Part shown: positions 1 through 64,000 of the stretch, piece after piece
How positions within the stretch are numbered: position 1 is the first letter of the stretch
Layout of the letters: the number at the start of each line of letters is the position of its first letter
NCBI GenBank assembly: GCA_026184775.1
Contig: JANCYW010000013.1
Span: 62,001 to 126,000, forward strand
Length of the DNA: 64,000 nucleotides
Reading direction: 5' to 3'
Origin: Cyanidium caldarium
Taxonomy: Eukaryota > Rhodophyta > Bangiophyceae > Cyanidiales > Cyanidiaceae
Translations under genes and position numbers: made by a program
The notes under the pieces: generated by a model
Database searches by the model: none
What the model was told of the DNA's origin: nothing
What the model saw: the letters and a program-made list of their open reading frames with translations, nothing else

Positions 1-401
1 GACACGAAACGCCCTGTCGCTTGCCACTACGCCGCGCCGAGCGATTGTTTTGAGACTGGGCCGCACAGAGACACACAAGTCGTGGTTGTTCAGGCCGACG
101 GGCCCGCAATCCATCACCCGCATCGGACACGAAGCGTGCCGGTTACTCGACTGGAGCAAGGCGACGGGGGGCAAGCGCGCAACGAGCGCAACGGCACGCA
201 TTGCCGAAAGGCTCCGACCAGCTCGCGGATCGGTCACCGCGTCCAGGCGCCGACTTGCCGCCGCGTAGCAGACCTGTTGCTGATCGGTGTTACCGCAAGC
301 GGCGCGCTCCTGCGACGGAATTGGGAGACGGCCACATCCCACCGACGACCTCGTCGCCGACGCCCACACACCACGCTTTCGATAGTCTCCCCGCTACCAC
401 C
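1..401. other. Left-edge gap upstream of squalene synthase
   Basis: No gene recognised. The frame of squalene synthase stays open upstream to about position 201, but those residues are Arg/Pro/Ser-rich and resemble no known N-terminus, so I treat the stretch as promoter and leader. The 20 nt before the ATG at 402 are pyrimidine-rich and end in a CCACC context. Confidence 0.5.
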
Positions 402-1922
402 ATGGGCGCCGTTACCGCGCTTTTCGCCCACCCCGACGAGGCGCTGGCCATGCTGCGCTACAAACTCAAGGCCAAACGGGCGCGACGCGGCCAAGAACAG
501 GCGCTGGCGCAGCGGTGCGACAGCGACGTCGGCCGAGCGGCCGACTGGCGCTTCTGTTACGAGTACCTCACCATGGTGTCCCGGTCGTTTGCGCTGGTGA
601 TTTTGGAGCTGGAACAGCCGCTTCGTGATGCGGTGTGTGTATTTTATTTGACGTTGCGCGCCCTGGACACCATCGAGGACGACACCGGTGTCGATGCGCA
701 CCAGCGCATGCAGTTGTGTCGCCAGTTTTATCGCCACCTCGACGATGCCGAATACAGCGTGGACGGGTACGGGCACGCCCATGAGCGCGAGCTGCTGCTG
801 CAGTTTACCCGCGTGCTGCACTGCTACCACGAGCTGGACGCGGCCTTTCAGGAGATCATCACCGACATCACGCGGCGCATGGGCGAGGGCATGGCGCTGC
901 ACATTCACGACACCGCCAACGAGAGCGTGGCCCAGTACGACACCTACTGCCATTACGTGGCCGGACTGGTGGGCATCGGCCTGAGCGCCATGTTTGTGGA
1001 GGCCGGCTTCGAGGCGCGCGAACTGTTCACCGACAGCAAGGCCGCCGACGCCCTGTCCAACTCCATGGGTCTCTTCCTGCAGAAGACCAACATCATCCGC
1101 GACTATCTGGAGGACGCCGAGGAGGGACGCACGTTCTGGCCGCGCGAGGTGTGGAGCCGCTTCGGCGGGGTGCAGCAGCTGGAGGAGCTGGCGCTACCGC
1201 AGCACCGTCGGCCGGCGGTGGAGTGCCTCAACGCCATGGTGACCGACGCGCTGCGCCACGCCCCCGACTGCATCGCCTACATCTCGCGGGTGCGCACCGA
1301 TTCGGTGTTCAATTTCGTGGCCATCCCGCAGGTGATGGCGGTGGCCACGCTGGCGCTGTGCTACAACAATCCGCGCCTGTTCCAGGAGCGCCTCAAGTTG
1401 CGCCGCGGCCTCACCGCCAAGTTGGTGCTGCGGGCGCGCGACCTGTCCGGCGTGATACACACTTTTGCCCAGTACGCTGACGACATCGCCTGCCGCGCCG
1501 ACCCGTGCGACCCGTCGTACGCGGACACGATCGCCGCGGTGGAGCGGGTGTTTGCGGCGCTGGCGCGCGCCGAATGCGAAATGCGCACTGCCACCACCAA
1601 AGCCGAGGCGGCCGCAGCGCTCATCACCGACGCCGATCCGACGACGATGGCGACGACGACGCTGGCGCGCCCGCCGCTCAACCTGCGCCACGCCAACCGC
1701 ATCGCCGTGATGCTGTTCGTGGTGCTCAGCTGGTACGTGCTGTACCGCCGCAAGCAACAGGACGGCGGCGGGCTGGGATGGCGCGCGGCGTTCGGCGGCA
1801 TTCCCTCCGTCGGTGACATGGCCGCCATCGGCCTGCTGTTCGCGGTGTTAAGTTACCTGCTGGGCGTGTTCGGATTGCAGTACGTGACCCTGGCGCCGCC
1901 CAGCCGCAGCAAGGTAGATTGA
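402..1922 (+). CDS. SQS1: Squalene synthase (farnesyl-diphosphate farnesyltransferase)
   Basis: Joins two farnesyl diphosphates head to head and reduces presqualene diphosphate with NADPH to squalene, the first committed step of sterol synthesis at the ER. The 506-residue product shows both Asp-rich Mg/diphosphate motifs of the family: DTIEDD at about 89-94, and DYLED at about 234-238 followed by the squalene-synthase hallmark R-x-FWPREVW. The YLTMVSRSFA and RDAVCVFYL stretches near 55-83 are also typical of squalene rather than phytoene synthases. Two hydrophobic stretches near 430-445 and 473-497 form the C-terminal membrane anchor. Start chosen at the ATG at 402 because it has a perfect CCACCATGG context and puts the family's N-terminus in place. 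About 40-100 residues longer than animal and fungal homologues, mostly in a loop before the anchor. Confidence 0.93.
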   Translation: MGAVTALFAHPDEALAMLRYKLKAKRARRGQEQALAQRCDSDVGRAADWRFCYEYLTMVSRSFALVILELEQPLRDAVCVFYLTLRALDTIEDDTGVDAHQRMQLCRQFYRHLDDAEYSVDGYGHAHERELLLQFTRVLHCYHELDAAFQEIITDITRRMGEGMALHIHDTANESVAQYDTYCHYVAGLVGIGLSAMFVEAGFEARELFTDSKAADALSNSMGLFLQKTNIIRDYLEDAEEGRTFWPREVWSRFGGVQQLEELALPQHRRPAVECLNAMVTDALRHAPDCIAYISRVRTDSVFNFVAIPQVMAVATLALCYNNPRLFQERLKLRRGLTAKLVLRARDLSGVIHTFAQYADDIACRADPCDPSYADTIAAVERVFAALARAECEMRTATTKAEAAAALITDADPTTMATTTLARPPLNLRHANRIAVMLFVVLSWYVLYRRKQQDGGGLGWRAAFGGIPSVGDMAAIGLLFAVLSYLLGVFGLQYVTLAPPSRSKVD

Positions 1923-2085
1923 AGGAGCGGGAAATGTATCAAGAGAACGATGATGTACGATAAACCGAGGGGGAATCGGGAAAGTATCCATGCGAAAAGT
2001 GTATTCTCCCACGTCCTGATGGATGCCGACGCTTCCGACATGCACCCTTGCGCGTTTTTTACGCCTCCCTCACACGCCCTACCAC

Positions 2086-4308
2086 TCATTGATGCGTGGA
2101 GGGCGCGTCCTTCTGCTTCTCCTCCTCTTCCTCCTCCTCGTCGCTGACCAAATGCGCCTCCTCGGCGGCGCTGGCCCGGTGCAGCGTATCGTCCGCGCCA
2201 TCCGTGTCCGCGTTTGCCGCCTCCGACGATGACGCCTCGATGGTGGATATCCGTCGCATCAGGCCCTCGTACCGCCGCATGATCTCCTGCCGCTTGTCGG
2301 TGAACGTGCTCGGGAAGAAACTGGGAAAGTATCGCTGGATGAAGGAAAACACCAGCACGTGGCCGACGGGTGTCAGCGGCAGCGCCAACAACACGCTGAA
2401 CGGCACCAGGGTGAGCAGGTCGCGGCCGGTGCGTCGTATGGTGCGCACCTCGCGCGGCGTCAGCGTGTATCCCGAAGCGGCGCGCTGAATCAACCGCGCG
2501 GTGTACGCCAGATCGCCGCCCAACAGGCGCACGCCGCGCCAGTAAAACTCACCGCCCTCGCGCGTCTTGCGTGCCAGCTCGGCGGTGTACTGATGTACCC
2601 GTCGCCAATCCAGCACCATCGCGCCCAGATTCATGTAGGCGTCGTCCTCGCCCATGCCCAGCCGCGCTTTCAGATCCTGAATGTCGGACGCCAGCGCCGC
2701 CAGCGCCTCGTCGTCGATCAGCGCCGCCTCGCCCACATCCACCAGCACCTGCATCTCCGCCAGGCGTTTGCCGAACAGACCGTACTCGGCGATGAGCAGC
2801 AGCTCCTCCTGGTCGTTGAAGGTGGCCAGCGGCGCCAACACAGTGGCCGCTTCCAACTCGGCCTCCAGCGTCAGTTTGATGCGCTCCATCTCGCCCTCTA
2901 GCAGGCGCACACTGATCTGTCGCCGCAGCGCGTTCACCCGGTCGTCCAGGGCGCGCAACTCCTTAATGTGTACCAGTTTGCCCAGAGGCCCTTCACGCCG
3001 CAGCCGCGCCTCGCGCTCTTTGCTCAGCTCTTGCAGCTGCCGTTCGAGCGGCTTCAGCTCGTCCATGGTGGCCTTCAGGATGGTCGACTGTCGTTGCATC
3101 AGCGTGCCGGTGGACGCAGCGGTGCGGCCGCGGGTGCCATCCGCAGCTGCCGCCTCGCCGTGGTCGTCGCCGCTGACCGGCACCCCGTTCAATCGTTGCC
3201 ACGTCTCCGACACGAACTGGGTTGCCACGCGTTGCAATTCCGCGGCGCGCCGCTTGCACTCCTCCAACGCGCCCTCCGCGCCCGGCGCCGCTCCACTCGA
3301 AGCGGGTGACGAGATCGCGCCGCGTTTGGCGGTGTTCGGCTCCTTGTCCGGCTCCGATTCCGCGCCCAACACCCGATCCATATCGCCTTTGAGGGATGCG
3401 GTGCGCCGCATCTGCGCCGCCGAGGCCAACACGCTCTCCAGCTCTTCATCGGTGGTGACCGCGTTGGTGCGCGACCGCGAGCGCAACGCCCGAATGGCCC
3501 GGTTGAAAAAGTCGCGCGTGCCCGACGACGCCGTCTCCGTCGTCGACGCCGGCGTCGCCGTCAGGGCGCGCATCTCGCTCAGTTGTGCGCCCTCCATCAC
3601 CGCCTCGACTCGCTGCAGCATTTCCTGGAGGCGCTCGCGCTGCGGCGATGGCGGGGCAGTCCAGCTCAACGCCGACTCCAGCACGCTGATGGTCTGCTGG
3701 CATATGCGCCCGATGCCCTGCAACCACTCCTCCTGGTTGGACATCTCGGCGGCCGGCTCGCCGGACTTGTCCATCGCCGAGCGCGTGCCCGCGGCCCCAC
3801 CAGCACTCCGGTCTGCTTCACCGGGCTCGGCAGCCATGACATCGGCAACGGCCGCCGTCACCCGTTTGGAGAACGCGCTGTCCTCCAACGCCCGCAGCAG
3901 CCGCCCCGCCAACATCACCCGCCGTTCCGCCTCCAGACCCTGCACTTTCTGTTCCAGTGCGGCCACGCGCTCCCGCACAGCCGCAAAACGCCTCTCGGCC
4001 AGCTGGCGACGTGCAGCATCCGCCTCGTCCACCGCCACCCCGTCGCCCGCAGCAGCTGCCGTTGTGGTCGCTGCCGAGGTGGCGTTCACGGCCCGCGGTG
4101 AGGGCGGCGGCGGCCTGCCGTTGTCCCGTTCCGCCAGCGCCCGCAGCGGTCGCCAGTACCCTGGCACTCGTTTGCATTTGGACGGGAAAGAGGTGCGTGG
4201 CCTCGTTCGGCTCACTTGAAGCTGACCAGTGTGCAAGAGGTGTGCACCCCGTCCGCTCGGCACGCCGGGGGACACGAATCCCACCGCCAGCGACACTCGC
4301 CCCGACAT
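2086..4308 (-). CDS. LETM1-family membrane protein
   Basis: LETM1 proteins sit in the mitochondrial (or plastid) inner membrane and act in K+/H+ or Ca2+/H+ exchange and organelle volume control. The LETM1 core lies near the C-terminus, about residues 588-686 of 740, with a single hydrophobic segment near 630-670 flanked by R-x-D-L-L-x-L-x-PF and a Phe/Pro-rich PSFFPSTF motif, as in the family. The N-terminal two thirds are long Glu/Arg/Ala-rich helices with several likely coiled coils, and the C-terminus is a run of Glu. The start at 4308 gives an Arg/Ser-rich, acid-free leader suited to a mitochondrial presequence; ATGs at 4347 and 4374 are alternatives. Earlier codons would overlap the divergent RNase H2 gene. 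The sequence does not show whether the target is mitochondrion or plastid. Confidence 0.8.
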   Translation of the reverse strand: MSGRVSLAVGFVSPGVPSGRGAHLLHTGQLQVSRTRPRTSFPSKCKRVPGYWRPLRALAERDNGRPPPPSPRAVNATSAATTTAAAAGDGVAVDEADAARRQLAERRFAAVRERVAALEQKVQGLEAERRVMLAGRLLRALEDSAFSKRVTAAVADVMAAEPGEADRSAGGAAGTRSAMDKSGEPAAEMSNQEEWLQGIGRICQQTISVLESALSWTAPPSPQRERLQEMLQRVEAVMEGAQLSEMRALTATPASTTETASSGTRDFFNRAIRALRSRSRTNAVTTDEELESVLASAAQMRRTASLKGDMDRVLGAESEPDKEPNTAKRGAISSPASSGAAPGAEGALEECKRRAAELQRVATQFVSETWQRLNGVPVSGDDHGEAAAADGTRGRTAASTGTLMQRQSTILKATMDELKPLERQLQELSKEREARLRREGPLGKLVHIKELRALDDRVNALRRQISVRLLEGEMERIKLTLEAELEAATVLAPLATFNDQEELLLIAEYGLFGKRLAEMQVLVDVGEAALIDDEALAALASDIQDLKARLGMGEDDAYMNLGAMVLDWRRVHQYTAELARKTREGGEFYWRGVRLLGGDLAYTARLIQRAASGYTLTPREVRTIRRTGRDLLTLVPFSVLLALPLTPVGHVLVFSFIQRYFPSFFPSTFTDKRQEIMRRYEGLMRRISTIEASSSEAANADTDGADDTLHRASAAEEAHLVSDEEEEEEEKQKDAPSTHQ

Positions 4309-4610
4309 CACCAACTCCACCCATTCTTCCGCCCCCCAGTGCCTCATTCTGCAATGCCTCCCTTCGCTACCCATCTGCCCCCGGCACCACTCGGCTTCCC
4401 GCGACAGCAGTGGCGGCGACACGCAACCTCGCCGTACCCGCGGTGGTCGTGAACGGTGGCCCGTTCGAAACGCGGCCCGGATGTCGCCGACTCGCCCGGC
4501 AGATGAGGCCGAGGCCGGGGCGGGCGGGAGAGTGGAAGTTGCGGCCAGAATGTGGCAGGCACTTTCACAGTCGATTCGGCATAGATTCGTTTTCTCCAAT
4601 TCCCCAAACA
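4309..4610. other. Divergent intergenic region, LETM1-like / RNase H2A
   Basis: Holds the 5' leaders of both divergent genes. No RNA gene or repeat recognised; a TTCGAAA at about 4470 has no tRNA arms around it. Confidence 0.5.
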
Positions 4611-5501
4611 ATGCCTCCACAGGAGCGTTGGGAGAAACGCGCTCGGGTGCGTGAGTGGGCCATCGGTATCGACGAGGCCGGGCGCGGTCCGGTGCTGGGC
4701 CCGCTGGTGTACGCCGCGTGTGCTTGCCCGGCGGGGTGTGAGGGCACACGGATCCCGTCCGGGGTGACGGATAGCAAGCAGCTGAGTGCTGCTCAACGAG
4801 AGACGCTGTACGGGCAGTTGCGGCGACGCCCGCCTGATCAGCTGGCCACTTGGACGGTGGTGATATCGCCGCAAGAGATATCCGCCAAGATGTTGGCGCC
4901 GCGCAAGATCAACCTGAATACCATCAGCCACGATGCGGCGTTGCGGTTGGTGGCGCAGGCGATCGACGCTGGTTACTTCATCACCGAGGCCTATGTGGAC
5001 ACCGTGGGCGGTGCCGCGGAATACGAGCGCAAGTTTCGGGAGCGCTTTCCGTCCCTGCGCCGAGTGGTGGTGCAGGCCAAGGCCGACAGCGCGTTTGCAC
5101 TGGTGAGTGCCGCCAGCATCGTGGCCAAAGTCACTCGCGACCGTCAACTGCGCGCCTGGGCGATGCCTAGAGGAATTCAAGACGGCGATGCGGGGCGTGC
5201 ATGTGGCCCGGCAGTTGATTGGGGTTCGGGTTATCCTTCAGACCCGGACACACAGCAGTGGCTGGCGAGGAACGTCCATCCAGTGTTTGGATATCCACCA
5301 CTGGTGCGCTTCAGCTGGAGCACTTGTGAGGAGCGGCTGCGACGACATGCGGTGAAAGTGACCTGGGCTGTGAGCGAGGGCGAGCAGTTGAAACCGGCAA
5401 AGGCGGACAGCATTCTGCACTTTTTCCTCAGGAAAGAGCAAGGCACCTCACGGAAACGACCCGGATGGTGCTTGCGCCGTCTAGGCATGACAAGGGAATA
5501 A
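4611..5501 (+). CDS. RNASEH2A: Ribonuclease H2 catalytic subunit A
   Basis: Nuclear RNase H2 nicks RNA-DNA hybrids and removes single ribonucleotides from DNA. The 296-residue length equals the usual eukaryotic subunit A. Catalytic signature IGIDEAGRG at about 18-26 gives Asp21 and Glu22; Asp130 (in VDTVGG) and Asp159 (in QAKADS) complete the DEDD site. The eukaryotic GSGYPSDPDT motif and the FSW-x-T-C-E-E tail region are present. The segment just before GSGYP is about ten residues longer than usual, without splice-site consensus. The first ATG that precedes the DEAGRG motif by a natural distance was taken. Partners RNASEH2B and C are not in the window. Confidence 0.93.
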   Translation: MPPQERWEKRARVREWAIGIDEAGRGPVLGPLVYAACACPAGCEGTRIPSGVTDSKQLSAAQRETLYGQLRRRPPDQLATWTVVISPQEISAKMLAPRKINLNTISHDAALRLVAQAIDAGYFITEAYVDTVGGAAEYERKFRERFPSLRRVVVQAKADSAFALVSAASIVAKVTRDRQLRAWAMPRGIQDGDAGRACGPAVDWGSGYPSDPDTQQWLARNVHPVFGYPPLVRFSWSTCEERLRRHAVKVTWAVSEGEQLKPAKADSILHFFLRKEQGTSRKRPGWCLRRLGMTRE

Positions 5502-5807
5502 GAGGACGAGTTAGAGGGGTACGGAGTGAGAGACAGAGAGAGGCGATCTCGGAGTGCTCCTTTCCGGTACTGTGTTCACTGGAATGCCCCTCGGTGCTCT
5601 CCATGGGAGTGGCCATGGCCTGCAGCGGCTATGGCGTCCTGTATCAACCTCTGTGCGCATGTGCTTGGACCTCCCTCACGGCTCGATGCTGCCGATTCCT
5701 CGGCGCCGTGTCACGCTGCCTGTGACGCTCGTCAACGCGGCGCCGTTCCGGGTTGCTTGACCGTTTTTCATGCGCGCCTCCCGCGCACCCTCTTTCATCT
5801 ACCGACG
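5502..5807. other. Intergenic region, RNase H2A / mL54
   Basis: Purine-rich just after the RNase H2A stop (GAGAGACAGAGAGAGG near 5528-5545). The mL54 frame is open through much of it but the residues look unlike protein. No RNA gene seen. Confidence 0.45.
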
Positions 5808-6245
5808 ATGAGCCCCTTCGCAAGACTGGCCATCTTTCGCAGACAATTGGCCACGCAGGCCAAATCGCCGGCCGGCAAAGCAGCCGGCGGCAAAAAGTCG
5901 GCGGCCAAAGGCACCGCAGCGGCAACCACATTACCGAAAGACGTTGACGCCAGTTCCCCCCGAGCGGGTACGGCTAGCGGCTGGGACGGCCTGCACTACT
6001 TGAAGACGGGTGCAGCGCCCTCGCCACGACCGGCGTCCGAGTACCCCGACTGGCTGTGGGAGCTGCTGTCGCCGCTGGAGCAGGTGACCGTGCAGGATCT
6101 GCGACACGAATACGATCAACTGGTGCAACAGGGTGGTGTGCCGTTGGCGTTGGAGCGCATGGGCCACGAGAAGATACAACGTTTGCTCAAGCGTTCCAAC
6201 AAAGAGGATATCCGGGAACAGAACGCCCGCGGCAAGACGCTCTAA
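5808..6245 (+). CDS. MRPL54: Mitochondrial large-subunit ribosomal protein mL54
   Basis: Component of the mitochondrial ribosome large subunit (MRPL54 in animals, MRPL37 in yeast). The 145-residue protein begins with a basic, Arg/Ala-rich presequence (MSPFARLAIFRRQLATQAK), followed by a Lys/Ala/Gly linker. The conserved part has YPDWLWELL at about 84-92 and ends in the strongly conserved KRSNKEDIREQN block. The frame is open further upstream, but the ATG at 5808 begins a textbook targeting peptide. Its stop is one base away from the stop of the convergent glycosyltransferase gene, so the two mRNAs must overlap in their 3' ends. Confidence 0.88.
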   Translation: MSPFARLAIFRRQLATQAKSPAGKAAGGKKSAAKGTAAATTLPKDVDASSPRAGTASGWDGLHYLKTGAAPSPRPASEYPDWLWELLSPLEQVTVQDLRHEYDQLVQQGGVPLALERMGHEKIQRLLKRSNKEDIREQNARGKTL

Positions 6246-6246
6246 C

Positions 6247-8484
6247 TCAGGTGCGTCTGCCCTCGCCGCCCGCACGGCGCCGCCGCAGCAGCTCCGACGC
6301 GTTGCCCTTGCGAAAAGGCACTTTGACGAACCGCTCCAGCACCACCTCATTGTAGCGCAGCGCGGTGGCGTTGGCCCAAAACTCTGTCAGGAAGTCGTGC
6401 ACGCACTGCGAGCGCGATATGAGGTGCGTGTGGGCGGCGCTGATGCCGGCCGGCCGGCCCGAACCGGGCGTGCCGTAGTCCTCGGCCGGCTGCGCCCCGC
6501 GCACCGCGATCGGCGCCGCGCCACTCATGCCGGTCACCATACACTGACAGGCGATGTCCTCGCAGTTGCGGTGGCGGTCGACGTAGTGGTGAATGCGCTC
6601 ATCGGGAAGCAGGCAGCGGTAATAGAAGAGGTACTCGGAGCGCATGAACATGTGCTTGGTAAGCACCATGGAATAACGACGGTACTTGTCGGCGGATGCC
6701 GTTGACTTGTTCAACGGCTCCGACACCAGGTACTCGTACTTACGTCGCTGTTCGTTGTGGTGGTGGAAGCGCGGAAAGAACCCCACCAGGGTATGCGGCT
6801 GATCCTGCCACACCCGGAAAGCGAAGGCGGTATCGTCGTGCTGCACCCGGATGTCGTCGTCGACGATCAGCACCGCGCGGGTGCGCAGCGCCGTGCCTAG
6901 CGGATTGAACCGGTTGTTCAGCGAATCACGCTGCTGCACCAGCAGCTGGATGCGGCTGCGGGACAGGCCGCGCAACCAATCGGTCGGCGGCGGACGCTGC
7001 GGATCGTGCCACACGATAAAGATCTTGTCGATAAGGCGGTCGGTATGCTCGGTGCTGTCGTTGGAGCGACGCCACAGCGCGTGTCGGTAATGCGTCTGCA
7101 GCAGACGCTGCAGCAGGTCGGCGCGGTCGTAAGTGCCGATCACCACGCTGTAACGGTCGCGTAGCGGAAAGCGCCGCTGCAGGTTGCCGCCGACCTGCCG
7201 CAGTGCCGCGGCCTCGGCATCGCAGTGCCGCTGCACGTCGGGCGGCAGACTCACGTTGCGCACCTCGCGATCCACCTGCATCCACAAGTAATACATCTCG
7301 GGGTCGAGCTGCCGCTCCCAGTCGTGGTGGCTGCTGCGATGCCAGTTCCAGGGCTTGGTCTCGCCGGTGAAATGCAGCACCCGGGTGTGGTTCTCCAGCT
7401 GCGACCACAGCAGGGTGTCGCGATACTTGAGCAGCACGTTGTACGACAGCGGCAAGTGGTGGCGCCGGCGGCCCGACATCCAGCGCTCGCCGAAGAAGGC
7501 GTTGAGGAAGCCCTGGTCGCCCAGGTTATACGAGGAGGTGTTGCGGTACACCTGCAGCATTTGGCGGTAGGTGCGCAGGCGCGGCTGCAGCACCATCACC
7601 CCCGAATTGAACGTATCCGGGTAGAGGTCGGGCGCCGCCGACAGCTCGTCGTACCGGTGGAAGAGGTCATCCAGCGGCCACAGCACCAGCGTATCGCCGT
7701 CTAGGAAGACGATCTTGTCGTATTCGGTGAGCGACCACAGGTGCAGTTTGGAGTAGCGGCACGGTTTGTTGTCCCGCAGGCGGCCGGCGTTCAGGCCGAA
7801 GGGATACGGGAGCGGCGGGCGACGGATGACGGTGCCGCCCAGCCGCTCCAGTCGGTGTTGAGCGGCAGTCGGCAAGTCGGGCGTGGTGAGCACCAGAATG
7901 GGATAGGCGGTGCGGCCGCGGGTGCGCAACGAGTGTAACAGCACCGACACTGCACGCAGCATGCGCGCATCGCCACACAGTAGGGTGGCGTAGGCGTAAC
8001 GCGGCGGGCGGGCGCCGGGCAGGCGCAAGCGCCATCCGCGGAGCGGGTTGGGATGTGGGTGTGGCGCCGACCACAACCGCGTGTACAGCAGCACGGTGAA
8101 GATACAGAGGAACAGCGGCGCCAACCATGGCAGCTTTTGGCAATAGCGTTTCAGCGCTGTGGGCGCAGCCGATCGTCTGCAGGCGCGGGTCCGCGGGCGC
8201 CGCGCCGTACCCGGCCAGCCTTTCGGTGCGGCGCTGCCGCGAGTTGGTGTCTCTTCCTCTGCATCCCGTTGTTTCCGAGTGGAGTGACGCTGGGGATGGC
8301 GTCGCGGGCCGCGCGTCTCGGATCGCGGAGGTCGCCCGGCGATCGCCGTCCCCGCCGAGTGCTCTGTGCTCTCCCGCCTGCTGGCCGATCGCCGCGCCCT
8401 GTTCCGCCTAGTGACGTACGGCGACAGGTAGGGTGACAAGTTGAGCGCCACGTCATTCTCGTGGCGCGTCTCCGAATGGCCCAT
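6247..8484 (-). CDS. Two-domain Golgi glycosyltransferase, GT8-GT64 fusion
   Basis: Type II membrane protein of 745 residues: basic cytosolic tail of about 117 residues, one membrane helix at about 118-136, then two lumenal transferase domains. The first (about 163-415) is GT8, glycogenin-like: metal-binding DGD at 262-264, FNSGVMVL, YNLGDQGFLN, and HFTGETKPW at 371-379. The second (about 445-720) is GT64, the exostosin C-terminal type: VVIGTYDR, VDDD at 541-544, and a C-terminal Cys-containing half with SQCVHDF. Each domain keeps its nucleotide-sugar-binding acidic motif, so both may be active. Known plant families with these folds act in succession on inositol phosphoceramide (GT8 IPUT1 adds glucuronate; GT64 enzymes add mannose or N-acetylglucosamine), so a bifunctional head-group synthase is a fair guess, not shown. 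Start at 8484; the frame runs on upstream without a better ATG. Confidence 0.85.
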   Translation of the reverse strand: MGHSETRHENDVALNLSPYLSPYVTRRNRARRSASRRESTEHSAGTAIAGRPPRSETRGPRRHPQRHSTRKQRDAEEETPTRGSAAPKGWPGTARRPRTRACRRSAAPTALKRYCQKLPWLAPLFLCIFTVLLYTRLWSAPHPHPNPLRGWRLRLPGARPPRYAYATLLCGDARMLRAVSVLLHSLRTRGRTAYPILVLTTPDLPTAAQHRLERLGGTVIRRPPLPYPFGLNAGRLRDNKPCRYSKLHLWSLTEYDKIVFLDGDTLVLWPLDDLFHRYDELSAAPDLYPDTFNSGVMVLQPRLRTYRQMLQVYRNTSSYNLGDQGFLNAFFGERWMSGRRRHHLPLSYNVLLKYRDTLLWSQLENHTRVLHFTGETKPWNWHRSSHHDWERQLDPEMYYLWMQVDREVRNVSLPPDVQRHCDAEAAALRQVGGNLQRRFPLRDRYSVVIGTYDRADLLQRLLQTHYRHALWRRSNDSTEHTDRLIDKIFIVWHDPQRPPPTDWLRGLSRSRIQLLVQQRDSLNNRFNPLGTALRTRAVLIVDDDIRVQHDDTAFAFRVWQDQPHTLVGFFPRFHHHNEQRRKYEYLVSEPLNKSTASADKYRRYSMVLTKHMFMRSEYLFYYRCLLPDERIHHYVDRHRNCEDIACQCMVTGMSGAAPIAVRGAQPAEDYGTPGSGRPAGISAAHTHLISRSQCVHDFLTEFWANATALRYNEVVLERFVKVPFRKGNASELLRRRRAGGEGRRT

Positions 8485-8794
8485 CTCACTCACTCCGCTC
8501 TGGGGACGTTGTGTCCAGAGACGCGAGTTGCAGACAAAACCGAAACGCCGTTTCTCGCGCCAGCTCACGTCGCCGGAGCACTTTCGGTTCGGTGGTGATC
8601 CGTCGGACCGACAAGAACCGACGATAACCACAGGATAGGCGGCGTTCAGGAGGGACACCACGCGCCGCGAAGGGCAGACGACCCGCACATGCCTCTTTAT
8701 GTTCGCCATATGGACAACACCGACCGAAGTACCGTTCTCGTATTCCACAGCAGCTACCCGTCGCAACCCCTCCCGTCTCCCTCCTCATTGCCTT
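8485..8794. other. Intergenic region, glycosyltransferase / GST
   Basis: Upstream region of the minus-strand glycosyltransferase and 3' flank of the minus-strand GST. Nothing else recognised; possible codons upstream of the glycosyltransferase start do not resemble a protein family. Confidence 0.45.
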
Positions 8795-9460
8795 TTACGG
8801 GAGCGTCCTGAAATCACCACGTTGGGCGGCGCGTTGATACGCCGGGCGCTCGCGTATCGCCGACAAAAACGCCTGCAGTCGCGACACCTCCCCGGTGTAA
8901 CCGCCCCGCGACTGAGCCAGCTCGACCGGGAAGCTCATCATGATATCGGCCGCAGTGAACTCGTCACCGGCGAACCAGCGCGACTTGCTCAGCGACTCCT
9001 CCCAGAAATGCATATGCGTCGCCACCTGCGGGTCCACAAAGTTGCTGCACACCCCACGGCTGATGGCCTGCACCACCGGACGTATCCAGAACGGTGACTG
9101 CTTCGGCATCATCTGAAACACGAATTTCAAGAGCAGCGGCGGCATCGCCGACCCCTCCGCATAGTGCAACCAGAACGTGTACCGCATGCGCGCGTCAGTG
9201 CCCTCGGGCGGTATCAAGCGGCCCTTGCCATATTTGCCCACCAAGTATTCCACGATAGCACCGCTCTCCGCCACGGTGACATCTCCGTCGGTGATCACCG
9301 GCGACTTGCCCAGTGGGTGTACCTGCTTGAGGCTGGCCGGCGCCAGATGCGTCTTCGGGTCGCGCTTGTACGGCCGTATCTCGTACTCCAACCCGAGCTC
9401 CTCCAGCAACCACAGCACGCGCTGAGAACGAGAAGCCTCTAGATGATGTACCACAATCAT
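8795..9460 (-). CDS. Glutathione S-transferase
   Basis: Soluble GST of 221 residues, the usual length. N-terminal thioredoxin fold: MIVVHHLEASRSQRVLWLLE with the probable catalytic Ser at 10 or 12, cis-Pro motif HPLGKSPVI at about 48-56, and the ESGAI glutathione-binding turn at about 65-69. The C-terminal half is all-helical with FAGDEFTAADIMMSF, the N-capping box of GST domain 2. It looks closest to the fungal Gtt1/bacterial type; the exact class is uncertain. The start is the first ATG and is preceded by a pyrimidine-rich stretch. The gene diverges from the amidase gene. Substrate unknown; glutathione itself would come from the GCL gene elsewhere in the window. Confidence 0.88.
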   Translation of the reverse strand: MIVVHHLEASRSQRVLWLLEELGLEYEIRPYKRDPKTHLAPASLKQVHPLGKSPVITDGDVTVAESGAIVEYLVGKYGKGRLIPPEGTDARMRYTFWLHYAEGSAMPPLLLKFVFQMMPKQSPFWIRPVVQAISRGVCSNFVDPQVATHMHFWEESLSKSRWFAGDEFTAADIMMSFPVELAQSRGGYTGEVSRLQAFLSAIRERPAYQRAAQRGDFRTLP

Positions 9461-9683
9461 AGAACGAGAAGAGGTGAAGCAACGATAAATGAGTCGGCGA
9501 AGAATGTTGGTCGGGAGTGTTGTTCGTTCACCTCGCCCGCCGCACACTGGCCTCCGTGAGCGCGAGCGCGTCGATCGACGCATCGGCTCGTCGCCGGGCG
9601 ATTTCCCGGCAGACGCGGTTGGGCGGCCGTGTGCCTCGCGAGATCGATCCCTGAGGGGAAGACCCCTATCGCACACCTCCAGT

Positions 9684-11744
9684 ATGGCCCGGAGTACTCC
9701 GGCGTTGCGTGGACGTGCTCTGCGCATCGTGGCCTGGCTCATCGAACACTTGCAAAGTGCCGGAGAGTGGCTGGCCGCCTGGTTCATGAAGCGGGCGTTC
9801 GGGTTCGCGGCGATGCAACAGGCGTTGCGGCGCGTGGCACTGTCCACAGCAAACGCTCCTACCGGCTCATCCGATTCCTCCTTGAAGTGGACGGGTTGGG
9901 CGGGTGGCGGCGTTTGGGCGTCGGTGCCGATGGACGAGCGGCCTGTGCCCGGTCGCCAACCGGATCTGCCGCCGCTCGACGACTGCCCGGCGACGCTCGA
10001 CGCCGAACAAGTGCAGGCCGTGCTGGAGCAGTATGTGGATGCGTGTGCTGCATCATCGGGAAAGGAAGGCCGTCCCCGAATCCACCGCGCTGCGCGGTAT
10101 TCCTGCGTGGCGCTGCGACGGGCGTATCGAGACCGTCGCATTACCCCGACGGCGCTGCTAGAGGACGCCCTGGCCTGTCACGAACGCATGCGCCAACAAC
10201 CGCGGGCACCGCTGGGACCGTCGCCCTTCTCGGTGGTGGACATATCGCGCGCCCGAGCCGCGGCCGCAGCAGCCACCGCGCGCCATTCCTCCCGAACGCC
10301 CTCGCCGCTGTCGCCGCTGGACGGCATCTTGGTGCCGGTGAAGGACTCGGTGGACCTGCGCGAGTTCCCCACCGAGAGTGGCGTGCGCGCTGCACCGGTT
10401 GTACAGCGGGCTGGCGCAGACCGGCCCGCCGTCGATGCGCTGGTGGCGCAACGGCTGACCGCCGCCGGGGCCATCGTGCTGGGCAAGACCTGCATGACCG
10501 AGTACGGCATGGACGCCCTGGGCACCAGCACCTACTACCTGATGCCCCGCTGCGCCTACCATCCGCGGCTGGCGGCAGGTGGCTCCTCGACGGGGGCGGC
10601 GGCGGCCGTGGCCCGCACCGCCGCACTGCACGTCCCGGTGGCGCACGGCACCGACGGCGGCGGCAGCATCCGCATTCCCAGCGCTTGGAATGCGCTGTTC
10701 GGCTTCAAACCGACGCACGGCATGCTGGTGCCGCGACGCGGCGACAGCAGCATCGCCAACTCCACCGTGGCCGATGCCGGCGCGCTGGCGGTGTCGTTGG
10801 CGGATGTGGTGGCGTTTTTGGTGGCGGTATCGCCGCGGCCGTCAACCGAAGAAGAAAAGGATGTATCCGGTGGCACGGCTGCACGGATAGACCCGGCATC
10901 GCCGCACATTTGCATTCCGCCGTGCATCGACGATGCCGGGGAGGGATACGCGCCACCGGGCACCGCGGCGCGCATCGTGGCCGGCATGTTGCACGCACTG
11001 CAACGAGTGGCACAACCGCCGTCGAGCCCATCGCCATTGCGCATCGGCGTGCCGTATGACCTGTGGGCAGCGTGCGACTCGGCGGCGATACGCTCCGCCG
11101 GCTTGGCGGCACTGGAGCGGTTGCAAGACGCGGGCGTCGCCCAGCTGCATCCCGTACGGACCGACCAACTGCCGCTGCTACCGCATGTGGCCGCCATCGG
11201 GGCGATCACCTTCCCGCAAGAGGCGCTCGAATCGGTGGCGCATTACACCTGGGACGGCACACCGCTCTCCCGTCTGTACAATCCGGCCACCCGCATGGTG
11301 TTGGCGGCGGCTCGCGGTCTGCGCGCCGACGAGGTGGCGCAGGTGAAGCGGGCGCGCGCCGCCCTGCGACATCAGATGGCGCACTGGTTCGCGGTATCGG
11401 GCTCGCACGTGCTGGCGCTTCCCACGGTGGGCGCACCGCCCATTCGATACCGCTGGGGGGACACCTGCGTGCAGGATGCGGCGGCCACTTGCCGCACGGT
11501 GCGCTACACCTTTTTGGGCAATCTCACCGGGTTGCCCGCCGGCACCGCACCGGTCAGCATCGAGCCGCTGCCAGGTCCCGGGCGGCGAGACGACCACCGC
11601 GCGCCGACCGGTGTCCCGATCGGGTTGCAATTCGTCGGCGACGCCTATCACGACGCCGAGGTCATCCGGGCGCTGGCGCTGGTAGAGCGCTGGATACCGT
11701 TGCCATCGTTACCCACGTTCGATACCAGCGGGGAGAAGGAGTGA
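9684..11744 (+). CDS. Amidase-signature family hydrolase
   Basis: Serine hydrolase of the amidase signature family (relatives: fatty-acid amide hydrolase, GatA, indoleacetamide hydrolase). The Ser-cisSer-Lys triad is visible: Lys in VPVKDS (about 220), Ser in GGSSTGAAAA (about 301-302) and the nucleophile in GTDGGGSIRIPS (about 328). The 686 residues exceed a bare domain; the first 50 contain a hydrophobic, Trp-rich amphipathic helix that may bind a membrane, as in FAAH-like enzymes. Start at the ATG at 9684; an earlier in-frame ATG at 9489 would leave only 28 bp to the divergent GST gene. It is too long and too rich in insertions to be an ordinary GatA, so I do not assign a substrate. Confidence 0.82.
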   Translation: MARSTPALRGRALRIVAWLIEHLQSAGEWLAAWFMKRAFGFAAMQQALRRVALSTANAPTGSSDSSLKWTGWAGGGVWASVPMDERPVPGRQPDLPPLDDCPATLDAEQVQAVLEQYVDACAASSGKEGRPRIHRAARYSCVALRRAYRDRRITPTALLEDALACHERMRQQPRAPLGPSPFSVVDISRARAAAAAATARHSSRTPSPLSPLDGILVPVKDSVDLREFPTESGVRAAPVVQRAGADRPAVDALVAQRLTAAGAIVLGKTCMTEYGMDALGTSTYYLMPRCAYHPRLAAGGSSTGAAAAVARTAALHVPVAHGTDGGGSIRIPSAWNALFGFKPTHGMLVPRRGDSSIANSTVADAGALAVSLADVVAFLVAVSPRPSTEEEKDVSGGTAARIDPASPHICIPPCIDDAGEGYAPPGTAARIVAGMLHALQRVAQPPSSPSPLRIGVPYDLWAACDSAAIRSAGLAALERLQDAGVAQLHPVRTDQLPLLPHVAAIGAITFPQEALESVAHYTWDGTPLSRLYNPATRMVLAAARGLRADEVAQVKRARAALRHQMAHWFAVSGSHVLALPTVGAPPIRYRWGDTCVQDAAATCRTVRYTFLGNLTGLPAGTAPVSIEPLPGPGRRDDHRAPTGVPIGLQFVGDAYHDAEVIRALALVERWIPLPSLPTFDTSGEKE

Positions 11745-11808
11745 GCGCCAGGCGGTACCGTGCAAGACCTCATCTACCACAACGACCATCCCGTGTATCC
11801 ACCATCTT

Positions 11809-15286
<3,478 letters not shown>

Positions 15287-15365
15287 CCGCGCGACGCCGA
15301 AGCGCAGGAGCACGCTCCATGCTCCGCGCCTCTGGCATACGGACCTTAAACGCCGACGTCACCAC

Positions 15366-15746
15366 TTACGACCCGGCCTCATCAGACGACAGCCACCGGT
15401 TGCTGCAGACGGTGCAGGTGAACACCAACACCAGCGCCTCGTCGTTGCGACCGACGGGTGACTGAAAGTACACCGCCTCGCGGTTGCCGCACTGCTGACA
15501 TCGCACTTGCTGCGTGCGCGGCAACGTCGGGTCCAGCTGCACGTCCACCCGCACCGCCGTCTTCTCGCTGGCAGCGTGCGGCACCACGTGCCGGTGCACC
15601 GGGATGGAGAGGTCCTCCGCCACCTGACGGTGACCGCACACCCGACATACGTACAGCAGACGGCGCTTCCGCTCCCGTCGAAAGTACTCGCGGTCCTCTT
15701 GAGGATACAGCAGGTTGCTGCACACTTGACAAAAGCGCACCGGCAT
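15366..15746 (-). CDS. RPB9: RNA polymerase II subunit RPB9
   Basis: Small Pol II subunit involved in start-site choice and fidelity. Two zinc ribbons in 126 residues: Cys6/Cys9 with Cys34/Cys37 (FCQVCSNLLYP and YVCRVCGH), then Cys83/Cys86 with Cys111/Cys114 (VRCQQCGNREAVYF and TCTVCSNRW). The N-terminal FCxxCxNLLYPxED and the two separated ribbons are specific to RPB9; RPA12 and RPC11 have DE-rich C-terminal hairpins with QTRSADE, absent here. The C-terminal ribbon lacks that cleavage hairpin, as expected for RPB9. Full length, single exon, tail-to-tail with Rpn7 at a distance of 79 bp. Confidence 0.93.
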   Translation of the reverse strand: MPVRFCQVCSNLLYPQEDREYFRRERKRRLLYVCRVCGHRQVAEDLSIPVHRHVVPHAASEKTAVRVDVQLDPTLPRTQQVRCQQCGNREAVYFQSPVGRNDEALVLVFTCTVCSNRWLSSDEAGS

Positions 15747-16179
15747 GGAGGCGGGTCAGAGGGGCGTGCGTTGACGTGGTCGTCCGGCTGGTTCGAAATG
15801 GAGACGGTGGGACGACCGGCCACCGGTGCTTGCAGCAGCAGCAGCAGCAGCAGCAGCGACTGTCTGCCACAGAGAGAATTTCGTCTTTCTCCTTTCGCTC
15901 CAGGTTGCCAATGGACCTCCTCGACACGTCAGGTGGCACGCCGACGACTTGATGGCGTCGGTCGGCGACGACGACAAGCGATCCGAGTCGGAGAGAGCTC
16001 TGCGGAACGCCACGCGACATCGTCTTGTGCAAGGAGGCACGACGAGCAGAGGAGCGCAGCATGGAGTCACGGTCGAAGGGCCACCTCCGCCTGAACTCCA
16101 ATACAATCCAAAAACATTTACGTCCAGTCGCCCCGTCGCCTTGTTCCCACCTCGGTGCTCTCCGTTCTCTCTCTCATTC
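15747..16179. other. Intergenic region, RPB9 / RIO1
   Basis: Upstream of RPB9 and downstream of RIO1, both on the minus strand. It contains the (GCA)8 tract at 15832-15857. Several frames are open but none resembles a protein. A GGTTCGAAA at about 15789 lacks tRNA stems. Confidence 0.5.
15832..15857. repeat. (GCA)8 microsatellite
   Basis: Eight perfect GCA units in the non-coding gap upstream of RPB9. Trinucleotide runs of similar length elsewhere in the window lie inside genes; this one does not appear to be coding. Confidence 0.9.
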
Positions 16180-17778
16180 TCAGGTCACCGACATATCGCC
16201 GGGCAGACGGAAACCGCAGCGGGCAGGCTGTGGCGCTCGGTGGGCGGTACCGCCATCGCCGCCACTACTGGGTCGTCGGCGGGCACGCGCCCTCTTCTGC
16301 GCGCGCCGCTTCACCTTCTTGGGTATCTTGTGTTGGCGACGCTCGCGTTGCTCGGCCTTGACTTGCTTTTGGTGCAGCTTGCGGCGTGCACGCTCATCAA
16401 CATGTGCTGCAGCAGATGCTGCATCGGCACCCTCCGTGTCATTGGCGGCAGACGACTCAGTCTCCCCATCGGTGTCGGATGCGTCGGTCGTCGCGACGCT
16501 TTCCTCAGAGTCCCGCCCCGCCTCCTCCCTGCCTCCCCGCTGCTCCTCGAAGGCGTTGGCCGGCCGCAGCATCCCATCGTAATACACCCGCTCCACGTCC
16601 TCCTCGTCCAGCTCATCCAATCGGCGCGGAATATATGCCGCCTCGAATACCACTTCATCGTCGGCCGTCTCCAGCAGCGCCGCGCCACCGCTCTGCAGCG
16701 CCTCTCGCTGCTGCCGCAGCGCCGTCGCCAGCAGCGCCGCCTCGCTCTCCTCACTGCCTTCCACTGCCGCTACCACGTATTCAAACAGACGCCGCGCGGT
16801 GAGCACGCGCTCCAGCGCCTCAGAACCTCCACCAGAGCGCTCTACTTGGGCGCGAAAAAAGGCGCTCACATTGTGGCAGTCGCGGCGCAGGAAATCCAGC
16901 GCATACGGATGGTCGCGTTCCATGCTCTGCGACACATCGATGAAATACACCTTTTGCTGCCAATAGAGCAGGTTGTATTCGCTCAGGTCGCCGTGCACCA
17001 GACGAGCGCGCTGATACAAACGACGCATCGCCGCGGCCACCTCGGTATACAGCGCGGACCACTCATCCGCGGTGGAAAAAGGGTCGGCGCGTGCCCGCCC
17101 GAGTTCACATAGGCGCGGCGCCGGGCGGCCATCGGTATCGCCGCAAAACGACATCAACAGCACGTGGTCGCGCAAGAGCAGCGCCTGCGGGCACGCGATG
17201 CCCACGTCTCGCAGGCGCATCAGATTGCGAAACTCCTTCTCCGCCCACAGCTTGACCATCTTGCGCGGGTTGCGCGGCTTGGCGTAGCCGCCCTGAAAGC
17301 GCCGCTCGCCCACCACGTACTTGGCACGATCCTTGAAGGCCAAAATGGAGGTTTTGAAGATTTTCACCGCCACATCGCGTCCGTCGCCTCCCTCGGGCGC
17401 AGATGCTCGCGCGTGATACACGTTGGCCTCCTTGCCGGTGGCCACACACCCGTGCAACGCGCGCAACACCCCGTTGCGCAGCAGTTTGGAGAGCACCCGC
17501 CGCGTCCGCGGATCCAGCACCTGTTCAACCGTGGCTCGGTCTTGCTTGTCTTTTCGGCGACTTTCTGGAACGAGCGCCGCATCCCAGTGATCTTCCGCCG
17601 CCGCAATGGCCGCAGGGAGGTGCTCCTCGTGGGCACCTGCTGACAGAGGTACGTTGTCGAGCAGCGCCTCGGATTCCTCGCCACTGGAAGTCGATTCGCT
17701 AGAGTGAACCTCCAAATCCCCCGGCATCTCTATGGATGCGCGTTCCCGGCGGAAGAAATCTTCAACGCCTCGAGACAT
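16180..17778 (-). CDS. RIO1: RIO1-type atypical serine kinase
   Basis: RIO1 is needed for final 40S ribosomal subunit maturation in the cytosol. In 532 residues: acidic N-terminus; ATP-binding loop ATGKEANVYHA at about 113-123 in place of a glycine loop (a RIO trait); Lys139 in VAVKIFKTSILAFKDR; catalytic HGDLSEYN at about 262-269; metal-binding Asp281 in FIDVSQS followed by DHPYALDFLRRDC. The STGKEANVYHA-like loop and absence of an N-terminal winged helix separate RIO1 from RIO2. The C-terminal 150 residues are acidic and then strongly basic (KKVKRRAQKRARARRR), probably rRNA- or nucleus-directed. First ATG used; the gene is divergent with the Rieske gene. Confidence 0.94.
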   Translation of the reverse strand: MSRGVEDFFRRERASIEMPGDLEVHSSESTSSGEESEALLDNVPLSAGAHEEHLPAAIAAAEDHWDAALVPESRRKDKQDRATVEQVLDPRTRRVLSKLLRNGVLRALHGCVATGKEANVYHARASAPEGGDGRDVAVKIFKTSILAFKDRAKYVVGERRFQGGYAKPRNPRKMVKLWAEKEFRNLMRLRDVGIACPQALLLRDHVLLMSFCGDTDGRPAPRLCELGRARADPFSTADEWSALYTEVAAAMRRLYQRARLVHGDLSEYNLLYWQQKVYFIDVSQSMERDHPYALDFLRRDCHNVSAFFRAQVERSGGGSEALERVLTARRLFEYVVAAVEGSEESEAALLATALRQQREALQSGGAALLETADDEVVFEAAYIPRRLDELDEEDVERVYYDGMLRPANAFEEQRGGREEAGRDSEESVATTDASDTDGETESSAANDTEGADAASAAAHVDERARRKLHQKQVKAEQRERRQHKIPKKVKRRAQKRARARRRPSSGGDGGTAHRAPQPARCGFRLPGDMSVT

Positions 17779-18158
17779 TCACCCTCATTCTCAACCCCGT
17801 TCTTCCACGCCCACCGACCCGACGCATCGACCCTGCGTGCCGACTCGCCACCGGCACCCTCGCATCCCCGCTCTGTCCGATCTTGACCGTTTCCTCCCAA
17901 AACGACCAATTTCGCCTTATTTTCCCAGAACGCGCCTTCGGTGGCCTCGCGCGCCCATCGCCCACGAACATTTTTCACCTCCCGGAAACGACCGCGCGCC
18001 TCAGCTCGCGGCCGCAGGTGCGGCGAGCGCGGCGAGCGCACCTCGGACCGGTTCTCGGGCGGCAGTACGAGCGCCAAGCTACGGTGGTGCGCACGGCTTG
18101 CAGGATTCGCAGTGACACCGGGCGGCAACGTGTATTCATCCTTAAACGACCGACTGAG
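17779..18158. other. Divergent intergenic region, RIO1 / Rieske
   Basis: The Rieske frame is open across this stretch but there is no sensible protein in it. It includes some AT-richer patches (17900-17960) unusual for the window, plausibly promoter. No RNA gene seen. Confidence 0.45.
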
Positions 18159-18743
18159 ATGGCTTTCGTGACGGCAGTGGTGGGAGGACGCACGGCGGGG
18201 CGGGCGTCGTCGCGCACCGTCTCCCGCGCGCGCTGGCAAGTGGCCGGCGCCGCGCGGCGCGCCCAGCTGCCGACGGCGTCGGGTGTACGGCGCATGACCA
18301 TGCGGCAGGAGGCGTGGGTGCGTTTGGTGCCGTCGAGTGAGTTGCAACCGGGCGATCTCAAGGGGCTGTCGGTGGCCGGGCAGTCGCTGCTGGTGGCCGT
18401 CGACAACGACGGGACGGTGTACGTGACGCAGGGGCTCTGCAGCCACTTGGCGATACCGCTGGACCAGGGCACGATCGGTGACGGCGTGCTGACGTGCTCG
18501 CAGCACCGGTCGTCGTTCGATCTCAAGACCGGCGAGGTAATCTCGTGGTGCACGTACCCGCCGATTTTGGGCCCGCTGCTGGGCAAGTTGCAGCCGCCAA
18601 CGCCCATATCGGTGTATCCGGTGCGGGAGCAGGCGGGCTTTATCGAGGCATATCTTCAGGTGGATGCTCGGGATGAATTCGAGAAGAACTACTGGAGGGG
18701 CATCCTGGACGCGCAGGGCAAAGCGACGGGCGGTTACTACTAG
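18159..18743 (+). CDS. Plastid-targeted Rieske-type [2Fe-2S] ferredoxin
   Basis: A 194-residue protein: about 48 residues of Arg/Ser/Ala/Thr-rich leader without acidic residues, then a Rieske fold. The cluster ligands are Cys94-x-His96 (GLCSHLAIPL) and Cys113-x2-His116 (LTCSQHRSSFD). The two extra disulfide cysteines of the cytochrome b6f/bc1 Rieske proteins (CTHLGC / CPCH) are missing, and there is no membrane anchor. It is thus a soluble, low-potential type, like chloroplast Rieske proteins of unknown role in algae or electron-transfer components of oxygenases. The C-terminal extension with WCTYPP and GPLLGKLQPP is a feature of those algal proteins. Partner unknown. Confidence 0.82.
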   Translation: MAFVTAVVGGRTAGRASSRTVSRARWQVAGAARRAQLPTASGVRRMTMRQEAWVRLVPSSELQPGDLKGLSVAGQSLLVAVDNDGTVYVTQGLCSHLAIPLDQGTIGDGVLTCSQHRSSFDLKTGEVISWCTYPPILGPLLGKLQPPTPISVYPVREQAGFIEAYLQVDARDEFEKNYWRGILDAQGKATGGYY

Positions 18744-18866
18744 GCGGGTTGCACGGTGCGGCGGTCGGAGGGAACGGGCGCTGGGCGCGGCGGTTTATGG
18801 TGAGAAAAGTAGCAGCGGCGACGGCAAAGTGGGCACCGCGCCTATCGTCCACCGTGTAGATGATCA

Positions 18867-20477
18867 TCAATCGGCGCGAGCATCCGGAGGGAGATCGGTG
18901 CGCTCGCCATCGGGTTCCTTCTTGTCAGCAGTAGACCGCGTAAAGAGCCGCGTCTCTCCATGTTGCAAGGTCATAAACTGGTGCTCGGACAGGCCGGCAG
19001 CTTGGCGCGCCCGCTCCAGTCGGCGCAGCGGGTCGCGCAGCCCTTCGTCGGTGAGCACAAACGTCGAATGATGCATGCCGATGCTGGCGCGCGCTCGCAC
19101 ATCCGCGTGAATGGCCACCGCATCGGTCGGGTCGACGTGCACGCGACTCATGAACCAGCGTGGCGAATACGCGCCGATGGGCAGCAGCGCCAGGTCGAAC
19201 GGGCCGTACCGCTTGCCGATCTCGGCAAACGCCGGACACGCAGCGCGCCGTCCTTGTGCTGCCGCCTCCCGTCGCTGCTCCTCGCTGGGGTACGGATAGC
19301 CGGCGTCGCCGCGGTCTACCACCCGGTACGCGGTGTCGCCCGCAAAATAGCAGCGTGTATCCGTCGGCTGATGAATCATCGCCCAGCCGCCCCAGAGCGT
19401 GCCATTGCGGTCGAGCAGTCCGCGGCCTGAGGTGTGTTGCGCGGGTGTCAGCACAAATTTGATGCACCCGACGGTCACCTCGTCGAACCAGTCCAATTCG
19501 ATGACGTCGTGCTCGCGCGGCACGTGGCCGCCGAAAAACGCATCGGTATCGCGCAGCAGCGCACCGACACCCAGCGGGCAGAGCCAGGTGATGCGCCGTC
19601 CCAGCCGCCGAGAGCGCTGCACCAGTCCACGCACCGTACCCACGTCCAAATGATCGTAGTGGTTGTGGCTGAAACATACGATATCGGGCAGGGGGCAGGC
19701 GTCGCGTGGATGCGCAGGCACCAGGCGGCGCGGCCCCATGAAACGGAATGGGCTGGCGCGTTCGCCAAACACCGGATCCGTCCACACGGTGGTAAACTGC
19801 GGTGTCGAGGTAGCGGGGGCATTCGTCGCCCCATCCATGTCCGCAATGGTTCCGGGAAACTGCAGGATAAAGGCCGCATGTCCAATCCAGGTGGCGGCCA
19901 AGCCCGGCTCATCCGTCGGCAGCTGCTGCACCGCCTCGAAATCCGGCCGACAACTGGCATCTGCCAGCGCCTGGAGCTCCGCCGTCGACACCCGGCTGCG
20001 CGCTGTGTCCCATTCGCGCAGCACGCGCAGGAAACCGAGCATGCCAGCGTCGGGTCGGGCGCTGTCCCAGGGGTTACGAAAACCGACGCGCCGCCGGCCG
20101 TCGCCACTGTACACGTGATGCGCTGGAACCATCTCGGTCGCCCCAGATTCCCCCTCCGCAGTCGCCGTCCCGCTGACCGTCGCCAGTGTGCCCGCCGCCA
20201 ACGACGGGACGCCTCGGCGTCGCTGTTCCTGCTTCTGCCGCCGCTGCTGTTGCTGCCAAGTCTGCTGCTGCCGCTTCCACCACTGCCAGTACGACAAACG
20301 CTCAAGACGGCGCGCCATTCGCTGTCGCTCCAAGCGCAAGCTCAGCTCGTCACCGCACCATCGCGCCAACTGCTGCCGCATCGCCAGCGCCCCCCCAGCG
20401 CTCCGACGCGTCCAGCAGCGTGCGGGCGTAAGCGCCCCGGCCACCGCCGCTACCACACCAGAGCTCGACCGTAGCAT
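18867..20477 (-). CDS. NAPE-PLD-like metallo-beta-lactamase-fold hydrolase
   Basis: N-acyl-phosphatidylethanolamine phospholipase D family: zinc hydrolases that release N-acylethanolamines from membrane lipid. In 536 residues, the di-zinc motif H-x-H-x-D-H is at 271-276 (FSHNHYDHLD), with further metal ligands in QHTSGRG, FAGDTAY and MHHSTF. WTDPVFGERASPFRFMGPRR is typical of the family. The first 115 residues are not conserved and hold a Gln/Arg-rich helix (about 66-88) that is probably a coiled coil; the basic start could be an organelle leader. The ATG at 20477 is the first one not overlapping the divergent NSUN2 gene. Actual substrate is unproven. Confidence 0.85.
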   Translation of the reverse strand: MLRSSSGVVAAVAGALTPARCWTRRSAGGALAMRQQLARWCGDELSLRLERQRMARRLERLSYWQWWKRQQQTWQQQQRRQKQEQRRRGVPSLAAGTLATVSGTATAEGESGATEMVPAHHVYSGDGRRRVGFRNPWDSARPDAGMLGFLRVLREWDTARSRVSTAELQALADASCRPDFEAVQQLPTDEPGLAATWIGHAAFILQFPGTIADMDGATNAPATSTPQFTTVWTDPVFGERASPFRFMGPRRLVPAHPRDACPLPDIVCFSHNHYDHLDVGTVRGLVQRSRRLGRRITWLCPLGVGALLRDTDAFFGGHVPREHDVIELDWFDEVTVGCIKFVLTPAQHTSGRGLLDRNGTLWGGWAMIHQPTDTRCYFAGDTAYRVVDRGDAGYPYPSEEQRREAAAQGRRAACPAFAEIGKRYGPFDLALLPIGAYSPRWFMSRVHVDPTDAVAIHADVRARASIGMHHSTFVLTDEGLRDPLRRLERARQAAGLSEHQFMTLQHGETRLFTRSTADKKEPDGERTDLPPDARAD

Positions 20478-20814
20478 TTCGTGCCCAGCGCGAACCAGTG
20501 CCAGGCAGTGCCGTGTCCCAGCTGCCGATGAAGCGGCTACTATGTCCACGCCACCCTCACCGCGGCAGTTCCACCGCAGCCGGGCGGTGGCTCGCGACGT
20601 CTCGACCCGAACACCCGCGCGTCGCCCGGCGGATGCGATTTCCGCAACGCGCGCTCGACGCGCCGGTGTGCAGGACGGCGGACGGGAGAGGTGATGGAGA
20701 GACAGGGACAGAGAGAGGAGAAGATCGTAATGGGGGAAGATGAGGGAACAGAAAATTGATTCGACTGGGTTCGAGTGTCCATAGGTTGGGTTGGGGTACT
20801 TGAGCGGCGATATC
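20478..20814. other. Divergent intergenic region, NAPE-PLD-like / NSUN2-like
   Basis: Strongly purine-rich on the + strand at about 20680-20755, so pyrimidine-rich in the leader of the minus-strand gene. No gene recognised. Confidence 0.5.
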
Positions 20815-22908
20815 ATGTCCAGTCAACCGCACGGATCGCGACTGCCGCTGCTCACCCGGAATGAGCGACGGGTGCGTCGCAGACGACGGCTGCCGCAACC
20901 GGAACGGACGCCAGCCCTGCTGAACGATCGGAATGCGTCGCGCACCTCGCCGGCACTGGAAGCGTATTATATGCGCCAGATCGAGATGTTCCGCGGCGAG
21001 CACGACCGACAGGCGTTCTTTCGGGTGCTGCGCGTGCCGCTGCCGTCGTGTTTCCGGCTCACGGTCACGCACCGCTTTCCGTACCATTTGCGCCAAAGGC
21101 TGGAGCGCGAGTTTGTGCCCCTATTCGAGGCCGGTGACCTGCAATCGGCGTGCGAGGAGGCGGTGCGGGCATATCCGCACCTGGCCGGCGAGCCGCTCCG
21201 CGTTCAACCGCCGTTCGCCTTGCCGTGGTATCCGGACCGACTGGCATGGCAGGTGGATGTGCCGCGGGCCATCCTGCGCAAGCTGCCGGCGCTGCGGCCG
21301 TTCCATCAGTTTCTGGTGGCGGAGAATGTCGTCGGTGGCATGAACCGCCAAGAGGCGGTGAGCATGCTGCCGCCGCTACTGCTGCAGGCGCGACCCGGTC
21401 ACCGCATCCTGGACATGTGTGCAGCGCCCGGCAGCAAGACCGCCCAGCTGGTGGACATGTTGGCCGCGCAACCGTCGAGTGCCGACCGCTGTGTGCTGGT
21501 GGCCAACGATGTCGATCGGCAACGCTGTTGGATGCTGGTGCACCAGCTGAAGCGGTTCGCCTGTCCGTTTCTGGTGGTGACCAATTACGAGGCCGCTTCG
21601 ATTCCGTTGCGCGTCTTCTCGCACCGCTTCGACCGGGTGCTGTGCGATGTGCCGTGCAGCGGCGATGGCACGCTGCGCAAATCGCCGGATGTGTGGCACA
21701 AGTGGTCGGTGAAGAACGGCAACGGCCTGCATGCGCTGCAGGTGCGCATCGCGTTGCGCGGTATGGCGCTGCTGATGGACGACGGAACCGGCCTGATGAC
21801 CTACTCCACGTGCTCGCTGAACCCGGTGGAGAACGAAGCGGTGGTGGCCGAGCTGTTGCGGCAAATGGGCGCGGATGGCGCCGAGCTGGTGGACGTATCC
21901 GAGCAGCTGCCGGCGTTGCGTCGACGCCGCGGCCTCTGTCACTGGACGCCCAGCCGCGATGAGCCGGCCTCGCTGCAGCCGCCATCGTCCGCCGAGCAGC
22001 AGTGGATGCATCTGGAGCGATGTGTGCGGGTGATGCCGCACGATCAGAACACCGGCGGCTTTTTCGTGGCGGTCTTGCGGCGGTTGGCGCGCACGGGAAG
22101 GGAAGACGCGGAGATGGAGAACGGCGACGGGGACGCTTCCGGTGCGCCGGATGCAGCTGCGGCGGCCGTATCGCGGGGGCAACACCGACGCATGGCCGGT
22201 CCGGCGGATCCGCCTTTGGAGGCGGTCGCCGACGCTGCGGACGGCGCGAGCGTGCTCGATCCCATCGGCGACTTTTACGGTATCGACCGCTGCCAACTGC
22301 GCAGACACCTGTATCGACGCGAGAGCACCGCCACCGACGCGGATTCCGCCTCCACGCGTCGACGCCTGTACTGGATGTCGGGTGGCGCGGCCGATGTGGC
22401 CGAGGCGTTGCGCTCGCGCCCCGGTCGCCTGTTGGCGGCGGGCATTCGCGCGTTCGAGCTGTGCGAGATGCATCACCACCGACAGGCGACCGCGGCCGCG
22501 CCTCCGTTCCGCATCGCCCACGAGGCGGTGCCGCTGTTACGCCCGCATCTGCACGTCTCCCGATTCGTCGCAGTATGCCGCGATGCCTGGGTGCAGCTGC
22601 TGCTGCACGACGGCCGCGGCCAGCCGCGCACCAGCTTTCTACTCGAGCGACTGCGCGATGCCGACGCGCGACGGCGATTGCAAGACATGCCGTGCGGCCC
22701 GCTGGTCATCGAGCACGTGCTGGAAGCAGAGCGCGGCGAGGATGCAGAGCTACTACCGCCGGTGCGCAGCCACGTGGTGGCGTGGAAGACCGGCGCCAAC
22801 ACCCTCAGCTTTTTCACGCCGGTGGACGACCTCGAGGCGCTACAGCGACTCTACGGAGTGTCGGTGGAAAGAGCGGAGCAGCAGGAGGAGAATGGGAATC
22901 CGAGCTGA
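20815..22908 (+). CDS. NSUN2: NSUN2/Trm4-like RNA cytosine-5 methyltransferase
   Basis: Makes m5C in tRNA from S-adenosylmethionine. The Rossmann domain has the SAM site ILDMCAAPGSKTAQLVDML at about 198-216, ND-x-D at 231-234, and the two family cysteines: Cys281 in DVPCSGDGT and Cys333 in YSTCSLNPVENEAV. The extended GDGTLRKSPDVWHKWS and the N-terminal MRQIEMFRGE-x-D block (about 53-64) point to the NSUN2/Trm4 branch rather than NSUN4/5/6. A C-terminal domain of about 300 residues follows, as in NSUN2, with low similarity. 697 residues; the ATG at 20815 is the first true ATG in frame. Confidence 0.92.
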   Translation: MSSQPHGSRLPLLTRNERRVRRRRRLPQPERTPALLNDRNASRTSPALEAYYMRQIEMFRGEHDRQAFFRVLRVPLPSCFRLTVTHRFPYHLRQRLEREFVPLFEAGDLQSACEEAVRAYPHLAGEPLRVQPPFALPWYPDRLAWQVDVPRAILRKLPALRPFHQFLVAENVVGGMNRQEAVSMLPPLLLQARPGHRILDMCAAPGSKTAQLVDMLAAQPSSADRCVLVANDVDRQRCWMLVHQLKRFACPFLVVTNYEAASIPLRVFSHRFDRVLCDVPCSGDGTLRKSPDVWHKWSVKNGNGLHALQVRIALRGMALLMDDGTGLMTYSTCSLNPVENEAVVAELLRQMGADGAELVDVSEQLPALRRRRGLCHWTPSRDEPASLQPPSSAEQQWMHLERCVRVMPHDQNTGGFFVAVLRRLARTGREDAEMENGDGDASGAPDAAAAAVSRGQHRRMAGPADPPLEAVADAADGASVLDPIGDFYGIDRCQLRRHLYRRESTATDADSASTRRRLYWMSGGAADVAEALRSRPGRLLAAGIRAFELCEMHHHRQATAAAPPFRIAHEAVPLLRPHLHVSRFVAVCRDAWVQLLLHDGRGQPRTSFLLERLRDADARRRLQDMPCGPLVIEHVLEAERGEDAELLPPVRSHVVAWKTGANTLSFFTPVDDLEALQRLYGVSVERAEQQEENGNPS

Positions 22909-22998
22909 ACGAGTCTGTCGCCCGGTCGTGGTGCAGGTCGCCTCTACCGCTGCACCGTCTCGTGCCTCGCTCTCTCCTCTCTGTGTGTTCATTCCATG

Positions 22999-24153
22999 TT
23001 ATCGCCGTCGGCGGGACGAGCGTGCGACCTCCGCATACGCCAACTGCGCCAGATCGCAGGCGCCCACGATCCCGGCGCGGTCGCCGTACCGCGGCGCCAC
23101 AATGTACTCGGCGGCGTGCAGCGTCTCGCCCAGGTATCCGTTTACCAGCGCGTCAAAATACTTCCACACGCGCTCATAAAGACTGACGCGTTTCAGGATG
23201 CCGCCGCCGAGCACGATACGCTCCGGCGCCAGCAGACACGCGATGCTCACACACAAATGTGCCAGGTAGTAGGCGGCGGTGTCCCACACGACGTGTTCGT
23301 CACTCAACTGCGGCAGTTGGGCGGGCGAGACACCGGCGCGCTCCGCCAGCGCCCGCGCACACAACATGCCCTCGAGGCAATCACCGTGCAGGGAGCACGC
23401 GCCCGGATAGGCATCGCCGGCTTGGCGGGGTGCGTACACGTGACCGCCCTCGGGATGCAGGCGGCCGTGCAACGCCGCACCATGGACGAAAGCACCGACG
23501 CCGACGCCAGTGCCCACGGTGACGTACACCACGACGCGGCGACGGGCGCAGCGGCCGTCGTGCCGCGCCTCGGCCACCGCCGGCGCGTTCACGTCGGTGT
23601 CCACCCGCATCGGCAACGGATGCGTCAGCGACAGCGCGTGCGTGAATGCGGGTATGAGGGCAAAACCGGCCCAGCGGGGTTTGGGCGTGCGTCCCAGCAC
23701 ACCGTACTGCGCATTGTTGATGACCGTGCCCGACACGTTCACCGGCCCGAACGTGGCGATGCCCAGCGCCGCCAAACCGCCGCACTCCTCGTGCTTGTCG
23801 CGCAACCACTCGGCCAGGCGCTGGACGGTCTCCTCCGGCCCTTCGGTGGGCACCTCGACGCTCTCCACGATGTTGGCCGCCCGGCCGACGGCGATAGCGG
23901 CCACCGAGGTGGTGCCACCCAGCTCCACCCCCGCCAGCACCGGATCAGCCGCAGTAGCGCGGACGGTGCTGCGAAACGGCCAGAGGGAAACGATTCGCCA
24001 CGAGCGAGAGAGGTAACGGGCGGCACCGATGTCTCGCAGGAATTGCACGGCGAGCAGCGTGCCCACCGACGCGGCGGCGGCAAAGCCCGCCAGCTCCGCC
24101 CAGGTCAGGGTGATGGTGGCGGTGGAGGCGGCGTCAACGTTCAGTTGCGGCAT
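22999..24153 (-). CDS. Membrane-anchored ROK-family sugar kinase (fructokinase-like)
   Basis: ROK kinases phosphorylate fructose, glucose or N-acetylhexosamines with ATP. In 384 residues: phosphate loop ELGGTTS at about 77-83, catalytic Asp187 in DTDVNAP, the second phosphate motif VTVGTGVGVG near 212-221, and the zinc site formed by the His of GGHVYAPR with CSLHGDC (Cys253, His256, Cys259). The CSLHGDCLEG form is that of bacterial fructokinases. Unusually, residues 15-38 are a hydrophobic stretch followed by Arg-rich sequence, so the kinase seems tethered to a membrane by its N-terminus or carries an organelle leader. Start is the first ATG. Bacterial-type ROK in a nuclear gene suggests old acquisition, but base composition matches the neighbours. 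Confidence 0.86.
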   Translation of the reverse strand: MPQLNVDAASTATITLTWAELAGFAAAASVGTLLAVQFLRDIGAARYLSRSWRIVSLWPFRSTVRATAADPVLAGVELGGTTSVAAIAVGRAANIVESVEVPTEGPEETVQRLAEWLRDKHEECGGLAALGIATFGPVNVSGTVINNAQYGVLGRTPKPRWAGFALIPAFTHALSLTHPLPMRVDTDVNAPAVAEARHDGRCARRRVVVYVTVGTGVGVGAFVHGAALHGRLHPEGGHVYAPRQAGDAYPGACSLHGDCLEGMLCARALAERAGVSPAQLPQLSDEHVVWDTAAYYLAHLCVSIACLLAPERIVLGGGILKRVSLYERVWKYFDALVNGYLGETLHAAEYIVAPRYGDRAGIVGACDLAQLAYAEVARSSRRRR

Positions 24154-24536
24154 GATGAAAGCGGGGAGGCGACCGGTCAACGGGGCCAGACGACAGTGTG
24201 CATGCCGTCGACGGGAGTGGGGTCGACCACGTCAGCGGGATTCTCTCACTGCTCCGCTCCGACGGTATAGCGCAGCGTCCACTGTCTTCAATTACGCAAT
24301 ACTCTATCCAAGCGGAACGATCACACTTGTGCCTCCCGTTTCCAGTGGATGGGCGCCCCTCTGGCGTCTCTCCTGCCACGTCGGCAGATGCGCACCCGAT
24401 CCGATCGCCCGCCGATGTGCGGTCGACGACGTGGAACGACATGCCGGCCTGCTCGCGTGAGGCGGGGCGGTGCAAGTCCCTGACGAGGTGAACGTCGCAC
24501 CCAGTTGATGAAGAGAGTCCGCTAAGGCAGATTACA
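24154..24536. other. Divergent intergenic region, ROK kinase / ABC1 kinase
   Basis: Shared 5' region of two divergent genes. Slightly AT-richer at 24290-24330. Nothing else recognised. Confidence 0.45.
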
Positions 24537-26759
24537 ATGCAGGATGCAAACTGTGATCACTGGTCACGAATTTTTGGCGGCTGGAAAGCACTGGGCTTCG
24601 TCCTCGGTGGTGCGCCGCGGTGGCGACGATGGGGCGCACCCGCGAACACCAACCTCCGCACGCTCCACGATCACCCGGTGGCACCGCGGTCTGCCCGCCG
24701 CATTTTTCGGGCTCCCGCTCTTCGCGAGTCACCTTTTGCCCGGTTCTCATCGCCGCGCATGAGCCTCTCTGCCGAACCGCTGGATGCGGCCGACGCCGGC
24801 CTGCCCCATGTATACGACGAGGAGGCCATCACTGCGTACTGGTCGGCGAGGCCGGCCGAGGTGGCCCGACGCCTGGTGGAGATCACTTCCACCCTGGTGC
24901 CGTTTGTCGTCTCGGTGGCCGCGGCATCGGCGTGGCCGGGCGCCGGCGCCGACGAGGCACAGATGCGCGCGCGCGCTGCCCGCCTGCGGGAGCTGCTCAC
25001 GGCGCTGGGACCGACGTTCATCAAAATCGGGCAATGGCTGGCGGTGCGTCCAGATCTGGTCGGCCCGGCGACCATGCAAGAACTGCAGCAACTGCACGAT
25101 GCGGTGCCGCCGTTCCCCACCGCGGTCGCCATGCGCATGATCGAGCAGCAGCTGGGATGCCCGCTGTCGCAAGTATTCGTGGGCATATCCGCCGAGCCGC
25201 TGGCGGCCGCCTCGCTCGGCCAGGTGTATCAGGCGCGGCTGGCCACCAACCCGCGACAAATGGTGGCGGTGAAAGTGCAGCGACCGGACATGTTGCGGCA
25301 CGTCTCCCTCGACCTGTACTGCATCCGACGGCTGGCGGGCACCGCGCAACGGGTGCAGAACCTGTTCACTGCCAATCGCACCGATTTTGTGGCGCTGTTT
25401 CGCCAATGGGCGCGGGGCATGTACCTCGAGCTGGACTACGTCAACGAAGGCCACAACGCTGGACGCTTTGAGCGGCTATTGCGCTCGGCGTTGCGCGACG
25501 AACCCGCCGAACGCCGCGCTCTGCCCATTCAGGTGCCGCGGGTGTTCTTCGAATACACCTCGCGCAAAGTGCTCACCACTGAGTGGATTGTGGGCACCAA
25601 GTTGGCCGATGCAGCGCCGGCTGAGGTCGCCCGGCTGGTCCATGTCGGGGTGGAGTGTTTTCTGCGGCAACTGCTGCAGACCGGCTTCTTCCACGCCGAC
25701 CCGCATCCCGGCAATTTGATGGCCACGCGCGACGGCCGCCTGGCGGTGCTCGACTACGGCTTGATGGCCGAGATCGAGCCGCGTCAAATGGATAGCATGG
25801 TGGCGTCCATCATCCATCTGGCCAATCGCGACTTTGACGCGGTGTTTGACGACTTTATCGCGCTGCAGTTTCTGCCGGACACGCCCGCGGTGCAACAGAA
25901 CCGCGCGCGCGTGGTGTCGGTGCTCGGTGCGATCCTGAACCAGGCGCTGGAGGGCGGCGGCGCCAAGTCGATCGACTTTCGCTCGCTGTCGTCGGATTTG
26001 GCGGCGGTCACCTTCGAGTTTCCCTTCTCGATACCGCCCTACTTTGCGCTGATCATCCGGGCGCTGGGCGTGTTGGAGGGCATCGCGCTCAAGGCGGATC
26101 CGCAGTTTAAGATGGTGATGCAAGCGCTGCCGTTTGTGAGCCGCCGCGTGATGACCGCCGCCGGCGCCGACAACCCGCTGTTGCAGCGGGCGCTGCGGGA
26201 GATTTTGTACGGCAACGGCACGCGCCTGAAACTCAACCGCCTGCGCACCCTGATCGGTTCCAGTCAGGGGCATCTCACCCGAGGTGAGGCGTTTGTGGAC
26301 TTTGATACGCCGCCCGAGGGCATGGATCCGGAGGCGATACGGTCGGCGTTGGCGTTCGTGTTTGGCCGCGAGGACGGCCGCGTACTCCGCCAGATGCTGG
26401 TGCAGGAGATCGTCGACGGTGCCGATGCGTTGTTGTCGCCAGGCGTGCGCACCGCCGATATCGACAAGCTGGAGACGCTGCGGGAATTGCTGCAGCTGCT
26501 GCAAGAGTACGCCCCGGCGCTGGTGTCTTCGGTGCTGAGCGATCGGTCCATACCGACGGCCGCGGGATGGCCGCAGCTGCTGCAACCACCGCAAGCAGCA
26601 ACGCTGGGCGTATGGGGCCAAGTGGCACCGCAGGCTGCCGAGATGGCTCGGCAAGTGGCCGGTCGCCTGGCGGAGCGATTCATGCAGCGGGCCTTTGCAC
26701 AGTGGCGTTTCCCGTCCCCTGAAGAGGATGAGAGGAAGGATTGGAGGTGGCACCGGTGA
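24537..26759 (+). CDS. ABC1/UbiB-family (ADCK) atypical kinase
   Basis: ABC1 kinases regulate quinone and prenyl-lipid metabolism in mitochondria and plastids. The 740-residue product has the family's KxGQ motif in FIKIGQWLAVRPDLV (about 161-175), the Ala-rich loop AAASLGQVYQA (about 223-233) that replaces the glycine loop, VAVKVQRP with Lys246, HADPHPGN (386-393) and LDYG (405-408). The C-terminal 250 residues are typical of plastid plastoglobule-type members rather than COQ8, which is shorter. The ATG at 24537 gives about 90 leader residues; the next ATG at 24759 would give 666 residues. Plastid location is likely but the leader is not clear-cut. Confidence 0.9.
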   Translation: MQDANCDHWSRIFGGWKALGFVLGGAPRWRRWGAPANTNLRTLHDHPVAPRSARRIFRAPALRESPFARFSSPRMSLSAEPLDAADAGLPHVYDEEAITAYWSARPAEVARRLVEITSTLVPFVVSVAAASAWPGAGADEAQMRARAARLRELLTALGPTFIKIGQWLAVRPDLVGPATMQELQQLHDAVPPFPTAVAMRMIEQQLGCPLSQVFVGISAEPLAAASLGQVYQARLATNPRQMVAVKVQRPDMLRHVSLDLYCIRRLAGTAQRVQNLFTANRTDFVALFRQWARGMYLELDYVNEGHNAGRFERLLRSALRDEPAERRALPIQVPRVFFEYTSRKVLTTEWIVGTKLADAAPAEVARLVHVGVECFLRQLLQTGFFHADPHPGNLMATRDGRLAVLDYGLMAEIEPRQMDSMVASIIHLANRDFDAVFDDFIALQFLPDTPAVQQNRARVVSVLGAILNQALEGGGAKSIDFRSLSSDLAAVTFEFPFSIPPYFALIIRALGVLEGIALKADPQFKMVMQALPFVSRRVMTAAGADNPLLQRALREILYGNGTRLKLNRLRTLIGSSQGHLTRGEAFVDFDTPPEGMDPEAIRSALAFVFGREDGRVLRQMLVQEIVDGADALLSPGVRTADIDKLETLRELLQLLQEYAPALVSSVLSDRSIPTAAGWPQLLQPPQAATLGVWGQVAPQAAEMARQVAGRLAERFMQRAFAQWRFPSPEEDERKDWRWHR

Positions 26760-27431
26760 TCGACTTGTATAAATACCTCCTTTCCATACGCACACGCGGC
26801 ACCGCCCGAAGCGACATCCTACCGTCGCCTCCCGGAGCCTTGCCCCTTTTCACGGATCTTCAACAGGACCCAATCTCGACGCCCGCCTGCTACCGCCTCC
26901 TGCCTTTATATTTCCTCCGCCAACAACACTCATTTCTCCTTCCATTCTCCACCGGTCCCATTCTCCACCTTGTTCTTGCGGCGACAACAGAGCCCGTCCG
27001 CACTGACCAGGGGCACGCGTAGCGAAAGCGACGCACCCACGCACACCCGATCGACAGCCGCCATCGCGCTCGATGCGCGCGCAGAATCGCCCGCGGACGT
27101 TCCCGGTGGATTTAGCCTTCGGGTAGAAGAACAAGGTGGTGCTACAGGCGCCTATGCCGCGCTCGTTGCGCTCACGGGCGCTGGACAGTCTCGATTCTGT
27201 TACAAGTGAGGTTGCTGACGGGTGACAGCAACACTGCGGGTGCAGCGGGCGCCGAGTCGGTGTGCGTGTGTGGGGGTAGGAGGGCGCGCGAGTAGCGGCA
27301 ACCCGTGCTCGAGTCGAACGTGGTCGCCCGCGCCCGAACGCGAGGTGTGCAGTGAGGATTCCGGGGCGACGCCGGCGGATACCAGGGATCCATATACCTG
27401 CAGTGGTGGTCTATGCGAACGCCTACATAGG
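26760..27431. other. Intergenic region, ABC1 kinase / unrecognised gene
   Basis: One of the longest gaps in the window. A GTATAAATAC sequence at 26767-26776, eight bases after the ABC1 kinase stop, could be a TATA element for a long leader but is far from the next ATG. The next gene's frame is open from about 27222 without an ATG, so an upstream exon or a long leader cannot be excluded. Confidence 0.4.
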
Positions 27432-29438
27432 ATGCACCGTCGACCGCACCGAAGAGATGACGGGACGGTGCGTCGAGCGGCGTGGGGCGGGGAATCTGCC
27501 GAGGCGGCCGAGGGACCAGGGGAGAGGTATGGCCGCGGCGAACCGGCCGCACCGAGTCGATCGACCGTGGCTCTGCCCTCGGCGTACCACACCCATCATA
27601 CGGCGCCGCTGGATATATTCTATGCGCCGCCCAACACCATCAGCGCTCGGGAACCGCCCACCCGCTGGGAACAGTCTTCGTCTACCGCGCATGTCGTGGC
27701 CGATCCGCTGGGGCGATTGGAGACGGCATGGCAGCGATGGAGCGGCCAGGATGCTCGTGCACCATCGCCGGCACCGTCGGCAGCTGCACCCCTTCACACC
27801 GAAGCGTTGCGTTCGGTGATCCACCACGGACTCAGCTCGCAGCGCAAATTCCAGTTCGCGTTCCGACCCCAGGGCGGCACGTACGGCGAGACGGTGCGGG
27901 ACCGCCTGCAAAATTTTCGCACGCTGTTCGGTTTACTGCACGACGACGAGGTGTTGCCGCTGACGCTGGACGGTGTGGCGTTGGCGCGCCGGCTGCTGGC
28001 ATCCACGCCGCCAGCCCGCGGCGGCCCGGCCATCCTGCAGACGCAGGCGGCGGCGGCGGCGACATGGACCACCACCAGCTCGATGCTGAAAGCGCCGCTG
28101 GACGAGCCGTTGCCGTCGCCGCCGGCGTCGTCATCGCTCACCAGTCCGGGGCGCGAATCGCCCGGAACGCCGCGACAAAAACGCCGCTCACCCTCGTCCG
28201 GCTCGTCGTCGCTGGCCACCGAGCAGGTGTCGCCGTGGTCGCTGCTGCCGCGGCCGACCGGCACAGCGGCGGGCGGTGGCACCGCTGTCACCACCACCGT
28301 CACCACTGTCACCGTGGAGGGCACCGAGGGTTCAGCGGCGGCCGCGGCGGCCGCCATCGCCCACCGCGAAATCACCCGAGTGGCGGTGGAGCGACGCGTG
28401 CGCGAACATTATCGATACCCGCCGGCGCACCCGGTGCGCAATGTGATCCGCCGACATCGCACCATCTACGAGGCCGCCTGTTTCTGCAACGCCTTTTTGG
28501 AGGCGGTGGCGCGCGATACCATCTGGTTGGCGCACGGACGCATTCGCCCGCCGCCCGAGCCAGAACAGGTGCCGAGCGAGCCGGTCGTGCGGCGATCGCT
28601 GTCGCACAAGCTCGCCGAAGAGCAGGCCACCCTCATTTCCAAGACGCCCGAATTGTGGGATCGCATCGAGCCGCGATTGCGACAGACCAACCTGCCGCCC
28701 GAGGAGCTGTCGGCAAGCGGCATGCCGGTGCTACCGCCGACGCCGCCTCGGCTGGCCGAACCGCCGACGCAACCCAAACGCGCCCGGCAACAGCAGTCGC
28801 GGCGGTACGCGGCGACGGTTGCCGAGGCCCTGCCACATTCCCTGCAGCGCACGCCGACAGCGTTGCCGCCTGCGTCCCGGACGCGACCGCGATCGATCCT
28901 TCCGGAGCCGCTGCTCCTGAGCGAGACGCCACCGCGAGAGACCAGCGATCTCAGCGCCGTACACCGTACGAGCATCGCCCTGCCTACCAGTATGTTTACG
29001 GGCATGTACGAGGCGGTACCGGAGGCGCCGCCCACCGAGATGCCGCTGTTCAGCCGCGGTGCCCGCGGCAGCACCTCACCGGAGCGCTATCTGGCCTACC
29101 GGGAGACACGCTCGTTCCTGCCGACAACGCGAACTGCCGTCGCCGAGCGCTCGCTAGCGGGTACAGCACAGGAGTCGGCGGAAGCGACGCCCCAATACGG
29201 GTCGCACGCGGAGCACGTGCAACAACTGCAGCGGATCATCGAGGGCCTCGGCACCCTGCGGGCGCAACGCACCACTCCGCCAGATACGGCCACTGCGAGC
29301 GCCGCTGCCGCCGCCATCCCTTCGACCAGTGCTGCGGAGCCGCCGGAGGCGCACGCGCAGCTGGTTTCGTATTGGCGACATTTCAGCCACGGGGGCAGCA
29401 ACGGCGGGGGCAGCACCGACGAATCGGATCTATCGTAA
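27432..29438 (+). CDS. Unrecognised 668-residue protein, Pro/Ser/Thr/Ala-rich
   Basis: I do not recognise this gene. Codon use is coding-like throughout and the third position is GC-rich. The most ordered blocks are about residues 130-190 (a helical stretch with EALRSVIHHGLSSQRKFQF and LQNFRTLFGLLHDDEVLPL) and about 312-395 (IAHREITRVAVERRVREHY, then HPVRNVIRRHRTIYEAACF, Arg/His-rich helices). The rest is low-complexity linker with poly-Ala, Thr/Val runs and many Ser-Pro/Thr-Pro sites, suggesting a nuclear or regulatory scaffold. A short C-terminal helix (HVQQLQRIIEGLGTL) could mediate binding. No signal or membrane segment. Start is the first in-frame ATG; the true 5' end is uncertain. Confidence 0.6.
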   Translation: MHRRPHRRDDGTVRRAAWGGESAEAAEGPGERYGRGEPAAPSRSTVALPSAYHTHHTAPLDIFYAPPNTISAREPPTRWEQSSSTAHVVADPLGRLETAWQRWSGQDARAPSPAPSAAAPLHTEALRSVIHHGLSSQRKFQFAFRPQGGTYGETVRDRLQNFRTLFGLLHDDEVLPLTLDGVALARRLLASTPPARGGPAILQTQAAAAATWTTTSSMLKAPLDEPLPSPPASSSLTSPGRESPGTPRQKRRSPSSGSSSLATEQVSPWSLLPRPTGTAAGGGTAVTTTVTTVTVEGTEGSAAAAAAAIAHREITRVAVERRVREHYRYPPAHPVRNVIRRHRTIYEAACFCNAFLEAVARDTIWLAHGRIRPPPEPEQVPSEPVVRRSLSHKLAEEQATLISKTPELWDRIEPRLRQTNLPPEELSASGMPVLPPTPPRLAEPPTQPKRARQQQSRRYAATVAEALPHSLQRTPTALPPASRTRPRSILPEPLLLSETPPRETSDLSAVHRTSIALPTSMFTGMYEAVPEAPPTEMPLFSRGARGSTSPERYLAYRETRSFLPTTRTAVAERSLAGTAQESAEATPQYGSHAEHVQQLQRIIEGLGTLRAQRTTPPDTATASAAAAAIPSTSAAEPPEAHAQLVSYWRHFSHGGSNGGGSTDESDLS

Positions 29439-29503
29439 AACATTGTGTGGATAGGAGATGTGGTGAAATATAGACACCGGTCGACAGCAGTACGGCCAGC
29501 GTC

Positions 29504-30025
29504 TCAGGGTTGTGGCGGCGGCGGCGGCGCGCCCGCGCCGAATCCGCGCGGACCGCCCTCGGGGCGTGGACCGCGTCCGAAACCCCGTCCCGACATACCG
29601 CCAAACTCGGGACGGAACCCGCCCGGAGCACTTCGATCGCCCGGACCGCGTCCACCGAACTTGCCGCCGTCGCCAAAGCGCCGGCCGTCGCGCTCGCCGC
29701 GCTCGCCGCGAAACGCGCCCAGACGCGCCGGCTCGATCGCCTTGACCTGCAGCGTCTTGGGCACCACGTCCGGCGGCAAGTGCAGCCACCCGCGCAAGTA
29801 CTCGATGCCCTCGTCGGTCAAAAAGTAGTAGTAGTGCTGCCAGCTAAACTGCTCCTTGATGTAGCCGCGCGATCGCAACGACTGGCACGCTTTGATCACC
29901 TCGATGTTGCGCACGCCCTTCAGTTCCCCGTGCGACTTGGCGAAAAAGTTCTTCTCCGCCACCAACACGCCGTCATTGAACAGACGCGTGTATATCTCGC
30001 GTCGGTTCGCCTTGGACACCAGCAT
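29504..30025 (-). CDS. RPS10: 40S ribosomal protein eS10
   Basis: Cytosolic small-subunit protein near the mRNA entry/beak. The winged-helix domain fills residues 1-95: MLVSKANRREIYTRLFNDGV, FFAKSHGEL, IEVIKACQSLRSRGYIKEQFSW, then QHYYYFLTDEGIEYLRGWLHLP, all diagnostic. The C-terminal tail is Gly/Arg/Phe/Pro-rich with repeated RGFG-like blocks, as in most eukaryotic eS10, and ends in PPPPPQP. 173 residues, standard length. It is head-to-head with uL24 over 268 bp, a setup that could give balanced expression of a small- and a large-subunit protein. Confidence 0.97.
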   Translation of the reverse strand: MLVSKANRREIYTRLFNDGVLVAEKNFFAKSHGELKGVRNIEVIKACQSLRSRGYIKEQFSWQHYYYFLTDEGIEYLRGWLHLPPDVVPKTLQVKAIEPARLGAFRGERGERDGRRFGDGGKFGGRGPGDRSAPGGFRPEFGGMSGRGFGRGPRPEGGPRGFGAGAPPPPPQP

Positions 30026-30293
30026 GGGATGGAGGTGGGGTGCGCGCGCGACAACGGGCTGCTCGACGGGACGATTGCAGCGGCAACAAGCCGAGCGAGA
30101 GACGGCGCGCCGTGGCCCATGACGGACGACGCAGCGCGAGCGTAACGTGACGAATTGGAAAACCGACGCCAAATGAGGCAATCGTGTGTATCGGCGCCGC
30201 CGCATTCCATCGGAGCTGCCGCGGCGTGCACGATGGCCCGTCGACGCGCTCCCTCTCCGACCCTCTCCTCCCACAACGTGCACCCTCTCCCCG
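30026..30293. promoter_or_regulatory. Bidirectional promoter region, eS10 / uL24
   Basis: All 5' signals of two ribosomal-protein genes must lie in or near these 268 bp. On the uL24 side, three CCCTCTCC-type pyrimidine blocks occur at about 30250-30258, 30261-30268 and 30283-30291, ending two bases before the ATG. They resemble the pyrimidine-tract 5' ends of ribosomal-protein mRNAs in other eukaryotes. No TATA element seen. Confidence 0.55.
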
Positions 30294-30722
30294 ATGAAGT
30301 TCAACAAACGGGTATCGTCGTCGCGGCGCAAACAGCGCAAGGCCCATTTCCGGGCACCGGGACACGAGCGACGCATCCGCATGGCGGCGCCGCTGTCGCG
30401 CGAACTGCGCGACAAGTACCACGTGCGCTCGATGCCGGTGCGCATCGGCGACGATGTGCTCATCGTGCGCGGGAGCCGCAAGGGCTCGGCTGGCAAGATC
30501 CGGCAGTGCCACCGTCGCAAGTACGTGGTGTACGTCGAGGGCGTGGCGCGAGATCGAGCCAATAAGCAGCCGGCCGATATTGGCATCTCGCCGAGCAACG
30601 TGCGGATCGTCGCGCTGAACATGACCGCCGACCGCGAGGAGTTTTTCGAGCACAAGCGCCGGGTGGTCCGGGCGCGCCAGCGGGCCGGTGACAAGGACGA
30701 GGAAATGGTCGACGCCGACTGA
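30294..30722 (+). CDS. RPL26: 60S ribosomal protein uL24 (RPL26)
   Basis: Cytosolic large-subunit protein near the exit tunnel. 142 residues, normal length. Diagnostic: MKFNKRVSSSRRKQRKAHF at the N-terminus, then MAAPLSRELRDKY and RSMPVRIGDDVLIVRGSRKG, the KOW motif of the uL24 fold at about 49-75, and the eukaryote-specific tail with ADREEFFEHKRR. Single exon, whereas many eukaryotes carry introns in it. Divergent with eS10. Confidence 0.97.
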   Translation: MKFNKRVSSSRRKQRKAHFRAPGHERRIRMAAPLSRELRDKYHVRSMPVRIGDDVLIVRGSRKGSAGKIRQCHRRKYVVYVEGVARDRANKQPADIGISPSNVRIVALNMTADREEFFEHKRRVVRARQRAGDKDEEMVDAD

Positions 30723-30970
30723 TCGAGTGGGTGCCAACGCGGATACCTGCAGAGAGAGGGGAGCGGGAAGGAGGGAGGTGGTGGCCTCTCGCGGGATCCT
30801 CCTTCACTTTACCCCACGATGTTCTATGTATTGACAGTACTCCGTGGGGCGTAAACGCGCCGCATTCATCTCCTCTTCACGCCCCCACTGTTCGAGACGA
30901 CGACGGCGGCGGCGGCGGCCGTGTGACTGTGTGGCCGCGTGTGCTCCCCTCTTGGCCTGCATGAACCTTC

Positions 30971-32635
30971 ATGGCGCCGTTCCCCAGCAATCCGTTCGTC
31001 ACGCCGCTGCTGACGGATCTATACCAGATCACCATGGCTTACGCCTATTTCCGCGAGGGACGACACCTGATGCCGGCCACCTTTGACCTCTTCTTCCGCC
31101 GCAATCCCTTCCAAGGCGAGTACACCGTGTTCGCCGGCCTGGCCGACGTGCTGCGCTACCTGCAACACGCGTTCCAATTCACCGAGCAGCATATCGAGTA
31201 CATCCGACGACACCCGTCGTTTGCCGGCGCCGATCAACTGGAGCCGTTCCTGGCGTTCCTGCTCTCGGAGACCTGCACCGCCCGCGCGGTGCAGTTGCGG
31301 GCGCTGGACGAGGGCGCCGTGTGTTTCGCCGGAGTGCCGTTGCTCCGAGTGGACGGACCGCTCGCGGTGTGCCAACTGCTGGAGACCACGCTGCTCACGC
31401 TGGTGAACTACTCGACGCTGGTGGCGACCAACGCCGCCCGACATCGCGTGGCCGCAGGCGAGCGCGTGCAACTGGTGGAGTTTGGGCTGCGGCGCGCGCA
31501 GGGCCCGGACGGCGGTATGCGCGCCGCCCGCTACGCCTACCTGGGCGGATTCGATGCCACCAGCAACGTGATGGCCGGGTTGGCGTACGGCATTCCCACT
31601 CGCGGCACGCACGCGCATTCGTTTGTGCAGAGTTATTCGGGAGCGGAGCTGCAGTGGCAACAGCCACCGCCGTCCAATGGACCGACGGCGGACGCCTCTC
31701 GGGCGGCGTTCGAGGCGCGTGTGCGCCAGATTCGTGACGAGGTGGTGCACCCGGTGCTGATGCACCAGTTTCAGGTGTCGGCGCAATCGAGCAACGAGTC
31801 CGAGCTGGCGGCGTTCGTCGCGTATGCGCTCGCCTTTCCGGACGCCTTTTTGGCGCTGGTGGACACGTATGACACGCTCACATCGGGCGTGCCCAATTTC
31901 CTGGCGGTAGCGCTGGCGCTGGAACAGGCCGGCCACCCACCGCTTGGCATCCGCATCGACTCGGGCGATCTGGCGCACATATCGATGGAGGCGCGGCGCA
32001 TGTTCAAAGCAGTGGCGCCCGCATCCACCTACCGCATCTTCGCCTCGTCGGACCTGAACGAGGACACGCTGTACGCGCTGCGAGAACAGGGCCACTCCAT
32101 CGACGCATTCGGCATCGGCACACATTTGGTCACGTGCCTGAAACAACCGGCACTCGGATGTGTGTATAAACTGGTGCAGGTGATGCACTCGCCGCGCATC
32201 AAGGTGAGCGAGGAGCCGTCCAAGACCACCGTGCCGGGGCGCAAGCGGGTGTTTCGGCTGTTCGGCAAGGACCGCGCGCAACCGATGATCGATCTCATGA
32301 TGTTGGAGGAGGAGGAGGCGCCGCAAGTCGGCCAGCGCATGCTCTGCTGTCATCCGTTCGAGGAGCACAAACGGTGCTATATGACACCGGCGCATGTGGA
32401 GGAGATTCTGCGGCCGGTGTGGGTGGACGGCGGCATCGTGCCCGAGGCGGACGGCGACGACGCGGAGCTGCTGCAGCGGGCGCGTGCCCGATGCACCGCC
32501 CAGGTGCGGGCGCTGCGGTACGACTACAAACGGCCGCTGAACCCGACGCCGTACAAGGTGAGCGTGACCAAATCGCTGTTTCGCCTCATACACCAACTGT
32601 GGCTGAACGAGGCGCCCATACGAGAGCTGAGTTGA
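30971..32635 (+). CDS. NAPRT: Nicotinate phosphoribosyltransferase
   Basis: First step of the Preiss-Handler NAD salvage route: nicotinate + PRPP to nicotinate mononucleotide, in the cytosol. 554 residues, typical for eukaryotic NAPRT. Family signatures: LLTDLYQITMAYAYF near residues 13-27, AGLADVLRYL, VNYSTLVATNAARHR, GLRRAQGPDGGMRAARYAYLGGFDATSNV, GIPTRGTHAHSF, and the phosphate-binding region with GIRIDSGDLAHIS and FASSDLNEDTL, followed by FGIGTHLVTC. The ATG at 30971 is ten bases after an out-of-frame ATG at 30961 that would open a short overlapping frame. Confidence 0.95.
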   Translation: MAPFPSNPFVTPLLTDLYQITMAYAYFREGRHLMPATFDLFFRRNPFQGEYTVFAGLADVLRYLQHAFQFTEQHIEYIRRHPSFAGADQLEPFLAFLLSETCTARAVQLRALDEGAVCFAGVPLLRVDGPLAVCQLLETTLLTLVNYSTLVATNAARHRVAAGERVQLVEFGLRRAQGPDGGMRAARYAYLGGFDATSNVMAGLAYGIPTRGTHAHSFVQSYSGAELQWQQPPPSNGPTADASRAAFEARVRQIRDEVVHPVLMHQFQVSAQSSNESELAAFVAYALAFPDAFLALVDTYDTLTSGVPNFLAVALALEQAGHPPLGIRIDSGDLAHISMEARRMFKAVAPASTYRIFASSDLNEDTLYALREQGHSIDAFGIGTHLVTCLKQPALGCVYKLVQVMHSPRIKVSEEPSKTTVPGRKRVFRLFGKDRAQPMIDLMMLEEEEAPQVGQRMLCCHPFEEHKRCYMTPAHVEEILRPVWVDGGIVPEADGDDAELLQRARARCTAQVRALRYDYKRPLNPTPYKVSVTKSLFRLIHQLWLNEAPIRELS

Positions 32636-32824
32636 TGAGGAACAAGACAGCGAGGGTGCATGATTTACCGGTGGATGTACAGGAGGCGGGCGGCGACGAA
32701 CGCGCCTCCTCGGCAGCTGCCCGCTGAATGCCTGGCGGACCGACCGGCTGCGGTCTTGTCCGCGTGGCGGTGCCGCGGCAATGGCCCGCCTGGTCGCTCC
32801 TCACGCGAAAGATGCTGACACGCG

Positions 32825-33868
32825 CTACACTTCCCAATCGACTTTGGCAGCCTCGGCAGCGGCGGCAGTAGCACGTGCTCCACCATTCTGATCTCCGTCG
32901 CCCGGCGCTCGCTCGCTCGACTCCGGATGCTGCACTGGGGAGTCATCGGCCGCCGCCGTTCCCGTCGCGGCCGCGTCCTCCAACGAAACAAAATTGTCAA
33001 ACTCGGCGTCCAACTCGTCGTACAGGGCAAACTCGCCGCCGCCTGCCTCCTCTGCTGGCGCGTCGTTTTCGGCGGTGGTCGGCCGGGCGCGTTCGGTCTC
33101 CGCACTCGCGCCTCCCGCCCCGCCGGCACCTTGCTCGGCGCGCTCTGTCCCGTTGGCATCCGCGCCGACCTCGCGGATGGCCATATTGGGGTCGCGCCAC
33201 TCCTCGCACATAATCTGCCCGATGCGCAGGCTGTTCTCCGCCAGCAGACGGATGATTTCATCCAACGCCGCCGCGTAACGCTGCACCGCCGCCACCGCCT
33301 CCGCCTGCAAATTAAGGCTGGCCATCTTCCACGCCTCCTTCGCTTCCTCCGAACGCCGTTTCAGATACTCCTCCCGCGCCCGGCGATACTGTGCCTTGCG
33401 CGGCGCCAACATATCCCGCACCACCGCCGTGTCCATCTCGTGCCGCAGTGTCTGCACCCGGGCCCGCATACGCGACGCCATGCGGTCGGTGGCCTCCGCG
33501 GTGGATGTGCACGCGCCCCCGGTTTGCAACTGCGCCACCACACCGTCCTCGCTGCCCGGTCGATACGCCAGCGGGATGAGGTCGCCCTGCGACAGCGGTT
33601 CCGCCAGGGCGTGCTGCGCCCGCACCACCGCGTGCCACGCCGAGGCAAACCCCAGCGCCCGCTCACTGGTGCGCGCGAACCCACCACGCACCTTCTCCAG
33701 CGCCGTCAGCGCCCCATACAGCTGACCGCCCGACTGCCGACCGAGGTGCTCCCGCTCCTGCTCCCAAATGTCCGCGGTATCGTTCAGGTCGAACAGTATG
33801 GACGACAGCCGCTCCTGTAACGCCGCAAAACGCCCTCCCGACGGTGTCTGCCGTAGTGAAGTGAACAT
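32825..33868 (-). CDS. Helical BAR-like protein of unknown function
   Basis: 347 residues, not matched to a named family. The first 255 residues are almost entirely predicted helix in three long segments (about 12-95, 140-205, 206-255) with heptad-like Leu/Ala spacing and basic patches (KRRSEEAKEAWKM). This layout is what BAR and BAR-like membrane-curving domains show, so a vesicle-traffic role is possible. The last 90 residues are acidic and disordered with DELDAEFDNFVSL, which could be an adaptor-binding peptide, and the chain ends in VDWEV. The start is the only ATG before the first helix. No membrane segment. Confidence 0.68.
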   Translation of the reverse strand: MFTSLRQTPSGGRFAALQERLSSILFDLNDTADIWEQEREHLGRQSGGQLYGALTALEKVRGGFARTSERALGFASAWHAVVRAQHALAEPLSQGDLIPLAYRPGSEDGVVAQLQTGGACTSTAEATDRMASRMRARVQTLRHEMDTAVVRDMLAPRKAQYRRAREEYLKRRSEEAKEAWKMASLNLQAEAVAAVQRYAAALDEIIRLLAENSLRIGQIMCEEWRDPNMAIREVGADANGTERAEQGAGGAGGASAETERARPTTAENDAPAEEAGGGEFALYDELDAEFDNFVSLEDAAATGTAAADDSPVQHPESSERAPGDGDQNGGARATAAAAEAAKVDWEV

Positions 33869-34048
33869 GACGAGTGATGGGAGGCGGTGACAGGCCGGGA
33901 GTGACGGCTCGTCGGTCTCGTTGTTGCCCCGCGGCTTCCGCACCAGGCACACACACCGCGTGTCCACACGGAAGGACGGAATCGAATCGCTCGGTCGGGC
34001 GGTCGTGGCGTTCTCGTTTGCGGAGGAAGCGACCGTCGCTCGTAGTGC

Positions 34049-34627
34049 ATGAGCACCGGAGGGTGCAGCGTGTGCTGCCAGGGAGACGCAGCTGAGAGAG
34101 GCGCGTCACGTTTGCGGGCTACGTATAAATGTCCCCGATGCCAAGCGTCATACTGTAGCGCGGCGTGTTGTCGGCGGCACCGATGCGAGGGGTCGACGAC
34201 GGCCTGCACGGATGCGGAGGGCGGTGAGCGAGACCGATTGGGCCAGGGAGACGCTTCCGTCGATCACGGCTCAGGGCACTGCTGCGAGACGGGCGATGCC
34301 TCCATCGGTTTAGGTGTGCCTTTTTTTCGGCAGATCGACCGCGAGCGTTTGCAAGTGTTGGCGCACGAGCGGCCGCTGGCGGCGGACGTCGACGCAGACG
34401 TGGCGCAGCTGTATGAGCGACTGGAGCGGGCGTTATCTGCCGAGTCGCACACCGTTCGACACATTCTATCGCCCACGGGAGCGGAGAGGGAAACGCAGCG
34501 ACGACAGCGACTGGCGGAGACCTGTGCACATTCTCGGGCGTTTGCGGCGTTCACCGATGACCTGCTCGCCTTTTTGCGATACCGCTCAGCGTATGAGGAG
34601 GAGCGGACGCGCCGATGGCCGCAATGA
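34049..34627 (+). CDS. HIT-type zinc finger protein, ZNHIT3/Hit1-like
   Basis: 192 residues. The N-terminal zf-HIT has Cys6/Cys9 (GCSVCC), Cys28/Cys31 (YKCPRC), Cys36/Cys40 (YCSAAC) and His44/Cys46 with spare cysteines, the order C-x2-C-x(n)-C-x2-C-x4-C-x3-C-x3-H. After a Gly/Asp linker comes a helical domain with LAHERPLAADV and LERAL, followed by FAAFTDDLLAFLRY. ZNHIT3/Hit1 has the same order and size and helps assemble box C/D snoRNPs with the R2TP complex; assignment within the HIT family is moderate. Divergent from the BAR-like gene; its stop is 13 bp from the stop of the GTPase gene. Confidence 0.75.
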   Translation: MSTGGCSVCCQGDAAERGASRLRATYKCPRCQASYCSAACCRRHRCEGSTTACTDAEGGERDRLGQGDASVDHGSGHCCETGDASIGLGVPFFRQIDRERLQVLAHERPLAADVDADVAQLYERLERALSAESHTVRHILSPTGAERETQRRQRLAETCAHSRAFAAFTDDLLAFLRYRSAYEEERTRRWPQ

Positions 34628-34640
34628 ATCGACTACCCAT

Positions 34641-35528
34641 TCACCACTCACACAGGGGCCCCAGCGACGGGTCGCGCTGCGGCTCGAACGCCGGCCGCAG
34701 GTCAAACAGTTGCACCAACACCAGTTTGAATATGCGCTGCACGTGAATGCTGTGGCTGGCGCTGCAGAACACCAGCGGGGCGTGCATGGCCCGCGCATAC
34801 TTTCGCGCCTTCTTCACCATCTGATGTTGTCGTTCGGGATCCAGGCCGACGAACAGGTCGTACTTGTTGCCGACCAGGATGGGCACCGCCGTTCGGTTCA
34901 GCAGACGCACCTGCTGATACCAGTCTCGAATGGACATGAGCGTCGCCTTGCGGGTCAGGTCGAAGATGAACAGCATGGCCGCCGCGTCGCTGGTCACCAG
35001 GGGCAGCATGGCACGGAACTCGCTCTGCCCGCCGAGGTCCCACACCGAGAACACGATATCGGTGCGTCGCAACGACACAGAGCGTTCCAAAAAGTTCACA
35101 CCCAGCGTCATGATGTAGTCCTCGTCGAACTGTCCTTCACAGTAGCGCACCATGACCGACGTCTTGCCGCACGCCGCATCGCCGACCATGCCCACCTTGA
35201 GGGTGAGCGACGAGCGCCGATGTCGAAAGGCGGCATCGCGGTCGCTGCTGCGCGCCGACGCGCCCGCCAGATTCGTCTCGAACGAGTCGCTGGACACACC
35301 GGGCCGCAGGGATACGCCCGCCTCTGGCTGCACCGCCACCGAGTCGTCTGAACCGGACTTGGGCGCGTCGGCGCTGCCATCTTCGGTTGCCGGCGCTTCG
35401 TTCAAGTCACCTTTCAGAGCGCTCCAGTCGCCGCTGCCCGACTCGCTCGGTCGGGTGAGCGGTTGCGTCGGCGGGGACAGGTCGACGGCGGTGTCCCCGG
35501 GCGCGGCGTTCGCCACCTGTTCCGCCAT
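34641..35528 (-). CDS. Spg1/Tem1-family small GTPase
   Basis: Spg1 (fission yeast)/Tem1 (budding yeast) switches the septation/mitotic-exit kinase cascade; plants have SGP1/2. The G domain starts at about residue 108: KVGMVGDAACGKTSVMVRY (P-loop 116-124), TLGVNFLER in place of a Rab effector loop, WDLGGQ (163-168), LVGNKYDLF (221-224 NKYD), then SASHSIHVQRIFKLVL. The IVFSVWDLGGQSEF and LTRKATLMSIRDWYQQ blocks are specific to this family. No C-terminal prenylation cysteine, as usual for Spg1. A non-conserved Ser/Glu-rich extension of about 105 residues precedes the domain. Start is the first ATG. Confidence 0.92.
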   Translation of the reverse strand: MAEQVANAAPGDTAVDLSPPTQPLTRPSESGSGDWSALKGDLNEAPATEDGSADAPKSGSDDSVAVQPEAGVSLRPGVSSDSFETNLAGASARSSDRDAAFRHRRSSLTLKVGMVGDAACGKTSVMVRYCEGQFDEDYIMTLGVNFLERSVSLRRTDIVFSVWDLGGQSEFRAMLPLVTSDAAAMLFIFDLTRKATLMSIRDWYQQVRLLNRTAVPILVGNKYDLFVGLDPERQHQMVKKARKYARAMHAPLVFCSASHSIHVQRIFKLVLVQLFDLRPAFEPQRDPSLGPLCEW

Positions 35529-36171
35529 AGTGAGACGGTTGGGGTGAGCGTGTGCGCCTGCTCCGTGCGCAACGCGCGCGTCCCTCAGCTCTGTGGCAAT
35601 ATCGGTGGCTGCGGAATGGACACGAGGCGACCCGTTTGGTCTGTAGCAGCCACGCCGTGACCACCGGGTTCTGCTGTTCCCGTTGCCGCGTTCCGCCGCG
35701 AGACGCGACCGATCGAACAAACGCCCGGGGGTGGAACGATCGCCATCGGTGGCGGCGAGATCCGATAGGGGACGGGCCAAGAGCTGCAGCACGGGATGAA
35801 TATGCGAGAGACCAAAGTGTGTTGCACAAGTGCTAGTACAGGGGGCATGATCCGAATGAGAAGCGTGAGGCGACCATTCCACATATGCGAAGATGAAATC
35901 AGCCAACCTCCCCGAATGAACAGTGGGAAAGACCCGAGTCAACGTTTAGGGTTCGCATGCTTTATCGGCGTGACCAGCGTTTGAAACGGAGGATGTGCGA
36001 CCGGCGCTGTTCACACCGGCCGCAACCTTTGTGGAGCGTGCCCCGCGCTCACCCGCGATTTTTCAAATCCGGGAGCGCGTGTCGCTTTGAGGGCGCGCTC
36101 ACGAGGCACACAACTTGACTCCCCCTCATGGACTGCTCATCGTAAAGAGAACTCCCTCATCTCCGCTGTTC
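35529..36171. other. Divergent intergenic region, Spg1-like / unrecognised gene
   Basis: 643 bp without a supported gene. The section 35790-36000 is the most AT-rich of the window's gaps and probably holds promoter elements. A GATTTTTCAAATC hairpin-like sequence lies near 36057; no tRNA arms fit around it. Confidence 0.45.
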
Positions 36172-37386
36172 ATGAGTGGAAAGCTGGGTCCGAGTACTTC
36201 GGCGGCGGTACCGACATCCCCTTCTGGAAAGGAGGAGGCACGGTGGGAGGCGCCTACACCGGACACCCCGCTGCTGGCCGACTCGGAGGCCGCTGGCGAG
36301 TGGCCAGAGAGCGACGCCGAGCTGGACTCGAGCAGCCTGAGTGACTGGGTGGAGATGGACAGAGGCGAGTGGGACGAGGAGTGGGCGCTGATGGAACAGA
36401 TTCTGGGGTCAGAGTTGGAGGTGGACAGCGAGGAGATTGAGCAGATGCTGCGTGAGGAGGTGGCCACCGGCGAGACGTCAGCCTCTTTGGAGAGCGACGC
36501 GGAGTCACCGCTGTCGCTGGAAACGCTCGGGTTGGCGGAGCTGTCGGGCAGATCGACGACGGCGACTCGGAGGCGGCGGACTGTGGCGCGGCGGCCGCGC
36601 TCGCTGTTCAGCGGCGGGCGGACAGCTGCGGCCGCCACTCCCAGCTGGGCTTCAGAGCGGTTGCGCACGCCGGAGTCGTCGCTGGCAGCGTTGACCACAC
36701 CGACGGAGAGCGTTGCTCAGACGGTGCGGCGTTTGGTGCGACGATTGTCCGAGGTGAGCGAGTCGACCATCGGCTCGGAGGTACCGGAAACGCCTCTCTC
36801 GGTCACACGCTCCTGGCGGGCGCCGCGCGTGTCGCCGGCCAAGACGCCCCGCCGACGGCGACCGAGTCGACGCATAGACGATGGCGGCGGCGCCACGGAA
36901 GCGGCGCCCAAGCGAGTCACACCGGCGCCGCCGCCAACGACGACGGTGACGTCCCGTGCCGATTGGGAGCGAGATCTTGCGCGCATCGCCCGTCAGCTGG
37001 AGACCAGTTTGTTAGACGACGATTTACTGCCGTCGGCTGCACCGATGGGAATGACTGGTGGCCCGCGCCCGTTGCCGCGGTTGCGCGTGTTCGGTGCCGC
37101 CGACGTTCATGCATCACCTCAATCCTCGTCGTCCTCGTCGTCGTCGTCGTTTGTGGATGTGGATTCGCATCCCCCGACGGTCGCAAATGATCCCCCATCA
37201 GCGCGAGCACTCCTGAGCGATGCGCGCATCGTCGATGCCCTGACGCGCAGATACCTGTCGGAGGAGAGTATTGCGCGCATTCTGGAGAGCCTTGATGCCG
37301 ACCCGCTGCTCAAGAAGAGTGCATTGATGAACCCTCAGGTCGCACGGCTTACGGAGCGCCTACCCACCGCCACCGCCGCCGCATGA
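36172..37386 (+). CDS. Unrecognised 404-residue acidic and Ser/Arg-rich protein
   Basis: I do not recognise this gene. Residues 1-110 are strongly acidic with Asp/Glu/Trp spacing (DWVEMDRGEWDEEWALMEQ, then LEVDSEEIEQMLREE). Residues 110-250 are basic, with Arg clusters (TRRRRTVARRPR, TPRRRRPSRR) and many Ser/Thr-Pro sites typical of phosphorylated nuclear proteins. A run of about nine Ser (TCG repeat near 37125-37150) follows. The final 60 residues form two amphipathic helices (ARALLSDARIVDALTRRYL, EESIARILESLDADP). No zinc site, signal or membrane segment. Possibly a chromatin or cytoskeleton adaptor; function not assigned. Start is the first in-frame ATG. Confidence 0.6.
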   Translation: MSGKLGPSTSAAVPTSPSGKEEARWEAPTPDTPLLADSEAAGEWPESDAELDSSSLSDWVEMDRGEWDEEWALMEQILGSELEVDSEEIEQMLREEVATGETSASLESDAESPLSLETLGLAELSGRSTTATRRRRTVARRPRSLFSGGRTAAAATPSWASERLRTPESSLAALTTPTESVAQTVRRLVRRLSEVSESTIGSEVPETPLSVTRSWRAPRVSPAKTPRRRRPSRRIDDGGGATEAAPKRVTPAPPPTTTVTSRADWERDLARIARQLETSLLDDDLLPSAAPMGMTGGPRPLPRLRVFGAADVHASPQSSSSSSSSSFVDVDSHPPTVANDPPSARALLSDARIVDALTRRYLSEESIARILESLDADPLLKKSALMNPQVARLTERLPTATAAA

Positions 37387-37690
37387 GCCGTGGTGCCTAA
37401 AGCGCGGGATCGCCTGCGTGTTTTCTCCTGCTGATGCGGCTCTCCGTGTTCTCTCGTTCCACAGTTCCGTCCACTTCGAGTGTCACGCTCGGACGGACCC
37501 GGCGGAATTCTGTCCCACCGCCTCTTCGCATTCGGATTCCCGCGACGCGACGCGCGTTCCCACTGGCGGCCGCCTGCAACCCATCAGCCCCCCCCGCCCA
37601 GTCGCCAAAGACAGTCCGTCGGTCGATGGGAAGCGCCCGATCAGCATCCGCATCTCCTCCTCTCATTCCCGGATAACTCGTCTTTTTTAT
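37387..37690. other. Intergenic region, unrecognised gene / A49-like
   Basis: Leader of the A49-like gene. Pyrimidine-rich at 37651-37670 and an AT-rich TTTTTTATATG immediately before the ATG. No gene seen. Confidence 0.45.
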
Positions 37691-39334
37691 ATGCCGAAAG
37701 CGTGGCGGGTGGTGCACGACCGGGAGGTGGACGAGGACGGCATCGTGCTGTGCGTGGCGGAAACGTCGGCGAGCGGTGCCGCGGCGCCCGCGCCGGCCGA
37801 GGGCCCGCTGCAACGCCACCTGGAGACGAATGGCGGCGGTGGAAAGGCGCGTCGGGTGACGTTGCGGGTGCGCGGTCGGGGCGCGCCGCGGGTGTATCGC
37901 GGCGAGGTGGAGCGGGCGCCGACGTTGGGGTGGTGGGCGCTAGGGGCATCGACAGCGTCGCGCAGTGGTTTGCCCCTGTCACTGTCCACGAGTGCCGGTT
38001 CGTCAGCGCGGTACGGAGTGCTGACGGTAGATCCGGTGGCGCGACAAATAACCGTCACGGCGGTGCGACACGCGGCGCTGGTCCGACGCGGCGGCGGACG
38101 AATGCGCAAAGCGGCCACGGTCACATCCGAGGCGGACGCCGTCAGTGCGACGCCCGCCGCGGAGGACAGTACTGATGCGAACCAACGGGCGGTGGCACGT
38201 GATGCGCTGGTGGCGGTGTTTGGGAGCAAGCGCGCGAAAAAGGCGCGTTCGCAAGCGCGCGACGGTGTCCTGGCGGCCAGCACCGTGCGCACTGGCACGG
38301 AACTTGGAGAGACCGAACAGCCTTCAGCAGCAGCAGCAGCAGCAGCAGTGGACACGGCGCTGTCGAGTACCGCATCAGTGCCCAGCGACGCCCCGACGCA
38401 GCCGCGCCACCATCGCCGCCGAGAACTTCCAGACACGAACTCCTCCCCGCAACCGGCAGAGGCGGAGGCGTCCGCCACGGTGCCCCTGCTGCCACCGCAC
38501 GACCGCACCGCGTTGCAACCCGAACAGGCGTTTCCACTGTTGGGCGGCTGTCTGCCGGTGGCGGTGTTCGACGATGTGCGCGTCGGCGCCCCCCACGTAT
38601 CCCAGTGGGCGCGCGCCATGCTGGCCGACACACCGCCTTTCGATGCTTCGGCGGCCATCGCCAACTGTCTGCCGGTGGAGCACGAATGGCTGTTGGTGGA
38701 GGCGTTGCGCTTGTTGGCGCAGCGGTGCGCGCCATCGTCGCCGGCACCTGTATCCGATGAGATTGCGCCGCCGAGCGTCGCCTCCGCCACCGCACCGTCA
38801 CCTCCCGACGTCGCCTGGGTGGAGCAGCGCGTAGCCGCCGCCGTCTACTTGCGACATCTGATGGTGGCGTATCGGCAATGGCCGACGCCTCTGCACCCGG
38901 CCACCTTTCTGCGAGACCGGGCAGCGACGCCCACACCGCCGACCGATGGCGTGCCGCCGCCCATCGTCCGCGCCATCCTGAGCGAGTTTATCGCGGATGA
39001 CGGGCCGACTGGTCCGCACCGATCGCATCTCGATCGTGAGCGCTTGCTGCATCACCTGCTGGTGCTGCATCTGCATGTGGTGGGGTTTGAGCGCGCCCCA
39101 CTGAACACCTTGGCGGCGTCGCTGGGCATGACGCCCACGCGCTGCGGCACCTATTACAAATACATGGGGTTGACGGTGCGACGAGGTGCACCGCCAGCGG
39201 CCTCACCCCCATCGGGGAGTGCGGGAAGCCACGCGGGAACTCGGAGGGCGTCCGGGGAGTTTTATGCGTCCCTGGAGACGTTGCCGTTGCGCTTCCCCAA
39301 ACCGGCCTACCGCAAACGCCTGGCCCGCCGCTGA
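37691..39334 (+). CDS. RNA polymerase I subunit A49-like protein
   Basis: A49 (PAF53) forms a TFIIF/TFIIE-like module with A34.5 on RNA polymerase I. Evidence here is partial but consistent: an N-terminal beta-rich part with ARYGVLTVDPVARQITVTAVRH, the family linker motif FGSKRAKKA at about 177-185, and a C-terminal half (about 285-530) with the two winged-helix regions, including AVYLRHLMVAYRQWP and FERAPLNTLAASLGMTPTRC. A basic/low-complexity insert of about 90 residues, including a (CAG)8 tract read as poly-Ala, separates the halves. 547 residues versus about 415 in yeast. Start chosen at the ATG at 37691, immediately before the conserved part. Confidence 0.74.
   Translation: MPKAWRVVHDREVDEDGIVLCVAETSASGAAAPAPAEGPLQRHLETNGGGGKARRVTLRVRGRGAPRVYRGEVERAPTLGWWALGASTASRSGLPLSLSTSAGSSARYGVLTVDPVARQITVTAVRHAALVRRGGGRMRKAATVTSEADAVSATPAAEDSTDANQRAVARDALVAVFGSKRAKKARSQARDGVLAASTVRTGTELGETEQPSAAAAAAAVDTALSSTASVPSDAPTQPRHHRRRELPDTNSSPQPAEAEASATVPLLPPHDRTALQPEQAFPLLGGCLPVAVFDDVRVGAPHVSQWARAMLADTPPFDASAAIANCLPVEHEWLLVEALRLLAQRCAPSSPAPVSDEIAPPSVASATAPSPPDVAWVEQRVAAAVYLRHLMVAYRQWPTPLHPATFLRDRAATPTPPTDGVPPPIVRAILSEFIADDGPTGPHRSHLDRERLLHHLLVLHLHVVGFERAPLNTLAASLGMTPTRCGTYYKYMGLTVRRGAPPAASPPSGSAGSHAGTRRASGEFYASLETLPLRFPKPAYRKRLARR
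38325..38348. repeat. (CAG)8 tract inside the A49-like gene
   Basis: Eight perfect CAG units read in the GCA frame as poly-Ala in the variable linker. Likely length-polymorphic and of little structural consequence. Confidence 0.85.
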
Positions 39335-39392
39335 CCACCACCACCACCACCACCCTTACCCTCGCCCTACACGCACATTCTATATGCGCGGT

Positions 39393-40826
39393 TTACGCTT
39401 GGATGTGTTGCGAGGCGGCCACTTCGCTGGCCATCGTCCGCGCCCACTTGTCCGCCGACACGATATCGTCTAAAGAGGGCTCGGTGGTCCAGCCACTCGT
39501 GTCGTGCCGACTCATCACCAACTCGATCACCCGCGGAATGCCCAGAAACGGCAGCGACTCTTTCAGGAACATCTCCACCGCCACCTCGTTGGCGGCATTC
39601 AGCACCGCCGGCATGGTGCCACCGCGCCGGCCAGCCGCGTACGCCAAATCCAGACACGGATACTTGCGGCGGTCGGGCGCGCGAAACGTCAGCGAGCCCA
39701 CCTCCACCCAGTTCAGCGAACGCATCGATTCCATGCGCAGACGGTGCGGCCACGACATGGCGTAGAGGAGCGGGAGGCGCATGTCCGGCCAGCCCAGCTG
39801 TGCCAGTACGCTGGTGTCCTGCAGCTCCACCGCCGAGTGCACGATCGACTGCGGGTGCACCACCACCTCGATGTCGTCGTAGTCGGCGCCGAAGAGGTAG
39901 TGCGCCTCGATCACTTCCAAACCCTTGTTCATGAGCGTGGCCGAGTCGCAGGTGATCTTCGGGCCCATGTTCCAGTTGGGGTGTTGCAGGGCGTCGGCCG
40001 CGGTGACTTGCGACAGCCGCGACACGTCCCAGTCGCGAAAAGCACCGCCCGAGGCGGTCAGGGTGATGCGCCGCAGGGCGTCGTCGGGCGCGCCCTGCAG
40101 ACACTGGAAGATGGCGGAGTGTTCCGAGTCGGCCGGCGTCATCCAGACGTGGTGTTTGTGCACCAGCGGCACGATCACCGGTCCGCCGGCGATCAGGGTC
40201 TCTTTGTTGGCGAGCGCGATATCCTTGCCGGCCTCGATGGCGGCCACGGTGGGCAGCAGGCCCGCGCAACCCACCAGCCCGGTGACCACCACTTGCGCGT
40301 CGGTGTGCCGCGCACACTCCACCACGGCCGCGTCCCCGCCGCCGATGTGCGCCGGCTCGGGCACGTTGGCCCGCTGCAGCGCATCCCGAAAAGCATCTAC
40401 CCGGGATGCATCCCGCAGCGCCACCACCTGCGGCCGAAACTCCCGCGTCTGTTCCACCAACAGATCCAAATTGCGCCCGGTGGCCGCCAACCCCACCACC
40501 GAAAAATTCCCCGGCCGCTCCCGCACGATATCCAGCGTCTGCGTGCCGATACTGCCGGTGCTCCCCAGCACAGTCACTTTGCGCTCGAATCGCTCCCCGC
40601 GCATCGCCTCCAACAGGCCCTTGATGGAGTTTGCGATACCGATGGGCGCCGCCCACGGTGGCGGCGGTTCCTCATCCTCATCGTCCGCCAGCCGCAGTGT
40701 ATACAAACTGGAAGGCCGGACGGTCCGTCGGGCGCGAGGCAGCATGCATGCCGGCGACGACCAAAACGAACTCCGCGACGAACGACGCGCACCCCGACAC
40801 GGAGTCGACACCACGAAATTCAACAT
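39393..40826 (-). CDS. DXR: 1-deoxy-D-xylulose 5-phosphate reductoisomerase
   Basis: Second and committing step of the plastid MEP isoprenoid pathway: DXP + NADPH to 2-C-methylerythritol 4-phosphate. 477 residues with a leader of about 80 residues, rich in Ser and Arg at first. NADPH site [15 protein letters not shown] at about 87-100; then [28 protein letters not shown], the flexible-loop region [39 protein letters not shown] and [21 protein letters not shown], all family signatures including the metal-binding Asp/Glu residues. Tail-to-tail with the A49-like gene. With squalene synthase in the same window, this shows the isoprenoid supply of a plastid-bearing cell. Confidence 0.97.
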
Positions 40827-41119
40827 CACACACCCGGCAGCACCCTGAGTCCCCGGCCAGAGTGTTGTTCACCGGGAACGACCACTGCCGTGAACGGGAG
40901 GGATGCACGCGGCGTACGCGCCCGTCGAAGAGACGCGCACACAACGCGATGCGATCGGGGCGAGGCCGATCGCCGCGGTGACGAGGGCCCCCCCACACGG
41001 TAGCACCCTGCTGCTTGCGAGGTAGACGGGAACAGGCAGAACATAGAGTGAAGGGGCATAGGGAATGGGTAGAGACGATAGGTACCACACGATTGGCTCT
41101 CTATAACTCGTCCATTTTC

Positions 41120-43204
41120 ATGGAAGCCTCGGTGTCGTCCAAGTGGTTCACGTGTTCGCCGCACCGGACGCGACCGATCGACCTGCAGGACGATGCGGGT
41201 ACGGCGCGGTGGAATGGGAGTGGATGGGGTGGTGACGCGGTGCCGCCGCGCACGGTGCCACAGGCGTTTTGGGATACGGTGGAGCGATATGGGGAGCGGC
41301 CGGCGCTGGTGGACGAGGACGGCATATCGCACTGGACGTATCGCGAGTACTACGCGGCGTGTTGGGCGGCGGGGCGATCGCTGGTGGCGTTCGGGGTGTC
41401 GCGGTTTGATGTGGTGGGTATTATGGGACACAACTGCGTGCCGTACGTGGTGGCGCAGCTGGGAGGCATACTAGCTGGGGCGCTGCCGGCCGGACTGTAT
41501 CCCACCAGCAGCGAGGCCAACTGTCGCTACATCCTGCAGCACGCCCGGGCGCCGGTGGTGTTTGTGGAGTGCGGCGCCTGTGCGGAGCGCGTGCTGACGG
41601 CCAGTGCACATCTGCCGCAGCTGCGCGTCATCGTGGTGTGGCCGCGCAGCGGCTACGACGCGGACGCCGACGCGATCGCGGCGTATCGGCAACGCGATGC
41701 CCGCGTCTGCAGTTGGGAGGCTTTCTGTCGGCGAGGCGCACCGTCAACCACCGACACAGAACGCCAAGCTCCAACTCCTGAAGGCACACTTTCCGTATGT
41801 TCTGCCTCTCCGCCCGATCCCCTGGAGCGCGAGTTGCGACGACGACAGGCCAGCACCGCGCCGGCCGATGCCTGCTGCCTGATCTACACCTCCGGCACCA
41901 CCGGGGTGCCCAAAGCGGCTATGTTATCGCACGACAACATCAACTACGTGGTCGAGATGGCGCGGCGACTCTTGCGGGTGGACCAGACCTGGCGCAGCGT
42001 GTCCTACCTGCCGCTATCGCACGTGGCCGCCAACATGCTCGATGTGATGGGCCCGGTGGGCATCGGTTTCACGGTGCATTTTGCTGGCGCCTCCGCACTG
42101 CAACCCGGTTCGAATACGCTGGTGCGCACGCTGCGGCGGGTGCAACCGCATTTTTTCGTGGGCGTGCCGCGCGTCTGGGAGAAGATGGCCGAGCGTATGC
42201 AACGGGTCGGTCGCAACGCCCCAGCGCCGATGCGATGGCTGTCCGGCTGGGCCAAACAGGTCACCTTGGGTCACCAACAACGACTGCTGTTGTTGGCGGC
42301 AGAAGAGCCGGAGGACGCTGCTCGACCGTCTTGGCAGGTGCAACTGGCCTACTGGCTGGTATTGCGGCAGGTGCACCGCGCCCTCGGCCTGTCCGAGTGC
42401 CGTATTCTGGTGTCGTCGGCCGCCCCGCTGTCGTCCTGCACCGCCGACTACTTCCTCTCGCTGGGCATGCGCCTCTGTGATCTGTACGGCCTGAGCGAGT
42501 GCACCGGCCCGGTGGCGGTGAACTTGCCCAACGCGTATCGACACGGCACCAGCGGCCGTGCCGTGCCCGGTGCGCGCGTGCGCATCGACCCGCACACCGG
42601 CGAGTTGCTGGTGCGCGGTCGCCACGTGTTCCTCGGTTATCTGCACAACGAAGCGGACACTGCGGCCGTCTTTACCGCCGACGGATACCTGCGCACCGGC
42701 GACTTGGCGCACATCGATGCTGACGGCTTCATCACCATCACCGGCCGACTGAAAGAGCTGCTGGTGACCGCCGGCGGCGAGAATGTCGCGCCCGCCCCCA
42801 TCGAGGCGGCCCTGGAGCGGTGCCTATCGGCGGTGTCCAAAGCGATGGTGGTCGGTGACGGGCGCAAGTACCTCACCTGTTTACTGTCGCTGCAGTGCGG
42901 CGGGGACGCCGAGACGCTGGTGGACGAGGCGGCCGCGGTGGACCCGGAGCTGACCACCGCCGCAGAGGTCTCGCGTGCCGTCGCCACCCAACCGCTCAGC
43001 GCCTGGCACGCGTATGTGCAGCGCGGTCTCGCGGCCGCCAACGCCGATGCCGTGTCCCGCGCCGCCCGCGTCCAGAAAGCGTACGTGTTGCCGCGCGCAG
43101 TCACCGTGGAGGGCGGCGAACTGACGCCCACGCTGAAACTACGCCGCGCAGTGTTGCTGGAACGGTATCGCGATGCCATCGACCGCATGTATTACGGTGA
43201 ATAG
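41120..43204 (+). CDS. Long-chain acyl-CoA synthetase, bubblegum-like
   Basis: Activates long-chain fatty acids to acyl-CoA via acyl-AMP. In 694 residues: P-loop-like motif YTSGTTGVPKAAMLSH at about 256-271, LPLSHVAANMLDVM, GVPRVWEKMAERM, the adenine motif YGLSECTGP, TGDLAHIDADGFITITGRLKELL in the hinge, and GGENVAP. The LIYTSGTTG / YLPLSHVAA / VPRVWEK set is that of the long-chain and bubblegum (ACSBG) enzymes rather than acetyl-CoA synthetase. The catalytic Lys region near the C-terminus (SVTLKLRR-like ELTPTLKLRR) is present. No clear membrane segment or peroxisomal signal at the C-terminus (YYGE). Start is the first in-frame ATG. Confidence 0.93.
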   Translation: MEASVSSKWFTCSPHRTRPIDLQDDAGTARWNGSGWGGDAVPPRTVPQAFWDTVERYGERPALVDEDGISHWTYREYYAACWAAGRSLVAFGVSRFDVVGIMGHNCVPYVVAQLGGILAGALPAGLYPTSSEANCRYILQHARAPVVFVECGACAERVLTASAHLPQLRVIVVWPRSGYDADADAIAAYRQRDARVCSWEAFCRRGAPSTTDTERQAPTPEGTLSVCSASPPDPLERELRRRQASTAPADACCLIYTSGTTGVPKAAMLSHDNINYVVEMARRLLRVDQTWRSVSYLPLSHVAANMLDVMGPVGIGFTVHFAGASALQPGSNTLVRTLRRVQPHFFVGVPRVWEKMAERMQRVGRNAPAPMRWLSGWAKQVTLGHQQRLLLLAAEEPEDAARPSWQVQLAYWLVLRQVHRALGLSECRILVSSAAPLSSCTADYFLSLGMRLCDLYGLSECTGPVAVNLPNAYRHGTSGRAVPGARVRIDPHTGELLVRGRHVFLGYLHNEADTAAVFTADGYLRTGDLAHIDADGFITITGRLKELLVTAGGENVAPAPIEAALERCLSAVSKAMVVGDGRKYLTCLLSLQCGGDAETLVDEAAAVDPELTTAAEVSRAVATQPLSAWHAYVQRGLAAANADAVSRAARVQKAYVLPRAVTVEGGELTPTLKLRRAVLLERYRDAIDRMYYGE

Positions 43205-43293
43205 GACGAGGGAGGCAGAGAGGAGAGAGCGGGCGTCGCCAACGAATTCCAATCGAATCCCACGCATCTCGACGCGCCCTCTCCCTCGCGCGC

Positions 43294-45027
43294 TCACACT
43301 TCCAGGCCATCCCGGCGCGCGTACTGGTTGAGCACGTTGTCGTCGCGAAAGTGATCAAACTCGGTGTCGCCGATGCGCACCACATCGCCGTCAACCGCCC
43401 CGGCATCTGCCAGCGCTTGCGATACGCCCAACGCCGCCAGCACCCGCTGAAATCGATCCGCCGCCTCCGGGTAGCTCCAGTCGGTCATCACCGCGAGACG
43501 TTCCAGCACCGGCGAGTCGCGCACCGTCCACACGACGGGACGATCCGCGCCACCCTGTCGCTCCAGAGTAAACGAGGGCGGCGCATCGACAGCGGCCTGC
43601 TTACTGACCGATGGTCGGGACGAGTGTCCGTGCCGCCCTCCCGCCACACCATCCGCCTCCAGCTCCACCTCCGGAAAGTCATTCGGCAGCCGCTCCACCA
43701 GTTTCGCCACGCGGCGCATGGTCTCAGCCACACCGACACCGCTCACCGCCGATAGCGCCGCCACGCGCGCATGCCCCACCGCCTCACAAAAACGTCGGCG
43801 GAATGCGGCATCCTGCCATCGCCGTTGCGCCTCCGGCAGGTCCATTTTGGTGAACAGCACCACATGCGGTCGGCCATGCAGCAGCGACGGGCTGAACAGC
43901 TCCAGCTCGGTGCGGATGGCCTGCAGATCGTAGAGCGGGTCGGGCGTATCACCTGCCACCAGGTGCAACAACACCCGACACCGACTGATATGCCGCAGAA
44001 AGGCAGTGCCCAGCCCACGGCCGGTATGCGCACCCTCCAGCAGCCCGGGGATGTCGGCCAACACCAGGCGGTCCTCGTACACGCCCAGGTTGGGCACCAG
44101 GGTGGTGAACGGATAGTCGGCGATTTTGGGTTTGGCGTTGCTGACCGCCGCCAACAGCGTCGACTTGCCGGCGTTGGGACAGCCCACAATGCCCACGTCG
44201 GCGATGAGTCGCAGCTCCAGTTCGAGGCGGCGCGACGTGCCCGGCTCGCCCAATTCGCGCATGAACGGCGAGCGGTTGCGGTCGGTCTTGAAGGCAGCAT
44301 TGCCGCGACCGCCACGTCCGCCGCGCGCCACACACAGGCGGTCACCGTGCTGCTTCAGGTCGCCCAGTTTGCGTCCGGTCCCCATGTCGCGGATGACGGT
44401 GCCGACGGGCACTTGGATCTCGATGTCCCGCCCGGTGGCTCCGGTGCAGTTCTTACTGGAGCCGCTGGAACCCGTCGCGCCTTGGAAAACGGGTCGGCTG
44501 CGCAGGCCGCCCAGTGTATTCATGCCGCCGTGGCCGACAAAGTACACATCGCCGCCGGCTCCGCCGCTGCCGCCGGCGGGCCCGCCCCGCGGCACACCCT
44601 TCTCACGGCGCCACGCCACACAGCCGTCGCCGCCGTTGCCGCCCTTGACGTGCACCCGAGCGGTATCGAAAAAGTAACTCGGGTCGCGCTGGTCGGTGCG
44701 CAGGGTGAAGTGTTTGCGCAGTCTGCCGGGCGAGCCGGAGATGCGACCTTCGTCGTCGCTGTCCTCGTTCGAATCGTCCACTTCGGTCACGTTCAACGCG
44801 AGCAAGAGCCGTGAGAGATGAGGCGCGCGTTTGCGGGACCAGGCGCGCTGTCGTAGAACGGGCGCACCAGCGCGCGTCTGGCCTACCGTCCACGCGCCGG
44901 TGGCCCAGCTCGCGGTCCGCCGCCATTGCCACGGTGACCGCCTCCCCGCACCGATAGGGGAGGCGATGAAGAGGACTGCAGGAATTTCGAAGTGACTTCG
45001 ATAAAAGGGAACTACCCCGCCAACCAT
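43294..45027 (-). CDS. OBG: Obg/CgtA GTPase with OCT domain, probably plastid
   Basis: Obg proteins are GTPases of 50S-type ribosome assembly. 577 residues: Arg/Trp-rich leader of about 115 residues; Gly-rich Obg fold at about 117-275 (DTARVHVKGGNGGDGCVAWRREKGVPRGG); G domain with G1 GCPNAGKST (282-290), switch sequence YPFTTLVPNLGV, G3 DIPGLLEGAH (325-334) and G4 TKMD; finally the C-terminal OCT domain (VVWTVRDSPVLERLAVMT ... VRIGDTEFDH). Keeping the OCT domain is typical of bacterial and plastid ObgC; mitochondrial and nuclear Obg proteins generally lack it, so plastid targeting is favoured. Start at 45027 gives a leader of reasonable size; the frame continues upstream. Confidence 0.93.
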   Translation of the reverse strand: MVGGVVPFYRSHFEIPAVLFIASPIGAGRRSPWQWRRTASWATGAWTVGQTRAGAPVLRQRAWSRKRAPHLSRLLLALNVTEVDDSNEDSDDEGRISGSPGRLRKHFTLRTDQRDPSYFFDTARVHVKGGNGGDGCVAWRREKGVPRGGPAGGSGGAGGDVYFVGHGGMNTLGGLRSRPVFQGATGSSGSSKNCTGATGRDIEIQVPVGTVIRDMGTGRKLGDLKQHGDRLCVARGGRGGRGNAAFKTDRNRSPFMRELGEPGTSRRLELELRLIADVGIVGCPNAGKSTLLAAVSNAKPKIADYPFTTLVPNLGVYEDRLVLADIPGLLEGAHTGRGLGTAFLRHISRCRVLLHLVAGDTPDPLYDLQAIRTELELFSPSLLHGRPHVVLFTKMDLPEAQRRWQDAAFRRRFCEAVGHARVAALSAVSGVGVAETMRRVAKLVERLPNDFPEVELEADGVAGGRHGHSSRPSVSKQAAVDAPPSFTLERQGGADRPVVWTVRDSPVLERLAVMTDWSYPEAADRFQRVLAALGVSQALADAGAVDGDVVRIGDTEFDHFRDDNVLNQYARRDGLEV

Positions 45028-45375
45028 CGGACCCAGTCGTCGCGAGTTCACTGTCCCGACTCCGGTGTGGGCATGGCGCGCTGCTCCGCGCACTCCACGA
45101 CGCCGCCGACACGGCATCCGCCGATCGATCGATCGATCGATCGTTCGTTCGTTCGTTCGAGAGCGCGCGCTGACTCTCTCCCTCACCGACCGCCGTTTGT
45201 GTACCCCGTCGCGGCAGGAGCCGTGGAGGAGCACGCCTGCCTGATCAGGCCTCCAACGCCTCCAGGCTATCCACTTGGAGGTGCTGCTCAACGAGCCTCC
45301 TCCGTATCCACCCCCTGACGGTGAATTGATCGCGAAACGGATAGTTTTCACCGCCACCACCAACTCCGCGGGCGT
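45028..45375. other. Divergent intergenic region, Obg / small helical gene
   Basis: Contains the (GATC)5(GTTC)4 microsatellite. Otherwise the likely 5' regions of both genes; no RNA gene recognised. Confidence 0.5.
45123..45158. repeat. (GATC)5(GTTC)4 compound microsatellite
   Basis: Five GATC units run directly into four GTTC units. The GATC half is self-complementary and can fold into a hairpin. The boundary looks like one unit changed by an A-to-T substitution and then expanded. It lies about 100 bp upstream of the Obg start. Confidence 0.92.
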
Positions 45376-45750
45376 ATGCAGGCGGGGCGACCGCTGTCGG
45401 AGCAGGTGCGTCGGTGTGAGCGGCGGTGGTTTTTGGAGACCGAGGAGCTGGCGCGGAAAGGCGACGTGGCGAGCATGCTGTTGCTGGCGGAGATGCTGCA
45501 CCGCGAGTACGGCTGTGCGGTGGGTGGAATGGAGAGGCACGTGCGGCGGGCGCATCGCCTGGTGCGGGAATATCTGCGACGCAAGTACGGACTGCAGTCG
45601 CTGAACGAGGCAGCAACGGTAGGCCAATTCGGCGGTGTGGACGCCGACGACTTGCAACACGCGTTGCAACTCTATGAGGAGACCCGAGCGATCGGGGTGC
45701 CCTCGCCTCGCCCTCTCACCACGGAGACGTGGCCGTCAAGGCAGCTGTAG
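45376..45750 (+). CDS. Small unrecognised helical protein, 124 residues
   Basis: Not recognised. The reading frame shows clear coding character (GC-rich third positions, sensible hydrophobic spacing). Residues 8-75 are predicted helix: WFLETEELARKGDVASMLLLAEMLHREYG then RRAHRLVREYLRRKYG, a pattern that resembles Sel1/TPR-like helix pairs, though one clear repeat unit is not enough to call the family. The last 25 residues are Pro/Ser/Thr-rich. No leader or membrane segment. It sits between the divergent Obg gene and the APE1-type gene on the same strand, 184 bp upstream of the latter; it could also be a fragment of a larger spliced gene. Confidence 0.55.
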   Translation: MQAGRPLSEQVRRCERRWFLETEELARKGDVASMLLLAEMLHREYGCAVGGMERHVRRAHRLVREYLRRKYGLQSLNEAATVGQFGGVDADDLQHALQLYEETRAIGVPSPRPLTTETWPSRQL

Positions 45751-45934
45751 CGGAGCATACGCCCGCACGGAATAACTATCGTCATGGGTAAAGTGCTGAC
45801 GGACGCTACATCCCGTGTCGGAGACATCCGACGTCGTCCATACCGATGCCGCCCTCAGTGGCACACCGAACCCGCATCATCCGGTTGGCAGTCGAGCGTC
45901 CCCCAGTTCGCGCTGTTGGTGTCGTCGGCGTTGC

Positions 45935-46930
45935 ATGCCGCATGAGCACAAGCGCGCCAGGAAAGAGGCCACGGAAGAGCGCGCACTGCTCGAGTCAGAC
46001 ACACCTGGTCAGACCGGGTCGGCGAAGACCGCACCTCCCTCCGATCGATCCGCCCCAGAGCAACTGCTGTTGGTGACGTGGAACTTGGCCGGTTACCGCA
46101 GCGCGTCGCGCTCGCTGCTCAAGTACCTCTCTGCCACCGATCCGGACGTTGTGTGTCTGCAGGAGACCAAGCTGCAGACCACCGACGTGCCCGGGCCGTT
46201 TCTGCTGCCGCGCTACCCGCACAAGACGTGGTTTTGCAGCACGGCGCGCAAGGGCTACTCGGGCACCGCCGTCCTCTCCAAGCTCAAACCGGAGCGGGTA
46301 CACAAGGGCATACCGGGGTACCGGGAGCACGACACCGAGGGCCGTTGCATCGTGTACGAGTTTGCCGACTTTACCCTCGTCACCGTGTACGTGCCCAATT
46401 CGGGCGTGCACACCCTGAACCGCCTGCGCTACCGCATCGACAGCTGGGACGCGGCGTTGCGCGAGTATCTGTGCACGCTGCGTCGCCGTGGCATCTGCAC
46501 CATTCTGTGCGGCGATGTGAACGTGGCCCTCGATGACACCGACGTGTACTCGGCAGAGGCGTGTCGCGGTCGTTCCGGATTCACCGACGAGGAGCGCCAC
46601 AGCTGGCGACGCACCCTGAACGACGCCCAACTGGTGGACGCCTTTCGCGTTCTCCACCCGTCCACCCAGGGGCCGCGCTTCACTTTCTGGGACTATCGCA
46701 CCTCGGTGGGTGGCGTGCGCCGCGACGGCTGGCGCATCGACGTCTTCTGTGTGTCGCCCAGTATGCTCGAGGATGCGCCGAGCGACGGCGCCAGTGGTGT
46801 CTCCCGATGGCGCGTGCGATCGGTGCGCAGCCGCCCCGACATCTTCGGCAGCGATCACTGCCCAGTCGAACTGACTCTGGAACGTAACACAGGAGGGGAG
46901 ATCAAGAGCAAGCACAGGGTTGATTCATAA
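45935..46930 (+). CDS. APE1: APE1/ExoIII-type AP endonuclease
   Basis: Cuts the DNA backbone 5' to abasic sites in base-excision repair. 331 residues; the nuclease domain starts at about 43 with LLVTWNLAGYR (Asn50), CLQETKLQ (Glu77), then GYSGTAVLSK, the AP-site pocket block EGRCIVYEFADFTLVTVYVPNSG, CGDVNVALDDTDV (Asp194, Asn196) and the catalytic pair FGSDHCPVELTL at the end. The last 15 residues are a short basic tail. The N-terminal 40 residues are Lys/Arg/Glu-rich (MPHEHKRARKE) and could carry a nuclear signal. Start is the first in-frame ATG. Closest to the eukaryotic APE1/bacterial ExoIII group, not the short plant ARP N-terminal SAP fusion. Confidence 0.94.
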   Translation: MPHEHKRARKEATEERALLESDTPGQTGSAKTAPPSDRSAPEQLLLVTWNLAGYRSASRSLLKYLSATDPDVVCLQETKLQTTDVPGPFLLPRYPHKTWFCSTARKGYSGTAVLSKLKPERVHKGIPGYREHDTEGRCIVYEFADFTLVTVYVPNSGVHTLNRLRYRIDSWDAALREYLCTLRRRGICTILCGDVNVALDDTDVYSAEACRGRSGFTDEERHSWRRTLNDAQLVDAFRVLHPSTQGPRFTFWDYRTSVGGVRRDGWRIDVFCVSPSMLEDAPSDGASGVSRWRVRSVRSRPDIFGSDHCPVELTLERNTGGEIKSKHRVDS

Positions 46931-47257
46931 ACTCGGACGAGTCCGTGGTGGACGCCGCCCGCCCGTCGCGATATTTCCGTGCATCGGTCGTCGGCGCGCG
47001 CAGCGGACACACCCTCTGCACGCGCCAAACGAGCGGTGCACGCGCTGTCGCCGGATTTCCCTTGGGGCGCGCGCGCGGGGCTCTCTATCTCGTGGCCGTT
47101 GCCGTGCGTGGTGGTGCGTTTGCGCCCGGCGGTTGCACAGCGGGCAGTGCGCGCGCCTCATTCCCACCGGGGGACACGCAGGGCATACGGTGGGCTGTGG
47201 AAAATAATCGAGTATTGGGGGAATAGGGACGGAGAGGCGTTGCCGGCCACCGTGCGA
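46931..47257. other. Intergenic region, APE1 / zinc-knuckle gene
   Basis: Open in the downstream gene's frame from about 46979 but with no ATG before 47258. AT-rich GAAAATAATCGAG lies near 47200, within 60 bp of that ATG. No RNA gene seen. Confidence 0.45.
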
Positions 47258-48493
47258 ATGTCGGCGTCTGGACGGGCGGACGACGGGCGGCAACGGCCGG
47301 GGCAACGGCTGCCGGCTGAGCGATTTCTCTACCGGCGCGGGTATCCCTTCTTGCCGGCCAACGGCAGCGCAGTAGCCATGTCGATGACGGGAGCGAGAAC
47401 GGCTTCGCCCTTTCAGGCGGGCACGACGTTGGCCAACGGCTTTCGATCGCTATCGAGCGAGGGACACGCTTCAGGCGCCGCCGCCGAGTCGTTGACGAGC
47501 AGCACGGCGCGATCGCCGACCACCGCAGCCGCCGCCGCCGCCACAACTACCGAAGGGTCTGCATCACCGTTGGTGCGCGGACTGGTATCACCGCCGCTGT
47601 CTCGAGGCGGTTGGCGAGGCGGCGGCAGCGTAGACGCATTCCCCGCGAACCGGGCAGCGCGCTCGTCACCGTCCGCCAGCCGTTTCACGCGCGCCGACTC
47701 GCCGCTGCAGTCGTTGGACGGGTTGGCGCTGGAGGATCGGTGGCGTCCGAGTCGATCGCCGAGCGGGAGTGACCTGCATGTGGCCCGCTGCACCAATTGT
47801 CGGCGCAGTATGCCCGAGGCGTTGCCGAGCCTGTTGCAGGACCCGGACACCGGCGACAAGTACTGCGGGCCGGAGTGTCGATGGACGGCCAGGCTGGCGC
47901 GCGGGCGCGCCGGCTCGAATACAGCACTGGATGTGGTTGCCGCCAATGCCGCCGTCGAGAAAGCGCCCGTGGATCCGCCCGGCGCGCCCGCACCCAAGGC
48001 GGAAAAGCAGCAGCCGGTGTCTGATATCAGCAGTGGCGCTTCACAACGTGCCCGTCGACCGCGTGTGGATTCCAATCGCTGGCGCCGCAAGGCACTGGTG
48101 CAGGCGGCCGACGAGGCGCGTTCGGATCGCGAGGCGCAAGGTGTGTACAACGCGATTTTCATGTTTGACTCGGTGGAGGGACATTGCCCGGCGGGATGCA
48201 CCGCCATCGCATCACCCCGTGGTCCGCGGGATGCGTTTCGGCCGCCGCGCCTGGCCTCCCCGCGCAGTGCGTTGGTGATTGCGGCGTCGTCGCCGCGGGC
48301 GTTGAGCAGAGGCGTCTGCTCACCGCTATCCCGGGGTGCGTGCGGCGTGCCCGAACGCCAGAACGTCGCTGCCGTCGGCGCGTCGCCGCGCGAACCAGCG
48401 GCAGCGCCGACGACGACCGCCACCGGTCTGACGCGACGACATGAGATGCGCGTGCTGCGCTCGGGCGCCAAAGTGTATCGCAAAGCATCCTAG
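47258..48493 (+). CDS. Unrecognised 411-residue protein with a C4 zinc knuckle
   Basis: Mostly low-complexity Ser/Ala/Pro/Arg sequence, with one ordered element: Cys178-x2-Cys181-x21-Cys203-x3-Cys207 in RCTNCRRSMPEALP ... GDKYCGPECRW. This spacing and the YCGPECR ending resemble the FCS-like zinc finger (FLZ) of land-plant proteins that bind SnRK1 kinase, but one motif match is weak evidence. A second helical stretch with RWRRKALVQAADEARSDREAQGVYNAIF (about 270-297) precedes an isolated FMFDSVEGHCPAGC. The last residues form a basic tail (HEMRVLRSGAKVYRKAS). Many Ser-Pro sites suggest phosphorylation. Start is the first in-frame ATG. Confidence 0.6.
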   Translation: MSASGRADDGRQRPGQRLPAERFLYRRGYPFLPANGSAVAMSMTGARTASPFQAGTTLANGFRSLSSEGHASGAAAESLTSSTARSPTTAAAAAATTTEGSASPLVRGLVSPPLSRGGWRGGGSVDAFPANRAARSSPSASRFTRADSPLQSLDGLALEDRWRPSRSPSGSDLHVARCTNCRRSMPEALPSLLQDPDTGDKYCGPECRWTARLARGRAGSNTALDVVAANAAVEKAPVDPPGAPAPKAEKQQPVSDISSGASQRARRPRVDSNRWRRKALVQAADEARSDREAQGVYNAIFMFDSVEGHCPAGCTAIASPRGPRDAFRPPRLASPRSALVIAASSPRALSRGVCSPLSRGACGVPERQNVAAVGASPREPAAAPTTTATGLTRRHEMRVLRSGAKVYRKAS

Positions 48494-48723
48494 GAGAGGA
48501 CAGAGGGTGCTGCGAAAGGCGATCCCGGATAGGATTGAGATCGTGATGCACAGAACGTCAGCGGCCTGCACGCCATCGAGCGCCGACATGCAGAGGCCGC
48601 TGCTTTTGGCCGACCAGCAAAAAGCCGGGCGACCGCCATGTGGCCGCGTGCAAGCCGTCCCCCTACGTTGCCACCTCGATAAATGACTGCGCTTGGCGCC
48701 GACGCCCTTCCCCGCAATCGACC

Positions 48724-49335
48724 TCACGAGGCGGCCGGCGTGGTCAGCGCCGCATCCGCTCCATTCGCCACGCCACCTTTATTCCCCGCTGGCCTGTCAA
48801 AAGCACACGGAAAACGCGTGACTCGCGGCTCCTCGGCCAAAATATGCCGCGTGATGCGATCCCAGCGCGGCGGTTGGATATCCACCGTGGCGGCGGCCTG
48901 CGCCTCGGCCTCCTCCTCGGTCGCGCCCGACTGCAACAGACGTTGTCGCACGCGAGCCGACTCCTCCGCCAACACCTCCGGCGGGTACTCGTTGTTCACG
49001 TAATAACCCACGCGCAAAAACTCCCGCCCCCGATAACGACAGGTCAGCAGCACGATGGTCACCCCGACGGCGTCCGTCGGCGGTACCCTCTCCGGCTGCG
49101 GCGCCGGCACCTCCAACACAAACGCGAACCGACCCAATTGATTCGCCGGCAACCACACCGCGTCCAGTTCCTGGTCGTGCGCCTCGCTCTCCGCCGAGCC
49201 GACGTACACCACCCGCCACTCGATGTCGTCGGCCAGTGATTCGCGCACCTCGTAGGCGATCTCAAAGCTCAGCGCCGAGAGGAACGGTGCCGGGTTGTTG
49301 TTTACTTTCACCGAGAGAATGTCCACCGCTGCCAT
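48724..49335 (-). CDS. ASF1: Histone H3-H4 chaperone ASF1
   Basis: ASF1 hands H3-H4 to CAF-1 and HIRA during replication-coupled and other nucleosome assembly. The immunoglobulin-like core is unmistakable: VKVNNNPAPFLSALSFEIAYEV, DDIEWRVVYVGSAESEAHDQ, LDAVWLPANQLGRFAFVLEVPAP, GVTIVLLTCRYRGREFLRVGYYVNNEYP. 203 residues, so only a short C-terminal tail of about 45 residues, without the long acidic tail of yeast Asf1. The ATG at 49335 is right at the conserved start; an upstream extension is unlikely. Confidence 0.97.
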   Translation of the reverse strand: MAAVDILSVKVNNNPAPFLSALSFEIAYEVRESLADDIEWRVVYVGSAESEAHDQELDAVWLPANQLGRFAFVLEVPAPQPERVPPTDAVGVTIVLLTCRYRGREFLRVGYYVNNEYPPEVLAEESARVRQRLLQSGATEEEAEAQAAATVDIQPPRWDRITRHILAEEPRVTRFPCAFDRPAGNKGGVANGADAALTTPAAS

Positions 49336-49576
49336 GACCGACGCAGACAAGTGGTCCAGTCGGTGGCGAGCGCGCGGAGCCACTCGAAAGTGGTTTTGGC
49401 GCGCGAGCGCCACTGCGCGCGCGTCCTCAGACCGCACCGCGCGATTCGGCGCGGCGGATGCGACAGGCGTGAAAACGTCAGCGCGGGCCCATGCGGGACG
49501 GTTTGGATAGGAGGGTGGCAATGGCCAGCGCGGAGTGCGCAACGCGCACCCACCGACACCAGCGGCTCACTCCATG

Positions 49577-50431
49577 TCAACAAAGATGGGCCGGCGGCGG
49601 TACATCCGGCACGGCACCGCGCTCAAATTCCGGTTTGCCGAACGCCTCGGCGGCCGGCGGTGGCAATGGCGCCGGTGAGGCGTGCTGATTCTGGGGATGT
49701 GGCGGCGGCGGCGGCGGCGTTGGTATTGCGCCAAACTGCGGTCCATAATTGGGTGGAGGAGGGTGCGGCGGCGCGGCAAACTGCGGTGCTGCCCCGGGCG
49801 ACGGCATCAGGGGCGGTGCACCTCCGCCACCATCATCCCTTCTGTCGCCTGCCGACATCCCGTTGGCCATCCTATTCGGCGGCTGGGCGTTCCACCGAGA
49901 GCGCATCGGAGCACCGCCAGCTGCCGATGGCGGTCGCTGCAGCATCTCCGCAGCTGTCCGCAGCGCCTCCTGCACCCGCATGGCCTCGTGTTCCGCGACC
50001 TGCTCTTGCGTTGCGCCCATGAGCTGCACTGCCGCGTACGCCTCGGCGCGCAGCTCTTCCGGAGAGACGTCCACGCCCCGCACCGTGCACGGCGCGTAAG
50101 TGTTGCCGTAGCTGGATAGAGGCCACGTGCCCGCCTGACGACCCTCCTCCCACCAGTCGAACATGCTCCTGCGAGGCGCGTTCGGGCCGCGAGCGAGGTG
50201 CGGCGGTCGCGGGCCACCACCGCTTCCGCCGCCGACAGTGGAATTCCCGGGCGCGTTGCCGCTTACCATACCAAACCCGCCCGGCGGCAGCTGTTGCTGC
50301 TGCTGCTGCTGCGACTCTATGGCACCGGGGCCATTACGCGCCGCACTACCCTCCAACCCTGGCGGGTGCTCATTTCGACATCGATTCCCGAACTTGCACG
50401 TGCCCTGCAGGTAGTACCAGCAGACGACCAT
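49577..50431 (-). CDS. CCCH zinc finger protein, Nup42-like
   Basis: 284 residues. A single C-x8-C-x5-C-x3-H finger sits at the very N-terminus (VCWYYLQGTCKFGNRCRNEHP), the position it has in Nup42/NUPL2, the cytoplasmic-side nucleoporin that helps Gle1 and Dbp5 in mRNA export. A poly-Gln run and Gly-rich linker follow, then a conserved-looking block MFDWWEEGRQAGTWPLSSYG, a helical part (about 140-185), and a Pro-rich tail. Only three FG dipeptides occur (GGFGM, PQFGA, EAFGK), fewer than in typical FG nucleoporins, so other CCCH RNA-binding roles remain possible. Start is the first ATG, directly before the finger. Confidence 0.7.
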   Translation of the reverse strand: MVVCWYYLQGTCKFGNRCRNEHPPGLEGSAARNGPGAIESQQQQQQQLPPGGFGMVSGNAPGNSTVGGGSGGGPRPPHLARGPNAPRRSMFDWWEEGRQAGTWPLSSYGNTYAPCTVRGVDVSPEELRAEAYAAVQLMGATQEQVAEHEAMRVQEALRTAAEMLQRPPSAAGGAPMRSRWNAQPPNRMANGMSAGDRRDDGGGGAPPLMPSPGAAPQFAAPPHPPPPNYGPQFGAIPTPPPPPPHPQNQHASPAPLPPPAAEAFGKPEFERGAVPDVPPPAHLC

Positions 50432-50820
50432 GGCCGAGCGCCCGCGCGCGCCTCCCCGAAAAGGTCGAAGGGTCCGTCGTGAAGTGGGAATTCGGGCAGC
50501 GACCCGGGCGCTGCGGGAAACAAAACGTCTCCAGCGGCCCAGAAAGCCTCCGAGTCTACCGAAAACGATGAAGTGGACGCCGTGGAACGAGGCGGCAACG
50601 CACCCAGTCCGTCCCGAAAACCGAAACCGCCTCTCCATGCCGCGAACGGTTCTCCCGATCCGCCCAGCGACCGCATTCCGTCGTCGCCGCCCGTCGCTCC
50701 GGCGCTTGTCACATCAGGGTTGGGTGGGTGCCCAACGACCATGCCGTTACTGCTCGGAGTCGAGACCCATTGCGTGGTTTACGTTGCTGACCCGCCTTCT
50801 CACCTATGACCCGCGCTCTC
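50432..50820. other. Intergenic region, CCCH gene / FIST gene
   Basis: Upstream of the CCCH gene and downstream of the FIST gene, both on the minus strand. Several overlapping frames are open but none looks like protein. No RNA gene recognised. Confidence 0.45.
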
Positions 50821-52788
50821 TCACTCCTCTTCCCGCTTCTCGCTCTCCCGCTCCGCCTCCGGCTCGGCCACTCTGACCGGATGCGGATATCGCGCGCGCA
50901 GAATGCCATACACCGAGGCGTACTCGTGCAGGTGCGTCTTGGCGGTGGCACCGCGAAAGGGCCCGATCTCGCCGCCACAAAACACGCCCGACACCGGTGT
51001 GGACATGTAGCGCGACACCTCGAACGACTCCACGTCGCGCTCGCGGAAGAACAGCTCGCCGCGTTCCATGCACGGGAAGACGCAGGCGCCCACCGGCGGG
51101 TTGGCTTGCCCGCTCAGCAACCGGGTGAGTTGCTCACGCTTGTAGTTTTGCAGCGCGTGCTCGACAGTGCTGCGGGCGGCCGCCGCGTCCATCACGAACA
51201 GGCGCAGACGCTGGCCCGGCTGTGCGCCGTTGGCGATGGCCACCGCACCATCGCGCAACGACACCCCGAACACCTGCCGAATGGCATACTGCGACGCCGC
51301 CAGGCGCTCGTCCGCATCGGAGGGCGGTGGCGACGGGTCCCGGGAGCGATCCGATCGGCGGCGGCGTCGGTTGCCATCGGCGGATGAGGGCCGGCGTTTG
51401 CCATCGGCCCGACGTCGCTCATCTCCCGATTCTTCTGACGAGGACGATGGCGGCGGTTGAAACACCGCCCCGATCGGCTCCTGCGCCACGCCCACCAGCA
51501 ATCGATTCGCCACCAATCGCCGATCCCCCTCGTCCAACTCGGTGATCACGTCGCGCAGCACGCCTACCACCGTGTCGGTGCGCTGCGAGGTGGCATTCTC
51601 CAGCTCGTAGATGAGATTGCCCATGGCACGGCGCACGTAATACGTCGGCCCGATCGGTCGACACGACGGCACCACCAACGCATCCACGGCCACGTTGCCG
51701 GTGAGCGCCACGCCCACACACCCGAATGGATACATCGCGCCGCGCTCCGGATGGAGCAGGTCGCGCGGCATGGTGCAGAACAGTTGTGGACGCACGCCGA
51801 TACGCGGAACGCCCTCGGCGGTGACAAAATCGGCGCGCTCGCCCGCCTGCGGCTCGCACGAGTGCGCGGCGGCGACGGCGCCGACTTTGGTGGCATGCGG
51901 AAAGGTGAAATCCATCCCGGCGAGAAACGCGTCCAGATCGCCGTGGCGCATGAAACTCGGCTCGGCGAACAGGAACAACGCCTGCAAAGCGTCGGGCGCA
52001 TGCGGGTCCACCGGTGCACCCGCCAGCGCCCGGGTGGAAGTGACAGCCGCCTCAGTCGGAACGGCAGTGGCAGCGTGCGGACGGCGTGCGCCCCATATCA
52101 ATCGATGCCAGGCGTCCTGTCGCGCATCCAAACCGGGAAGATCGCTGCGCTCTACCTGAAACACTTGCATGCCAACGTCACCGGGCAGATACACCAGCGT
52201 CAGACTCAGCGCGCAGTCACGACGACGTCGACGCCGATGATGGGCGTGCGCATTCTCGTCTTCGCTCTCACCGCTGCCGCTCGCTGATATCGCGGCACGC
52301 GTGATGGCCTCGTTCGCCTCCACCTCCATCGGAATGCCGCTGGTGGTGGTGCCGATCACGCCGGCGCCGGTGCAGCCAATAATGCGCACGTCGTTGGGCA
52401 GGCGTTGTCGCAGACGCGGCACCAACTTTTCCAGGGCGCCCTCGCTGCGCAACGCAGCACCCAGGCTGGTGCTCCGCAGCCGATACCCGGTGGAGGCGAA
52501 CACGATGGCCAGCCGCGGTCGCGCCTCCCAGTTCTCGGCGTCTGCCCCAGTAGTCGGATGGGTGCGCGGAAGTCGGGCCATCGCCATATCCACGCACTCG
52601 TCGGCCGCCTTCTCGATGTCCTCCTCGGTGGAGATGGCCGACGCGAAGGCGATCTTGTCCGGGTCGCCGCGCAGAAACTCCTCCTCGTAGTCGCGGAACG
52701 GTTGAAACACCTCCTCCCGAGCGGCACGACGCGGACCAACCGCTTCGTGGGCGTCATCTTCGCGGTCGCAGTCACCGCCCCGGGCCAT
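50821..52788 (-). CDS. FIST-domain protein
   Basis: FIST domains (FIST_N and FIST_C) are ligand-sensing modules best known from bacterial signalling proteins and some algal/plant F-box proteins. In 655 residues: FIST_N with FASAISTEEDIEKAADE, RLAIVFASTGY, and the Gly-rich signature RIIGCTGAGVIGTTTSG at about 135-151; an acidic/His-Arg insert near 175; then FIST_C with FVMDAAAARSTVEHALQ and PVSGVFCGGEIGPF, followed by the ending THLHEYASVYGIL. A basic/Ser-rich insertion (about 485-540) interrupts the C-terminal half. No F-box or kinase domain. The ATG at 53070 would add 94 residues rich in Arg/Ser/Thr/Ala that could be an organelle leader; I kept the start next to the conserved part. Confidence 0.82.
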   Translation of the reverse strand: MARGGDCDREDDAHEAVGPRRAAREEVFQPFRDYEEEFLRGDPDKIAFASAISTEEDIEKAADECVDMAMARLPRTHPTTGADAENWEARPRLAIVFASTGYRLRSTSLGAALRSEGALEKLVPRLRQRLPNDVRIIGCTGAGVIGTTTSGIPMEVEANEAITRAAISASGSGESEDENAHAHHRRRRRRDCALSLTLVYLPGDVGMQVFQVERSDLPGLDARQDAWHRLIWGARRPHAATAVPTEAAVTSTRALAGAPVDPHAPDALQALFLFAEPSFMRHGDLDAFLAGMDFTFPHATKVGAVAAAHSCEPQAGERADFVTAEGVPRIGVRPQLFCTMPRDLLHPERGAMYPFGCVGVALTGNVAVDALVVPSCRPIGPTYYVRRAMGNLIYELENATSQRTDTVVGVLRDVITELDEGDRRLVANRLLVGVAQEPIGAVFQPPPSSSSEESGDERRRADGKRRPSSADGNRRRRRSDRSRDPSPPPSDADERLAASQYAIRQVFGVSLRDGAVAIANGAQPGQRLRLFVMDAAAARSTVEHALQNYKREQLTRLLSGQANPPVGACVFPCMERGELFFRERDVESFEVSRYMSTPVSGVFCGGEIGPFRGATAKTHLHEYASVYGILRARYPHPVRVAEPEAERESEKREEE

Positions 52789-53410
52789 GACGGGAGACGT
52801 TTGTCGCCGCGTCCACCGGGCACGCATAGAGGTGAACTGCCGTCTTCGTCTGAAGGGCGTCCATCGCACGGTGCCGTTACCGTTCGGTGCACGGCAGCCA
52901 CAGCTCGTGACTCCCGCCTGTAGCCCTCGCGTCGCTCTAGACGACAAGGCGGCCGCGATGACAAACGACACTGAACGAACCGCGGCCGCGTCCGCCTTCA
53001 CGTTCGACCTCTCACGTTCGTGCGTCCCCGTCCCTGGCGACAGTTTGACCACCATTTCCGCTGACCGCATCGAAATCTGCTCTCCTCAAGGTGACGGCGG
53101 TTCTCGACTACCCCGTCTGTTCCAGACGACGCCCGCAGTCTACACACACACGCACACGCGCACACACGCACTCACACACGCCACCGGGTGCACGGAGGTC
53201 CTCGCCCCGAACGGCCCACCGCCTACCGCCGATCCGCGCACCGATCCTGCACGCGAGCACGTCGGTGGGGCGGCGACTCGGGATGCGCGGCGTCTTCTCA
53301 CCCATATCCGAAACCGTCGATACCTCCTTGCCACCTCTCTACCACAGAGTCCGACGCCTTGGGCGCTCCCCGTTCATCGACCAGTTTAGTCTCTCTACTC
53401 AGCTCTGCTT
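52789..53410. other. Intergenic region, FIST gene / GCL
   Basis: 622 bp. The left half may encode a leader of the FIST protein (open frame from ATG at 53070). A CA-rich tract lies at 53141-53180. No other gene seen. Confidence 0.45.
53141..53180. repeat. Imperfect (CA)n tract
   Basis: About 40 bp of CA/CG alternation with interruptions, in the gap between the GCL 3' end and the FIST 5' end. Such purine-pyrimidine alternation can adopt Z-DNA; nothing else marks it as functional. Confidence 0.8.
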
Positions 53411-55939
53411 CTATTCTTTCCACACCTGCCGACTGGCCTGGAAAGCCCAGAGGCCGCCACCATCGGCTTCGGTGGGCGAGGCCAGTGGCGAGGTGTCGCC
53501 GCGCTCACCGCCTGTCATCACCCCGGTCGCCTCCGACAGTCCCAATAGGGTGGTGGCGGCGGCGTGGTGGAACCCGTCCACGAACGATTCCCCGCGCAGC
53601 ATCGGGGAGTCGCGGTCGTGCTGCTGCGTGCGCAGTTCGGAAAATTCCTGCGAGCTGATGCCGCGCGCCATCATGTGCTTGGGCCAGAACTCGCCCAGCA
53701 GCGCCGGCTCGCTACGGTTGCCGTCGGCGATGTCCACGCAGGCACTCATCAGATCGTAACATACCTCGGCGCTGATGCGCGAATCCTTGGCGTACCCCGG
53801 GTGCGCCTCGATAAAGTGGCGCATCCACTCCGCGCACGTTTGCAGACGGCCGCTGGCGCGCGCAGACACGAAATCCAGATACGCTCCCAGGCGATGTCGC
53901 GTGAAGCTGTCGATACCGCGCATGGCGTCCAGGTAGGCGCGCGCAAGCGGGATCAGCCCCGGGTAAGCGTTGCGGTACGAGTGCTTCTCGCAGCACGGCT
54001 TGCCGTTCATGATCTCATCCACCGACATCAAGTCCGTGGCGTCGGGGTCGGGATCGGCACAGAAGCGGAAACCACAGCACGGCGGTTTGCCGCTGCGGTT
54101 GCTACCGCCGTTGAGGCAGTTGCCTTCGCGGGCGGCGCTCATGCTGCTGAAGCAGATCTGATGTGTCTCGCCACACGCGCAGCGGTAACCGCCGGATACG
54201 GAGGCGCTCAGCTCCACCTCGCGCGCAAAAACGTGCTTCCGAAACCAGAACCGACCCTCCCGCACCGCGCCACGTCGATGCGCCTCGCCCATATTGGCAT
54301 CCACCCGGGAGACCGGGATGTACAGGTTCATGCCGAACGCCAGGATGCAGCGCGACAGCAACACCATGAACACGGTAAAGGCGGCGTTCTCAAAGTCGGT
54401 CAGTTGCACCTCCATCGGCCGAAACTCCGTCCGCCAACCCGCACTCCCGCGTGGGTTGGCGGACGGCGGCGGCTTGAAGCGCACCGTATTCCAATTGGTG
54501 GACTGGATGTTCTCAAAGTGCACCATGCTGGTGCGGTCATCCACCGATTCACAGTCATCGAATACGACCAGTGGATCGCGGATGAACAGATGAGCAATGT
54601 GGCGGGCGAGTCGCTCGTCCACTCCGCCCTGCAACAGGCGCTCATAGCACGGCGGATCGATCGGCACCGGCACGTCGTTGTACAGCTCGGGTTTCATCTC
54701 CGGTCGCGTGCTGATGAAGCAGTCCGCCGACGAATAGCGAGATTTGGGCGGCAGCTGTCGGGCGATCTCTTCGGGCGTGCGGTCGTCCACGGCGGCGCTG
54801 ATCACATCCCACCGCACGTCGGTGTCAAGCAGCCAGCCGCGCAGCGCCGGGGTGGCCGCGGTCAGCGCCAACATAATCGGCGCCAACACCGCCAGCTGGT
54901 CGTACAGCCAGCGCCCCTCGTCCATATTGGCGGCTTGCAAGGTGAGCTGCAGACAGCTGAGGCCCATGCCAAACCCCATGGCATCCATGTATACCGAGTC
55001 GGTGGCCACCGGACCGTCTGCACACCGCTGCTCGATGCTGGCCAGACCGGTGCGCCGGCAGAAGCATTGCGCCACATCACTCTGCGGATCCCGCACGGCA
55101 ACCGCAGCGCTGGATACAGGGGAGGCGGTGGCCGCGGGCCATCCGTCGGTACTCTCCGCCACCTCCTCTCGATGGTGTTCCTCTCGCTCTATCCGATCAT
55201 CCAACGGTGCCCGCACAGCACCGTCGATAACCACACAGGCGCCATGGCGTTCACCGCCCTCCCACACCGGCACGCGCGCTGGGGTGTGCGCGTCGCGATA
55301 CAGCGGCATCCGGATGTCCACCGGGCCGCCCCGCCGCAACCGAATATTCCGCGTCAGTGTCCCGAAGCGTGGATGCGGATTGATCACCGCGTCCGGCAGG
55401 TATAGCGAGCGCGCCAACGGCCCGCACACGCCGCCTCCGCTCGGCCGGGTGAACACGCCGCAACCGATGCGCGGATAGCCGGCCACGCTCACCACGTGCT
55501 CCTCCGGCCGTAACAACTGCTGAATCTGCTCCCGCCGCAGCATCATATTCTTCTCCACCAGCATCAAGTCGCTCACGTAACAGGCGTACGGCTCGCCGGG
55601 CGTGCCCTCCACCATCCAGTTGGCGTACTCCGGCCGCCACAGCGTCTCCACCGGCGCCGGCGCCCCGTCCGCAACGTCGTCTGCCGCCGCCAACTCCGCC
55701 CGCTGCAATTCAGCGATGATTTCCGGCGCCCGCAGCGACAAGTACGACACCCGCTGCACATCGTCCAGCACCACCACGGTGTACTCGATCTCGTCGCCCC
55801 ATTTCAACACATCGCCCTGTCGGTTCCGCGTCGCCCAATACACGTTCAGAAACTGCTCCACCCCGTGCTGCCGGACATAATTCAAGTGCGGTATCGCATC
55901 CCACCACGTCAGCGGCCGACCACTGGCCAGCAGGCCCAT
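53411..55939 (-). CDS. GCL: Glutamate-cysteine ligase, animal/fungal type
   Basis: First and limiting step of glutathione synthesis: ATP-dependent joining of glutamate (gamma) and cysteine. The start MGLLASGRPLTW and the active-site motif KWGDEIEY (Glu50, Glu52) are those of the animal/fungal catalytic subunit. Further signatures: INPHPRFGTLTRNIR, YMDAMGFGMGLSCLQLT, SADCFISTRPE, SIQSTNWNTVRFKPP-like block and DDRTSMVHFENIQ. 842 residues versus about 640 in animals, due to inserts near 225-312 (low complexity) and about 530-640, where a Cys-rich stretch (CACGETHQICFSSM, CCGFRFCADPDPD) occurs that could bind metal. Plants and green algae use an unrelated-looking proteobacterial-type enzyme, so this gene is informative about lineage. 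Confidence 0.94.
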   Translation of the reverse strand: MGLLASGRPLTWWDAIPHLNYVRQHGVEQFLNVYWATRNRQGDVLKWGDEIEYTVVVLDDVQRVSYLSLRAPEIIAELQRAELAAADDVADGAPAPVETLWRPEYANWMVEGTPGEPYACYVSDLMLVEKNMMLRREQIQQLLRPEEHVVSVAGYPRIGCGVFTRPSGGGVCGPLARSLYLPDAVINPHPRFGTLTRNIRLRRGGPVDIRMPLYRDAHTPARVPVWEGGERHGACVVIDGAVRAPLDDRIEREEHHREEVAESTDGWPAATASPVSSAAVAVRDPQSDVAQCFCRRTGLASIEQRCADGPVATDSVYMDAMGFGMGLSCLQLTLQAANMDEGRWLYDQLAVLAPIMLALTAATPALRGWLLDTDVRWDVISAAVDDRTPEEIARQLPPKSRYSSADCFISTRPEMKPELYNDVPVPIDPPCYERLLQGGVDERLARHIAHLFIRDPLVVFDDCESVDDRTSMVHFENIQSTNWNTVRFKPPPSANPRGSAGWRTEFRPMEVQLTDFENAAFTVFMVLLSRCILAFGMNLYIPVSRVDANMGEAHRRGAVREGRFWFRKHVFAREVELSASVSGGYRCACGETHQICFSSMSAAREGNCLNGGSNRSGKPPCCGFRFCADPDPDATDLMSVDEIMNGKPCCEKHSYRNAYPGLIPLARAYLDAMRGIDSFTRHRLGAYLDFVSARASGRLQTCAEWMRHFIEAHPGYAKDSRISAEVCYDLMSACVDIADGNRSEPALLGEFWPKHMMARGISSQEFSELRTQQHDRDSPMLRGESFVDGFHHAAATTLLGLSEATGVMTGGERGDTSPLASPTEADGGGLWAFQASRQVWKE

Positions 55940-56205
55940 CGCTGAGGGCAACGCAGTCTCCCGGTGGGCACTACGGCGCTGCAGCCACACCGCTTCACCG
56001 AAAACGGGCCCGCGAACGGTTCCGCCTCAACGCGTGGACGCCGGGCGCACCTCCCAGACCGAGGCACCGGGTGGGAGCTGGTGGTGAGCAGGAGGTGGAA
56101 AAGTCGAATAACCTAGTAACGGGGAGTCGGTCGGGTTGTGGTGCAAGGGGTAGAGGTGCGCGACTCGAGCTCCGTTGCAGACAGGACGTTCCAGTGCTTT
56201 GCCCC

Positions 56206-56724
56206 ATGTTCATCGCGCTGGCAGGTCGTGCGGCGCTGTCGCGTCGGCTCGAGGCCCGGGTCGGCATTCTGGCGGCGACGCGAGTGACCGCGTGGCCTCG
56301 TTCGCATTGGGAGAGGAACTGCAAGTTACGGTTTCGGGCGGGACGGGGGCGGCGCGGGCAGTTGCGGGCGTCGCTGGGCGGTGAGGCGACGCCGGCTGCC
56401 TGGTTGGGGACGACTGCGCCCGCGTCGGCCGCGTGGTGGTGGCGGCTGGTGGCGGAGGGCGTGGGCGAGGCACCGCGCGAGCCATCGTACGCCGAGACGT
56501 TTTGGGCGGGATTTTTGGTGATGGGTGTGGTGGTGGTGTTGACGGTGGTGGCGGCCTCGCTGGCGGCCCGGGATCCGTCGCTCCTGGAGGGGCCCGACTC
56601 GGTGTCGCGGGGAGACGCCAGCGCGTCGGACCAAGGTCGGGGAGCGTCGTCCAAGCCGCCGGCAGCAATGGGCAGCCGCAGTGGCGACGCAAACGCGGAG
56701 GAGGAGGACGATGATTGGGTGTGA
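56206..56724 (+). CDS. Small single-span membrane protein, probably mitochondrial
   Basis: 172 residues, not matched to a family. The first 65 residues are Arg/Ala-rich with no acidic residue except two Glu, like a mitochondrial presequence (MFIALAGRAALSRRLEARVG). A membrane helix lies at about 107-127 (FLVMGVVVVLTVVAASLAA), preceded by YAETFWAG and followed by a Ser/Asp/Glu-rich tail ending in EEEDDDWV. Matches the look of small inner-membrane assembly or respiratory-chain accessory proteins, but nothing in the sequence fixes a function. Start is the first in-frame ATG. Confidence 0.6.
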   Translation: MFIALAGRAALSRRLEARVGILAATRVTAWPRSHWERNCKLRFRAGRGRRGQLRASLGGEATPAAWLGTTAPASAAWWWRLVAEGVGEAPREPSYAETFWAGFLVMGVVVVLTVVAASLAARDPSLLEGPDSVSRGDASASDQGRGASSKPPAAMGSRSGDANAEEEDDDWV

Positions 56725-56785
56725 GGGAGGGCGGCTTCTTGTAGGGAAATCGTGCGGCCTTGCGTGAGGGCGGCAAGTACCGCGG

Positions 56786-58324
56786 CTACAACACCGACGA
56801 GTAATCGGCGGCATTCCCGTCATCGCGCTCGCGAGCATCACCTCGCTCTGCACCATACGTTTCCGCGACGGTGATGGCCACTTCCCAGTCCTCGGGACCG
56901 TCTCCGAAAATGCGGTACTCGCGCTCGCGATACAGCACTGGGTTGGCTTTGCGACTCGTGCCGGCGTCGTTGTATACGCTCTGGGCGGCCAGCGTGGGTC
57001 CTTTCACACCGGCCGCATCGGCCAGGTAGCGGTCGTACGCCCACTGCCGGTCGCCGAGCCTGTGAAAGTGTCGCGGCGCCATGCCCAGGGCGGTGCGCGC
57101 GCGCCACTCCTCGCGCGTGTCCTGCCGCATGGCGGATTCGCTGGGCAGGCGGATGGCGCCGCTCAACACTCGGCACACGTACCGCATTTGGTACTCGAAC
57201 AGCGGGAAGGGCACCACCGAATAGGGCAGACCGACGAGCGGCAAGTTGGGGCGGTGCACCGGCAGCAGGTGTCGATACAGCGGTGTGACCACCCGTCCGC
57301 CATGCTGTACCCGAACCTCACACGCGTCGGCTAGAAAGGGAAACGCGTAGCGATACCCCGTACACAAAAGAATCACGTCCAAGTCGTCTAGCTGTGTGCC
57401 GTCCGCCAGTCGCACTTGTCGGGGCCCGGTCACCGCGGTCAGCGCCGCCACCGGCTGCACGCCGGCGCGCCGTAAGGCGCTCACGCACGCCGCCGGCATG
57501 CTGCCGTGAAACGACAGATACACCGGCCGAGCGGCCACCCGCGCCACGTCCAGACTGATGTCGATACCCGACGGACCGGCGCCCAGACAGAGCACCCGCT
57601 GCTGGGCGTAGCGCGTCGGCTGGCGATAGAAATGACTGTGATGGATGCGACCGGGCGCGAACGTGCCATCCGTCAGGTGCTCCACGATGCCACGGCCGGC
57701 ATCCTCCTTCGACTCATCGTCGACTTGATGGACGCTGCGTGAGTCGTGGCTCGGCACATACGGCACCGTGTAGTGCCCGTTACACACGCATACTGCCGCA
57801 TACCACTCTTCGCGCACTTCATCCGGTCGCTGGCGACACGCATACCGCACCACATAGCCGTCTAGCGCTCGCGAAGACACCGGCCGCACCTCTTGCACGG
57901 GCGTCTCGAAGCGAATATGGTCGCGCACTGCGTGCCGCTCGGCATACCGCAGCAGGTATCGTTGCACCTCGACGTGACCAGGAAATGAGGGTGCAGCGTC
58001 CGGAAAAGGCATGCCGGGAAACAGCATAACCTGTTTGGGTAGGTTGGTCCGCAACGACTGGTACATGGACGAGTGCAACGGACTCGAATGGGAGGGCGAC
58101 GGACTCCCCCTCCGGTCATCGCCTCCCGGCTCATTGCGGAGTGCAACGTCGTGACCGGCCCAGTCTGGCACCTTGTTCACGTCCGCGTACACCCACGTAC
58201 CGCCGACTTCGTTCGACGCCTCGAAACACACCACCCGAAACCCCGCTTCCCGCAGCACTCGGATGGCCACCAGGCCGGCCGCACCTGCGCCGACCACCGC
58301 CACCGGCGCACCTGCCGACAGCAT
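56786..58324 (-). CDS. Flavin-containing monooxygenase
   Basis: FAD/NADPH enzyme that oxygenates soft nucleophiles (N or S) or acts in auxin or sulfur metabolism in plants. In 512 residues: FAD-binding GAGAAG at 12-17 with GGTWVY; the family identifier F-x-G-x3-H-S-x2-Y as FAPGRIHHSHFY at about 222-233; NADPH-binding GAGPSG at 248-253; then LLCTGYRYAFPF, the C-terminal FMO motif. The spacing fits plant/fungal S-oxygenating FMOs rather than the animal type with a C-terminal membrane anchor, which is lacking. A 15-residue low-complexity insert sits near 70-88. The stop is 62 bp from the convergent small membrane protein gene. Confidence 0.92.
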   Translation of the reverse strand: MLSAGAPVAVVGAGAAGLVAIRVLREAGFRVVCFEASNEVGGTWVYADVNKVPDWAGHDVALRNEPGGDDRRGSPSPSHSSPLHSSMYQSLRTNLPKQVMLFPGMPFPDAAPSFPGHVEVQRYLLRYAERHAVRDHIRFETPVQEVRPVSSRALDGYVVRYACRQRPDEVREEWYAAVCVCNGHYTVPYVPSHDSRSVHQVDDESKEDAGRGIVEHLTDGTFAPGRIHHSHFYRQPTRYAQQRVLCLGAGPSGIDISLDVARVAARPVYLSFHGSMPAACVSALRRAGVQPVAALTAVTGPRQVRLADGTQLDDLDVILLCTGYRYAFPFLADACEVRVQHGGRVVTPLYRHLLPVHRPNLPLVGLPYSVVPFPLFEYQMRYVCRVLSGAIRLPSESAMRQDTREEWRARTALGMAPRHFHRLGDRQWAYDRYLADAAGVKGPTLAAQSVYNDAGTSRKANPVLYREREYRIFGDGPEDWEVAITVAETYGAERGDARERDDGNAADYSSVL

Positions 58325-58718
58325 AACGAAGAGGACGGGGAATCCGATGACAATCCTCTACCGATCACAAGAGAAAGAGCATACGCACTGGTGGATGACC
58401 TGAATATATCCTCCCGTCTGCCTCCGACCGTCCATTCCTCTCGCTGTGTCGTTCGTCCCCGCTGCTCGGCGTCGCTCGACACGCTCCGCCGCCATCCGCG
58501 CACACGCGCGCGCGTTTTCGCGGTCGTCAGCCGGGTGCGGTGCGCGTGCCCCGGTGCTCGAGCGACGGGCGTGCAAGGATCGCAACGAGGGGACCAAAAA
58601 TAGAGTCCAGTTGAGCAGGATGCAATAGGCAGCTGCTTCTTGAGATTGGGAGGAAATGCGGTAGAACCTCCGCGACCTCTCGAAGGAGTTGCACCCGATT
58701 CATCGGCCCCTCTCGCGC
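58325..58718. other. Divergent intergenic region, FMO / KIN17
   Basis: Shared 5' region of two divergent genes. A short CACACGCGCGCGCG run lies at about 58500. No gene or RNA recognised. Confidence 0.45.
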
Positions 58719-59702
58719 ATGTCCACTTTCAAAGCGGTCGCGAGGCAGTTGAAGCGGCAGGCGAAGCCGTCCACCCGCGCCTACTGTCAGGTGTGCGCGC
58801 GGCAGTTTCGCGACAAGCGTGCGCTGCGCAGCCATCAGCAGACGGTGGCGCATGAAGCACGAGAGCGGGCGCTGGGGCCGACGCCGCAGGACGTGGTGGT
58901 GCTGTTCTCGGAGCGGTTCGTGGGGCAGTTTATGGGTGAGTTGGCGCGGCAGGCGGCTATGTCGCGTATGCCGCACCGGGCCGTGATGGCAAAACGAGTT
59001 TACGATGCGTTGGTGGCGGATCCGGAGCATGTGCGGCTGGCGGCGACGCAGTGGCCGTCGCTGCAGGCGTTCTTGCAGTGGCTGACGGTGCACCGCGCCG
59101 ATCAAGTGGCCTTGCTGTCGGTGATAGAACCCGAAGAGGCGGTGGCAGCCTCGGAGCGCTGGCTGGTATGGCTGGGCAGCGGCGACCGCGATGTGCCCGC
59201 GGCCGCATGGACGGCACGCGAGCGCAACCGCCGACGACTCGCCGCCGAAGAGGCCGATGAGGCATTCACCACCACCACGACGATCGTCGCACCGAGCACG
59301 GCATCCGCGGTTGCTTCGGGCGGCCTGGATGAGCGCCGCGTCGAGCAGGTGATCGACTCGCTGCGAGAGGCGCGGCGGCAACAGCGTCTGGGACGCCTCA
59401 CCGGAGCGTCACCCGATTCCCGCACGGGGGCCGCGCCCGGCGCCGAACGATCCCTCGCCTCACCGCCGCTGCTGCAACACGGGGACCGAGTGCGGCTGGC
59501 GCGCGTGCACATCGACCGTGGACGCTTTCGTGACCGAATCGGGCAGGTGCTGGGCGCGTGCTCGGACATCAGCCCCTACGTGTTCGATGTCGAGGTGTGC
59601 ATGCTGCCCGAGGAACGCAAGGCGTACGTCTTGCGCGTCGACCAAGACGACCTGGAGCGGTTGCGCGAAGCGCCGTCGCGGACCGATGACGCAACCCGGT
59701 AA
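58719..59702 (+). CDS. KIN17: KIN17 nucleic-acid-binding protein
   Basis: KIN17 binds curved DNA and RNA, is recruited to chromatin after damage and is found in spliceosomes. 327 residues: C2H2 finger at about 22-46 (YCQVCARQFRDKRALRSH, Cys23, Cys26, His39, His45); the atypical winged helix just behind it (VLFSERFVGQFMGEL, RVYDALVADPEHVRLAATQWPSLQAF at about 99-124); a Glu/Arg-rich helical linker; and a C-terminal KOW-like beta domain (GDRVRLARVHIDRGRFRDRIGQVLG ... YVLRVDQDDLERL). This order is unique to KIN17. Shorter than human KIN17 (393) because the linker and the region before the KOW part are reduced. The ATG at 58719 is the first in frame. Confidence 0.9.
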   Translation: MSTFKAVARQLKRQAKPSTRAYCQVCARQFRDKRALRSHQQTVAHEARERALGPTPQDVVVLFSERFVGQFMGELARQAAMSRMPHRAVMAKRVYDALVADPEHVRLAATQWPSLQAFLQWLTVHRADQVALLSVIEPEEAVAASERWLVWLGSGDRDVPAAAWTARERNRRRLAAEEADEAFTTTTTIVAPSTASAVASGGLDERRVEQVIDSLREARRQQRLGRLTGASPDSRTGAAPGAERSLASPPLLQHGDRVRLARVHIDRGRFRDRIGQVLGACSDISPYVFDVEVCMLPEERKAYVLRVDQDDLERLREAPSRTDDATR

Positions 59703-59779
59703 AACATCGACCACGCTATGCGTGAACGATCCCTGTACAAGCGCGAGCGACGACGCAGCATGCCCTCCGCTGCCCGCTC

Positions 59780-60439
59780 TTATTCCAACGACTTTTGCGC
59801 AATGCGGCGTACGCGTTTCTTGTACTGCGTGTAGTTGGTCGAGAACAGCTGCGCGGCTTCCGGGTTGGCCGGCGAGTTGGGATTCGGATCGGTCAGCAGA
59901 CTTCGCACCGCCGTCAAAATACTGGACACGCTGTACGCAGCCGACCAGTTCTCATTCAGCAGCGATAGGCACACGTTGCCGTCGCTGTACACGTTCGGGT
60001 GGAACATCTCGCAGGTGAAGCGCACTCGCGGCGGCTTGTCCGGATACTGCTCCGGAAACGTCAACCGCAGCGTCAACACCGCGTTCTCCCACTCGGAATT
60101 CTCCGGACCAATCACCGTCGCCCACCACACGTACATATCTGTGTCGCTGGCCGCAGTCGAGTGCCCGCACCGGCCGGCACCGCCCACGTCCCCAACGGTT
60201 AGTCGCTCGTCCGTCACCCCACGCCTCGCCCTACCCCGCTCGCCGTCCGCTCTCCACCACCTCCACTTACTGTCTTCGCTCACCGGCGCTGCCGAACAGC
60301 CGTCCGGCGGGTCCTGCGCCATAGCCCGCAGGTCGGCCGCCAATCGCAACCGCGACGAGCGCGAACTCGCCACCTGGTCCGCCTTGCGCGCCGCGCTCCT
60401 CGACGCGCCCGTCGACGACGACGGCGCCGGTGCCGACAT
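59780..60439 (-). CDS. RAD6-like ubiquitin-conjugating enzyme E2, two exons
   Basis: E2 of the UBE2A/RAD6 group, which ubiquitinates PCNA, histone H2B or N-end-rule substrates with cognate E3s. Coding sequence is complement(59780..60138, 60271..60439), with one intron at 60139..60270. The spliced protein has 175 residues: a Ser/Ala/Arg-rich extension of 28, then [20 protein letters not shown], the [10 protein letters not shown] and FHPNVYSDG blocks, active-site Cys113 in [19 protein letters not shown] and the NPNSPAN motif. Splicing restores the RAD6-like ...[15 protein letters not shown]... junction. If the intron is kept, the frame stays open and 44 unconserved residues are inserted. RAD6 is the best fit; other E2 classes are less likely because of the NPNSPAN motif. 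Confidence 0.88.
60139..60270 (-). other. Spliceosomal intron (132 nt) in the RAD6-like gene
   Basis: On the minus strand the intron begins GTAAGTGG (60270 downward) after GAAGACA, and ends CGACACAG at 60139. A CTAAC branch sequence (in GACTAACC, 60204-60197) lies with its branch A about 60 nt before the 3' splice site. The exon junction splits an Asn codon (A|AT) in phase 1. Removal aligns the product with RAD6 without a gap, while the intron codes for no conserved residue. Length is a multiple of three and contains no in-frame stop. Confidence 0.87.
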
Positions 60440-60756
60440 GGATCCCCACCTATCCCCTCAGCGTGTCCAAACCCGCACTCCACGCTCCTGTCGCCCTAAC
60501 GAGTCTACTCGGCGCCTCCCTCGCGCCCACCGCCCCGACCCACCGACGTGCGCGCGCGCGCGCGCCTCCGAACCGACGCCTTCGCGCAGCCGCCAGGCGT
60601 TCCGATTCGCGCGCGCACGATTCGATCCGATCTCAGCCGGGGGGCGGGGAAACGGTTTGCTGGCGCGGACCGTTGCCCGGTCGTGGTCGTCGCTGCCGTG
60701 AACCGACAGACAAGGTGTTCCGTGCCGGTGTGTGTGTGTGGGGGGGGGGTTATCGT
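60440..60756. other. Divergent intergenic region, RAD6-like / UvrB
   Basis: The UvrB frame is open back to 60430, but the residues are Arg/Pro-rich and the ATG-initiated start at 60757 is more natural. A TGTGTGTGTG then G10 run sits at about 60729-60749, 8 bases before that ATG. No RNA gene seen. Confidence 0.45.
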
Positions 60757-63456
60757 ATGCTTTCCGGGCGCATGGCCTGGACGGTGATAGCCTTTCTGAG
60801 TCCGATTCGGTGGACGGGATGGGCACTGGCTGGAGGCGGGCGCGGTGGGAGCATCGGGCGGGCTGCGGTGCGCAGGTGGGGATGGCGGGCGGATGGATGG
60901 CGCGTTCGGGGGCTTTCGCAGCCGCCTGCCCGCGGCTGGCGGTGGCATTCGACGTCGGCGATGGTCACTTCGTCGGCTAGGTCTACGGCGCGGCGAAAAC
61001 GCGGCAGCGCCAAGGAGGTGGTGGGCGTCGACGGGCTGTTGCTGCCGCCGGAGGATGCGGCACTGAGGCGATGCATCGAGGCGGTGTGTGCGGGCACGGC
61101 GGTGCCCAGCGGTGCACCGGTACGTAGCGTCAAGGCGTCGCGCAGTATGCGCTGGTATGCGCAGTCGGACGGTGCTGCGCTGGTGGTGGCGGTGGCTCGT
61201 CGGAGTGCCTTTCGGGAGCGCGACGCCGAGCGGCTATTGTCGCTGTTGGAGACTGGTCGCGGTGAGCGGTCGGTGGCGGTGCTGCTGTTCGGTGCGCGGA
61301 TGCATCCGACGGCGCGAAAACGGTTGGAAGAGGCACGCGTCGTGGTGCACGAATATCCCGAGTGTGCTGGTTTCCCGGAGACGAGCGTGTGGGGGCGCGT
61401 GCCGCCGCCGGAGCCGGAGAGCTGCACCGATGCGCGGCTGCGAGCGCATTTCGACTCGATGCCGCCGGCCGCGTTTCAGCTTCAGGCGCCGTTCGCGCCC
61501 ACCGGCGATCAGCCCGAGGCCATCGAGCAGGTGGTGCAGTCGCTGACCGACCGGCGCTTTGTGGCCCTCAAGGGCGCCACCGGCACCGGGAAGACGTTCG
61601 TGATGGCCAACGTGATCGCCCGCACCGGTCGGCCGACGCTGGTGTTGGCGCACAACAAGACGTTGGCGGCGCAGCTGTTTCGGGAGCTGCGTACCTTCTT
61701 CCCCGACAATGCGGTGCAATACTTTGTGAGCTATTACGATTATTACCTGCCGGAGGCGTACGTCAGCGTCACCGACACCTACATCGAAAAGTCGGCCAGC
61801 ATCAACGAGGACATCGAGCGCTACCGCCATGCGGCCACGCGGGCGCTGTTTGAGCGCCGCGATGTCATCGTGGTGGCGTCCATCTCGTGCATCTACGGCC
61901 TCGGCTTGCCGTCGGAGTACCTGCGCGCCGCCAAGCGCATCGCCGTGGGCGACGCCCTGACGCCCACCGCGCTCGCCCGCGTGTTGGTGCAGTTGCAATA
62001 CGTGCGCAACGATGTGGAACTGGAGCGCGGCAGTTTCCGCGTGCGCGGCGACACTGTCGACATTGCGCCTCCCGCCTGGGACGAGGAAGACGCGCTGCTG
62101 CGGGTGGAATTCTTCGGCGGCTCGGTCGAGTCCGTCGCCTACATCGATCGCCTGCAGGCCACTGTGCTACGGCGCGTCGATCAGGTGTTGACGTATCCGG
62201 CGCGCCACTTTCTCACCCCGCCCGAGGAGCACGAGCGCGCCCTGCAGGCCATCGAGCGCGAGATGCAGCACTGTGTGTCGCGCTTCCGCACGCAGGGCAA
62301 GCATTTGGAGGCGGAGCGGCTGGAGCAGCGCTCCCGCAACGATTTGGAGATGTTGCGCGAGTTTGGCTACTGCACTGGTGTGGAGAATTACTCGCTGCAC
62401 CTGAGCGGCCGATCGCCCACCGAGCCGCCCGACTGTCTTTTGGACTATTTTCCGCCCGACTGGCTGCTGATTGTGGACGAGAGTCACGTGACGGTGCCGC
62501 AAATACGCGGCATGTACTTTGGCGACCGCTCGCGCAAGGAGAATCTGGTGCGGTTCGGTTTCCGCCTGCCGAGCGCGTTGGAGAATCGACCGCTGCGTGA
62601 GACCGAATTCTGGCGCAAAGTGCGCCACTGTCTGTTTGTGTCGGCCACGCCGGGTCCGATGGAGCTGGAGCTGGCGGCGCCGGCGCTCGTCGAGCAGACC
62701 ATCCGGCCGACCGGCGTGCTGGACCCGCTCGTGCGCGTGCACCCCACCCGGGGGCAGGTGGAGCATCTGTTGCAGGAGATCGAGGCGCGGGTGCAACGCG
62801 GCGAGAAGGCGCTGGTGACCACGCTGACCAAACGCATGGCCGAGGAGCTGTGCACGTACCTGCGGGAGCGGCGCGTGCGCGTCAGCTACCTGCACTCGGA
62901 GCTAGACGCGCTAGAGCGGGTGCAGGTCTTGTCGGCGCTGGCCACCGAGGCGTGCGACGCCATCGTCGGGGTGAATCTGTTGCGCGAAGGCCTCGACTTG
63001 CCGCAAGTGAGTTTGGTGGCCATTATGGACGCCGACAAGGAGGGATTTCTGCGCAGCGAGACGTCGCTGATTCAGACCATCGGGCGGGCAGCGCGACACG
63101 TGCGCGGCGAGGTGGTGCTTTACGCGGACACGGTCACGGCGTCGATGCAGCGGGCGTTGCAGGAGACCGAGCGACGGCGCGCGATTCAAGAGGCGTACAA
63201 TGCGCGGCACGGCATCACGCCACGGCCGATCGAGCGGCGCACGGGAGCGTACTTGGAGCGGCGACAGACGCATGCCGCAGCGGCGACGAAGAGTCGGCAT
63301 CCGCGCGCCGAGACCGAGCCCACCTGGTCGCGCCTCAGCGACGACGCGTTGCAGGCGGCCATGCGCGCCGCGGCCACCCGCCTCGAATTCGAGGACGCTG
63401 CCGCCATCCGTGACCTCCTGAAGAGGCGCCGCGAAGGGGACCGCAGTCCCGAATGA
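60757..63456 (+). CDS. UVRB: Bacterial-type excinuclease subunit UvrB with N-terminal extension
   Basis: UvrB is the damage-verifying helicase-like subunit of bacterial UvrABC nucleotide excision repair. Residues from about 240 to the end of the 899-residue protein are a full Uvr[16 protein letters not shown], Walker A GATGTGKT (273-280), the damage-clamping beta-hairpin [11 protein letters not shown] (326-336), SCIYGLG, the domain-2 region with [35 protein letters not shown]-like block, [36 protein letters not shown], and a C-terminal UVR helix hairpin ([16 protein letters not shown]) that docks UvrC. The first 85 residues are Arg/Trp/Gly-rich and nearly acid-free, fit for an organelle leader. 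Residues 86-235 form an extra domain not found in bacterial UvrB. Base composition matches the neighbours. Confidence 0.92.
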
Positions 63457-63533
63457 GGGAATATCGGGGGCGCCACCGGTGCATCCCCTCTCCGTGCATA
63501 GGATGGGGTAAATCGGATACACGCTTATCGTCC

Positions 63534-64000
63534 TCACACCTGGAGTTTGACCTGGGCGGTGCGCGCCTCTAGCGCGCCGCTCAGGGTGGCCACCACCGCC
63601 TCGCCGATGGCGTTCACGTCGTAGCCGCCCTCGAGACAGAACACCACCGGCACCTCCGGTCCGAACCGTTTCACCAGCAGCCGCGCCATCTCCGCGTAGT
63701 CCTCGGCGCGCAGTTCCAGGTGAGCGAGCGGATCGCTGGCCAGCGCGTCGTACCCGGCCGACACCAACAGCAGATCCACCCCGGGCGCGCCTTCACCATT
63801 CACCCCGTGCCACAGGTGATCCAGCGCGCGCGCATACGCCTCTGCGTAGCCGTTCTTCCAGCCGGTGCCGGCCGGCAGCGGAAAGTTGGCCAGGTTACGT
63901 TTCGGTCCGTGCTCCTGCGGATCGTCGCCGGTCATCGGGTACAGCGGCCATTCGTGCAGGGAGGCGAAGCGCACGCGCGGCTCGCCACGCACTGCATTCT
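63534..64000 (-). CDS. Class II histone deacetylase, C-terminal part (runs off the window)
   Basis: Zn-dependent lysine deacetylase fold, incomplete: the frame continues past position 64000, so the N-terminal half is missing here. Visible parts: VRFASLHEWPLYP (strand before the metal site), GTGWKNGYAEAY, the metal and substrate region DLLLVSAGYDALASDPLAHLEL with its Asp, and the C-terminal LEGGYD. The SLHxxPLYP and SAGYDA forms are those of class II (HDA1-like, incl. plant HDA5/HDA14-type) and acetylpolyamine amidohydrolase-like proteins rather than class I RPD3. The C-terminus LEARTAQVKLQV is short. Confidence 0.85.
   Translation of the reverse strand, partial: NAVRGEPRVRFASLHEWPLYPMTGDDPQEHGPKRNLANFPLPAGTGWKNGYAEAYARALDHLWHGVNGEGAPGVDLLLVSAGYDALASDPLAHLELRAEDYAEMARLLVKRFGPEVPVVFCLEGGYDVNAIGEAVVATLSGALEARTAQVKLQV

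Follow-up and report, generated by a model that had tools for sequence, protein, structure and literature searches.

The window analysed here, a 64-kb stretch of Cyanidium caldarium DNA taken as a whole, carries a uvrB gene that is one uninterrupted ORF and lies between two genes of eukaryotic type (Table 1). Its first in-frame ATG is at 60757 and its stop codon ends at 63456. As the second methionine is residue 6, the start could be Met1 or Met6, and a longer reading of 1008 aa begins upstream at 60430. The UvrB part of the 899-aa protein is its C-terminal 661 residues, which are preceded by a basic leader and by an extension that contains a small additional domain.

Table 1. Features of the uvrB locus and the evidence on which each is placed.
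Feature	Position	Strand	Details and evidence
RAD6/UBE2A-type E2 gene	59780-60439	-	Pfam, splicing, alignment to UBE2A/UBE2B/RAD6 chains
Spacer separating the start codons of the E2 and uvrB genes, which lie head to head	60440-60756		317 bp; candidate shared promoter region
uvrB	60757-63456	+	One uninterrupted ORF, 899 codons/aa, no intron
Basic leader, possible transit peptide	60757-61041	+	Residues 1-95, predicted unstructured; charge, low pLDDT
Extension: small alpha/beta domain (about 98-200) and linker	61042-61470	+	Residues 96-238; two structure models
UvrB core, including the UVR hairpin close to the C-terminus	61471-63456	+	Profile, PDB-chain, invariant-column and model evidence
Walker A, GATGTGKT	61573-61596	+	Residues 273-280
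YYDYY, damage-binding beta-hairpin	61732-61746	+	Residues 326-330
UVR motif	63385-63414	+	Residues 877-886
Histone-deacetylase-family gene	63534-63998	-	PF00850, 1.9e-20; cut by the window end

The first-pass annotation had described the gene as flanked by a RAD6-like gene with a spliceosomal intron and by a class II HDAC gene. The former description is borne out, as the E2 gene has an intron of spliceosomal type (60139-60270, 132 nt) with a GTAAGT donor, an ACTAAC and a CAG acceptor, and its spliced product aligns unbroken along UBE2A, UBE2B and RAD6 chains. The ACTAAC starts 65 nt before the intron end. Because the intron length is divisible by three and no stop codon interrupts the frame within it, an unspliced reading would resemble one longer protein. 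For the other neighbour, membership of the histone-deacetylase family holds (PF00850), while the label “class II” is plausible but not proven, since a chain named lysine deacylase leads the PDB matches, followed by HDAC6 chains. On its two sides uvrB is separated from these eukaryotic neighbours by 317 and 77 bp. Farther away, the window encodes a KIN17-like protein, RPN7, a RIO kinase, Ras, an NSUN-type methyltransferase and a glutamate-cysteine ligase, together with DXR and ThiC, which are likely plastid enzymes. The glutamate-cysteine ligase (53414-56026) is of the PF03074 type, which is known from animals and fungi rather than from green plants. One ORF of this eukaryotic nuclear window (50824-53085) contains a FIST N and a FIST C domain, a pair most familiar from bacterial sensory proteins, and another (6250-8784) combines family 8 and family 64 glycosyltransferase domains. 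With the KIN17-like gene (58719-59702, +), the E2 gene and uvrB, three genes linked to DNA damage or to damage signalling adjoin one another, an adjacency that may be due to chance in a genome so dense.

Published figures for Cyanidium caldarium are a genome of 8.73-8.79 Mb with 65.7% GC, 4,870-4,930 genes (one per roughly 1.8 kb) and 44-46 introns (PMC13353863, Table 1). The window has about 66% GC overall and contains at least one recognised intron, along with 38 ORFs of at least 200 codons, a greedy count that serves as an upper guide because some are surely not genes. Its GC content, its gene density, its small number of introns and the plastid genes on it agree with Cyanidium caldarium as the probable source. 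GC content lies between 63 and 69% in 2-kb steps across the window with no step at uvrB, segments around the gene have 60-70%, and there is no N in the sequence. The telomere repeat printed in PMC13353863, AATGGGGGG, is absent from the window, which is uninformative given that 0.36 occurrences are expected by chance. The codon usage of uvrB correlates with that of ten pooled host genes at r 0.957, and the ten host genes left out singly gave r 0.889-0.972. Four cyanobacterial uvrB genes set against host codon usage gave 0.42, 0.48, 0.15 and 0.00. Read one or two bases out of frame, the window gene gave 0.80 and 0.46, and its leader and extension alone (238 codons) gave a lower value of 0.705. 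With eukaryotic neighbours, an adjacent intron and host codon usage, uvrB belongs to the nuclear genome, and the neighbours, the lack of a GC step and the codon usage point to a long-standing gene of the eukaryotic nucleus. A recent insertion of plastid DNA was considered and judged unlikely, as both GC content and codon usage of the gene are nuclear.

By profile and motif, the protein is a member of the UvrB family, a family already known. It matches TIGR00631 (uvrb) at 936.5 bits against a curated cut-off of 750.1, over residues 349-998 of the 1008-aa reading and as far as profile position 655 of 658, and the Pfam families UvrB_inter, UvrB and Helicase_C all score above their gathering thresholds, the UvrA-interaction domain (PF17757) at 86.2 bits. 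Solved UvrB chains in the PDB match it at 3e-233. Pfam gave no separate UVR match at E <= 0.001; the UVR motif itself starts at residue 877, and the hairpin has its invariant columns at 869-886. In bacteria this motif binds UvrC. Together with DESH at residue 574 and QTIGRAAR at residue 773, these results confirm the earlier claim of a complete UvrB core with Walker A, beta-hairpin, helicase motifs and UVR hairpin. The structure prediction is confident for most of the core; its confidence is low at the hairpin (328-346), at residues 830-855 and in the leader. We also compared the protein with 136 bacterial UvrB rows, the number left once duplicates and rows no longer than 580 aa had been removed; some genes occur twice among them, trimmed differently at two loci. 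It keeps 105 of the 107 columns invariant across these rows, and under the same treatment 4 of the 136 bacterial rows depart at two or more. At the 154 columns conserved in 98% of the other rows it departs at 4, where the other rows have a mean of 1.0, a median of 0 and a maximum of 7 departures (9/136 with four or more). The columns invariant in 27 sequences include residues in the UvrA-facing domain and in the UVR hairpin, which we take to be partner interfaces.

Between the leader and the core lies a domain of about 100 aa that was absent from the first-pass annotation. Over residues 98-200 or thereabouts, both structure models give a helix, three strands, a helix, a strand, a helix and a strand, at moderate to low confidence. 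Foldseek returned 715 matches to a model of this domain with a mean pLDDT of 54, none of them at E <= 0.001, and the leading rows were MspJI, EndoMS and RPB5 (E 0.019-0.12), amounting to a weak fold likeness to restriction-endonuclease-like folds, which in the case of RPB5 concerns its N-terminal domain. A homology to RPB5 had been suspected by eye, but the sequence similarity to human RPB5 does not rise above that of shuffled sequences (1660 and 1689 of 2000 shuffles scored as high) and we rejected it. Searches of Pfam and NCBIfam and with phmmer gave no convincing family, and the Pfam and NCBIfam scans showed no RPB5 or PD-(D/E)XK family; phmmer paired the extension with T-cell receptor chains (best E 0.031 and 0.014) and NCBIfam with TIGR00540 (E 0.011, far below the cut-off), matches that we judged to be chance. 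Among 145 loci with a UvrB, no best alignment begins before residue 206, so the extra domain is unreached. Five contigs of a viral collection carry near-full-length UvrB loci (L153-L157) at 44-47% identity, which may be viral, prophage or flanking bacterial genes, and their matches start at residue 239-240 and thus without leader or extension. The extra domain is possibly specific to this lineage.

The N-terminus was earlier described as a basic leader, which its composition upholds: the first 60 residues carry +10/-1 charges, and pLDDT stays below 50 across residues 1-102. A positive charge by itself says little, since the N-termini of the KIN17-like, NSUN and amidase proteins share the same net +9. 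Of 17 proteins compared, just three, namely UvrB, ThiC and a Rieske protein, contain at most two acidic residues among the first 60, with the second methionine chosen as the start for ThiC and the Rieske protein, which suggests that the shortage of acidic residues says more about the UvrB leader than positive charge does. An early Phe is shared by DXR, ThiC and the Rieske protein with KIN17, NAPRT, RIO and a squalene-synthase-like protein, and a basic N-terminus or early Phe is thus not confined to plastid candidates, as likely non-plastid proteins show them. The RWHSTSA stretch of the leader would suit a mitochondrial presequence too. Judging from the leader, UvrB is probably a plastid protein, and we keep this as a prediction because an early Phe is not plastid-specific and RWHSTSA also suits the mitochondrion.

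To whom this UvrB is related can be read from several comparisons. A scan of genome contigs with the window protein found at least 80 loci, the best 25 of which are titled cyanobacteria (55-58% identity). A strong UvrB match is present in 113 of 117 cyanobacterial genomes, with weak ones in four, and the best match among them is in genome G091 (62%). All eight genomes of the order that contains G091 and G123 have 61-65% identity to the window protein, and 65% is the highest identity to any bacterium compared. We take this order to be the Gloeomargaritales, an order that has been recovered elsewhere as sister to plastids. The first-pass annotation had proposed building a UvrB tree that includes cyanobacteria, and in all four of our maximum-likelihood trees the window UvrB stands beside the whole of this one order, as its sister and not inside it, with support of about 90-96. 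The rows of these trees were hand-chosen from the 145 loci with a UvrB, window included, and the window protein is the sole algal UvrB in the taxon sample. Support for the grouping is SH-aLRT 96 in the 64-row tree, 92/93 (bootstrap/SH-aLRT) in the 43-row tree, and 95/90 and 91/92 in two trees of 35 and 32 rows that have no outgroup. The branch of the window UvrB is very long (1.88-2.55) and its composition deviates. In AU tests, whose groups were defined after the tree was seen, one of six alternative placements was rejected (p 0.0067) and five were not (p 0.222, 0.227, 0.089, 0.066 and 0.051). Of these five, two place the protein within other groups of cyanobacteria (p 0.066 and 0.089) and one puts it next to the locus L089 (p 0.051).

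Marker residues point in the same direction as the trees. Among the photosynthetic cyanobacteria compared, the window UvrB shares 12 of the 41 residues that mark the G091/G123 order, for which ten rows stand for eight genomes, against 6/42 for a picocyanobacteria-like pair and 1/6, 0/2 and 0/1 for three other sets. It also shares 3/10 with a deep pair, and as these residues occur in 24-62% of the other rows they look ancestral. As a control we used DXR and ThiC from the same window in 25 genomes, five of them from the order. Both match cyanobacteria best, yet the five genomes rank 15-19 of 25 for DXR and 5, 13, 14, 17 and 19 for ThiC among the 24 genomes with a match, while for UvrB they rank 1-4 and 16, the last being an incomplete gene with the highest identity, 65%. 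As DXR and ThiC favour other cyanobacteria, the affinity of UvrB does not reflect a general pull of the genome to that order; for the same reason, the two enzymes add no support for a plastid ancestor near it. Descent of uvrB from a lineage next to the Gloeomargaritales is moderately supported by these comparisons. Two details of the cyanobacterial loci may be recorded here, both from genome G002: on contig C69 (32785-36208, L025) dxr directly adjoins uvrB, and the uvrB match is interrupted by a short in-frame insertion around query residues 405-413.

The locus therefore holds an intact UvrB ORF among eukaryotic genes, with host-like codon usage and cyanobacterial affinity. Compared with cyanobacterial UvrB (TIGR00631, nearest in the G091/G123 order), it has in common the whole core, the motifs and the C-terminal hairpin at 61-65% identity, and it differs in being nuclear, in its host codon usage, and in its basic leader and extra domain of about 100 residues. 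On sequence grounds, it is this nuclear eukaryotic copy with a plastid-ancestor-like affinity, a leader and an extra domain that is unusual for a UvrB. Our preferred reading, to which we give a probability of roughly 60%, is that endosymbiotic gene transfer brought the gene into the nucleus from the cyanobacterial ancestor of the plastid and that its product is targeted by the leader to the plastid, where it would act as in bacteria. The leader would direct UvrB into the plastid, UvrA would load it onto distorted DNA, the UvrB motor and beta-hairpin would verify the lesion, and UvrB would then recruit UvrC, which would make two incisions. As UvrA-facing and UVR residues are among the invariant columns, leader-bearing UvrA and UvrC genes would be expected elsewhere in the genome. 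According to PMC5101192, every cyanobacterium tested has uvrABCD, and its uvrA and uvrB do not form an operon.

The first-pass annotation had read the gene as part of an organelle-targeted bacterial repair system gained from the plastid ancestor or by later transfer, and it is the plastid-ancestor origin that the cyanobacterial affinity, the recurrent, modestly supported grouping with one order, the host codons and the intact residues support. A cyanobacterium sharing the habitat of the alga could instead have passed the gene on at a later time by horizontal transfer, with a product that may serve the organelle or the nucleus; this origin is possible but not favoured. The five AU alternatives that stand, those within other cyanobacteria and beside L089 included, leave room for it, as do the window's DXR and ThiC, neither of which favours this order. 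Against it, the sister position outside the order in 4/4 trees, the long branch and the host codon usage indicate an old event, and PMC7660906 counts UvrB as one of the most vertical genes of prokaryotes. Going further than the plastid-ancestor reading, one could imagine a full UvrABC system in the red-algal plastid, nuclear-encoded since primary endosymbiosis, with a lineage-specific N-terminal domain of RPB5- or nuclease-like fold gained by UvrB and a control region shared with the RAD6-type gene beside KIN17 that wires plastid and nuclear damage responses together, an elaboration we consider rather unlikely.

It is likewise doubtful that UvrB was kept without UvrA and UvrC, as a helicase-like protein of the mitochondrion, plastid or nucleus that took on a new role, perhaps through its extra domain. 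The failure of alignments in 145 related loci to reach that domain would fit such a role, and Arabidopsis offers a precedent for single retained parts in its lone plastid-predicted Mfd relative (PMC6981420), but the UvrA-facing and UVR residues retained across 27 sequences are hard to explain without partners. The Arabidopsis Mfd/TRCF relative, which is linked to bacterial nucleotide excision repair, encoded in the plant nucleus and predicted to be plastid-targeted, resembles what we propose for UvrB; the difference, in the account given by this review, is that flowering plants are without UvrA, UvrB and UvrC, whereas the alga has a full UvrB. Finally, a bacterial-eukaryote chimera or contamination of the contig, which the first-pass annotation had named as a reason to discard its reading, is very unlikely and was rejected, as at the sequence level there is no N, no GC step and no codon break around uvrB beside its eukaryotic genes, the codons are host-like and unlike those of cyanobacterial uvrB genes, no close relative was found among the bacteria compared (best identity 65%), and the gene has a long basic leader and spacers of 317 and 77 bp.

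Of these readings we return to a nuclear UvrB from the plastid ancestor to place it in the literature. The review cited above holds that plant organelles seem to lack nucleotide excision repair (PMC6981420), and a 2006 survey of GIY-YIG proteins gives the UvrC/Cho group as bacteria and some archaea (PMC1564403). Within openly licensed PMC literature we found no description of a eukaryotic UvrB and no paper on Cyanidioschyzon and UvrB, and database records annotated as red-algal UvrB may well exist. Uvr or excinuclease terms do not occur in the main text of PMC6629376, PMC13353863 or PMC9812998. A Porphyra EST paper lists “uvrA” beside hsdM, recF and transposase (PMC3207994), and with such company we read that EST as probable bacterial contamination.

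If the UvrB of this alga did come from the plastid ancestor, the pathway would have been kept, in part or as a whole, through primary endosymbiosis in at least one lineage, and a nuclear gene would join the evidence bearing on the identity of the cyanobacterium that gave rise to the plastid. Transformation of Cyanidium caldarium has been described (PMC13353863), and excision repair in organelles could then be tested directly in an alga that is transformable and has a tiny genome. The intact nuclear UvrB suggests that the chloroplast may still repair its DNA in the bacterial way.
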